Assembly (NCBI GenBank): GCA_902763365.1
Contig: CACWRT010000010.1
Location: 1 to 40,398 of the forward strand
Origin: an uncultured Ruminococcus sp.
Lineage (GTDB): Bacteria; Bacillota; Clostridia; Oscillospirales; Acutalibacteraceae
Reading direction: 5' to 3'
DNA length: 40,398 nt
This document shows positions 1 to 40,398 of the stretch, piece by piece; the stretch's first letter is position 1; every line of letters starts with the position of its first letter. Made by a program: the position numbers and the translations under genes. The notes beneath the pieces are model-generated. The model was not told where the DNA came from. It searched no databases and saw only the letters and a program-made list of their open reading frames with translations.

Positions 1-64
1 GCTCGCCGGCGTGTTTAGGGTCCGGCGGCTCGCCGGCGTGTTTAGGGTCCGGCGAGCCGCCGGC
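1..64. repeat. 27-bp GC-rich tandem repeat (family B tail)
   Basis: A 27-bp unit beginning GCTCGCCGGCGTGTTTAGGG occurs twice head to tail (1-27 and 28-54) and is followed by a closing inverted copy of the CCGGCGGCTCGCCGG palindrome. The same elements, a TTAGGGTCC-like stretch joined to a GC palindrome, recur at 13160-13272 and 19252-19503, so this is the end of a dispersed intergenic repeat cut by the window edge. No coding function is visible. Confidence 0.75.
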
Positions 65-69
65 GGGGG

Positions 70-98
70 TTGAATAAAGAGAGGGAGTGTGGTACAAT
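70..98 (+). promoter_or_regulatory. Sigma-A type promoter of the HSP90-like operon
   Basis: TTGAAT (70-75) and TACAAT (93-98) are separated by exactly 17 bases and lie about 55 bases before the first start codon. This is a good vegetative promoter and suggests constitutive expression of the HSP90/TPR operon. No heat-shock operator of the CIRCE type is visible in the leader. Confidence 0.65.
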
Positions 99-152
99 GT
101 ATACATATAAATTACACATTTTATTAAATTTATAAATCAGGTATGAGGTGAA

Positions 153-1958
153 ATGATAAGCATGGAAAAGGATTTTAAATTTAAAGTTAATCTGGGCGGT
201 ATGATAGATCTGCTTTCTAATCACTTGTACAGTTCTCCGGATGTTTTTGTGCGTGAACTGCTTCAGAACGGAACCGACGCTATAAGTGCAAGAATTTCTT
301 CCGATGAAAACTTTTCGGAAAACGATGCTAAAATAGATATAGAAGTAGAACAAGGTAACCGCATATTATTCCGTGATAACGGAACAGGTCTTAACGAAGA
401 AGAAATACACCGCTTTTTGTCCGTTATAGGTCAGTCTTCTAAATACGATTTAGAAAATAATATGGCAAACGGAGATTATATAGGCCGCTTCGGAATAGGT
501 CTGTTGTCCTGTTTTATGGTAACAGACTATATTTGTGTACGAACCCGTTCCTATAAATCCCCCGAAACTGTACTTGAATGGAAGGGTATGGCTGACGGAA
601 CATATACCATAGACACTATATCTTATGATATGCCTGTGGGAACTGAAATTATAATCGAAAACAATAAAACAGAAAAAGACGACAGCGTAGATGAATATTA
701 TAACTGCGACAATATATCAAATCTTGTATATTATTACGGCTTGTTCCTCAGATATCCTGTATACACCGTAAACGGTGAGGAAAAAACCAGACTCAACCTT
801 AAATTTGATTTTGATGCAGATAAAGACAAAGAACTGTGTATGACTCTCGGAAAAACTTTTCTCGGAGAAAATTTCCTTGATTGCTTTACCCTCCGATCAC
901 CTACGGGTCTTTTCAGCGGTATCGCTTATGTTCTTCCCTATCCTGTATCCGCTAATGTCCATAATATGCACCGCATATACCTTAAAAATATGCTGCTGAC
1001 CGAAAACGGTCAAAAGATACTTCCCGAATGGGCATTCTTTATACGCTGTATAATAAACACAAATAACCTTAAACCTACATCTTCCCGTGAAGATTTCTAT
1101 GAGGATGATGCGCTTGAAACAGCAAGAAATGAAATAGGCGATATCATAGCCGACTATTTTGAAACTCTTGATATACACAACAAAGAGCTTCTCTATAAAA
1201 TAGTCAGTATTCATAGTCTTGCTGTAAAATCAGTAATATCTTCCGGAGATACAATGGATGATCTTCTTCTGCCCTATATCATATTCCATACATCTATGGG
1301 CGACCTGACAGGAAAGGATATTCTTGATTTCGATTCTACAGCATTTTATACCATTGACGAAAATCAGTTCAGACAGCTTGCACCTCTCTACGTTCAGAGA
1401 AATGAACTGCTTATAAATGCAGGTTATGTATACGAAGACGCAATTATTACCAAACTCTCCGAAATGAGCCGAAAAACTGATATAGTAAAACTGACTGATT
1501 CGGATATTGACTTTATGCTTGACGACAGTGAATTTGACGGTGATCCTACCGCTGATAAGCTTATAAGGCTTGCCACAAAAATACTCAGAAAGTATGACTG
1601 TAAGCCGTCACTGAAGGAATTCCGCCCCTTTGAAATTCCTGCACTGTACACTATCAACGAAAAAGCATATAAGGCAAGACAGATAAGACGTTCCAAGCAG
1701 AATGCCAATAATGTATTCATGGGTATGCTTAATTCGTTTGAAAACGAAATTTCTTCCGCAGCAGCAGTTGCTTGTCTTTATCTGAATACTAACAACCTGA
1801 TAATCCGCAAGCTTATAGACATGGATGACGATGAAAAACTTTCCTGTTACATAGAAATAATCTATGTTCAGTCCCTTCTCTCAGGTCATTTTCCTCTGCT
1901 CAATAACGAAATGAAAGTACTTAACGAGAACCTCTATAAAGTACTAAGCTTTGACTGA
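153..1958 (+). CDS. HSP90-family (HtpG-like) ATPase
   Basis: This is an HSP90/GHKL ATPase of 601 residues, close to the usual HtpG length of about 620. The N-terminal ATP-binding domain has the helix motif ELLQNGTDA (E35, N39, D42; E35 matches the catalytic glutamate), RDNGTG at 74-79 and GRFGIG at 111-116. The middle domain keeps an SRE-containing catalytic-loop segment (TSSREDFYEDD) as in HSP90. The C-terminal part is divergent and there is no EEVD tail. It is a divergent branch rather than canonical HtpG, so I give no symbol. It is followed closely by two paralogous TPR-like genes, which suggests a chaperone working with dedicated partners. The start at 153 follows GAGGTG (145-150) closely; the ATG at 162 is an alternative. 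It lies on the lagging strand, unlike most neighbours. Confidence 0.85.
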   Translation: MISMEKDFKFKVNLGGMIDLLSNHLYSSPDVFVRELLQNGTDAISARISSDENFSENDAKIDIEVEQGNRILFRDNGTGLNEEEIHRFLSVIGQSSKYDLENNMANGDYIGRFGIGLLSCFMVTDYICVRTRSYKSPETVLEWKGMADGTYTIDTISYDMPVGTEIIIENNKTEKDDSVDEYYNCDNISNLVYYYGLFLRYPVYTVNGEEKTRLNLKFDFDADKDKELCMTLGKTFLGENFLDCFTLRSPTGLFSGIAYVLPYPVSANVHNMHRIYLKNMLLTENGQKILPEWAFFIRCIINTNNLKPTSSREDFYEDDALETARNEIGDIIADYFETLDIHNKELLYKIVSIHSLAVKSVISSGDTMDDLLLPYIIFHTSMGDLTGKDILDFDSTAFYTIDENQFRQLAPLYVQRNELLINAGYVYEDAIITKLSEMSRKTDIVKLTDSDIDFMLDDSEFDGDPTADKLIRLATKILRKYDCKPSLKEFRPFEIPALYTINEKAYKARQIRRSKQNANNVFMGMLNSFENEISSAAAVACLYLNTNNLIIRKLIDMDDDEKLSCYIEIIYVQSLLSGHFPLLNNEMKVLNENLYKVLSFD

Positions 1959-2010
1959 TTTACCTTATAGTGCAGTCCTGCTTTCAAAAATAAAGATAAA
2001 GGAGGTAATT

Positions 2011-3108
2011 ATGATAACCGAAGAATATACCGGTATGTTTGAAAACCTTGCCGACGGTGAAGCAAAATGCAGGGGAATAAAAGCCGCAATAGATAAAGCA
2101 CTTGAAAAACAGGATGTTGAACAGGTCCTTCAGCTATATTATCTGTATATTAAAGAAGATACGTTTAACGGCGACGGATTCCGATCCGTTGTACTGTTTC
2201 CCGAATACCTGTCATATTTTGATAAGCATCCCGAATTTCACGAACAATACAGCTATGATCTCATGTGGAGCTTTAAATGGATATTGTCGGGAGCGGAAGA
2301 CTTTTATCAGATACCCCTCAGCCAGATAACCGAAATGTATCGTCAATATGGTGAATACTGTGATAAACTCAACTACAATAAACGAAGCTATTACCGCAAA
2401 CTCTGGTGTTTTATGAGTAATTACGCACTGAAAAACTTTCCGCTGTGTTCAAGCTGTGAAGAAGCGCATGATCTTATGATGCACTGTCCTAAGGATGAAC
2501 TAAGCGAAGTACCTGCGGGGGAAGCTGACGATCTGACCGCATATTATCTTGATGTCGAAAAAAACATAGATAAGGCTCTTAAAGCCGCAGAACCTATACT
2601 TTCAGGCAAATATACCTGTAATGTGGTTCCCCATTATACATACGATAACCTTGCCGTATACTATTTTTATCATAATGACTTTGAAACTGCCGAACGGTAC
2701 GCTAAAATGAGTATGCGTCTTATAAACCGTGATTTCGGATCAGTCAATTCGCTCGTTCTGCACAAGGGCAACATAATAATGATCCTCTCATATACCGATC
2801 TTCCCGCAGCACTCAAATTTTTTCGCAGACAGCTTGGAGTATGTTACACAAACGAATGTGGTTTTGACAACTTCTTTTTCTACAGAGGAGCATATCATCT
2901 TATGCACTGCCTTGAAAAAAACAGCGAAGAAACAGTAAGATTACAGTTCCCATGGACAACCGAACCGATATATAACAGCAGTAATATATACTCCACATCA
3001 GAACTCAAACAATACTTCTATAACAAAACAAAGTATATAGCTGATCGTTTTGATGAAAGGGATGGAAATCATCATTTCAACTATCTTTTAAGTAAGAAGT
3101 TTAATTAA
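2011..3108 (+). CDS. TPR-like helical-repeat protein, first paralog
   Basis: This is a soluble, aromatic-rich, all-helical protein of 365 residues with no signal peptide or membrane segment. One TPR-like helix pair is visible near residues 207-240 (YHNDFETAERYAKMSMRL). Along its whole length it is paralogous to the N-terminal half of the next gene: both share FPEYxxYF, DLMWxxKWI, a CPxDxLS segment, LINRD and the closing FDERxGN. The start at 2011 is chosen because AAAGGAGG (1998-2005) precedes it with ideal spacing; the frame is open further upstream but has no ribosome site there. It begins 52 bases after the HSP90-like gene stops, so co-transcription is likely. Function is unknown. A role as co-chaperone or adaptor of the HSP90-like protein is inference from neighbourhood and fold type only. 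Confidence 0.8.
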   Translation: MITEEYTGMFENLADGEAKCRGIKAAIDKALEKQDVEQVLQLYYLYIKEDTFNGDGFRSVVLFPEYLSYFDKHPEFHEQYSYDLMWSFKWILSGAEDFYQIPLSQITEMYRQYGEYCDKLNYNKRSYYRKLWCFMSNYALKNFPLCSSCEEAHDLMMHCPKDELSEVPAGEADDLTAYYLDVEKNIDKALKAAEPILSGKYTCNVVPHYTYDNLAVYYFYHNDFETAERYAKMSMRLINRDFGSVNSLVLHKGNIIMILSYTDLPAALKFFRRQLGVCYTNECGFDNFFFYRGAYHLMHCLEKNSEETVRLQFPWTTEPIYNSSNIYSTSELKQYFYNKTKYIADRFDERDGNHHFNYLLSKKFN

Positions 3109-3397
3109 TAGTTTATAGTTTTAAATCGGGACAAATAATAGTATCAATCAAAGTCAAAAACTTTGGAAGGCGAAATAAATAAGAATATATTTAAGCGTAA
3201 AAGTTTCGCAGGGGTCTTTTCAAAGGCTTGCGGAGTCCGGAGGCAGAGCCTCTGGTCGCTGCGTTAGCAGCGAAACAAGTCTCCAAATCTTTCCTCAGTG
3301 TCTTAGGTTGACAATATTGCCCGTTGGAAGTGCCCTTGGGGTGCGGAGCCTTGGCCGTCGAGACAAACCAAATTATTTTCAGAAAGGATGAGTAAGA
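3109..3397. repeat. Intergenic island carrying dispersed repeat family A
   Basis: This 289-bp gap splits the two TPR-like paralogs. From about 3195 it carries AAAAGTTTCGC, then CTTTTCAAAGGC and the palindromic GAGGCAGAGCCTC. The same order appears in reverse complement at 17338-17470, where the palindrome is AGGGCAGAGCCCT. The remainder (3265-3380) is moderately GC-rich with no clear gene. AAAGGA at 3383-3388 is the ribosome site of the next gene. Whether transcription continues through the island cannot be told; no T-run terminator is visible. Confidence 0.6.
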
Positions 3398-5533
3398 ATG
3401 TACATTGAAGAGTACGAAGAGAAGTTTTATGAAGGACTTGAAAGAGGAAGCGCGAGAGCTAAGGGAATAAAGAAAGCTCTTGACTATGCACTGGAACAGC
3501 AGGATGTTGACGGAGCATTTCAGCTTTATCATGATTTTATGAATGAAGATGTAATGCACGGAAATTCATATCAGGCTATAATCCTTTTCCCTGAGTATGT
3601 TGCATATTTCGAAGAACATCCGGATAAACAGCAGGAATATAATCATGACCTGATGTGGACATATAAATGGATAATAGGAAATATCCAGGATTTTCCACAG
3701 ATACCGCTGTCACAGATAGAAAACATTTATAATCAATATATGGATTTCTGCAAAAGATTCAACTATAACCTGCGTACCTATTACGGCAGCATAGCATTTT
3801 TCATACAGCTTCATTTGGGAAAGAACGGAAAATTCTGCGGCCTTACCGCTGAAGAAGCTCACAGCAAAATGCTGAAATGCCCCCGTGACAATCTGAGCGA
3901 CTGCGTTGCCTGCGAAACCTCCGCAGAAGTCAGCTACCTTATTAATAATGATGAGCCCGAAGAAAAGATAATCAAAAAGGCAAAAGGTCTTATAGAAGGC
4001 AGAATGACCTGTGCAGAACAGCCGCACTGTGCTCTTGCCAATATCGCAGAATATTATCTTGAACACGGCGACCTTACAAATGCTGTCAAATTTGCAGATA
4101 AAGCATACCACCTCATTAACCGTGACTATGCAAATGAATATAACCTGACTGTCAAAAAAAGTATGTGCATGACAGTTTATGCACATTCTGACCCCAACAA
4201 AGCTATTAAAATACTTAAAAATATTATGCGCTTCGTTCCCGAAAATTCAAACTATAACGACCTTTTTGAGATATACAGAAGCACTTACTATTTCCTGAAT
4301 CTTCTTGACCTCAACGGTGCATCTCATATACGCCTACGTCTGCCTTTCCGTGACGAAGAAATTCTCACCGAAGATAATGTTTACGAGATACCTGTACTGA
4401 AAGACTTCTTCTATAACAAAGCAAAAGAGCTTGCGGAAAAATTCGACGAAAGAAACGGTAATACCCTTTTCTCCGAACGTCTTGACCACATAAATGAAGT
4501 AGATACCGAAAACTTCAAATTCAACAACGAAATGCCCGATTATCCCCTGCTCGCATATATACAGGAAAACCTTGACGAGGGTTATCTGCCGGAAAACTTC
4601 TCTCTTCCCTCTCCTGCGCTTGATGATGACGGCGAGGCTTTCGCTGACGGCGCGCTTGACGGCATAATACTCTATCATCATCAGGGCGAGCCCACAGAAC
4701 TCGGTGAGCTTGAAGATATTTTACGCAGGGCTGCTGAAGGCTCTGACAGCATAACTGTAAATAAAACCGAAATGTATTTTGAGAAAACAGGCAACAGAAT
4801 GGTAACCATGATAGATAATGTCCTGAACTTCATTATAGATCATCAGTCCGAACTCGATGCAAAAAATATGTTCGAATACGGTATTGATCTTACAGTTGAT
4901 TCAAACAACAAAGAAACAGTAAAGCTCGGACTCAGCATTCTTTCACTATTCGGAAACTTTAACGAGAAACTCACTGAAGCTATTCTTGATATTTCCACCT
5001 GTAACGAATTTACCTTGTTCGGTATGTGGGCTATGGACGCTATGGAGAACAAAAACGACCTTATCTTTGAAATGGCAAAGCGCGCTGACGGCTGGGGCAG
5101 GATCGTTACTGTAGACGAGCTTATCCCCGAAACAGACGAGATAAAGGACTGGATCCTTCATAACGGTATGAAAAATACCATATACCCGGGATATTCGGCT
5201 ATAAGCTGCTTTAAAAAGGCAGATGTTATGACCCTGCTTGAAAATGGTCTTACGGACGATAACTTTACTGCTGTCGAATATATTATAACCTTCCTAATTC
5301 TTGACGGTCCTACAATAGGCATAAAGGCTTTTGCAGAAGATGAAGAGCGTATTATGGATATGTTTATCACTGCCGCAGAAAACAGAGAGCTTGACGACTT
5401 TGAAAAAAGAGGATTACAGCTTATACTTACAAACTACGACAATGAAAATATCTGTAACCGTCTGACTGCTATGGGCATTGAACCCCTTGAAGATAATACG
5501 GAAGAAAACGAAGAAACTGAGGATACAGAATAA
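3398..5533 (+). CDS. TPR-like protein with long C-terminal extension, second paralog
   Basis: The protein has 711 residues. Residues 1 to about 370 are a paralog of the preceding 365-residue protein, with matching FPEYVAYF, DLMWTYKWI, CPRDNLS, a TPR-like pair at about 210-245 and FDERNGN at 349-354. Residues 380-711 are an extra acidic, helix-rich region with no paralog in the window; its leucine-rich helices of 30-40 residues suggest a HEAT-like solenoid, but I do not recognise the family. The tail is strongly acidic (EENEETEDTE). It is cytoplasmic, with no signal peptide. The start follows AAAGGA (3383-3388). A strong terminator follows at 5538. Duplication of one gene followed by fusion or extension is the simplest history. 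Function is unknown; partnership with the HSP90-like ATPase is inferred from the operon. Confidence 0.82.
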   Translation: MYIEEYEEKFYEGLERGSARAKGIKKALDYALEQQDVDGAFQLYHDFMNEDVMHGNSYQAIILFPEYVAYFEEHPDKQQEYNHDLMWTYKWIIGNIQDFPQIPLSQIENIYNQYMDFCKRFNYNLRTYYGSIAFFIQLHLGKNGKFCGLTAEEAHSKMLKCPRDNLSDCVACETSAEVSYLINNDEPEEKIIKKAKGLIEGRMTCAEQPHCALANIAEYYLEHGDLTNAVKFADKAYHLINRDYANEYNLTVKKSMCMTVYAHSDPNKAIKILKNIMRFVPENSNYNDLFEIYRSTYYFLNLLDLNGASHIRLRLPFRDEEILTEDNVYEIPVLKDFFYNKAKELAEKFDERNGNTLFSERLDHINEVDTENFKFNNEMPDYPLLAYIQENLDEGYLPENFSLPSPALDDDGEAFADGALDGIILYHHQGEPTELGELEDILRRAAEGSDSITVNKTEMYFEKTGNRMVTMIDNVLNFIIDHQSELDAKNMFEYGIDLTVDSNNKETVKLGLSILSLFGNFNEKLTEAILDISTCNEFTLFGMWAMDAMENKNDLIFEMAKRADGWGRIVTVDELIPETDEIKDWILHNGMKNTIYPGYSAISCFKKADVMTLLENGLTDDNFTAVEYIITFLILDGPTIGIKAFAEDEERIMDMFITAAENRELDDFEKRGLQLILTNYDNENICNRLTAMGIEPLEDNTEENEETEDTE

Positions 5534-5537
5534 AAGC

Positions 5538-5577
5538 ATCACGGCTGAAAATGCGATCAAACATTTTCAGCCGTGAT
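5538..5577. terminator. Perfect 16-bp stem terminator, probably bidirectional
   Basis: ATCACGGCTGAAAATG (5538-5553) pairs perfectly with 5562-5577 across an 8-base loop and is followed by TATTTTATTATTT. It ends the HSP90/TPR operon and, read from the other strand, the convergent gene that stops at 5585. Confidence 0.9.
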
Positions 5578-5584
5578 TATTTTA

Positions 5585-6196
5585 TTATTTAGCGAATTTA
5601 AACTCATATATATCGGCAGTACCATCCGAATTGAATTTTATCATTTTATATGCTTTACTGCATATTTCTATTTTACCTTCATCCGGATTGCTTACAAGAG
5701 TTTCACCGTTGATGGATTCATAAACATCTGATTTGTATTTATAATAGATAAACATATTTCCTGATGTAACACCCTTATCCGAGCTAACGGTCTTTCCGTT
5801 CAGCAGGTGAACAGTATAACTACCCGAACTTCCGCTGTATGCAATACCCTGATACTTCATAGTTACAGTGCTGCCGTCATCTGTTTTCATACTTCCAATG
5901 AAACCGAGATCTGCGTCATAATATTCACATTCATTATCAGTATCACAGATAAATACATTGGCAGCTTCATTATAATTTACATACTTGAACTCTTTGTCAA
6001 GCAGATTTTTTCCTGTCTTATCGCCTATAAAGTATTTTGAATCTTTATACATAACAATATAGTTACCGTATACATCAGAGATACTGATACCTTCCATGGC
6101 ACCAGATAGTCTTTTATTGCTGCTGTCTGCTATATAATTCTTGTATTCTTTTATATCCGTAACAACAAAGAGATCATTTCCAAGCGCTTTCGTCAC
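5585..6196 (-). pseudogene. Remnant of a beta-rich (WG-repeat-like) protein, 5' end missing
   Basis: The open frame of 203 codons encodes short aromatic/glycine-rich repeats (DVYGNYIVMYKDSKYFIGDK and similar), as in the repeat part of WG-repeat or beta-propeller-like surface proteins. The only available start is a GTG at 6196 with no ribosome site, and the frame is closed by a stop five codons upstream. There is no signal peptide or membrane anchor, although proteins of this type usually have one. I therefore read it as the 3' part of a decayed gene; the alternative is a genuine small gene with a weak start. The family assignment is loose. The gene is convergent with the TPR operon and shares its terminator. 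Confidence 0.5.
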
Positions 6197-6710
6197 ACTA
6201 TGATGTACTATTCAACAATATTTGCTGCTTAAAACACGTATATAAACCAATATTCTAATATCTTACCATAAAATATACCGATAACAATTTCCATTTTGTG
6301 TATTAATATAAGAGTATTTTTTCTGATGTACTTGATTATGATGATACAAATATAATCATTCACGGGTGAAGATAAAACGTCATTTTTTTCACCTCCATTA
6401 CTTAATCTGTCTTTTCTGAGAAAAAGCTGAATAAATCCGATTTAAAGGCTTGCAGAAAGCCGGAATTGGCTCTACGTGGGGTTTCTCCCCACACCTAAAC
6501 GCTTATTAATGGATTAAATCAGTGTTTTCCTAATAAACATCAAAAGCGTACCATGCAAGAATAAGTTCCCCAAGGTACGCTTTTTATTCAAATAATATAA
6601 ATAGTGTGGATTTACCGGTTTGTTCATATGATGTTATCATGATAATACAAATATATGTCTTGTGATAACATACATTTCTAAGTTAGAAAAATATTTCAAA
6701 GATTTTATTA
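6197..6710. other. 514-bp gap with no recognised gene; degenerate repeat and hairpins
   Basis: No convincing coding frame is visible. On the minus strand at about 6384-6400 there is a good GGAGGTG ribosome site followed by an ATG that opens only a 7-codon frame, which may be the broken start of the truncated gene at 5585-6196. At 6438-6500 lies a degenerate copy of repeat family A (AAAGGCTTGCAG, then CCGGA) plus a small hairpin TGGGGTTTCTCCCCA. A terminator-like hairpin is at 6542-6584. ATGTTATCA and TGATAACAT lie about 20 bases apart near 6630-6670 as an inverted repeat of unknown role. Confidence 0.5.
6542..6584. terminator. Hairpin terminator downstream of serS
   Basis: AAAAGCGTACC (6542-6552) pairs with GGTACGCTTTT (6574-6584) across a 21-base loop, with T-rich flanks in both directions. 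It lies about 130 bases beyond the serS stop and is the best candidate for the end of the parA-parB-serS transcript. Confidence 0.6.
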
Positions 6711-7988
6711 TTATTTAATTACGTCGATACCCATATACGGACGAAGAACCTCAGGAACTGTTACGCTTCCGTCTGCATTCTGATACTGCTCAACAATGGC
6801 AGGAATAACACGGCTTGTTGCAAGACCGGATGCATTAAGAGTATGTGCAAAGTGCATTTTCTTATCCTCGCCTCTGTATCTGATATTGCCTCTGCGTGCC
6901 TGATAATCTCTTGCGTTAGATGCAGAGCTTACTTCCTTGTAGATCTCCATTGACGGGATCCATACTTCGATATCGTATGTTCTTGCCATTGAGAACGAGC
7001 AGTCGCCTGCTGCAAGCTTGCTGAGTCTGTAGTGGAGTCCCAGCTCCTGTACAAGTCTTTCTGCCTTTTCCACAAGCTCTTTGAAAGCGATATCGGACTT
7101 ATCATCCTCTGTATACTGCACCATTTCAACTTTATTGAACTGATGACCTCTTATCATACCTCTTTCTTCAGAGCGGTAGCTTCCTGCTTCACGGCGATAG
7201 CAGGGGGTATATGCAATGTACTTCTTAGGCAGCTCATCCTTTGAAATTATTTCATCTCTGTGGATATTTACAAGAGCTGTTTCCGCAGTAGGCAGCATGA
7301 ATTTTTCATCGCTGCTTGTTGTATTCTGTATCCAGTAAACTTCATCTCTGAATTTCGGGAACTGACCTGCAACATAACCGCACTGATATCCTAACATATG
7401 GGGCGGAAGTATAAACTCAAAGCCATCCTTAATGTGCTCATTGATAAAGAAGTTCAGCAGTGCCCATTCAAGTCTTGAACCCCATCCTCTGTAGAGCCAG
7501 CTGCCTGCGCCTGCAATCTTTGCGCCTCTCTGATAGTCGATAAGTCCCAGACCCTCGCACAGCTCAACATGATTCTTCATCGGGAAATCAAACTGCGGCT
7601 TCTCTCCGAAATAGCGCAGCGGTTCGTTCTGTTCCTTTCCGCCAGCGGCAACATCCTCATCGGGAAGATTCGGCAGAGAAAGGAGAAGCTCCTTCTGCTT
7701 TTCCTCAAGCTCGGAAACCTTTGCATCTCCCTCTTTTATCTGAGCAACAAGCTCCTTCATCTTTGCCATGATCTCGCTTGCGTCGCCGCCTGCTTTTTTG
7801 ATCTGAGGTATCTGCTTGCTTGCAGCATTCTGTTCAGCCTTCATAGCTTCGACCTTGCCAAGCTGTTCACGCTTTGCTGCGTCAACCTCTCTTATCTCGT
7901 CAACGACACTGTCGAGATCCATTTCTCTTTTTTTGATCCTTGCTTTTACCTCATCGGGATTGTCTCTGATAAGTTTAATGTCTATCAT
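6711..7988 (-). CDS. serS: Seryl-tRNA synthetase
   Basis: This cytoplasmic class II aminoacyl-tRNA synthetase charges tRNA-Ser. At 425 residues it matches the family length. The N-terminal 100 residues are the charged long coiled-coil arm that contacts tRNA (MIDIKLIRDNPDEVKARIKK is the typical opening). The catalytic domain has motif 2 around YRREAGSYRSEERGMIRGHQ and motif 3 near GLATSRVIPAIVEQYQ. AAAGGAG (8001-7995) precedes the ATG at a normal distance. It lies 32 bases after the DUF2262-like gene, so it is probably the last gene of the parB operon. No T-box leader is visible, which is common when serS is internal to an operon. Confidence 0.97.
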   Translation of the reverse strand: MIDIKLIRDNPDEVKARIKKREMDLDSVVDEIREVDAAKREQLGKVEAMKAEQNAASKQIPQIKKAGGDASEIMAKMKELVAQIKEGDAKVSELEEKQKELLLSLPNLPDEDVAAGGKEQNEPLRYFGEKPQFDFPMKNHVELCEGLGLIDYQRGAKIAGAGSWLYRGWGSRLEWALLNFFINEHIKDGFEFILPPHMLGYQCGYVAGQFPKFRDEVYWIQNTTSSDEKFMLPTAETALVNIHRDEIISKDELPKKYIAYTPCYRREAGSYRSEERGMIRGHQFNKVEMVQYTEDDKSDIAFKELVEKAERLVQELGLHYRLSKLAAGDCSFSMARTYDIEVWIPSMEIYKEVSSASNARDYQARRGNIRYRGEDKKMHFAHTLNASGLATSRVIPAIVEQYQNADGSVTVPEVLRPYMGIDVIK

Positions 7989-8020
7989 TTCTGATTACTC
8001 CTTTAAAAAAACTTTTATAT

Positions 8021-8878
8021 TCATCCGACCATATCGGCGGATTCTATACCATTTTCAAGTGTACCGCTAACCTCGATGCTATGTCCCCAGAACATATCAT
8101 CATCACTGTAATATACGGTATAACTGCCTTCTGCATCGACTGATATTTCACACAGATCTATACGCTGTGCAAAATCTTCTTCGGTTATTTCTTCAATTTC
8201 TTCTTCGTCATTCTCTACAGAATCCTCAAGCCATTCATTTGCAAGATCTGTAAGACTCTTTGCTGAGAATTCACGCATTTCCTTATCATGGATATCAAGC
8301 TCTGAAATAAACTTTTTCATATTTGCGTGAGCAATATTCCATGTTTCAGGAACATCCTTTTCAACTTCCAGATACAGAATAATCTTTTCCCCGTCTATAT
8401 CAATACTGCCCTCGAACATTTCAAGGTCTTTTTCAAGAACAAATTCTCCTAATCCTTCATCTTTTATAACGACTTTTTTTCTGTACTCTTTCAGAACTGA
8501 TTCCAGTCTTTCATCAGATATATTGTCTTCGATAACCTTTACAAGAGCAAACATATTATTATATTTGTTTTTTGGTTTTGCTTTTGATCTTCGGGCAAGT
8601 ATTCTGTAAATAGTTCCCTTTTTGAACCGATTAAAGAATGCGCTTGTTTTAAGCTCTTCCTCTGTTGTTTCCCATATTATTTTACCTTCCATGGTATCAA
8701 AATCATCTGTACAAACTTCAACTGATGCTAAAATTTCCATCTGTGCAGTCTTCCCTACTGCCGCACCGCTGTAATCATTTGTTACTACAATATATTCATT
8801 TATATCATCTTCAAACATATTATTTTTTGCTTCCGGAAGTTTTTCGGGAACATAATTTTCTTCATTATAGATAAACAC
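8021..8878 (-). CDS. DUF2262-like protein of unknown function
   Basis: This is an acidic soluble protein of 285 residues. The C-terminal half, from about residue 140, fits what I recall of DUF2262: FVLEKDLEMFEGSIDIDG at its start, a LTDLANEWL helix in the middle and DDMFWGHSIEVSG near the end. The N-terminal part (30-125) is a separate small alpha/beta region. The start is a GTG at 8878, with AAAGGGGA (8894-8887) eight bases upstream. It sits between parB and serS with short gaps on both sides, suggesting co-transcription but not function. The DUF2262 call is from memory of the motif. Confidence 0.75.
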   Translation of the reverse strand: MFIYNEENYVPEKLPEAKNNMFEDDINEYIVVTNDYSGAAVGKTAQMEILASVEVCTDDFDTMEGKIIWETTEEELKTSAFFNRFKKGTIYRILARRSKAKPKNKYNNMFALVKVIEDNISDERLESVLKEYRKKVVIKDEGLGEFVLEKDLEMFEGSIDIDGEKIILYLEVEKDVPETWNIAHANMKKFISELDIHDKEMREFSAKSLTDLANEWLEDSVENDEEEIEEITEEDFAQRIDLCEISVDAEGSYTVYYSDDDMFWGHSIEVSGTLENGIESADMVG

Positions 8879-8899
8879 TGTAAAAATCCCCTTTAGTAC

Positions 8900-9760
8900 T
8901 TAGTTTTTGTCAAAGTATTTTGCTAACTCTCCAAGATCCTCTTCACTGTAAAACTCTATTTCAAGTATACCGCTTGTGCCGTCCTTAGCGTTTCTGACCT
9001 TAACTTTTCTGTTGAGATGTTCGTTTAGTGCTATTTCTACTTCATCATAGAATGAATTTCTGCTGTGTGTCGGGACTGAGCTTTGCTGTTTCTGCTCCTT
9101 TGCCTTTTTGGCAAACTTTTCGATATCTCTTACAGTAAGATCGTTTTTTACTATTAGCCCGGCTGTTTCTATCAGCTGAGCTTCATCTTCAAACGCAAGC
9201 AGTGCCCGCGCATGACCTGAGGAAATTTCTCCGTTCTTTACCATGTCAAGAACTTCCTGAGGAAGCTTCAGAAGCCGCATAGCATTTGTTATTACAGGTC
9301 TGCTTTTGCCTACTGACTTTGATATTTCATCCTGTGTCAGTCCGTACTCTTCGGACAAGGTCTTATAACCCAGTGCTTCTTCAACAGGATTAAGGTTTTC
9401 TCTTTGCAGATTCTCGATCATGGATATCTGCATCATTTCCGAGTCGCTCATCTCTCTTATGACTACAGGCACTTCCATTATACCTGCCATGCGGCTCGCT
9501 CTCCATCTTCTCTCTCCCGCTACAAGCTGATAACCGCCGTCGGGCAGCGGTCTTACCAGCAGCGGCTGAAGCACTCCATGCTGCGCTATGGAGTCTGCTA
9601 ATTCTCTTAGTGACTCTTCATCAAAATCGTGTCTTGGCTGATTTCTGTTAGGCTCAATATCCCCTACATTCAGAGTAACTGCTCCGCCTGCGTCTTCCGT
9701 TTCATTCTCCATAAAAATCAGATCAAGACCCTTTCCGAGTCCCCCTCTTTTTGCTGCCAT
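8900..9760 (-). CDS. parB: Chromosome-partitioning protein ParB (Spo0J)
   Basis: This is a CTP-dependent DNA clamp that loads at parS and organises the origin region with ParA and SMC. The 286 residues have the usual layout: a flexible N-terminus, the CTPase fold with HGVLQPLLVR (61-70), GERRWRA (82-88) and ENLQRE (116-121), a helix-turn-helix around 140-190, and a C-terminal dimer domain. At the positions that separate ParB from Noc binding it has R154 (GKSRP) and G182 (SSGHARA), the ParB/parS-type residues. The ATG follows GGAGG. Two parS-like palindromes lie in the window (10849 and 19521). A 269-bp repeat island separates it from parA. The next gene downstream starts 21 bases on. Confidence 0.96.
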   Translation of the reverse strand: MAAKRGGLGKGLDLIFMENETEDAGGAVTLNVGDIEPNRNQPRHDFDEESLRELADSIAQHGVLQPLLVRPLPDGGYQLVAGERRWRASRMAGIMEVPVVIREMSDSEMMQISMIENLQRENLNPVEEALGYKTLSEEYGLTQDEISKSVGKSRPVITNAMRLLKLPQEVLDMVKNGEISSGHARALLAFEDEAQLIETAGLIVKNDLTVRDIEKFAKKAKEQKQQSSVPTHSRNSFYDEVEIALNEHLNRKVKVRNAKDGTSGILEIEFYSEEDLGELAKYFDKN

Positions 9761-10029
9761 TTCTATCCTCCTATGTGTGTTATATCTTTCTCATATCCTT
9801 CGGAGGGGACTGCGTCCCCTTAAAACCCTTTGAGGGCTCCGCCCTCTACCCGCCGGGGCTTCTCGCCCCGGACCTCGCAAGGGGCTAGCCCCTTGACCCG
9901 CAGAATTTTCTATTTTTTAGAATATATAAGATAAAATTCGTTTTTTTAGGAAAGGGGTCTGGGGGAGAACCCTTTGTTTTCAAACAAAGGGTTTCCCCCA
10001 GGATAGCTACTCCCGGCAAAATCAACTGC
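9761..10029. repeat. Palindrome-ladder repeat island between parA and parB
   Basis: This is a series of short GC palindromes in a row: GGGGACTGCGTCCCC, GAGGGCTCCGCCCTC, GGGGCTTCTCGCCCC and AAGGGGCTAGCCCCTT. After an AT-rich stretch (9905-9945) comes a longer hairpin in which AACCCTTTG pairs with CAAAGGGTT (about 9969-9992) inside an outer GGGGGA/TCCCCC pair. It resembles the island at 17338-17470 and is typical of dispersed clostridial intergenic repeats. The small open frames here are by-products of the repeat. Confidence 0.7.
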
Positions 10030-10797
10030 TTATCCGGCATTATTGGATACAAGATATTCGGCAAGCTCCATGTATGCTGCGCTGCCTTTGCTACTTTTAT
10101 CAAAGTACATTATCGGCATTCCAAAACTCGGTGCTTCCGATAGCCTTACTCCTCTGGGTATGACTACAGGAAATACTTTTCTCGGGAAGAATTTCTTTAC
10201 TTCCTGTACTACCTGCTGCGTCAGATTCAGTCTTCCGTCATACATGGTAAGAAGTACGCCTTCTATATCAAGATAGTTATTGAATCTTCTCTTTACTATT
10301 CTTACACTGTTCATGAGCTGGGACAAGCCCTCCAGTGCATAATATTCGGGCTGTATCGGTACAAGTATCGTATTTGCCGCACACAATGCGTTCGTTGTTA
10401 TAAGTCCCAGCGACGGCGGACAATCTATGAATATAAAATCATAATCCTCTTTTACAAGCACAAGAGAGTTCTTTAGTCTGGATTCCCTTTTTTCTATATC
10501 TGCAAGCTGTATGTCTGCTGCCGCAAGTTCTATGCTTGAGGGGATTATATCAAGATTATCGTACTCTGTTTTAAGTATAGCGTCCTTCGCCTTGATTCCC
10601 TCTATAAGGATATCGTAAGACGAATATTTTATCTGTCTTTTATCTATACCTACTCCGCTTGTTGCATTTCCCTGAGGATCCACATCTACCAGAAGACATT
10701 TCTTTCCTTTTTTTCCTATACCTGCGCTTACATTTACTGCGGTAGTTGTTTTACCAACGCCGCCCTTCTGATTTGTTACTGCAATTATTTTTCCCAT
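10030..10797 (-). CDS. parA: Chromosome-partitioning ATPase ParA (Soj)
   Basis: This deviant-Walker ATPase binds DNA non-specifically and works with ParB; in B. subtilis it also regulates DnaA. At 255 residues it has typical Soj length. KGGVGKTT at 11-18 is the deviant Walker A with signature lysine K11 and K16, DVDPQGNAT is the A' motif and FIFIDCPPSLG is Walker B. The ATG follows GGAGG. A parS-like site lies in its leader, so binding and spreading of ParB would cover the promoter. A repeat island separates it from parB, so co-transcription is plausible but not certain. Confidence 0.97.
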   Translation of the reverse strand: MGKIIAVTNQKGGVGKTTTAVNVSAGIGKKGKKCLLVDVDPQGNATSGVGIDKRQIKYSSYDILIEGIKAKDAILKTEYDNLDIIPSSIELAAADIQLADIEKRESRLKNSLVLVKEDYDFIFIDCPPSLGLITTNALCAANTILVPIQPEYYALEGLSQLMNSVRIVKRRFNNYLDIEGVLLTMYDGRLNLTQQVVQEVKKFFPRKVFPVVIPRGVRLSEAPSFGMPIMYFDKSSKGSAAYMELAEYLVSNNAG

Positions 10798-10848
10798 TTA
10801 TTATTCCTCCCATATGAAGGTTTTCTTATCCCTTTTGATGAACGTAAA

Positions 10849-10864
10849 TGTTTCACATGAAACA
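10849..10864. promoter_or_regulatory. parS: parS-like ParB-binding site
   Basis: TGTTTCACATGAAACA is a perfect 16-bp palindrome that differs from the parS consensus TGTTTCACGTGAAACA only at the central G, read as A. It lies 52 bases upstream of the parA start codon, just downstream of a TATAAT on the parA strand (10888-10883). Confidence 0.85.
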
Positions 10865-10882
10865 TTTTTTCATCCGTGTTCT

Positions 10883-10888
10883 ATTATA
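10883..10888 (-). promoter_or_regulatory. Probable -10 element of the parA promoter
   Basis: On the minus strand TTGTTATAAT lies 86 bases before the parA start, with only a weak -35 (TTTAAA) 17 bases further up. The transcript would start just before the parS-like palindrome, placing that palindrome in the leader. Confidence 0.4.
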
Positions 10889-11018
10889 ACAAATTTATAA
10901 CAATATTTAAATAGTATATTTCAATTAATTTAAATTTTTATCATTTTTTAAAAACCGATTCTATATTTTTACCGTTATAATATACAGAAGGGTCAACTTC
11001 TGACAAAGGAGGCTGAAA

Positions 11019-11564
11019 ATGAAACAAAAAAAATCTCTTTCAAAAAGGCTCAGAGCTAAAGATGAAACAGCGCTTGAAGATATTATGTCACAGTACACAA
11101 GACTTGTTACTTCCGTGATCTACAATATCGGAAAGAATATACTAAGCCGTGAGGACATAGAGGAAACTGCAATGGATACCTTTATCACACTATGGAAAAA
11201 TGCAGACAAGGTCAATGATGAAACATTACAGGGTTATATCTGCTGCATTGCAAAAACGAAAACCTTTGATAAAATAGACAAGCTGAAAAGAACATATCTT
11301 AATTGTTCAGAAGAAGATATAGAGGATCCTTTTACACTTGAACCTATGATCGAAGACAAAATAACTGCGGAAATTATCGGTAATATTATAGAAGCTATGC
11401 CGCAGCCCGACAAAGAAATTGTAATAAGATATTATTATTATCATCAGACAACAGCAGATATTTCTTTGTTAATGGATATCAACAGGCAGACCGTAAAGAC
11501 AAAGCTTGCCAAAGCAAGGAAAACAATCAGAAACGATCTTATGAAAAGAGGTTATGACTTATGA
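11019..11564 (+). CDS. ECF-type RNA polymerase sigma factor
   Basis: This sigma-70 family protein of 181 residues has only regions 2 and 4, the ECF layout. Region 2 covers about 20-90 (REDIEETAMDTFITLWKNAD is the typical 2.2 helix). Region 4 covers about 125-175, with helix-turn-helix TADISLLMDINRQTVKTKLAKA. The start follows AAAGGAGG (11005-11012) at six bases. The next gene overlaps its stop by four bases (ATGA), so the two are translationally coupled. It reads away from parA. A TATAAT lies upstream at about 10976, without a convincing -35. Targets are unknown; its own operon is the usual guess. Confidence 0.9.
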   Translation: MKQKKSLSKRLRAKDETALEDIMSQYTRLVTSVIYNIGKNILSREDIEETAMDTFITLWKNADKVNDETLQGYICCIAKTKTFDKIDKLKRTYLNCSEEDIEDPFTLEPMIEDKITAEIIGNIIEAMPQPDKEIVIRYYYYHQTTADISLLMDINRQTVKTKLAKARKTIRNDLMKRGYDL

Positions 11565-12940
11565 AGAAAAACATTTTCGACAGCAAATATTTTTTCATTC
11601 CGTCAGTCAACGATATCGACATGGCAACAATATATAATGACAATGGTACTGATGAAGAACATATAAAAAATATGGTTCTGAGTGAGATAAGAAAAACACA
11701 TTATATCAGATCAAAAAAACGCAGGATTGCTGTAACACTGATTGCAGCAGCACTTAGCGTATCTATTCTTGCAACAGGAGCATTTGCAGCAATAGACAGA
11801 TTCGGTACGGCTTTCGGAGACATTACAAGGGGAAATTCAGATTCCGTAAAAGTATCGGATGAAAAAGAGTATAGTATAAACAGCATCGGAAATGACCTGG
11901 ATATTGATGTTCTGGGAATAACGGGTGATGATAATACAGCATATATTTCCCTTGAACTCAGAAAAAAGGATGGCAGCAATATTGTAGAAGATGACAGCAG
12001 TTTTATAGGCTACAATTTTTCGTCCGGAAACGAATTCAATTCACCTGTTGCAGATGAGGATTCCATATATATTTCAGTTAATGATGTAAAATATCAGCAA
12101 GTAGGTAATAATTCAAAATATGCTCAATCAGGATACGGAAGCTGGAAATACATTTCTTACAATAAAATATTTTCTGAAGATCCCGGAAAATCTATTGCAG
12201 ACTCTCAGGAAAATCTAAGCGAACACAAAGCTGTGAAGACTGTTCCGTCCGACAACGGTAAAGCGCTGAAAATGTTCATAAAATATATAATAAGCAGCGA
12301 TACACCAAAAGAAAAAACAATGAATATTATCTGCCGTGGAATAACCGAATATCATTATGGCAGAAAGCTTAAAACATATGCAAAGGATTATCAGGGAGAT
12401 ATCTACAATGATGTTTTAAATGAATTCAACTACAACTCGATCTACGGAGAGGTTGTTGACGAAGCTGACGGGAGCAAGAGTTTTGTTGAAATAACAAACA
12501 AGAAGCTTGACATTAATTTTGATATTTCCCTGAAGCTGAATTATGACGGCACAGGTAAAAATGTAAAACTCAGCAGCGCTGATGCACAAAAACTTTTTGG
12601 AGATAAGAATATGAGCAATGCCGAGATCAATATATCATCATTCGGTATTGACATATCTTCCGACAAAGGTTCAGTTAACGGAATACAAGAAATAGACTTT
12701 TATGACACCGATAAAAACAGGATAATCATGAAAGACGGAAGAGAATACGGAATGATTCAGATAATAGAAACCGGTACAGACGATTCGGAATTCATCAACA
12801 CAGAATACTGTGAGCTATGGGAATTTAATGCTCCGGGAAACGATTATTTTGAAAATTTCAAAAATGCCGATATACTCTTACTTAATACGGATGAGATAGA
12901 CAGAGTAATAATAAACGGCGTAACAATACCGATCAGATAA
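11561..12940 (+). CDS. Membrane protein, probable anti-sigma factor (DUF4179-like)
   Basis: The 459 residues comprise a cytoplasmic N-terminus of about 54 residues, one membrane segment at 55-77 (IAVTLIAAALSVSILATGAF) and a large extracellular region of about 380 residues, rich in Ser, Asn and Asp. This matches the DUF4179-type partners of ECF sigma factors in Firmicutes, in which the short N-terminal part binds the sigma factor and the outer part senses a signal. No zinc-binding HxxxCxxC motif is present. It overlaps the sigma gene by ATGA. A hairpin follows at 12968. The anti-sigma role is inferred from context and topology; what it senses cannot be read from the sequence. Confidence 0.75.
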   Translation: MKKNIFDSKYFFIPSVNDIDMATIYNDNGTDEEHIKNMVLSEIRKTHYIRSKKRRIAVTLIAAALSVSILATGAFAAIDRFGTAFGDITRGNSDSVKVSDEKEYSINSIGNDLDIDVLGITGDDNTAYISLELRKKDGSNIVEDDSSFIGYNFSSGNEFNSPVADEDSIYISVNDVKYQQVGNNSKYAQSGYGSWKYISYNKIFSEDPGKSIADSQENLSEHKAVKTVPSDNGKALKMFIKYIISSDTPKEKTMNIICRGITEYHYGRKLKTYAKDYQGDIYNDVLNEFNYNSIYGEVVDEADGSKSFVEITNKKLDINFDISLKLNYDGTGKNVKLSSADAQKLFGDKNMSNAEINISSFGIDISSDKGSVNGIQEIDFYDTDKNRIIMKDGREYGMIQIIETGTDDSEFINTEYCELWEFNAPGNDYFENFKNADILLLNTDEIDRVIINGVTIPIR

Positions 12941-12967
12941 TAACTAAAATCCTCAAAAAATATAAAA

Positions 12968-13008
12968 ATCAACTGCCGAAACGAATTAATTACGCTTCGG
13001 CAGTTGAT
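12968..13008. terminator. Terminator after the sigma/anti-sigma operon
   Basis: ATCAACTGCCGAA (12968-12980) pairs perfectly with 12996-13008 across a 15-base loop. The following CTATGTTTT is only a weak T-run, but the stem is long and the position, 27 bases after the stop, is right. Confidence 0.75.
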
Positions 13009-13159
13009 CTATGTTTTGGGAAAATAGTAATATTATTCTTTTTAAATTTCTAAACCGTAAACCCGGCTTCGTTTGCTAAGCTGACAGTAATTGATTTGTT
13101 ACTCTAAAAAGCATCAATAACTAACATAATAGTATCAGCCGATCATAAATTAATAACCG

Positions 13160-13272
13160 CGATAAATAAATGTCGCAGCGACGAGCCCGGAGCGGATGCG
13201 CAGCGGAGCGAACCCCGCGTTATGGATCCAGCGTCACGCTGGCGCGTTATGGGTCCGGCGGCTCGCCGGTTA
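13160..13272 (+). repeat. Dispersed repeat family B, one copy
   Basis: In order it holds GTCGCAGCGAC, GAGCCCGGAGCGGATGCGCA, GCGGAGCGA, CCCCGCGTTATGGATCC, the palindrome CCAGCGTCACGCTGG, GCGTTATGGGTCC and the palindrome CCGGCGGCTCGCCGG. The reverse complement of the same order occurs twice at 19252-19503, and its tail is at 1-64. The preceding part of this 329-bp gap (13009-13159) is AT-rich with nothing recognised. The copy abuts the noc stop codon. Confidence 0.75.
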
Positions 13273-14079
13273 GGCTGATTTTTGTTTGGGGATGCGGATG
13301 ACATATTCTATGAAATCGTCTGTTTCATTTCTTGAGGAGAATGCTTCTATACCGATGGAACGAATAGTGTCCGCCGCTTTTCTTACTGTGTTTTCGAGTA
13401 TTTTTATATCTTTGATTATAAGGGTTGTTTTCTGATTGCCTTTTGTTTCTTCTTCATTTTCTTCAAGGACAGAATCTATGTATCTGTCCGATTGCGTTAC
13501 ATTCAGACCCTTGGATATTATTTCGCTGAGCACCATTTTTCTCTGCACTGTATCCTCTATTCTCAGCAGGGCTTTTGCGTGTCTTTCTGTAAGTCTGTAT
13601 CTTGTTATTATATCCTTTTCTTCATCTGTAAAATTCATCAGCTTTAATTTATCCGTTATTTCCGACTGCTTTATTCCCAGTCTTTTTGCGACATCAAAGC
13701 GGGACATATTATAGTTTTTCATCAGTCGTTCAATGCCCTCCGCTTCCTCAAAGCAGTTCATATCGCATTTCTGGATATTTTCAATAAGGGAATACATATC
13801 TGCCTGATCATCACTGCATCTGAGTATGATACAAGGTACTTTTCTGTTTCCGCACATAGCTGCCGCTCTTAAACGTCTTTCACCTGCTACAAGCTCATAT
13901 TCCCCGTCGTCGCTCTTTCTGACGATAATAGGCTGGAGAACTCCGTTTGTTCTGATACTCTGAGCAAGCTCTTTCATTTCACGGGCTGAAAAAATCTTTC
14001 TTGACTGTACACGGCACGGTTTTATACTTATTATTGGTATGTCGTGTATTTTCTTTTCATTACCGATATTGAACAGCAC
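13270..14079 (-). CDS. noc: Noc-like ParB paralog (nucleoid occlusion protein)
   Basis: This ParB-family CTPase of 269 residues sits in the Bacillus noc position, next to rsmG-mnmG. It has GERRLRA (67-73), ENIQK (100-104) and a helix-turn-helix around 130-170. At the residues that switch DNA specificity it carries Q138 (GIKQS), K144 and R166 (LTERHAKA), the Noc set rather than the ParB set, and it ends in YVIRIPK like B. subtilis Noc. The family binds its own site, spreads and blocks division over the nucleoid, tethered to the membrane by an N-terminal amphipathic helix. The GTG at 14079 is chosen because AAGGGAG lies eight bases upstream; it gives an N-terminus MLFNIGNEKK. ATGs at 14097 and 14145 are less likely. 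No perfect Noc-binding site was seen nearby. Confidence 0.85.
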   Translation of the reverse strand: MLFNIGNEKKIHDIPIISIKPCRVQSRKIFSAREMKELAQSIRTNGVLQPIIVRKSDDGEYELVAGERRLRAAAMCGNRKVPCIILRCSDDQADMYSLIENIQKCDMNCFEEAEGIERLMKNYNMSRFDVAKRLGIKQSEITDKLKLMNFTDEEKDIITRYRLTERHAKALLRIEDTVQRKMVLSEIISKGLNVTQSDRYIDSVLEENEEETKGNQKTTLIIKDIKILENTVRKAADTIRSIGIEAFSSRNETDDFIEYVIRIPKQKSA

Positions 14080-14145
14080 AGCCGTCACTCCCTTCATACA
14101 TAAATGATACCATACGAATAATATAATATTTGTCATTTCATGCAA

Positions 14146-14603
14146 TTATAAACAAAATATAAGATTTTCAACTTTTTAACAATGCTAAACTATATTCAGT
14201 GTGATGTGTGAAAATGAAGTTTAAAATTAACAACAGTTTATTGTCATTTTGAAGCGCCATCAAGAGATATTTTTTGATTTGTATAATTACTTAGAGGTTT
14301 CCTGTATGTGTTTGAAATGTCATGAGGATAATTTTAAAAAATCAATTACATTAAAATTCAGGATTTAATATAATATCTTTTGTGACCAACTCCTCCAAGT
14401 TTTCAACATTTTTCAAACAGGGTGTGGAAAAATTAAAAGCTTGTGCGTTTTTATCAGAAATAGCTAAAAAAGTCTTTATTTAAGCGGATTTCAAAGTATC
14501 TAAATAAAAAGAATAAAACCATAAAAAATGAAGTTTTCAACATCCGATTTTTGAAATGTTGAAAACTTCAGCTGTTTTTTCCACAAATTCAACATTAATG
14601 TTT
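14146..14603. other. Non-coding block between noc and rsmG with DnaA-box-like 9-mers
   Basis: This AT-rich stretch of 458 bases has no coding frame. It contains TTTTCAACA at 14400-14408 and 14534-14542, its complement TGTTGAAAA at 14557-14565, TTTTCCACA at 14577-14585 and its complement TGTGGAAAA at 14423-14431. Near matches are at 14165-14173 (TTTTCAACT) and 14173-14181 (TTTTTAACA). TTTTCCACA is one base from the classical DnaA box TTATCCACA, and TTTTCAACA also occurs in the dnaA promoter and the dnaA-dnaN gap. DnaA binding here is inference. Confidence 0.55.
14529..14570 (-). terminator. Terminator of mnmG-rsmG whose arms are DnaA-box-like
   Basis: TGAAGTTTTCAACAT (14529-14543) pairs perfectly over 15 bases with 14556-14570 around a 12-base loop. 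On the rsmG strand it is followed at once by TTTTTTATGG, a proper terminator tail, 34 bases after the rsmG stop. Each arm contains a full TTTTCAACA 9-mer, one per strand. Confidence 0.8.
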
Positions 14604-15311
14604 TCAAAGTGGATTTTTACTTATTTTTGTACCTCTTCTGGGGTATTTTAACGGTGTATTTGCAATCTTTTTTACGGAAATTATGATTCTTTTACTGTTA
14701 TCGGGAAGATCAGTCCTGTATAACTTTTCAACTTTTCCGCCTAAAATGTTGAAAGCATTTTCGGACGCATCAACTTCATTTTCACCGTCAGGACCTTTCA
14801 TTGAAACAAAACTTCCGCCCACCTTTACAAACGGCAAACAGTATTCGCAGAGTGCGGGAAGATTAGCTACAGCCCTGGAAACGGCAATATCATATTTCTC
14901 CCTATACGATTCATCACGCCCCAGTTCTTCTGCGCGGCCGTGAACAAGAGAACCGTTAAGTTCCAGCTTTTTACATACCTCATCAAGGAATATAAGTCTT
15001 TTATTAAGACTGTCAAGAAGCGTAAGTTCAATTTCGGGCTGCATTATTTTCAGAGGTATTCCCGGAAAACCTGCTCCTGTTCCGATATCAATTACTTTTG
15101 AATTATTCTCAAATTTTATATATTTAAGCAATGATATACTGTCTATAAAATGCTTTACTGCGATACCCTCATCATCAGTTATGGCAGTAAGATTCATTTT
15201 TTCATTCCATTCCTTTAACAGTTTTGCATATTCTTCAAATTTTTCAAGTTTGGTATTTGTAATTATTATATTATTTTCATCACACCAGTTTTTGATTATA
15301 TCATTTATCAT
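14604..15311 (-). CDS. rsmG: 16S rRNA (guanine-N7) methyltransferase RsmG
   Basis: This SAM-dependent enzyme methylates G527 (E. coli numbering) of 16S rRNA. It has 235 residues from the chosen start, the usual length. The SAM motif VIDIGTGAGFPGIPL follows the typical N-terminal KLLKEWNEKMNLTAITD, and later SRAVANLPALCEYCLPFVK is also characteristic. The ATG at 15311 follows AAAGGAAAAG at good distance and overlaps the last 11 bases of mnmG; the frame extends upstream to 15359 without a ribosome site. Translation is probably coupled to mnmG. The C-terminus is a basic tail. A terminator follows at 14570-14529. Confidence 0.96.
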   Translation of the reverse strand: MINDIIKNWCDENNIIITNTKLEKFEEYAKLLKEWNEKMNLTAITDDEGIAVKHFIDSISLLKYIKFENNSKVIDIGTGAGFPGIPLKIMQPEIELTLLDSLNKRLIFLDEVCKKLELNGSLVHGRAEELGRDESYREKYDIAVSRAVANLPALCEYCLPFVKVGGSFVSMKGPDGENEVDASENAFNILGGKVEKLYRTDLPDNSKRIIISVKKIANTPLKYPRRGTKISKNPL

Positions 15312-17199
15312 TTTCTTTTCCTTTCGTGTTATGGGAGAGGGTGGACAGGTATATAACAAGCACAGATATATCAGCTGGGCTGACTCCCGAAATACGTCCT
15401 GCCTGACCGATATTCTCAGGACGGACTTTATTTAACTTTTCCCTTGCTTCAAGGCGAAGTCCGTCAATTTTGGAATAATCAATATCAGACGGCAAAAGCT
15501 TTGATTCAAGTCTGCGAACCTGATCTATTATTATCAGCTGACGTTTAATATACCCCTCATATTTTATTTCTATTTCAACCTGTTCAAGAACACTTCTGTC
15601 GGTTTCGGTTCGTGTTTTATCAACAGGAGTCAGAACCTCAAAGCTAAGCTGAGGCCGTTTTATAAGATCGCACAGACGTATGCCTGTTTTTACTTCTGAT
15701 GTATTGTTTTCTTTCAGAATTGCATTTAGTTCATCTGTAGGAGACAATACGGTGGTTCTGACTCTTTGAAGTTCTGCCTGAACCCTGTTCAGCTTGGCAT
15801 TATATTTTTCCCAGCGTTTATCTGTTATAAGACCTATTTTTCTTCCCAGCGGAGTCAATCTCACATCTGCATTATCCTGACGAAGTATAAGTCTGTATTC
15901 ACTTCTTGAAGTCATCATACGGTAAGGGTCATTACAGCCTTTTGTTACAAGGTCATCTATAAGAGTTCCGATATAAGAACTTGCTCTGTCGAGAATAAAG
16001 GGTTCCTTTCCCAGAATTTTAAGTGCGGCATTTATACCTGCAACAAGTCCCTGAGCTGCGGCTTCCTCATAACCCGAGCTGCCGTTGAACTGACCTGCGC
16101 CGTACAGCCCCGAAAATTCACGGAATTCAAGTGTACTGTTCATCTGAACCGGGTCGGCGCAGAAGTATTCTATTGCATATGCAGGACGCATTACAGTACA
16201 GTTTTCAAGTCCTTTTATAGTGTGGTAGAAGGCAAGCTGCACATCCTCCGGCAGCGATGATGACATACCTTGTATATACATTTCCTCAGTATCAAGACCG
16301 CACGGTTCTATAAACAGCTGATGCCTTGGCTTATCGGAAAATCTGACAATTTTATCTTCAATGCTCGGACAGTAGCGAGGACCGATACCTTCGATTTTTC
16401 CACTGTACATAGGAGATCGGTTGATGTTATCGAGAATAACTTTTTTAGTATTTTCGTTTGTCCAGCTTACATAGCATTTTACTTTATTTTCGCCCGGGTC
16501 ATCTGTATCATATGAAAAAGGGACTATCGGGTCGTCACCGCTTTGCTCTTCAAGATCGGTAAAATCTATACTTGAACGAAGAACTCTTGCAGGTGTACCT
16601 GTTTTGAAACGTCTTATGCTCATTCCCATTTTTTCAAGCGCATCGGGAAGATATTTTGACGGGAACATACCGTCAGGACCGCTTTCATATGAAACATCAC
16701 CTACATATATTTTTCCGCCCAGATATGTACCTGTAGCCAGCACAACAGCCTTTGCCCTGTACATAGCTTCAAGTCTTGTTGTAAGCACCCACATACCGTC
16801 CTCATCTTTTATCAGGTCGGTTATTTCTGCTTGTCTTAGTTCAAGGTTGTCCTGCAGCTCAAGAGTATGTTTCATTCTTGTACTGTATGCCCTTCTGTCG
16901 ATCTGAGCTCTGAGGGAATGTACGGCAGGTCCTTTGCCTTTATTCAGCATCCTGCTCTGCAAAAAACATTCATCTGCCGCTTTACCCATTTCACCGCCAA
17001 GAGCGTCTATCTCTCTTACAAGATGCCCTTTTGCCGTACCTCCTATTGAAGGATTACAAGGGCAATTCCCTACTGCATCCATATTTATGGTAAATACTCC
17101 TGTCTTACATCCCAGTCTCGCTGCCGCAAGTCCTGCTTCTATTCCTGCATGACCTGCTCCTATCACCGCAACATCAAACTCTCCTGCCAAAAATTTCAT
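15301..17199 (-). CDS. mnmG: tRNA uridine-5-carboxymethylaminomethyl synthesis enzyme MnmG (GidA)
   Basis: This FAD-dependent enzyme works with MnmE to modify the wobble uridine (U34) of certain tRNAs. The 632 residues match the family. The FAD site is VAVIGAGHAGIEAGLAAARL at the N-terminus, and GNCPCNPSIGGTAKGHLVREI carries the conserved cysteines. The PGPRYCPSIEDK-type segment is present as GIGPRYCPSIEDK. The C-terminal helical domain, which binds MnmE, is complete. It overlaps rsmG by 11 bases. The leader contains five copies of a 22-bp purine-rich repeat. Its partner mnmE lies 5.5 kb away in a separate unit. Confidence 0.97.
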   Translation of the reverse strand: MKFLAGEFDVAVIGAGHAGIEAGLAAARLGCKTGVFTINMDAVGNCPCNPSIGGTAKGHLVREIDALGGEMGKAADECFLQSRMLNKGKGPAVHSLRAQIDRRAYSTRMKHTLELQDNLELRQAEITDLIKDEDGMWVLTTRLEAMYRAKAVVLATGTYLGGKIYVGDVSYESGPDGMFPSKYLPDALEKMGMSIRRFKTGTPARVLRSSIDFTDLEEQSGDDPIVPFSYDTDDPGENKVKCYVSWTNENTKKVILDNINRSPMYSGKIEGIGPRYCPSIEDKIVRFSDKPRHQLFIEPCGLDTEEMYIQGMSSSLPEDVQLAFYHTIKGLENCTVMRPAYAIEYFCADPVQMNSTLEFREFSGLYGAGQFNGSSGYEEAAAQGLVAGINAALKILGKEPFILDRASSYIGTLIDDLVTKGCNDPYRMMTSRSEYRLILRQDNADVRLTPLGRKIGLITDKRWEKYNAKLNRVQAELQRVRTTVLSPTDELNAILKENNTSEVKTGIRLCDLIKRPQLSFEVLTPVDKTRTETDRSVLEQVEIEIKYEGYIKRQLIIIDQVRRLESKLLPSDIDYSKIDGLRLEAREKLNKVRPENIGQAGRISGVSPADISVLVIYLSTLSHNTKGKENDK

Positions 17200-17229
17200 T
17201 TTTCTTCTTCTCCCTTTTCCTTTTATTTA

Positions 17230-17337
17230 CTAATCTTCTTTCTTTTATTTTCTAATCTTCTTTCTTTTATTTTCTAATCTTCTTTCTTTTATTTTCTAAT
17301 CTTCTTTTTTTATTTACTAATCTTCTTCCTGCTTTTA
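17230..17337. repeat. 22-bp tandem repeat in the mnmG leader
   Basis: The unit CTAATCTTCTTTCTTTTATT plus TT starts at 17230, 17252, 17274, 17296 and, one base short, at 17317. On the mnmG strand it is a purine-rich AAGAAAGAAGATTAG repeat directly before the ribosome site. Near-identical units suggest recent slippage and possible copy-number variation. Confidence 0.9.
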
Positions 17338-17470
17338 CGGAGGGGCTGCCGCCCCTTTCCCCCGCGCGGGACTCCGTCCCTGCACCCTGCCAGGGCTCTG
17401 CCCTGGACCCGCCGCCTTTGAAAAGGCGGGCGAAACTTTTGCGCTATACATTTTGACTGATTTCTTTGCA
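17338..17470 (-). repeat. Dispersed repeat family A island
   Basis: On the minus strand it reads AAAAGTTTCGCCCGCC, CTTTTCAAAGGCGG, CGGGTCC, AGGGCAGAGCCCT, GGGACGGAGTCCC and GGGGCGGCAGCCCC, a row of small palindromes. The first elements match the island at 3190-3260 and the later ones the ladder at 9797-9900. The open frame through it encodes only repeat-derived Pro/Arg/Gly sequence. With the 22-bp repeat it fills the 326-bp gap between mnmG and the carboxypeptidase gene. Confidence 0.75.
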
Positions 17471-17525
17471 GCTTTGACTTTTTGACTCCAACGGAAGCAT
17501 ATATCATTATGCTACAAGCTATAAA

Positions 17526-19154
17526 CTAAGTCTGATACTCGGATTTTATGCCAAAGTATTCTTCGAGGGTAAGGTTGTTTTTATACAGGTATTCAGCAAG
17601 TTCTCTGCCTACATATCGGATATGCCAGCTTTCGTATTTATAACCGGTTATATCTTCCTTATCCTCAGGATATCTGATTATAAAACCGTATTTATAACAA
17701 TTATCTTTTAGCCACTTTGCTTCTTCCGTAAAAGCAAATGAGTCGTAAACACTGTTTATATCCATTGCAAGTCCGGATTGATGTTCTGAATGTCCCGGTC
17801 TTGCGGAAAATCTGTCCGCTTCCTTCTGACCGCTTCGTATGCAGTAGCTCTCATAAAGTTCGGCTTGAGTATCATAACTTCTGTAACCCGATACTATTCT
17901 TAATGAAATATTGTCCTTCAAGGCATCTGCGGCCATTTTGTTAAAAGCTGATTCTGCTTTTTTATCAAGACCGTTTCCATAATTCTTCGGCAGCGGATAT
18001 GATTTATTTACAATAAGGATACCGTCCATATATGTTACACCGTCTATTATCTCAATAACAGGTCCTTTTGTTACTGTTACATTACAGCTCTTTTCTGTTC
18101 CGTTATGAAGTTTGACTTTAATGATTGCTTTGCCTTCTTTTACAGCTTCAATTATTGCAGTTTCATTTGATTGCTTTATATTGATGATATCGGTATCATC
18201 TGTCAGGAACTTCATGCCGTATGACGCAGTACCTTCAGGCAGTTTTACCCTGAGTGTTGTTCGTTTTCCTTCTCTTAAATTAATTTCTTTTTTACTGAGT
18301 TCAAAATCTTCAGGTTCATCCTTAATTATTATTCTGCATTTATCTGTTTTGCCGTTATATGTTGTAACAGTTATTGTTGCCTCACCCTTGTCAAGTGCTG
18401 TTATATTTCCCGAGTCATCGTTTTTGATGATTTTTTCATTATTGCAGCTGAATGTTATTTTTCCTCCGCAGCCTTCGGGGGTTATGGCATTAAGCTTTAT
18501 ATTTTCTCCGACACTCATGATAATATTGTTTACGCTTAATGATACGTATTCAGGTGCTTTCAATACTGTAACATTACATTCCGCAGTCTTTCCATTATAC
18601 AAAGTTATACCTATTTTGGTTTTACCGTCAGAGATAGCTTTGAATTGATTGATATCGGAATTATATTCAACAATGCTTTTATCTCCGGTAAAAAATGTTT
18701 TTTCATATGATGCAGTGTTTTCGGGAATAATTGCATTGATAATGAGTGTTTCGCCAATGCCCACAGTAATATCTTTAATGTTTACGTCAACATTATCAGG
18801 TTCATTTTTGACCTCGATACTGCATACTTGTTCAGCGTTTTCAGAACGGGCTGTAATATAAGCTTTACCTGTGTTATTTGCTGTAACAATTCCGTCCTCT
18901 GTAACAGAAATTATATCTGTATCAGATGATACAAAAACAACATTTTTATTAGTATAAAGCCTCATAGATTCACCTTTTCCCAACGTCACTTCATGCTGAC
19001 TTAGAATAAACTGATCTGCGGCATAAACAGAATGATTTTCCGATTTTGGTTCATATGTCATCTTATCCGAACATATCAAGCCTGCTGCAATAACAGCAGC
19101 AAAAACACCGGCAGCACATTTAAAAATAAGTGATTTCGTAATATACACCCCCAT
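17526..19154 (-). CDS. Secreted VanY-like D,D-carboxypeptidase with Ig-like repeats
   Basis: The protein has 542 residues. An N-terminal signal or anchor segment (about 8-28) is followed by four Ig-like (BIG2-type) repeats of about 80 residues between 48 and 362, each with a GxGExxxL opening and a GKAxITxxxxNG close. A C-terminal VanY/LAS zinc peptidase domain occupies about 365-542. Zinc ligands H458 and D465 lie in SEHQSGLAMD and H511 in ESWHIRY, with the likely base E508. The domain is therefore intact and should cleave terminal D-alanine from peptidoglycan peptides outside the cell. No van regulatory or ligase gene is nearby, so this is wall maintenance rather than evidence of glycopeptide resistance. 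The start codon is uncertain: no clear ribosome site precedes the ATG at 19154. Confidence 0.9.
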   Translation of the reverse strand: MGVYITKSLIFKCAAGVFAAVIAAGLICSDKMTYEPKSENHSVYAADQFILSQHEVTLGKGESMRLYTNKNVVFVSSDTDIISVTEDGIVTANNTGKAYITARSENAEQVCSIEVKNEPDNVDVNIKDITVGIGETLIINAIIPENTASYEKTFFTGDKSIVEYNSDINQFKAISDGKTKIGITLYNGKTAECNVTVLKAPEYVSLSVNNIIMSVGENIKLNAITPEGCGGKITFSCNNEKIIKNDDSGNITALDKGEATITVTTYNGKTDKCRIIIKDEPEDFELSKKEINLREGKRTTLRVKLPEGTASYGMKFLTDDTDIINIKQSNETAIIEAVKEGKAIIKVKLHNGTEKSCNVTVTKGPVIEIIDGVTYMDGILIVNKSYPLPKNYGNGLDKKAESAFNKMAADALKDNISLRIVSGYRSYDTQAELYESYCIRSGQKEADRFSARPGHSEHQSGLAMDINSVYDSFAFTEEAKWLKDNCYKYGFIIRYPEDKEDITGYKYESWHIRYVGRELAEYLYKNNLTLEEYFGIKSEYQT

Positions 19155-19179
19155 CCTATAAATATTATATCCAACATAT

Positions 19180-19213
19180 TATATTTATAATCAACTTATA
19201 TTTATAATCAACT
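19180..19213 (-). promoter_or_regulatory. Perfect 17-bp tandem duplication in the carboxypeptidase promoter region
   Basis: On the minus strand AGTTGATTATAAATATA occurs twice head to tail (19213-19197, 19196-19180), just before GGATATAATATT. Each copy contains a TTGATT that could serve as a -35 element, and TATAAT downstream fits a -10 at 19-base spacing. It could be a duplicated promoter or operator for the VanY-like gene. Confidence 0.45.
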
Positions 19214-19251
19214 GTATAAATTTTAACATTACATCCCCCCTTTGTCAACCA

Positions 19252-19503
19252 GCACCGGCCAGCGTGACGCTGGACCCTAAAACGCGGGGGTCGCTTCGCT
19301 TCGCATCCGCTCTGGGCACGTCGCTGAAACCTTTACTTTTCGCGGTTGTTACTTTTTTATCGGCTGTTATTTTAAGTTCCTCACTCAAAGTTATTGAAGA
19401 GTTTAATTGTCCTAAAACGCGGGGGTCGCTCCGCTGCGCATCCGCTCCGGGCACATCGCTGCAACCTTTACTTTTCGCGGTTGTTACTTTTGTTATCGGC
19501 TAA
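19252..19503 (-). repeat. Dispersed repeat family B, two direct copies
   Basis: Read on the minus strand, two copies (about 19503-19412 and 19364-19258) run AACCGCGAAAAGTAAAGGTT, GCAGCGA, a CCGGAGCGGATGCGCAGCGG-like core, CCCCCGCGTTTTAGG. The distal copy ends in GGTCCAGCGTCACGCTGG. They match the single copy at 13160-13272. About 50 bases of unique sequence lie between them. The 505-bp gap 19155-19668 otherwise contains AT-rich sequence, a parS-like site and the amylase promoter. Confidence 0.75.
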
Positions 19504-19520
19504 TTCCTAATTAATTAAAA

Positions 19521-19536
19521 GGTTTCACGTGAAACA
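19521..19536. promoter_or_regulatory. parS: parS-like ParB-binding site, second copy
   Basis: GGTTTCACGTGAAACA matches the consensus TGTTTCACGTGAAACA at 15 of 16 positions; only the first base differs. It lies on the left arm about 8 kb from dnaA, upstream of the amylase promoter. Confidence 0.85.
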
Positions 19537-19590
19537 TAGGAATATCATAGAAGTCAGAAATTTTTCATTATCGATGAAATTAGTTTTTTC

Positions 19591-19619
19591 TTTACACTAG
19601 TGTGGATTTATGGTAGAAT
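19591..19619 (+). promoter_or_regulatory. Promoter of the alpha-amylase gene
   Basis: TTTACA (19591-19596) and TAGAAT (19614-19619) are 17 bases apart, about 50 bases before the start codon. No obvious CcpA (cre) palindrome was recognised around it. Confidence 0.55.
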
Positions 19620-19668
19620 AAGGGTAGTATTATAAGTCCGAATATACGTAAAAAGGAGTGTGAAAAGA

Positions 19669-22521
19669 ATGGTATTACGGACAATATCAAAAGAAAATCA
19701 GATAAGTAAGAAAGTGCTCAGCTTCATACTATCAGGTACAATGCTTACATCTGCCGCTGCTATTGGTACAGTAACTGTACAGCCTGTAGAAGTAAATGCA
19801 GCTGAAACTAACTATGGCCTTATGTCAAATGTTCAGGATGGTACGATCCTTCATTGTTTTGACTGGACATATAATGACATTAAAGCAGAGCTGCCGAATA
19901 TTGCGGCTGCCGGATTTACATCTGTGCAGACTTCACCTGCTCAGATGGGAGGAGATACTACCTGTTGGTGGTGGCTATATCAGCCTCTTGGATTCTATAT
20001 AGGAAATGATAATCCGTTAGGTACTAAAGAAGAATTGAGATCTTTGTGCGAAGAAGCCCATAATTATGGTATAAAGATAGTTGTCGATGTTGTAGCAAAT
20101 CATTTAGCAGGAGATCATTCAAACATACAGGAAGATCTGAAACCTGATGAATATTGGCATTCGACAGATACCAGTAATTTGGGAAGCCGAGACACTGAAA
20201 CTCATAAATCTTTAGGTATGCCCGACCTGAATACCGAAAATTCATATGTTCAGCAATGTGTAAGAAACTACGTTACTGAGCTTTATGAAACAGGTGTTGA
20301 CGGTATACGCTGGGATGCCGCAAAGCATATAGGTCTGCCAAGTGAGGGAGATAATTTCTTTGCAAGTGTTCTGAATGATGATAACCAGTACATGAACAAA
20401 ATGTTCAATTACGGCGAGATATTAGGCGATCCTGGCAGCAGCAGTGATGAACGAAATGTAACCCTTATGAAAGAGTATAATACATACATGAGCGTTACAG
20501 ACGATCATTATGGTAAAACACTGAGGGATTGGTTTAACGGAGGATCAAGCGCGCCATCATATGCTAACTGGGCTGCAAGAGGATTATCAAGTGACAAGCT
20601 TGTATACTGGGGCGAAAGTCATGACACATACAGCAATCTGCCTACAGACTATGGTTATTCAGGAGAAATTGATCAGAATGTTATAGACAGAGCGTATGCT
20701 ATTGCTGCAAGCCGCGATGGTGCGACTGCTCTATACTTCTCAAGACCTTTTGAAAAGAATAAGAACGATATTCTGCTCGGTGTCAAAGGCAGCACTCACT
20801 TTACATCTTCCGAAGTAGCCGAAGTAAACCACTTCCATAATCTCATGTACGGACAAAGTGAATATTTTGTTGTCAGCAATGACTGTGCTGTAGTATGCAG
20901 AGAACAGGGTGCTGTAGTTGCAGCTCATAGCGGAAGCAACAAAAGCGTCAGCCTTACAAACGGCGGAAGTACAACCGCGGCAGGTACATACACCGACACC
21001 ATAACAGGAAACAAGTGGACAGTAACATCTGCAACAATAACCGGTACTATCGGTTCAACAGGTATTGCAGTTCTTGTAAATGATGAAATAGCTGCAGGCA
21101 GCGTATCGGCATCTCCCGCTTCGGGAACATCATTTACGACCGATACACTTGATGTAACACTGAAAGCAAACAAGGTTACAAATGCCGTTTATACTACGTC
21201 AGAAGGAAAAACCGGATCATTTACAGACGGTGATGTTATAACTATCGGTGAAGACACGGATTTCGGTGACGATGTAACCGTTACTCTTACAGCAGTTGAC
21301 TCCGATAATAATGAAGTTTCTCAGGTATATACATATACTAAAAAAGATCGAAGCACAGAAGTAAGTATTTACTTTGACAATTCATCATATAACTGGAGTC
21401 AGGTATATGCCTATATCTACAATACAAACGGAGAATATAAGGGATGGCCGGGAACTCTGATGACAAAATTATCTGATGTCACAACCTATAAGATGGTAGT
21501 ACCGGAAGAATATGCCGAAAGCTGCAATGTGCTGTTTACAGAAGAACGCAGCAGTAATAACAGATATCCCGGAAGCGATGACCCCGGAATGGTATTCAGC
21601 GGTAAATCAATGATATTCGGCTCAGGTTATTCATGGGAAGATTATGATCCTGTTGTTAAAAATATAAGCCTTACCCTTGAGGGTGATATCGGACTGAATT
21701 ATTATATCAGCATATCCGATATTCTTGTAAATAAAGGAATAACTGCTTATCTCAGCGGTGTAAATGGTGATGTTCAGGTACGTCTTTCTACAAATGACAA
21801 GATAACAAGCGGAGAAACAGCCGGTTTGTACAAACTCACTTATCCTCTTGATGCAACACAGATGAAAGAAGATGTAAGTCTTGTCATAAAAGACAGCAGT
21901 AACAATACAATGACACTTCTTAATGCAAAAGATATAGCATACAAGAATAGTACCGCAGTATACTCTGTTCAGGATTATATTGATATAGCAAAGAGTATGT
22001 CATCACTTAGTGATAGTCTTAAAGAACTTGTGTCAGCTACTGAGATATATGGCGAATATGCTTCTGCTTTTCTGGACGGAACAGAGTTAAGTGAAACGGC
22101 AGCTGCTGCTCAGCTTCCCGAAATAACTGCGCAGAATGATGAGATATCAAAGTTTAAGCTTGCATCAAGTGGGGAACTTCCGTCAGGCGTAAAGCTTACA
22201 GGTACATCCCTTATACTGGATTCAAAAACAACATTCCGAATTTATTTTACTGCAGCAGATATCAACAGTTTTGAAGTAAAAGTTGAAAACGAAACAGTGA
22301 CTCCCGTAAGCAAAGGAAAGTCCTATTATATAGAGCTAAAAAACATTTCCGCACAGAATCTTGATGAGCCGTATACTGCTGAGATCGGAGACTGCACGAT
22401 TACATTCAGTGGTATGACATATGTTTATAATGCTCTCAATTACTCAAACGATGATAAGCTGCTCAAAACTGTAAAGGCACTATATCTTTACAATCAAAAG
22501 GCAAATAACTTTTTTGATTAA
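19669..22521 (+). CDS. Secreted GH13 alpha-amylase with CBM26-like starch-binding module
   Basis: This extracellular endo-amylase hydrolyses starch alpha-1,4 bonds. The 950 residues start at the ATG at 19669, ten bases after AAAGGAG; a GTG at 19660 is too close. A signal peptide ends near VEVNA-AE (about residue 45). The GH13 barrel follows with DVVANHL, GVDGIRWDAAKH (nucleophile D216), NYGEILGD (acid/base E250) and WGESHDTY (D319), so the catalytic triad is complete. After the beta domain (to about 472) come an Ig-like or chitobiase-C-like region (475-560), a CBM26-like module (about 565-660; WSQVYAYIYN and GWPGTLM) and a last 285-residue region starting ISLTLEGDIGLNYYI, of a type I recall from clostridial surface proteins. 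No dockerin or sortase signal is visible. A 37-codon peptide gene follows 30 bases downstream. Confidence 0.95.
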   Translation: MVLRTISKENQISKKVLSFILSGTMLTSAAAIGTVTVQPVEVNAAETNYGLMSNVQDGTILHCFDWTYNDIKAELPNIAAAGFTSVQTSPAQMGGDTTCWWWLYQPLGFYIGNDNPLGTKEELRSLCEEAHNYGIKIVVDVVANHLAGDHSNIQEDLKPDEYWHSTDTSNLGSRDTETHKSLGMPDLNTENSYVQQCVRNYVTELYETGVDGIRWDAAKHIGLPSEGDNFFASVLNDDNQYMNKMFNYGEILGDPGSSSDERNVTLMKEYNTYMSVTDDHYGKTLRDWFNGGSSAPSYANWAARGLSSDKLVYWGESHDTYSNLPTDYGYSGEIDQNVIDRAYAIAASRDGATALYFSRPFEKNKNDILLGVKGSTHFTSSEVAEVNHFHNLMYGQSEYFVVSNDCAVVCREQGAVVAAHSGSNKSVSLTNGGSTTAAGTYTDTITGNKWTVTSATITGTIGSTGIAVLVNDEIAAGSVSASPASGTSFTTDTLDVTLKANKVTNAVYTTSEGKTGSFTDGDVITIGEDTDFGDDVTVTLTAVDSDNNEVSQVYTYTKKDRSTEVSIYFDNSSYNWSQVYAYIYNTNGEYKGWPGTLMTKLSDVTTYKMVVPEEYAESCNVLFTEERSSNNRYPGSDDPGMVFSGKSMIFGSGYSWEDYDPVVKNISLTLEGDIGLNYYISISDILVNKGITAYLSGVNGDVQVRLSTNDKITSGETAGLYKLTYPLDATQMKEDVSLVIKDSSNNTMTLLNAKDIAYKNSTAVYSVQDYIDIAKSMSSLSDSLKELVSATEIYGEYASAFLDGTELSETAAAAQLPEITAQNDEISKFKLASSGELPSGVKLTGTSLILDSKTTFRIYFTAADINSFEVKVENETVTPVSKGKSYYIELKNISAQNLDEPYTAEIGDCTITFSGMTYVYNALNYSNDDKLLKTVKALYLYNQKANNFFD

Positions 22522-22551
22522 TAAATAATTTAAAGAAAGGAAGAAATGTAT

Positions 22552-22665
22552 ATGAAGCTAAATTATGAAGAGGCAGAGCTTGAAATAATTAATTTTTCTG
22601 TGGAGGATGTAATTACAACATCTGAACCCGATGATAACGAACTTCCACAAATGCCTATCGGCTGA
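22552..22665 (+). CDS. Small acidic peptide (37 aa), unknown function
   Basis: This short gene encodes MKLNYEEAELEIINF followed by SVEDVITTSEPDD and a tail NELPQMPIG. It starts 30 bases after the amylase stop with AAAGGA (22536-22541) ten bases before the ATG; an in-frame ATG at 22546 is an alternative. A strong terminator follows 10 bases after its stop, so it should be the last gene of the amylase transcript. It is strongly acidic, has no signal peptide and no Cys. The VEDVITTS stretch resembles short unannotated ORFs that I recall from Ruminococcus-type genomes, which I cannot verify here. A leader-like half plus a short Pro-containing tail would also fit a ribosomally made peptide precursor, but no modification enzyme is nearby. 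Confidence 0.65.
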   Translation: MKLNYEEAELEIINFSVEDVITTSEPDDNELPQMPIG

Positions 22666-22675
22666 TATGAAAAGC

Positions 22676-22702
22676 GGGCGCACCGAGCTGTTCGGTGTGC
22701 CC
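22676..22702 (+). terminator. Terminator after the amylase and small peptide genes
   Basis: GGGCGCACCGA (22676-22686) pairs with TCGGTGTGCCC (22692-22702), 11 pairs with one G-U, around a 5-base loop, followed by AAATTTTTTTT. It separates the amylase unit from convergent mnmE. Confidence 0.92.
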
Positions 22703-22718
22703 AAATTTTTTTTATATA

Positions 22719-24083
22719 CTATTTACCGACACAGAAATGAGAAAATACCTGATCTACAACCGTATCGGTTACTCTTTCACCTGTAAGTTCCAGCAGGCAG
22801 TTTATTGCATCTTCAATAACAATAGTAACTGCATCAAATGTAATACCCATTTCAAGAGCAGATAAAGCCTCTTCAACACTTGCAAGGGCTGACTGCGCGT
22901 CATTATATTGCCTTTCGTTGGCAAGTATACCCTGAGAGGTATCAAGCTCTGACGTACCTGCAATTTCCTCAACGGCCTTTTCAAGCTCATCTGTATCCTT
23001 ATCATTTTTTGCAGAAATAAAAACGGTATGTCCTACTCTGCTTTTGATATATTCGCTGTCAATCCTGGAATCAAGATCTGTCTTATTTATTATGGCAACA
23101 GCAGGCGCATTTTCAAGCAAATCTATAAGTTCTCTGTCTTCAACAGTGAGTTCGGCAGAAGCGTCAAAGACTGCAAATATAAGTCCGGCGGAAAGAAGCC
23201 TTTCCTTTGCTTTTTTTACACCAATACTTTCCACAACATCATCAGTATTTCTCAACCCCGCAGTATCGGACAGTCTTAGCGGAACATTACCAAGCATAAC
23301 AGTTTCTTCAATTATATCACGGGTCGTTCCCGGTATATCAGTTACTATCGAACGTTCACATCCAGCCAGCAGATTCATAATGGTAGATTTACCCACATTT
23401 GGACGGCCTGCTATTACAGTATCAACGCCCTCTCTCATTATCTTTCCTGCATCATAGGTGGAAAGAAGCTTTTCCAGTTCTTTCCTGCATTTTTCAAGTC
23501 CTGATCTCAGGGTATCTTCATCTATCTCAGGAATCTCCTCTTCGGGATAATCTGCCCATGCCGAAAGATGAGCAGCAAGTCCGATCAGTTCATTTCGAAC
23601 GCTGTCAATTCTTTTCCTGAGACTGCCTTCCATAGCAGACAGTGCAGCTCTGGCAGACTGTGAACCTGATGCAGAAATTATATCCATAACGGATTCTGCT
23701 TCGGTCAGACCCATTTTTCCGTTGAGAAAAGCTCTTTTGGTAAATTCACCGCCCTGCGCAGGCTTTGCGCCGTGAGATAAAACTGCGCGAAGTACCCGTC
23801 TTGTAAGATAGATACCTCCGTGGCATGATATCTCAACAACATCCTCCCCGGTATAGCTGTGGGGTGCTCTGAACACAAGGGCCACAGCTTCGTCTATTAT
23901 TTCTCCGTTATCTGCAATTTTACCGAAAGATGCGGTATAGCCTTTCATTTCGGTCAATTTTTTTCCGGAAACAGAAATGAAAACACTCTGGGCTACATCA
24001 AGAGCATTTTCTCCCGATATTCTTATTACACCCATTCCGCCAATACCGTTAGGTGTAGATATTGCAGCAATAGTATGTTCCAT
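22719..24083 (-). CDS. mnmE: tRNA modification GTPase MnmE (TrmE)
   Basis: This GTPase is the partner of MnmG in wobble-uridine modification of tRNA. The 454 residues match the family: an N-terminal tetrahydrofolate-binding domain (GVIRISGENAL), a helical domain, and an inserted G domain with GRPNVGKSTIMN (G1), DTAG (G3) and NKTD (G4). It ends in FCVGK, the conserved C-terminal cysteine motif. The start follows GGAGTG. It forms its own unit: the jag terminator lies just upstream (24145-24122) and the amylase terminator just downstream. Confidence 0.97.
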   Translation of the reverse strand: MEHTIAAISTPNGIGGMGVIRISGENALDVAQSVFISVSGKKLTEMKGYTASFGKIADNGEIIDEAVALVFRAPHSYTGEDVVEISCHGGIYLTRRVLRAVLSHGAKPAQGGEFTKRAFLNGKMGLTEAESVMDIISASGSQSARAALSAMEGSLRKRIDSVRNELIGLAAHLSAWADYPEEEIPEIDEDTLRSGLEKCRKELEKLLSTYDAGKIMREGVDTVIAGRPNVGKSTIMNLLAGCERSIVTDIPGTTRDIIEETVMLGNVPLRLSDTAGLRNTDDVVESIGVKKAKERLLSAGLIFAVFDASAELTVEDRELIDLLENAPAVAIINKTDLDSRIDSEYIKSRVGHTVFISAKNDKDTDELEKAVEEIAGTSELDTSQGILANERQYNDAQSALASVEEALSALEMGITFDAVTIVIEDAINCLLELTGERVTDTVVDQVFSHFCVGK

Positions 24084-24121
24084 TTATAATATCACTCCAT
24101 ATACAAGCTTTATTTGTTAAA

Positions 24122-24145
24122 AATGCACCTCAGATGAGGTGCATT
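24122..24145 (-). terminator. Terminator of the rpmH-jag operon
   Basis: AATGCACCTC (24122-24131) and GAGGTGCATT (24136-24145) form a perfect 10-bp stem with loop AGAT. On the minus strand it is followed by TTTTAACAAA, seven bases after the jag stop. Confidence 0.85.
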
Positions 24146-24152
24146 GATTTAA

Positions 24153-25022
24153 TTATTTCTTTATTTCGATTTTTCCGTAAAGAGAAGTGTCAGGACGTTC
24201 ATTAATGCTTCTTCTTACACTTTCGGAAGAACTGTCGTTTTCAAAGCTGCTGAACATACTGTCCTGGGGATGAGATTCAGCGTCGCTGTACTGTCTGCGC
24301 TGATATCCTGTTGTACGGGGTTTACGGTTATATGAGCCGTCTTTATTGAAGTTGCTGCTTCTCTTGCCTCTGTAACCGCCTCTGTCCCTATAGCTGGGCT
24401 TATAATCGGGATCAGGACCTATAACTACATGACGTTGGAGATTTTCGCCTTCGCTCCATGAAATAGCTCCCCTTACCTTCTGTACGGCAGTATGGATAAT
24501 TCTTCTTTCATAAGGATTCATAGGCTCAAGGGAAGTTTTCATACCTGTCTTGCAGGCTTTGAAAGCAAGCTTTCTGCCGAGAATCTCAAGAGTCTTTTCT
24601 CTTTTTTCACGATAATTACCGATATTTATAGAGATCCTGTAATACTCATTGTCAACATGGTTTGCAACAAGACCTGTAAGGTACTGCAAAGCATCCAGAG
24701 TCTCTCCTCTGTGGCCTATGATAAAACCTATATCATCGCCTTCAATATTTATAACAGCTCCGCCTTCTACCTCTTCGGCATTGATCTCATAGCTGCCAAT
24801 TCCCAGATTATCAAGTATTCCGGAAAGATAATTCTTTGCACATTCAAGCGGAGTAAGTTCAATGTATGCACGTATAATGGCAGGCTTGCCGCCAAAGAAA
24901 AGCTTCTTCTTTTCGGGCTGCTGAAGTACCTCTATCTGTATGTTTTCCGATTTAAGTTCTGCTTTTGCCTGCTGCTGAGCTTCTTCCAATGTTTCCGCTG
25001 TGATTTTAACTTCTTTGATCAT
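24153..25022 (-). CDS. jag: RNA-binding protein Jag (KhpB/EloR) with long RGG-like tail
   Basis: This cytoplasmic RNA-binding protein is linked in Firmicutes to cell elongation and sRNA handling, and is almost always encoded after yidC. From the ATG at 25022 (GGAGG eight bases upstream; the ATG at 25028 is too close) it has 289 residues. They comprise a Jag-N domain (about 1-50), a KH domain with GHRGETLDALQYL, and an R3H domain with NPYERRIIHTAV. Beyond residue 205 is an 80-residue tail rich in Arg, Gly, Tyr and Ser (YRDRGGYRGKRSSNF, YNRKPRTTGYQRRQY), longer than in B. subtilis and probably disordered. It may add RNA affinity. It is followed by a terminator. Confidence 0.94.
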   Translation of the reverse strand: MIKEVKITAETLEEAQQQAKAELKSENIQIEVLQQPEKKKLFFGGKPAIIRAYIELTPLECAKNYLSGILDNLGIGSYEINAEEVEGGAVINIEGDDIGFIIGHRGETLDALQYLTGLVANHVDNEYYRISINIGNYREKREKTLEILGRKLAFKACKTGMKTSLEPMNPYERRIIHTAVQKVRGAISWSEGENLQRHVVIGPDPDYKPSYRDRGGYRGKRSSNFNKDGSYNRKPRTTGYQRRQYSDAESHPQDSMFSSFENDSSSESVRRSINERPDTSLYGKIEIKK

Positions 25023-25037
25023 TTCCATTACCTCCTG

Positions 25038-26111
25038 TTATCTTTTTCTGCCCAGATAACTGCTTTTATCATTTGTTTTTGCGGATTTCTTTGACTTATT
25101 ACTTTTCTTTACCGTATTCTTTTTCTTATTATCATCTCTGATCTCAGAACCTGCGGACTCCATCATAGCGTCAAATTCAGGTGCTTCAATAAATTCTGCC
25201 TTAGCCTCCTGTTCCCTTCTCAGGACAACTCTCTGTGCCTCTGCTTTGGCTTCCATTATGCTTGGACTATAGAATTTGCTCATTATAAGAGACTGAACAA
25301 AACCGAGAACATTTGATACTACCCAGTAAAAGCCTACAGCACCGGGCACACTGTACGCGATCCATGCAGTAAAAAGCGGCATAAGAACTATCATAAGAAC
25401 CATACAGCCCTGCATTTTTGTACCGTTGATTATCTGCATGATTATCATACTGCCGACAGAAGTAAGGAAACAAAGCACAGGTATCAGCCACAGCATAGAT
25501 TCCCAGGAACTCTGACTTGGAGTACCGAGAAGATCAAGACCGCAGAAATTGAAGCCCTGACTGAAATCGCTGATACTTGCAGCGTCATTACTGTCAAATA
25601 CAGGCTTTCCGTCAACTTTAAGATAATTCTGTAATGATGAAAAATACTTTACTATACTGATCTCGCCGTATCTTCCGTTAATGGTGGTGCCGATACCGGG
25701 CAGAGTGCTTATACTTGCAAGAGCACTGCTGACCTTGTCGGAAGCAATATGGAGAGTATTTGTAAGAGGATTAATAACCGAGTAGTAAATACCGAAAAGC
25801 ACGATCATAGGTGCAAGCATGGGCATACAGCCTGCTGTGGGACTTACATTTTCCTTTGCCATAAGCTTCTGTATTTCTTCATTGGCTTTTACACGGTCAT
25901 TTCTGTACTTATCCATTATTTCCTTCTGTTTTTGCTGAAACCTTGCATTAGAAGCCATAGACTTCTGCTGCTTTACAGAAAACGGGAATAATAAAGCCTT
26001 AATAACAATAGTAAATAAAATAATAGCTATACCGTAATTCTTGGTAAGGTAGAACGCCGACCACAGGATGTAGCCGAATATCCCTCCGATAAAATTAAAA
26101 ACAACTTCCAT
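25038..26111 (-). CDS. yidC: Membrane protein insertase YidC (OxaI family)
   Basis: It inserts proteins into the cytoplasmic membrane, alone or with Sec. At 357 residues it has a Gram-positive length. The first membrane segment lies at 4-24, then a helix with the hydrophilic-groove residue, a coiled cytoplasmic hairpin (FSVKQQKSMASNARFQQKQK), a re-entrant segment at PMLAPMIVLFGIYYSV, and three more membrane helices. The groove position usually occupied by Arg (R73 in B. subtilis SpoIIIJ) appears to be Lys here (K38 in TIVIKALLF), keeping the charge. The C-terminus is Lys-rich, as in YidC proteins that bind ribosomes. There is no clear lipobox. The ribosome site AAGGGA is farther from the ATG than usual. 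Confidence 0.95.
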   Translation of the reverse strand: MEVVFNFIGGIFGYILWSAFYLTKNYGIAIILFTIVIKALLFPFSVKQQKSMASNARFQQKQKEIMDKYRNDRVKANEEIQKLMAKENVSPTAGCMPMLAPMIVLFGIYYSVINPLTNTLHIASDKVSSALASISTLPGIGTTINGRYGEISIVKYFSSLQNYLKVDGKPVFDSNDAASISDFSQGFNFCGLDLLGTPSQSSWESMLWLIPVLCFLTSVGSMIIMQIINGTKMQGCMVLMIVLMPLFTAWIAYSVPGAVGFYWVVSNVLGFVQSLIMSKFYSPSIMEAKAEAQRVVLRREQEAKAEFIEAPEFDAMMESAGSEIRDDNKKKNTVKKSNKSKKSAKTNDKSSYLGRKR

Positions 26112-26165
26112 TAAATAAAACCATTCCCTTCACCTTTTACCCGATATACAGCAGGAAGACAAAAA

Positions 26166-26420
26166 TCATCTGATCTTATCATCATATACAATTCGTTTAT
26201 TTTTTTTATGTTCGGGTACAGGATCATACCCTCCTGCCGAAAAAGGATTGCATCGCAATATTCTCCATACAGTCAGAGCCGAACCCTTGACGGCGCCGAA
26301 TCTCTCAATAGCCTGAATACCATAGGTGGAACAAGTCGGGTAGTATTTACAGCACGGAGGAGTTTTAGGAGATATATGCTTCTTATAAAATCTTATAAGC
26401 CAAATAAGCGGGCGCTTCAT
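26166..26420 (-). CDS. yidD: Membrane protein insertion efficiency factor YidD
   Basis: This small membrane-associated protein of 84 residues is recognised by [30 protein letters not shown] (with its conserved cysteines) and [18 protein letters not shown]. It helps YidC-dependent insertion in E. coli. It overlaps rnpA by four bases (ATGA), in the conserved order rpmH-rnpA-yidD-yidC-jag. The Lys/Arg-rich tail is usual. Confidence 0.96.
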
Positions 26421-26761
26421 TCTAAAACACCCGCCTCTTTCAGCTCTTTCTTCATAGCTCGCAGAATATCATTGCTGCTGACAAAAGGCGTCTTACCTCT
26501 GGCAACAAAGACCAGATCTACCCCCTGCCGTACATCATCCGCAATCATACGATAAGCTTCTCTGATAATTCTGCGGGATCTGTTACGCAAAACGGCCTTA
26601 CCTATCTTTTTACTTGTTGTAATACCTATTCTGGTAGACTTGCATCTGTTTTTCAATACATAAGTCACAAGAACAGCAGAAGTATAGCTGCGACCTTTTG
26701 AATAAAGTCTGCGAAAATCATTATTTCTTTTTAAAGTGATAATTTCACCCAAGCTGATCAA
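26417..26761 (-). CDS. rnpA: Ribonuclease P protein component
   Basis: This basic 114-residue subunit of RNase P binds the catalytic RNA and the 5' leader of pre-tRNA. The RNR signature is seen as [21 protein letters not shown], and [15 protein letters not shown] is the usual beginning. The start appears to be TTG at 26761, with AGAAGGA four to five bases upstream; the next in-frame candidate is another TTG three codons on. It overlaps yidD and follows rpmH by 57 bases. Confidence 0.95.
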
Positions 26762-26818
26762 CCGATCCTTCTGCCTATGAGCAATATATTAGCCGAATGC
26801 GATCATACGGAAAAAACA

Positions 26819-26953
26819 TCAGTAAGAAAGTCTTTTCCTTCCCTTTGCTCTGCGGCGGGCAAGCACCTTGCGTCCATTAGCAGTAGCCATTCTCTTTCTG
26901 AAGCCATGCTCCTTCTTTCTGTGGAGCTTCTTAGGCTGATATGTTCTCAGCAC
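26819..26953 (-). CDS. rpmH: 50S ribosomal protein L34
   Basis: This very basic protein has 44 residues, the usual L34 length, beginning [14 protein letters not shown] and continuing [20 protein letters not shown]. It starts with GTG at 26953 after a strong GGAGG (26967-26962 region). It is the first gene of the leftward rpmH-rnpA-yidD-yidC-jag operon, expressed from a near-consensus promoter at 27056-27027. Confidence 0.97.
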
Positions 26954-26986
26954 GAAAATTCCTCCTTTCAAAGCTGATACAAAAAA

Positions 26987-27010
26987 GTATCCTGAAATAC
27001 ATAAGGATAC
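26987..27010 (-). other. Small inverted repeat in the rpmH leader
   Basis: GTATCCT (26987-26993) and AGGATAC (27004-27010) form a 7-bp stem around a 10-base loop, between the promoter and the ribosome site of rpmH. It could be a leader hairpin for feedback control; this is inference only. Confidence 0.4.
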
Positions 27011-27026
27011 AACCTTGCACCGTAAA

Positions 27027-27056
27027 ATTATAAACTATAAATGCCGCTTCTGTCAA
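27027..27056 (-). promoter_or_regulatory. Near-consensus promoter of the rpmH operon
   Basis: On the minus strand, TTGACA (27056-27051) and TATAAT (27032-27027) are 18 bases apart, about 75 bases before the rpmH GTG. Two perfect hexamers are expected for a strongly expressed ribosomal operon. Confidence 0.88.
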
Positions 27057-27485
27057 TAATAATTTGAAATTTTCTTTCTTAATTGTAAGTTTTTCTACGG
27101 TTTTTTAATTTAAGGCATACAAAAAACAAGTTTTTCGTCAAAATAACTTGCATTTGATACGGCATTAAAATATTATGCAAAAAAATGCAGGAGAACGTCA
27201 GGATAAATCATCCGGAGATGATCTAACGTCATTAATAAAATCCAATTGTCATTTCCATGAGCAAAGCAGGGAGATATCTTTTCCGGTATATCTGCTTTCG
27301 TGTTAAAGATTCCTCGCTTACACCCGGGATGACATAATGGTCAAAAATATGAACTGCGGTATCCATTTTGAACACTTTGAAGGTCCCACATCACGCCGGA
27401 AAAATATCAGCTTGAATAAATTAAACTTATATAAAATGATCTTCAATATCTTTTTTCTGACAATAATAAGCCGATGTGGTAAAAG

Positions 27486-27516
27486 TATCCCCAAAAACGG
27501 GCGTTTTTTGGGGATA
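27486..27516. other. 12-bp stem hairpin upstream of dnaA
   Basis: TATCCCCAAAAA (27486-27497) pairs perfectly with TTTTTGGGGATA (27505-27516) around a 7-base loop, followed by AATATAATTTTTTT. It resembles a terminator, but no gene ends before it. It may insulate dnaA, or be an origin structure. Confidence 0.6.
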
Positions 27517-27592
27517 AATATAATTTTTTTGTCAAAAAAGCAGTGAATATGCCAAAAATATGAATAGTAAATGATTTATAATGAACATTAGA

Positions 27593-27623
27593 TGTTGAAA
27601 AGTTAAAAACTTTATGATATAAT
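27593..27623 (+). promoter_or_regulatory. dnaA promoter overlapping a DnaA-box-like 9-mer
   Basis: TTGAAA (27595-27600) and TATAAT (27618-27623) are 17 bases apart. The -35 lies inside TGTTGAAAA (27593-27601), the complement of TTTTCAACA, which recurs downstream of dnaA. This would let DnaA repress its own gene, as known in other bacteria; here it is inferred. Confidence 0.7.
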
Positions 27624-27830
27624 TAGTCTTGTATAAGTATCTTTATATTTCAGGGAATTTATCTGATAATAGTATAATATTTCTGTAATCTTCAGACATC
27701 AGTATATTTAGTGTCTTTTTACCGGATCTGCTGACCGCAGATGACCTCATTCCCTGCATAATCAAGATACAGAACGCTTAAAACGACATGAATTGTCGGA
27801 ATAATAAATAATAAACAGGAGAAATATCTT

Positions 27831-29144
27831 ATGGATTCATTTAATGAAGCATGGGACGTTATATGCGAATATTGTAAACAGCATATAACCCAGATTGCCT
27901 ATAACACATGGATTAGTAAAATCAAACCTGTAAATATGGATTTTGCAGAAGGAAAAGCAATACTTATGGTTCCTGCCGAATTTCACAGACAAACACTGCT
28001 CAGAGGATATATGCAGCTTCTGAATGACGCGTTTGCCAGTGTTTTCGGTGAGGGTATCGAGATAGTTGTGACTGTGCCGGATGAAGTAATAACACCTGTG
28101 AAGGAAAATGCGGAAAATATTGTAGATGCCGACTATGAGTTCACATTCGATACATTTATAGTAGGTTCGTCAAATAAATTTGCACACGCAGCTTCACTTG
28201 CAGTAGCAACAAATCCGGGACATGCGTATAATCCGCTTTTTATATACGGTAATTCGGGACTGGGTAAAACTCACCTTCTGTATGCGATAAGGAATGAGAT
28301 ACAAAAAAACGATTCCAAAAAGAAAGTAATATACGTAAAAGGCGAAGATTTTACAAATGAGCTTGTAGAAGCTCTCATGAAAAAGTCCAATATAGAATTC
28401 CGTCAGAAATACCGTCAGTCAGATGTGCTTTTAGTGGACGATATACAGTTCATTGCAGGTAAGGAATCCACTCAGGAAGAGTTTTTCCACACATTCAACA
28501 CTCTATATGAGGCAAAATGTCAGATAGTACTTACATCTGACCGTCCTCCGAAAGAGATAAAAACACTTGAGGACAGACTGAGGAGCAGATTTGAATCGGG
28601 ACTTATTGCAGATATACAGCCGCCGGATTTTGAAACAAGAATAGCTATCATAAGAAGAAAGGCAGAACTTCTGCAGATAGAACTGCCTGCGGATGTTACG
28701 GAATATATTGCAACAAGACTCAAGAGCAATATACGTCAGCTTGAGGGCGTAGTAAAAAAGCTTAAAGCAAAAAACCAGCTTTACGGAGATAAGATAACCA
28801 TAAATATCGCACAGAAAACCATATCAGAAATACTCAACAATGACCAGCCGCCGCCGCTGACAGTGGAAATGATAATAGATGAAGTGGCAAGACATTTCGG
28901 ACTTACAGGTGACGATATACGTTCGTCAAAACGTAATTCAAATATATCAAACGCAAGACAGATCGCAATATATGCTGTAAGAGAGATCACCAATATGTCA
29001 ATGAACCTTATAGGAGAAGAGTTCGGCGGACGTGATCACTCAACAATAGTATATGCACTGAAACAGATAGAAAAGAATATGGACAAGGATCCTAAGCTGA
29101 AAGCTACAGTGGACGATATAATAAAGAATATAAAGAACAGATAA
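27831..29144 (+). CDS. dnaA: Chromosomal replication initiator DnaA
   Basis: This AAA+ ATPase opens the origin and recruits helicase. The 437 residues have all four domains: domain I (1-80, WISKIKP and FHRQTLL), a short linker, the AAA+ domain with Walker A GNSGLGKTHLL (140-150), Walker B LLVDDIQFIAG, sensor 1 LTSDRPP and sensor 2 RLKSNIRQLEG, and domain IV with ARQIAIYAVREI and FGGRDHSTIVYAL, the box-contacting helix. The start follows ACAGGAG (27817-27822 region). Long non-coding stretches flank it on both sides, and its predicted binding motif is found in both. Confidence 0.98.
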   Translation: MDSFNEAWDVICEYCKQHITQIAYNTWISKIKPVNMDFAEGKAILMVPAEFHRQTLLRGYMQLLNDAFASVFGEGIEIVVTVPDEVITPVKENAENIVDADYEFTFDTFIVGSSNKFAHAASLAVATNPGHAYNPLFIYGNSGLGKTHLLYAIRNEIQKNDSKKKVIYVKGEDFTNELVEALMKKSNIEFRQKYRQSDVLLVDDIQFIAGKESTQEEFFHTFNTLYEAKCQIVLTSDRPPKEIKTLEDRLRSRFESGLIADIQPPDFETRIAIIRRKAELLQIELPADVTEYIATRLKSNIRQLEGVVKKLKAKNQLYGDKITINIAQKTISEILNNDQPPPLTVEMIIDEVARHFGLTGDDIRSSKRNSNISNARQIAIYAVREITNMSMNLIGEEFGGRDHSTIVYALKQIEKNMDKDPKLKATVDDIIKNIKNR

Positions 29145-29369
29145 ACAACCTGTTGAAAGTTTTTTAACAATTCAACATTTGCGGTTGAAAACAGAAAAAT
29201 CAAAGGTCGTTTCATTTCAACTTTTTTTCAACAATTAACCAACATGATTCAACCGCATTGTTAAGAAGTTAAAATTGTCAAAAACTTTTAACTAACAGCG
29301 TCCACAGTTTTTCAACACAAAAAAGTAACGAAAATCAAGATAAATAAACAGAAAAATCAGGTTTTTAAC
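29145..29369. promoter_or_regulatory. oriC: DnaA-box cluster of oriC (dnaA-dnaN gap)
   Basis: Exact TTTTCAACA lies at 29225-29233 and 29309-29317. One-mismatch forms are TGTTGAAAG (29151-29159), TTTTTAACA (29161-29169 and 29362-29370) and GGTTGAAAA (29083-bp-spaced from the dnaN start, at 29183-29191). The density of this 9-mer in 220 bases, at the site used by B. subtilis, supports an origin with TTTTCAACA as the species' box. Confidence 0.75.
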
Positions 29370-29421
29370 ATTTCAACAGCCCCTACTACTATTACTATAA
29401 ATATATCTTTTCTATTTATAG
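29370..29421. promoter_or_regulatory. oriC: Origin unwinding element with DnaA-trios
   Basis: In order: a box-like ATTTCAACA (29370-29378), a GC cluster GCCCC (29379-29383), five triplets CTA-CTA-CTA-TTA-CTA (29383-29397), and an AT-only or nearly AT-only tract to about 29421. This is the box, GC spacer, DnaA-trio and AT-rich order described for the B. subtilis basal unwinding system, in the same gene gap. Confidence 0.8.
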
Positions 29422-29448
29422 ATTTTCCGAAGAAAGGAAAGGATCAAT

Positions 29449-30549
29449 ATGAAATTCGTATGTAACCGCAATAAATTAACAGAAGCAGTTACAAATGTTC
29501 AAAGAGCAGTATCAGCAAAGTCATCAAACCCTGCGCTTGAGGGAATACTTATTGAAGCAGAAAAAAATAAGCTAAAGCTGTACGGCTATGACCTGGATAT
29601 ATGTATAACAACAACAATAGAAGCCAAAGTTATAAAAGAAGGGGCAGCAGTAATTGCAGCAAAGCTGTTTTCCGAAATTATAAGAAAACTCCCCGAAGAT
29701 GAAATAACTATAGATGTAGATGAAAAATTTATAGTTTATATACAAAGCGGCAAAGTAGACTATAAGATAATAGGTATGCCGTCAGCTGATTATCCCGAGA
29801 TAACAATGGTAAACAGCAGCGATGTAATAAATATCGATGGTGAAACACTTGACTCAATGATAAGACAGACCATATATGCAGTATCAGATAAAGATACAAA
29901 ACCTGCCCATAAAGGCTCTCTTTTTGAAATAGGAGATAAAAAAATCAGAATAGTGTCCGTTGACGGATACAGACTTGCAATAAGAACAGAAAACATAGAC
30001 TATGAAGGAGAAAAAACCTTTATAGTTCCCGGTAAATCTCTTAATGAAATAACAAAGCTTATAAATGAAAATACCAAAAATGTTGAAATAACAGTAAGCG
30101 GAAGACATATAGCGTTCAATATAGGAAGCTATTCTCTCATATCAAGACTGATAGAAGGAGAATTCATGAACTATAAAACCTCTATCCCCAGAGTTCATGC
30201 AACCGAGCTGAAAATAAATACAAGAAAAATCATAAATATGATAGAAAGAATGTCACTTCTGCTCACAGATAAAATGAAAAGTCCTATCCGCTGCCTTATA
30301 GACAACGGATACATAAAAACAAGCTGTAATACAACACTCGGTCAGGCAACCGATGAAACAGAAGTAACCGTGGAAGGTGAAAGTGTTGAGATAGGATTCA
30401 ATAACAGATTCCTGCTTGACGCCCTGAGATACAGCGAAACAGATGAAGTTGTTCTGAAACTTAACGGTTCACTGAGTCCTATGGTAGTAACACCTACAGA
30501 GGGAGATTCGTTTCTCTTCCTGCTTCTGCCTATGAGGTTAACAAAATGA
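29449..30549 (+). CDS. dnaN: DNA polymerase III beta subunit (sliding clamp)
   Basis: This ring-shaped dimeric clamp tethers the replicative polymerase to DNA. The 366 residues match the family: three repeated clamp domains, beginning MKFVCNRNKLTEAVTNVQRA, with VDGYRLAI in the second domain and the closing LLPMRL motif, which forms part of the partner-binding pocket. The start follows GAAAGGAAAGGA. It begins the rightward run to gyrA and overlaps the next gene by four bases. Confidence 0.98.
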   Translation: MKFVCNRNKLTEAVTNVQRAVSAKSSNPALEGILIEAEKNKLKLYGYDLDICITTTIEAKVIKEGAAVIAAKLFSEIIRKLPEDEITIDVDEKFIVYIQSGKVDYKIIGMPSADYPEITMVNSSDVINIDGETLDSMIRQTIYAVSDKDTKPAHKGSLFEIGDKKIRIVSVDGYRLAIRTENIDYEGEKTFIVPGKSLNEITKLINENTKNVEITVSGRHIAFNIGSYSLISRLIEGEFMNYKTSIPRVHATELKINTRKIINMIERMSLLLTDKMKSPIRCLIDNGYIKTSCNTTLGQATDETEVTVEGESVEIGFNNRFLLDALRYSETDEVVLKLNGSLSPMVVTPTEGDSFLFLLLPMRLTK

Positions 30550-30764
30550 CAATAAAGAAAATAAGAATAAAAGATAATGAGGAATATATAAGACTTGATC
30601 AGTTTCTGAAGCTTTCGGGCTGTGTGGAAACAGGCGGACACGCTAAAATTTCTATACAAAACGGCGAGGTAAAAGTAAACGGCGAAGTCTGCACAATGAG
30701 AGGAAAGAAACTCAGAAGAAAAGACGCAGCTGAATTTAACGGAGAAATTTTTGAGGTGTGCTGA
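30546..30764 (+). CDS. yaaA: S4-domain RNA-binding protein (YaaA family)
   Basis: This small protein of 72 residues is one S4 domain: LDQFLKLSGCVETGGHAK, then IQNGEVKVNGEVCTMRGKKL. Its place between dnaN and recF is that of B. subtilis yaaA, reported to act in ribosome assembly. ATGA overlap with dnaN indicates translational coupling; recF starts two bases after its stop. Confidence 0.92.
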   Translation: MTIKKIRIKDNEEYIRLDQFLKLSGCVETGGHAKISIQNGEVKVNGEVCTMRGKKLRRKDAAEFNGEIFEVC

Positions 30765-30765
30765 T

Positions 30766-31878
30766 TTGTATGTAAAGCAATTAGAATTCAGGAATTACAG
30801 AAACCTGAATGACTCGGTTTTTACTCCCGAAAAAGGAATAAACGTTATCTGCGGAAATAATGCGCAAGGCAAAACTAATATCATTGAATGTTTATGGCTT
30901 TTTACAGGCGGAAGATCTTTCAGAGGCTCAAAAGAAAAGGATATGATAGCCTTCGGTAAGGATCATGCTGTAATAAAGACATTATTCTTTACCGAAGGAC
31001 GGGATCAGGAGCTTGAAATAAGAATAGAAAAAGGAAAACGCAGGGCTTCACTTAACAGGATCCCGAGATCATATCTTTCACAGATAATAGGAAAATTTTG
31101 TGCTGTGGTATTTTCTCCCGATCATCTGACACTTGTAAAAAGCGGACCGGAAGAAAGAAGATCTTTTATTGATGGGGCAATATGTCAGACAGACCCTATG
31201 TATGCATCGGTACTGCTCAGATACAAAAAGATACTGAATGAAAGAAATAATCTTTTAAGAACAATACCGGAAAATAACAGTCTGAAAGAAATGCTTTCAA
31301 TATGGGATGAGTCGCTGGCTGCCGCAGGAGCAAAAATAGCTGCTAAAAGGGCAGAATATATAAAAAAACTAAGTACCTTTGCTGTCGGCTTCTATGACGG
31401 CATAAGTCAGGGAAAAGAAAAATTAGAAATAGATTACAAAATAAACTGTAAGGCATCATCAGATGCGGATGAAAAAGAAATATACGAACTTAGCCTGCAA
31501 AAACTGACTCAAAAGCAGGAAGAAGATATAAAATGCGGATATACAACATCAGGCGTACACAGAGATGACCTGACCATAAAAATAAACGAACGTGATGCGA
31601 AAACCTTCGGATCACAGGGTCAGCAGAGATCAGCAGTGCTTTCACTAAAACTCGCAGAAGCAGCAGTTTTGGGAGAAGAAAAAGGAGAAAAGCCTGTAAT
31701 ACTGCTTGATGACGTACTGAGCGAGCTGGATGTTTCAAGACAGAATTTTTTGCTCACAAAGCTCAGCGGTATGCAGGTATTTATAACCTGCTGTGAAAAG
31801 ACAGTAAAATCAGACAATACTGTTTATGTAGACAACGGCGTCTTGTCCGATAAGCCTTTCGGCAGTAATATTTCCTGA
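30766..31878 (+). CDS. recF: DNA replication and repair protein RecF
   Basis: This SMC-like ATPase acts with RecO and RecR to load RecA at gaps. It has 370 residues from a TTG at 30766, preceded by GAGGTG at seven bases. This start gives MYVKQLEFRNYRNL, the standard RecF N-terminus; the frame is open a few codons further but lies inside the upstream gene. Walker A is GNNAQGKTN, the signature motif is TTSGVHRDDL, and Walker B is PVILLDDVLSELD. It is part of the dnaN-gyrA run. Confidence 0.96.
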   Translation: MYVKQLEFRNYRNLNDSVFTPEKGINVICGNNAQGKTNIIECLWLFTGGRSFRGSKEKDMIAFGKDHAVIKTLFFTEGRDQELEIRIEKGKRRASLNRIPRSYLSQIIGKFCAVVFSPDHLTLVKSGPEERRSFIDGAICQTDPMYASVLLRYKKILNERNNLLRTIPENNSLKEMLSIWDESLAAAGAKIAAKRAEYIKKLSTFAVGFYDGISQGKEKLEIDYKINCKASSDADEKEIYELSLQKLTQKQEEDIKCGYTTSGVHRDDLTIKINERDAKTFGSQGQQRSAVLSLKLAEAAVLGEEKGEKPVILLDDVLSELDVSRQNFLLTKLSGMQVFITCCEKTVKSDNTVYVDNGVLSDKPFGSNIS

Positions 31879-31911
31879 GAATAAGATCATACTCGGAAAG
31901 GAACTTGTATA

Positions 31912-32163
31912 ATGTATTTGCATATAGGCATGGATACTGTAATAAATACCGAAAGCATAGTGGGTATTTTCGACCTTGATAATGCAACACTGTCATACAA
32001 AACAAGAGATTATCTGACAGCAGCACAAAACAAGGGAAAAATCATTAACGTATGCAGCGATCTTCCAAAATCATTTATTGTATGTAAAGAAGAGGAAGAC
32101 CAGAAAATATATATATGCCAGCTGTCCCCTGCCACTCTTATGAAAAGGGCTTACAGCTATTAA
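31912..32163 (+). CDS. remB: DUF370 regulator RemB (YaaB)
   Basis: This protein of 83 residues belongs to the RemA/RemB (DUF370) family: MYLHIGMDTVINTESIVGIF with later TRDYL is characteristic. Related RemA is a DNA-binding regulator of matrix and osmoprotection genes in Bacillus; the role of RemB is less clear. Its position between recF and gyrB matches B. subtilis yaaB. Ribosome site AAAGGAA is well placed. Confidence 0.9.
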   Translation: MYLHIGMDTVINTESIVGIFDLDNATLSYKTRDYLTAAQNKGKIINVCSDLPKSFIVCKEEEDQKIYICQLSPATLMKRAYSY

Positions 32164-32180
32164 AAGAAAGGATCGATATT

Positions 32181-32777
32181 ATGTCAAAAAGTTTGCTTAC
32201 AAATTGTCCTTATTGTCACAGAAAAGTGTCATATTTCGGGGCTTCCATACTTAAAACAAAGGGTGAACACTGCTGCTCGGGCTGCAACTGTATATCAAAT
32301 GTTGTTATAAACAAGTCTATCTATGGAATAGCCAGTGCAACTGTAGTAATTTCATTCCTCATACTTTTCCTGTATTCAATGTTCGGTGATCATGGAAGTC
32401 CGTGGGGTATTCTGTTTGTATTGGCACCCTTTTTATTATTTTATCTCATAGTTCCGTGGTTTGTGAAGCTTGAGCCCTGCAATGATAAGTCTGCTGTTAA
32501 AAAGCTTCACAGAAAGATCAGTCCAATACCTGAACAGAAGCAGCAGAACTATACTCCCGAACAGCCTGTTGACCTTGATGTAGGAGCAGATTTCGGAACA
32601 AGCTTTTTGAATATCAAAAACAGCATTAAGAATGAAACGGGCGAGATAAACTACGAAAATAATGATCCGTCTGAAGATATAAGTTCGGGACTTGATATAG
32701 ACATTACGGGAAGCATGAACGCTGCGGATGACATAATAGTCGAGGATAAGGGCAGCGAGGATACAAGCGAAGAATAA
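32181..32777 (+). CDS. Zinc-ribbon membrane protein with two TM helices
   Basis: The protein has 198 residues. An N-terminal zinc ribbon uses C9/C12 (CPYC) and C32/C35 (CSGC). Two membrane helices at about 46-67 and 74-95 enclose a short loop. A cytoplasmic acidic tail of about 100 residues (GLDIDITGSMNAADD) is probably disordered. The ATG at 32181 is chosen for AGAAAGGA eight bases upstream; the frame also runs back into remB without a ribosome site. The next gene has the same ribbon plus two-helix plan. I do not recognise a characterised family, and function is unknown. Confidence 0.8.
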   Translation: MSKSLLTNCPYCHRKVSYFGASILKTKGEHCCSGCNCISNVVINKSIYGIASATVVISFLILFLYSMFGDHGSPWGILFVLAPFLLFYLIVPWFVKLEPCNDKSAVKKLHRKISPIPEQKQQNYTPEQPVDLDVGADFGTSFLNIKNSIKNETGEINYENNDPSEDISSGLDIDITGSMNAADDIIVEDKGSEDTSEE

Positions 32778-32789
32778 GAGGTGCCTGCT

Positions 32790-33122
32790 TTGCTGAAATT
32801 ACCTGTATGTCCGCACTGTGGAGCTGTGTACAGCTACAAAGAAGTAAACAGTATGAAAAACGGCACAAGTATTTGTTATCACTGCAAGAAAAAATTCAGG
32901 GTCAATAAGACCAGGGGCAGAATGATACTGATTTCAATAGTATGTATTTTTCTTATAATAGTAAATACCGCAATAATGGTGTCCAGTGAAAATTTCATTC
33001 CTGTAATAATAATGCTTGCCGATATGATAGTTATAACTGTCACATTCCTGATGTTTCCGCTTACGGTAAAATTTATACCTGAAAAATTTACTAAAGCAGA
33101 AAAAAGAGAGAGGAAAAAATGA
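32790..33122 (+). CDS. Small zinc-ribbon membrane protein with two TM helices
   Basis: The 110 residues begin at a TTG at 32790, with AGAGGTG six bases upstream; a GTG at 32781 is possible. The zinc ribbon has C7/C10 (CPHC) and C29/C32 (CYHC). Membrane helices lie at about 43-64 and 69-92, and the C-terminus is basic (KAEKRERKK). The spacing resembles the cxxc-20-cxxc type of small clostridial membrane proteins. It is 12 bases after the related preceding gene and 27 before gyrB. Function is unknown. Confidence 0.78.
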   Translation: MLKLPVCPHCGAVYSYKEVNSMKNGTSICYHCKKKFRVNKTRGRMILISIVCIFLIIVNTAIMVSSENFIPVIIMLADMIVITVTFLMFPLTVKFIPEKFTKAEKRERKK

Positions 33123-33146
33123 CCAGATAAATCCGGAGGTTAATAA

Positions 33147-35111
<1,965 letters not shown>

Positions 35112-35248
35112 TAAGATTTTTACGGCTTGTGAAAGAAAATATAAGATCGTTCTTACTTGCGAAATGAAAAAAATCAGAGGATGCTTTGGCTGAGTTTAAT
35201 AGTGCAGGGTAACTTTGAACTTGAAAGATTTTGTGAAAAGGAGAATAT

Positions 35249-35932
35249 ATGAAAGATACAGATGACAGTATTAAGCCTTCGGGCGAAAGTATTGAAGAAC
35301 AAGAGATAAAAGAGATCGTCAAAGAGCTTGATAAAAATGAAAGTGACGATAATCCGGAATGGGACGGCACTGAAGGCGAGCTTGTAAGCGATGATGACGC
35401 GGAAGAATATGAGATACCGGAAACAGGATATAAGATATCCTACGTTATGACTCAGGATGAAATGTATAAATGTCTGTATCACAGTGATATGATAAAGACA
35501 AAGGGATTAAGGGCAGTATTGCAGAGTATATTTCTCGGTATCGCAGCTGTTATATTTTTTGTGATATATTTTACAACTGATTCTCAGTTCAATCATTATA
35601 ATCTTGTTTTTGGTATAATATGTCTTGTTACTATAGCAGTAATATGGATTGTTCCCCATCTTTATATGAAAAATATGTCAAGAATGATGGCAGACGGAAA
35701 AACTGTGGAAGCTGAGATATATCCTACACATATAGATATCGGCAGCGGTGAAGGTGAGTGGAGTATTGAGCTTGACGGAAAATCGCAGATACAGGAGTTT
35801 GATAATATCATTATGATATTTACAGATCATGACAGGGCTTTTGCTATTCCCGAAAGAGTGATCGAGCCTGATGTTTACAATGAGATAAGGGCTATTCTTA
35901 TGTCGGGAACAGAGCCTGAAGAGGATGAATGA
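35249..35932 (+). CDS. YcxB-like membrane protein with acidic N-terminus
   Basis: The protein has 227 residues. A very acidic soluble N-terminus (about 1-60) is followed by a short beta region, two membrane helices (about 89-108 and 118-138), and a C-terminal beta-rich region (150-222) containing EWSIELDGKSQIQEF and AFAIPERV. This plan resembles YcxB-type proteins. The start follows AAAGGAG. A 137-bp gap without a clear terminator precedes it. Two further genes with two membrane helices and a soluble C-terminal region follow (36367 and 36956), suggesting distant relatives. Function is unknown. Confidence 0.72.
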   Translation: MKDTDDSIKPSGESIEEQEIKEIVKELDKNESDDNPEWDGTEGELVSDDDAEEYEIPETGYKISYVMTQDEMYKCLYHSDMIKTKGLRAVLQSIFLGIAAVIFFVIYFTTDSQFNHYNLVFGIICLVTIAVIWIVPHLYMKNMSRMMADGKTVEAEIYPTHIDIGSGEGEWSIELDGKSQIQEFDNIIMIFTDHDRAFAIPERVIEPDVYNEIRAILMSGTEPEEDE

Positions 35933-35933
35933 T

Positions 35934-36374
35934 ATGGAAAAAACAGACCGTATAACTATAACCGCAAGATATGCCGAAACAGATATGATGGGGATAATAC
36001 ATCACTCAGTTTATCCCGTATGGTTTGAAGCGGCAAGAACTCATTTTATAAAGTCAACGGGAGTAAAATACAGCGAGCTTGAAAAGTCAGGGATAATGCT
36101 GCCTTTATCAGAGCTTAACTGCAAGTACTTTCATCCCGTGCATTATGAAGATGAGGTCACTATAGAAACGATAGTATCAAAACTCAGTTTTGCTAAGATC
36201 GAATTTTCATACCGTGCAGTGATCGACGGAAAAATAATGGCTCAGGGGAGTACAGTTCACGGATTTGTTGACAGCAGCAGTTTTCGTCCGCTGAATATTA
36301 AAAAGAAGGATCCTGCACTCTATGAGATCTTAAAAGAAAGAATATGTACCGATTGGTGTGAAACAGATGGCTAA
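35934..36374 (+). CDS. Hotdog-fold acyl-CoA thioesterase (YbgC/FadM-like)
   Basis: This protein of 146 residues has the 4HBT hotdog fold. The active-site segment ARYAETDMMGIIHHSVY carries the conserved aspartate (D14 from the chosen start), as in YbgC-type thioesterases, followed by the VWFEAAR helix. The ATG at 35934 is chosen because GAGG lies nine bases upstream and the previous gene stops just before it; an ATG at 35925 overlaps. It should hydrolyse acyl-CoA or acyl-ACP thioesters; the acyl chain cannot be deduced. Confidence 0.88.
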   Translation: MEKTDRITITARYAETDMMGIIHHSVYPVWFEAARTHFIKSTGVKYSELEKSGIMLPLSELNCKYFHPVHYEDEVTIETIVSKLSFAKIEFSYRAVIDGKIMAQGSTVHGFVDSSSFRPLNIKKKDPALYEILKERICTDWCETDG

Positions 36375-36939
36375 GGCTGTAATTACATTCAAAAATAAGC
36401 TCAGGATAAGAGAATATGCTGAAGGATACAGACTTTATGATATAAGAAGAGGCAAAAGTTCGGGGAGAGAAATAAAAGCAAGCCTGTTTTTCTTTCTTGG
36501 AATGGCGATGCTTTTTATGCTGATGCTGGAGAATTTCAATATTCCTAAATTGCCCGTATGTGCCATAGTTTTGCTTATATGTATGTATATGTGCTGCTAT
36601 TTCATATATATGCTGCCTGATATGGCAAAGCTCAGAGGCGAGCATATATATAAAAGCTCAAAGCTTTTGTCAAAGGAATATACCTTTGAATTTTATAAAG
36701 AATTTTTTATCATGCACAATGATCATGAAAGGCTTAAAAGATATTATACGGAGCTGACGGACAGTATTGAAACAGATGATATATTCCTTCTGATAGGCGG
36801 TATGGAAAAAAAGATAATTGTAATAGCCAAAAGATGCCTGAGTGAAGATGAAAAACGGAGATTATCTGAGTTTTTGAAGAAAGAAACCGTCAGACAATAC
36901 AGAAGGACACGACCGAAAAAAAATAAAAACTCAAAGTGA
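36367..36939 (+). CDS. Two-helix membrane protein, YcxB-like
   Basis: The protein has 190 residues. A short basic N-terminus (RIREYAEGYRLYDIRRG) is followed by membrane helices at about 35-52 and 60-82, then a soluble C-terminal region with YTFEFYKEFFIMHNDHERL and IGGMEKKIIVIAKRCL, consistent with a small PH-like fold, and a Lys/Arg-rich tail. The ATG at 36367 is inside the end of the thioesterase gene (8-base overlap); a GTG at 36358 is possible. Similarity to its neighbours lies in plan rather than clear sequence. Function is unknown. Confidence 0.7.
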   Translation: MAKAVITFKNKLRIREYAEGYRLYDIRRGKSSGREIKASLFFFLGMAMLFMLMLENFNIPKLPVCAIVLLICMYMCCYFIYMLPDMAKLRGEHIYKSSKLLSKEYTFEFYKEFFIMHNDHERLKRYYTELTDSIETDDIFLLIGGMEKKIIVIAKRCLSEDEKRRLSEFLKKETVRQYRRTRPKKNKNSK

Positions 36940-36955
36940 TCTACGGGAGAATGAC

Positions 36956-37435
36956 ATGGAAATTGAAAAAATGAATGTGAGCTTTCTGCCGACGGAAGAG
37001 GATCATATTTATATGAATCTTGAAAAAGAAAAATATATGACTCCGAAGGAAAATAAAATAATTTTTCTTTCGGTTGGTATGATAGGTATACTTGCGGGTA
37101 CGGCAGGTCTTTTGCTGAAAAACGAAAGTATAATAGAATCAATATGCTATCTGCTGCTTATTGCTGTGGGGCTTTTTGTAATATCATATTACGATATTAT
37201 AAAACCATTTCTGACTTATAAGAATTCGTCGGCTTTTTACAGGTATCATGAAAAGGATATAATTTCAAAAACAGTTTCGGTAGATGATGATACCCTGACG
37301 GTAAAGGATGAGCTTCATAAGATAAGTATACCAAAGAAGTATATTTATGATGTTTACAGAGGTAAAAAAACGCTTTTTATTTTTCTTGACAAAGAAGAAT
37401 TTATTTATATACCGCTCAGAGTACTGAGTGAGTAA
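36956..37435 (+). CDS. Two-helix membrane protein, YcxB-like, before gyrA
   Basis: The protein has 159 residues, with membrane helices at about 34-55 and 60-82 and a C-terminal beta-rich region containing DDDTLTVKDELHKISIPKKY and FIFLDKEEFIYIPLRVL. The phrase IPxxVL near the C-terminus is typical of the YcxB-like fold, in which a strand motif reads like a PH domain. GGGAGA precedes the ATG by five bases. It ends 15 bases before gyrA. Function is unknown. Confidence 0.72.
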   Translation: MEIEKMNVSFLPTEEDHIYMNLEKEKYMTPKENKIIFLSVGMIGILAGTAGLLLKNESIIESICYLLLIAVGLFVISYYDIIKPFLTYKNSSAFYRYHEKDIISKTVSVDDDTLTVKDELHKISIPKKYIYDVYRGKKTLFIFLDKEEFIYIPLRVLSE

Positions 37436-37450
37436 GAAGAGGTGTAGATT

Positions 37451-39952
37451 TTGGATATACAGGAAGCATTGGCAAAAACCAAAATTATAGACGTGGATAT
37501 AGAAAAGGAAATGAAAAAATCCTTTCTGGACTATTCTATGTCGGTCATAGTATCGAGAGCCCTGCCTGATGTGCGTGACGGTCTTAAACCTGTTCACAGA
37601 AGGATCCTTTACTCTCAGTATGAGGATAATCTTACTCCCGATAAGCCCTATAAAAAATGCGCTACCACAGTAGGTAATGTTCTGGGCAGATATCATCCTC
37701 ACGGCGACAGCTCTGTATATGACGCTCTTGTAAGATTGGCGCAGGATTTTTCGATGCGCTATACTCTTGTTGACGGTCACGGAAACTTTGGTTCGGTAGA
37801 CGGCGATCCGCCTGCTGCATACCGTTATACGGAAGCAAGAATGAGCAAAATGTCGGTAGAAATGCTGACAGATATAGATAAGGAAACTGTAGATTTTTTT
37901 CCGAACTATGATGACAGCCGTAAAGAACCGTCTGTTCTTCCTTCAAGATTTCCTAATCTGCTTGTAAACGGCTCGAAGGGTATTGCTGTAGGAATGGCTA
38001 CAAATATACCGCCGCATAATTTAGGTGAGGTTATTGATGCGGTTGATTATGTAATTGATAATCCCGATGCGACCCTTGATGAGATAATGCAGTATATAAA
38101 GGGTCCCGACTTCCCTACAGGCGGTATAATAATGGGCAAAAGCGGTATCAGGGCTGCTTATGCCACAGGCCGCGCTAAAATAACTGTTCGTGCAAAGGCT
38201 GAAATAGTCGAAGAAAAGAACGGCAGATTCAAGATAGTTGTAACAGAAATACCGTATCAGGTAAATAAGGCCGAGCTTGTTACAAGTATTGCCGAAATGG
38301 CGAAAAATAAAAAGATCGAGGGTATTACCAATATAGAGGATCATTCCGACAGAAACGGTATGCACATTGAAATAAGCGTAAAGCGTGAAGCATCACCTCA
38401 GATAGTGCTTAATAATCTGTTCAAGTTTTCTCAGATGCAGGTGACCTTCGGCATTATAATGCTTGCCATTGTAAATGGAGTACCTAAAATACTGAACCTC
38501 AGGGATATACTTCAGAATTATATTGATTTCCAGGTTGAGATCATTACAAGAAGAACTGTATTTGATCTGAGAAAGGCCGAGGAAAGAGCGCATATTTTAG
38601 AGGGCTTGAAGGTAGCTATAGATTTTATTGACGAGGTTATAAGCATAATACGTTCATCTAAGGATCAGCCTACAGCAAAACAAAGACTGGGTGAAAGATT
38701 CGGTCTGGACGATGCACAGACTCAGGCTATAGTATCAATGCGTCTTGGTCAGCTTTCAGGTCTGGAAAGAGAAAAGATAGAAGAAGAACTCAGAGGTCTG
38801 AAAGAAAAGATAGCTGATTATAAGGATATACTTGAAAACGGTGAAAGACTGTTGGGTATAATAAAAAGCGAGCTTAACGTAATAAAGAGAAAATTTACTG
38901 ACGAAAGACGTACAGAAATAGCTATGATAAGCGGCGAAGTTGATATAGAGGATCTTATCCCCTATGAGGACTGCGTTGTTACAATGACAAATTTAGGTTA
39001 TGTAAAGCGTCAGAAGATGGATACGTATCATACTCAGCGCAGAGGCGGACGCGGAATAAGCGGAATGAACAGAAGAGATGAAGATGTCGCTACCGATATG
39101 TTTGTTATCGGCACACATGACTATGTTTTGTTCTTTACAAATCTGGGCAGGGTTTACAGACTGAAATGCTATGAGATACCCGAGGGTTCAAGAACTTCAA
39201 AGGGTATGAATATAAATAACCTTCTCCCCCTTTCGGGTGAAGAAAGGGTTACTTCTATGATAAAAGTACCGGAAAACGGTGACGAGGATATGTACCTTGT
39301 CATGATAACAAAGAACGGTACAATAAAAAGGACTGCAACAAAGGAATTCTATTCCAACAGAAAAGGCGGACTTAATGCTATTTCACTTGATGAGGGTGAC
39401 GAACTTACATGGGTGCGTCTGACTAACGGACATAATGAGCTTCTTGCAGCTACAAGAAACGGTATGGCTATACGTTTCAGAGAAACAGATGTTCGCCCTA
39501 TGGGAAGAACGGCAAGAGGTGTAAAGGCACTGACTCTCAGAGAGGGCGACAGCGTGATAGGTATGTCTGTTCTGCGTGAAGGAGCGCTTGTGCTGACAGT
39601 GTCGGAAACAGGCTATGGAAGACTTTCAAAGCAATCCGATTATCGAATACAGTCGAGAGGCGGTTACGGTATAAAGAATTATCATACCGAAAAATTCGGC
39701 AAGGTAGCTGCAATAAAAGCAGTTGATCTTGATGATGATATAATAATGATATCTGACAACGGAGTTATCATAAGGATAGAGGCACAGTCTGTCCGTGTAT
39801 GCTCCAGACCGTCTAAGGGCGTTATAGTTATGAAAACTATGGACGACAGCAAGGTTGCGACTGTTGCAAGAGTTCCGCATGACGATCCCGCAGAAGGTGA
39901 AGAAGCCGACAATCAGGATACTGATGAGGAAGCAACAGGTACAGAGGAATAA
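37451..39952 (+). CDS. gyrA: DNA gyrase subunit A
   Basis: This DNA cleavage and rejoining subunit of gyrase has 833 residues, the usual length. It starts with TTG at 37451, six bases after GAGGTG, giving [20 protein letters not shown]. The winged-helix region has [19 protein letters not shown], with S87 and D91 at the positions usually altered in quinolone resistance, so wild type there. The catalytic tyrosine is Y126 in [10 protein letters not shown]. The C-terminal beta-pinwheel carries the GyrA box as QRRGGRG, confirming gyrase rather than Topo IV. The tail is acidic. A terminator follows at 39958. Confidence 0.98.
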
Positions 39953-39957
39953 AAATT

Positions 39958-39988
39958 CACCCCATGAGGAACAAGTCCAAATGGGGTG
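39958..39988. terminator. Terminator after gyrA, probably bidirectional
   Basis: CACCCCAT (39958-39965) pairs with ATGGGGTG (39981-39988) across a 15-base loop, followed by TTATTTTTTTAT. It also serves the convergent gene that stops at 40000. Confidence 0.85.
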
Positions 39989-39999
39989 TTATTTTTTTA

Positions 40000-40398
40000 T
40001 CAGTATCCGATTGCATCAATAAATTCTTTTATTTCGTCTTTATACTGTTCATCGGCATTTACATATATCATAGTGTTTTCAAGGTAGCTAACATACATAA
40101 ATTTTCCGTTTCCGGTTTTTTCATACTTACCATAATTATTCAATTTTATACTGGTTGAAGCACCGGAGATACTTTCAAAGGTCTGAACATTACTATTATA
40201 CATAAGTGCAGCTTCATTCATTGAACTTGCTTCGAGAAAGTCCATTTTCCAGAAAATCTGATCACCTGAGTAACTTGCTGCCGTTATACAGCTCTCTACA
40301 TAGTGTCTGCTTTTTTCTATCCCAAAATCGAAAAAGCCTGATAAACAGTGGAGTTTTAGGATAAAATATGGTATAATAAGTGCAAGGAAAAATGCAGA
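40000..40398 (-). CDS. Membrane-anchored protein of unknown function, cut by window edge
   Basis: The frame stops at 40000 and stays open to the last base of the window, so at least 132 residues are present and the 5' end lies outside. An ATG at 40245 is internal, because 51 open codons precede it. The visible N-terminal part is hydrophobic (SAFFLALIIPYFILKL), probably a membrane segment or anchor. It is followed by FFDFGIEKSRHYVESCITAA and a soluble region with NEAALMYN and GKFMYVSYLENTMIYV. It looks like a small lipoprotein or membrane protein of a hypothetical family; I do not recognise it. It is convergent with gyrA. Confidence 0.65.
   Translation of the reverse strand, partial: SAFFLALIIPYFILKLHCLSGFFDFGIEKSRHYVESCITAASYSGDQIFWKMDFLEASSMNEAALMYNSNVQTFESISGASTSIKLNNYGKYEKTGNGKFMYVSYLENTMIYVNADEQYKDEIKEFIDAIGY

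Follow-up and report, generated by a model that had tools for sequence, protein, structure and literature searches.

Across genomes of several phyla, a bacterial Hsp90 distinct from HtpG is encoded together with a helical protein module, and this association is real. The two are encoded together almost without exception, usually as adjoining genes, and on this ground the module protein stands out as a strong candidate for an Hsp90 helper dedicated to this chaperone; helpers of that kind are not known from bacteria. The locus described here lies in a 40,398-nucleotide stretch of DNA from an uncultured Ruminococcus sp. (the whole stretch is referred to as the window). Probably, if not firmly, its genes specify a second, specialised bacterial Hsp90 and a family of co-chaperones or adaptors dedicated to it.

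Organisation of the locus

The locus contains an Hsp90 gene followed by genes for two partner proteins, P2 and P3 (Table 1). Open reading frames were found where a preliminary description of this DNA had placed all three, and the strong terminator that it claimed was recovered as a hairpin of 16–17 pairs. The open reading frame of P2 is listed from a TTG at position 1951; the best start is the ATG at 2011, which has GGAGG upstream. Two other claims proved weaker than stated. The site described as one good promoter is present and matches 9 of 12 positions, but sites of equal quality number 32 in the same 6.5 kb, versus 20.3 ± 4.1 in shuffles, and because they are so frequent the match alone tells little. 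The three genes are consecutive, as described for an operon, but a single transcript is less secure, with a 289-bp gap before the third gene in which there lies a repeat dispersed through the genome (45 matches, its own included). RNA from this gap folds no better than shuffles (z −0.64), and an Rfam scan of the window returned no family at the gathering score.

Table 1. Features of the Hsp90-module locus (positions in the window).
Feature	Position	Strand	Remarks
Promoter-like site	70..98	+	TTGAAT-17-TACAAT with TG before the second hexamer; 9/12 matched
Hsp90 of branch NF010683/PRK14083, 601 aa	153..1958	+	retains the ATP-site residues and the middle-domain arginine; does not end in EEVD
Partner 1 (P2), 365 aa, consisting of the module only	2011..3108	+	V167 and G170 in place of the CxxC pair; third cysteine C203 kept
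Dispersed repeat element between P2 and P3 genes	3193..3328		45 genome matches including its own
Partner 2 (P3), 711 aa	3398..5533	+	module (about residues 1-370) and C-terminal helical extension
CxxC of P3 (C169, C172)	3902..3913	+	conserved in most aligned modules
Third conserved cysteine of P3 (C205)	4010..4012	+	present in 69/70 aligned modules
C-terminal extension of P3	4508..5530	+	short helices in model; without Pfam family
Terminator-like hairpin, 16-17 pairs	5538..5577	+	matched on both strands

The Hsp90 belongs to a branch separate from HtpG

The protein encoded at 153–1958 is, as judged from its sequence and structure model, a full-length three-domain Hsp90 distinct from HtpG. It passes the NCBIfam model NF010683 ('HSP90 family protein', PRK14083) with 582.8 bits at a curated cut-off of 455, and fails the HtpG equivalog model NF003555 with 162.4 bits at a curated cut-off of 371. 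All 61 aligned homologues matched NF010683 at E ≤ 1e-10. Throughout these 61 rows E35, N39, D42 and D75, which align to HtpG and are of the type that has a catalytic or ATP-site role in the GHKL fold, are invariant, as is the middle-domain R312, which aligns with the SRE motif of HtpG. The earlier assignment as an HSP90/GHKL protein with its catalytic residues kept was borne out. The structure model (pLDDT 85.2) gave Foldseek matches to HtpG and TRAP1 over about 630–650 columns, the C-terminal dimerisation domain included, and the first solved match was HtpG 9a6t.

In the tree, the NF010683-type Hsp90s form a separate branch, with full support, from the five HtpG-type proteins included. The genome itself also encodes an ordinary HtpG, and a search gave a second, weaker, HtpG-sized match in each of the seven genomes having an Hsp90 match. 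Three loci scoring 211–221 bits with NF010683 (L005, L006 and L007) were left out of the counts: their scores do not reach the cut-off, and in the tree they cluster with this genome's HtpG. The window Hsp90 has the three-domain architecture, the ATP-site residues and the middle-domain arginine in common with HtpG, but differs in its score (162 of the 371 bits), its fully supported branch and its coexistence with an HtpG-type homologue.

The partner proteins share an all-helical module

A helical module of some 365 residues had been proposed to be shared by both downstream genes; P2 and the N-terminal half of P3 indeed align at 38% identity over about 359 residues (E 1e-89). The module goes unnamed in the models of Pfam, NCBIfam and PADLOC. 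The label 'TPR-like' is fair in that the P3 model is all-helical (mean pLDDT 92.9), but neither window protein has a TPR match above the Pfam cut-offs, P2 giving only sub-threshold matches and P3 none. At E 0.001 no single TPR family matched more than 2 of the 70 modules, and one Listeria module scored slightly above the TPR_8 cut-off. As to a superhelix of antiparallel helix pairs, which would be expected of TPR proteins, the best 50 PDB structure matches of the model were mostly helical-repeat proteins, with E never below 0.001 and TMt at most 0.52. When the module profile was compared with solved proteins the best E was 0.018, and Hop- or FKBP-type TPR co-chaperones were absent from the list up to E 1.

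Most modules contain a CxxC...C site. Both CxxC cysteines are present in 62 of the 70 aligned modules and the third in 69, and the site occurs in 141 of 154 distinct modules. All three cysteines are missing from a far copy in Petralouisia (L110), the sole copy of genome G550 and, in G546 as in G547, one copy out of two; therefore, either function does not depend on the site in every case or these copies have undergone drift. A zinc site with residue 210, a His in the window protein, as the fourth ligand was weakened as a candidate, since only 33 of the 62 three-cysteine modules have His there.

Over 51 loci the module has varied more quickly (mean p-distance 0.73) than the Hsp90 (0.57). Its C-terminal additions differ by lineage, being a TPR array, Sel1 repeats, DUF4026/DUF2314 or the ruminococcal helical extension. 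In the tree, the module was duplicated in tandem on independent occasions; two loci (L038 and L043) carry three copies in tandem behind one Hsp90. The module gene is duplicated in the ruminococcal branch, where the P2 copy is without the CxxC pair and the P3 copy retains it.

Hsp90 and module are retained together across genomes

Adjacency was scored at the named loci of the best 80 of 573 relatives, 77 of which have room downstream. The module lies downstream of the Hsp90, on the same strand and within 772 bp, at 72 of these 77 loci; the median gap is 2 bp and the reading frames, with script-chosen start codons, overlap at 35 of the 72. Adjacent pairs were found in Bacillota, Planctomycetota, Myxococcota and Acidobacteriota, and in all three Streptomyces plasmid records. 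Clustering of 84 neighbourhoods returned Hsp90 and module as the only recurring gene families (at 81 and 71 loci, against 9 for the cluster that follows), with no recurring third neighbour.

Among 663 sampled Bacillota and Myxococcota genomes, which are mutually related, 45 hold both genes, one the module only, none the Hsp90 only and 617 neither. Both were present in two of 150 same-family genomes and in six of 398 genomes of the phylum, with none holding only one; 38 of 117 Myxococcota have both, adjacent on one strand in all 38, and one has the module alone. These counts refute an ordinary HtpG with a chance repeat-protein neighbour. Helical-repeat proteins are common, which would favour such an encounter, but the HtpG score far under its cut-off and the fully supported branch apart from the five HtpG-type proteins also speak against it and leave it practically without probability.

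Five genomes have an Hsp90 with no adjoining module; all five carry a module elsewhere, four of them on another contig. The unlinked copies in G546 and G547 cluster with the linked modules of their relatives in the tree. Petralouisia (L047) has kept the Hsp90 and has no module gene at the locus, L110 being its far copy, and in G549 the only module is a broken one about 9 kb downstream of the Hsp90. In G606 a module is present and an Hsp90 was undetected. The search in Planctomycetota covered module neighbourhoods; there, four of seven module-bearing genomes have an Hsp90 beside the module and in three none was found beside any module. A module occurring mostly without the HSP90-like gene, which the preliminary description had named as evidence against the link, was strongly contradicted in Bacillota and Myxococcota, with adjacency in Planctomycetota at only four of seven. 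The proposed link of the TPR-like proteins to the ATPase as adaptors, regulators or clients is partly supported by these counts.

The two genes might instead belong to a common stress regulon or pathway, their proteins never touching. The complete absence of Hsp90-module fusions in 195 loci would fit this. It is nevertheless improbable, given that only Hsp90 and module are retained together over several phyla, that their reading frames overlap at 35 of 72 loci and that both genes are held even where they lie apart.

A defence or conflict system, with the Hsp90 as threshold ATPase and the module as sensor or effector, is very improbable. In its favour, the ATPase weakly resembles PADLOC TmtA and restriction enzymes through its GHKL fold, and on a Pseudanabaena plasmid another, different Hsp90-like ATPase adjoins TIR, TPR, vWA and AAA genes. 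However, the PADLOC matches of the window ATPase are only generic GHKL ones and there are none for P2 or P3, the partners scanned contain no effector domain, and no third gene recurs. The Pseudanabaena gene was set aside as a relative: it has 25% identity and another gene order, and its TPR protein reaches only E 1e-3 against the module. A phage or virus origin was likewise rejected, viral contigs having yielded four partial relatives, each of at most about 230 of 601 residues, and no full-length viral relative with genome context. A phage collection gave 31 records, two covering at least 80% of the Hsp90 query; among the ten of the 31 that were listed are short fragments without annotation that bear the label of Listeria or faecal phage.

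Dedicated partner or obligate client

In eukaryotes, Hop and FKBP51/52 bind the EEVD tail of Hsp90. These TPR co-chaperones offer a works-like analogy, a helical-repeat partner of an Hsp90, but they are EEVD-dependent, whereas none of 79 Hsp90s of the bacterial branch ends in EEVD, and docking of the module on such a tail is ruled out. Because the tail is absent, the module proteins would dock on another surface of the Hsp90, which has the usual three domains and is predicted to act as a clamp driven by ATP. Once docked, they may select clients or present them, and the added C-terminal part may do so in some lineages. The CxxC...C site of most modules could control the adaptor's state, either as a metal site or as a thiol switch. 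With the CxxC pair lost from P2 and kept in P3, these proteins probably differ in the clients they load, or serve as a constitutive and a regulated adaptor.

The gene association fits client and partner alike. The module protein could be an obligate client and itself the working product in the cell, such as a sensor of redox state or metals, with the divergent Hsp90 as its private maturation factor. The association data would be identical (72 of 77 adjacent; the non-adjacent genomes hold both), and the faster variation of the module, its conserved CxxC...C site and its swapped C-terminal parts all agree with a client; passages of Press 2013 (PMC3708813) treat clients and co-chaperones as inseparable by co-evolution data. 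We nonetheless regard the obligate client as rather unlikely. The three tandem modules behind one Hsp90 at L038 and L043 and the very different partner lengths point to a single machine served by several adaptors, although a set of clients would give the same picture, and G606 has the module and no detected Hsp90. Counting against a dedicated co-chaperone or adaptor are the lack of fusions, the module of G606, the three of seven non-adjacent Planctomycetota, the broken module of G549, the L047 locus without a module and the copies without cysteines.

Discussion

Neither Hsp90 paralogues nor this branch are new to bacteria. Chen 2006 (PMC1525184) describes HTPG groups A, B and C, additional deep-branching bacterial paralogues and two copies in Streptomyces coelicolor; the words 'operon', 'TPR' and 'tetratricopeptide' are absent from that text. 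Press 2013 (PMC3708813) names hsp90B and hsp90C as extra deep-branching paralogues, limits its own analysis to hsp90A and states that no obligate Hsp90 co-chaperones had been identified in bacteria. A 2021 paper reports Hop, Aha1 and p23 to be without apparent orthologues in the eubacterial cytosol. The window Hsp90 can be likened to the extra paralogues of both studies, the tree here containing no named group C sequence, and it belongs to NF010683/PRK14083, whose NCBIfam model mentions no partner. The preliminary description spoke of an undescribed system. The Hsp90 branch already has an NCBI model, and separate groups of bacterial Hsp90 paralogues are in print; any novelty lies in the partner family, which looks undescribed. 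No title or abstract opening in the literature searched concerned the Hsp90-module gene pair or described the partner family. PRK14083 is named in one unrelated fish paper. The designation lmo0942, which we take to be that of the Listeria gene, is found in two papers, and a passage in one of them does no more than list a cloned fragment.

The module is a concrete and widespread co-chaperone candidate, unnamed in Pfam and NCBIfam, and two cloned genes suffice to test it. Tentatively, it might represent the first recognised dedicated, near-obligate family of bacterial Hsp90 co-chaperones, evolved apart from EEVD-TPR proteins, mostly with a cysteine switch or metal site and sometimes with exchangeable client-binding tails. 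If the module is a client, it would reveal an unusually tight one-client Hsp90. If it binds, the pair would constitute a minimal system of Hsp90 and adaptor, and an independent case against which to ask why the Hsp90 of eukaryotes gained TPR partners. Were the co-chaperone reading true, bacteria would possess, in addition to HtpG, a second Hsp90 machine that is client-specific.

The Hsp90 of the window and its locus

The window begins at base 1 of its contig and opens with the Hsp90 operon. The product of the first gene scored 582.8 bits against NCBIfam NF010683 (cut-off 455) and 162.4 bits against the HtpG model, for which 371 are required. Its structure model (pLDDT 85.2) is matched almost end to end by solved Hsp90s, the top match being HtpG 9a6t, and all 61 aligned homologues keep its ATP-site residues and middle-domain arginine without change. 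The closest Hsp90 among the matches listed (88%) comes from an uncultured Ruminococcus MAG, and the genome is Ruminococcus-like. A second Hsp90 homologue in the same genome shares 24% identity with the window protein. In the tree it joins four further HtpG-type proteins; a fully supported split divides these five from the branch (64 rows) to which the window Hsp90 belongs. An EEVD tail was found in none of 79 Hsp90s of this branch.

Features of the Hsp90 operon
Feature	Coordinates	Strand	Basis
Hsp90 gene	153-1958	+	ORF call
Gene 2 (module)	2011-3108	+	ORF call
Gene 3 (module and extension)	3398-5533	+	ORF call
Hairpin terminator, after gene 3	5538-5577		

Between the two partner genes lies a dispersed repeat (3193-3328) with 45 matches in its own genome, itself included. 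Two more short repeat families have direct and inverted copies in the window (4-63 and 13210-13269; 13147-13221 and 19276-19491), and 17195-17326 is an array of T-rich 22-bp units. The operon adjoins the replication-origin neighbourhood (8900-39952), where translations read by eye, without family search, resemble parB, mnmG, mnmE, jag, yidC, dnaA, dnaN, recF, gyrB and gyrA.

A conserved helical module with a cysteine site

A module some 360 residues long is common to the products of genes 2 and 3, at 38% identity. No family of Pfam, NCBIfam or PADLOC was over threshold on either product. Across an alignment of 70 modules, selected from those fetched, each TPR family reached E 0.001 in at most two, and NCBIfam models did so in none. 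The model of the gene 3 product (pLDDT 92.9) is helical throughout except for a few short strands; its PDB matches are mainly helical-repeat proteins, none with E < 0.001. The kept motifs are D164, S-D-C-x-A-C-E (167-173), C205 and F-D-x-R-N-G (349-354).

The CxxC pair is present in 62 of the 70 aligned modules, each of which also has C205. The other eight are seven first copies of ruminococcal tandem pairs, like gene 2 of the window, and the copy of locus L067. All three cysteines occur in 141 of the 154 distinct module stretches fetched; the 13 without the full site are these eight plus the copies of loci L027, L110, L111 and L113 and the second copy in L108. Four of these five further copies are not adjacent to Hsp90, so that loss of the site tends to occur in copies separated from Hsp90. 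Copies apart from Hsp90 in L108, L110, L111 and L113 often lack the three cysteines. The predicted helices of gene 3 place CxxC at a helix start and C205 in the loop past the next helix, so that the two could lie near each other in space.

The Hsp90 and the module form a cassette

A scan of named genomes gave at least 573 relatives. The best 80 by closeness to the window Hsp90 were analysed, and the set therefore leans to near relatives. Three of these loci stop directly past Hsp90; among the 77 with room downstream, 72 have a module downstream on the same strand, truncated at a contig end in three (L045, L076, L080). With starts picked by script, the distance from Hsp90 stop to module start has a median of 2 bp and a maximum of 772 bp; 35 pairs overlap and 64 lie within 60 bp.

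All five genomes of the loci without an adjacent module (L026, L029, L047, L052, L078) hold one elsewhere: four carry it on a contig other than that of Hsp90, and in G549 a broken module lies ~9 kb downstream of the Hsp90 gene. The fetched flanks of these copies (about 1.5 kb) contained no Hsp90. In the module tree the far copies of genomes G546 and G547 cluster with linked modules of relatives; the placement of the long-branched copies of G548 and G550 is uncertain. L078, the sole Bacteroidota locus, has its module, devoid of the cysteines, on a different contig. The module gene is missing from L047 (Petralouisia) and present in the related loci L040 and L042 with the same flanking genes, which identifies a local loss. 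Seven of eight further genomes (contig-edge loci and two others) have a module, that of G554 being a 61-residue stretch only; none was found in G553, whose Hsp90 sits on a 3-kb contig.

ORF clustering of 84 loci, the 80 plus three Streptomyces plasmid loci (L103, L105, L107) and a Listeria record (L104), placed Hsp90 in 81 and the module in 71, with no other cluster above nine. Only these two recur, which makes the pair a free-standing cassette.

Co-occurrence across genomes

Among 150 genomes of the same family, Hsp90 was over the cut-off in two and the module was found in the same two (query, the single window protein; E ≤ 1e-4). The identical six of 398 phylum genomes had Hsp90 and module. 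In 117 Myxococcota, Hsp90 was found in 38 and the module in 39, with 38 in common and all 38 pairs adjacent. Merging by handle ranges, with two genomes common to the family and phylum samples, gave 663 distinct genomes, 45 with both, one with the module only, none with Hsp90 only and 617 with neither; these counts come from genomes related to one another and from module profiles built from Hsp90 neighbours, which a divergent module far from Hsp90 could escape. Across 51 loci the distances between modules correlate with those between Hsp90s (r 0.81, no control pair), as expected of joint descent.

An intact module is present in the myxobacterial genome G606, where no Hsp90 of the NF010683-type branch was found. 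Modules occur in seven of 199 Planctomycetota. In four of these (G558, G718, G721, G753) an Hsp90 matching the branch profile adjoins a module, in reversed gene order in G753; G718 has an additional module without a neighbouring Hsp90. No Hsp90 was present in the stretches seen around the modules of G692 (1.7 kb upstream, 1.5 kb downstream), G781 (~3 kb upstream and <1 kb downstream of each of two modules) and G838 (module split across contigs, nothing downstream seen). Hence the module may have another life in some Planctomycetota. Loci L207, L209, L210, L211, L213 and L214 are planctomycetal modules and one myxobacterial module with no Hsp90 seen alongside.

Variable tails, duplications and a possible adaptor role

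NF010683 was also above cut-off in the control genomes of Corynebacterium glutamicum and Deinobacterium chartae. In all three Streptomyces plasmid loci the module follows straight after Hsp90, as the N-terminal part of proteins of 1033-1055 aa whose remainder matches TPR above the Pfam cut-off in L103 and under it in L105 and L107. In the Listeria record, Hsp90 is followed by two modules. This record (NZ_LR134399.1), labelled a plasmid, resembles a chromosomal segment (fri, queG, trmL, lmo0937-type genes).

Seventeen of 93 module ORFs reach at least 100 aa past the aligned module. The extensions are TPR (Streptomyces), Sel1 (L048), DUF4026 with DUF2314 (L067, L108) and an unnamed helical part (ruminococcal copies); that of L037, transporter-like and on a contig with unknown letters, is likely an artefact. 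The fusions to DUF4026/DUF2314, domains of unknown function, span L067 9843-12173 and L108 328-2619. By the module tree, there were separate tandem duplications at the least in Paenibacillus (L065), Lachnospiraceae and kin (L038; L043/L049/L070), Listeria (L104) and the ruminococcal branch.

Other Hsp90-like proteins were encountered outside this pair. A Pseudanabaena plasmid (L106, 5216-13698) encodes an 877-aa Hsp90-like ATPase beside TIR, TPR, vWA and AAA genes, and this set may be a separate conflict system. Fifteen Prevotella phage records in a phage collection have Hsp90-like sequence, among the matches listed one 552-kb Lak phage (~23% identity over half of the query).

Three groups of bacterial HTPG proteins (A, B and C) are recognised by Chen (2006; PMC1525184), who names two copies in Streptomyces coelicolor. 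An analysis limited to hsp90A states that no obligate co-chaperone of bacterial Hsp90 had been identified (Press, 2013; PMC3708813), and a 2021 paper (PMC8082187) notes that the eubacterial cytosol has no apparent orthologues of Hop, Aha1 and p23. The main text of a conflict-system survey (PMC7159879) mentions neither HSP90 nor GHKL. No description of the Hsp90-module pair was found in the literature searched, which largely excludes subscription papers and bioRxiv preprints.

An Hsp90 architecture with its catalytic residues and no EEVD tail is coupled in the genome to one conserved kind of module, which has a cysteine site in most copies and variable tails. The module protein could be a client of the Hsp90, a reading that is alive yet less probable. 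Because a constant part is combined with tails that are exchanged in some lineages, and with recurrent module duplication beside a single ATPase, an adaptor fits better than a single client and is, with moderate confidence, the reading we favour. The module would then bind the Hsp90 and serve as its adaptor, and the cysteine site may act as a switch.
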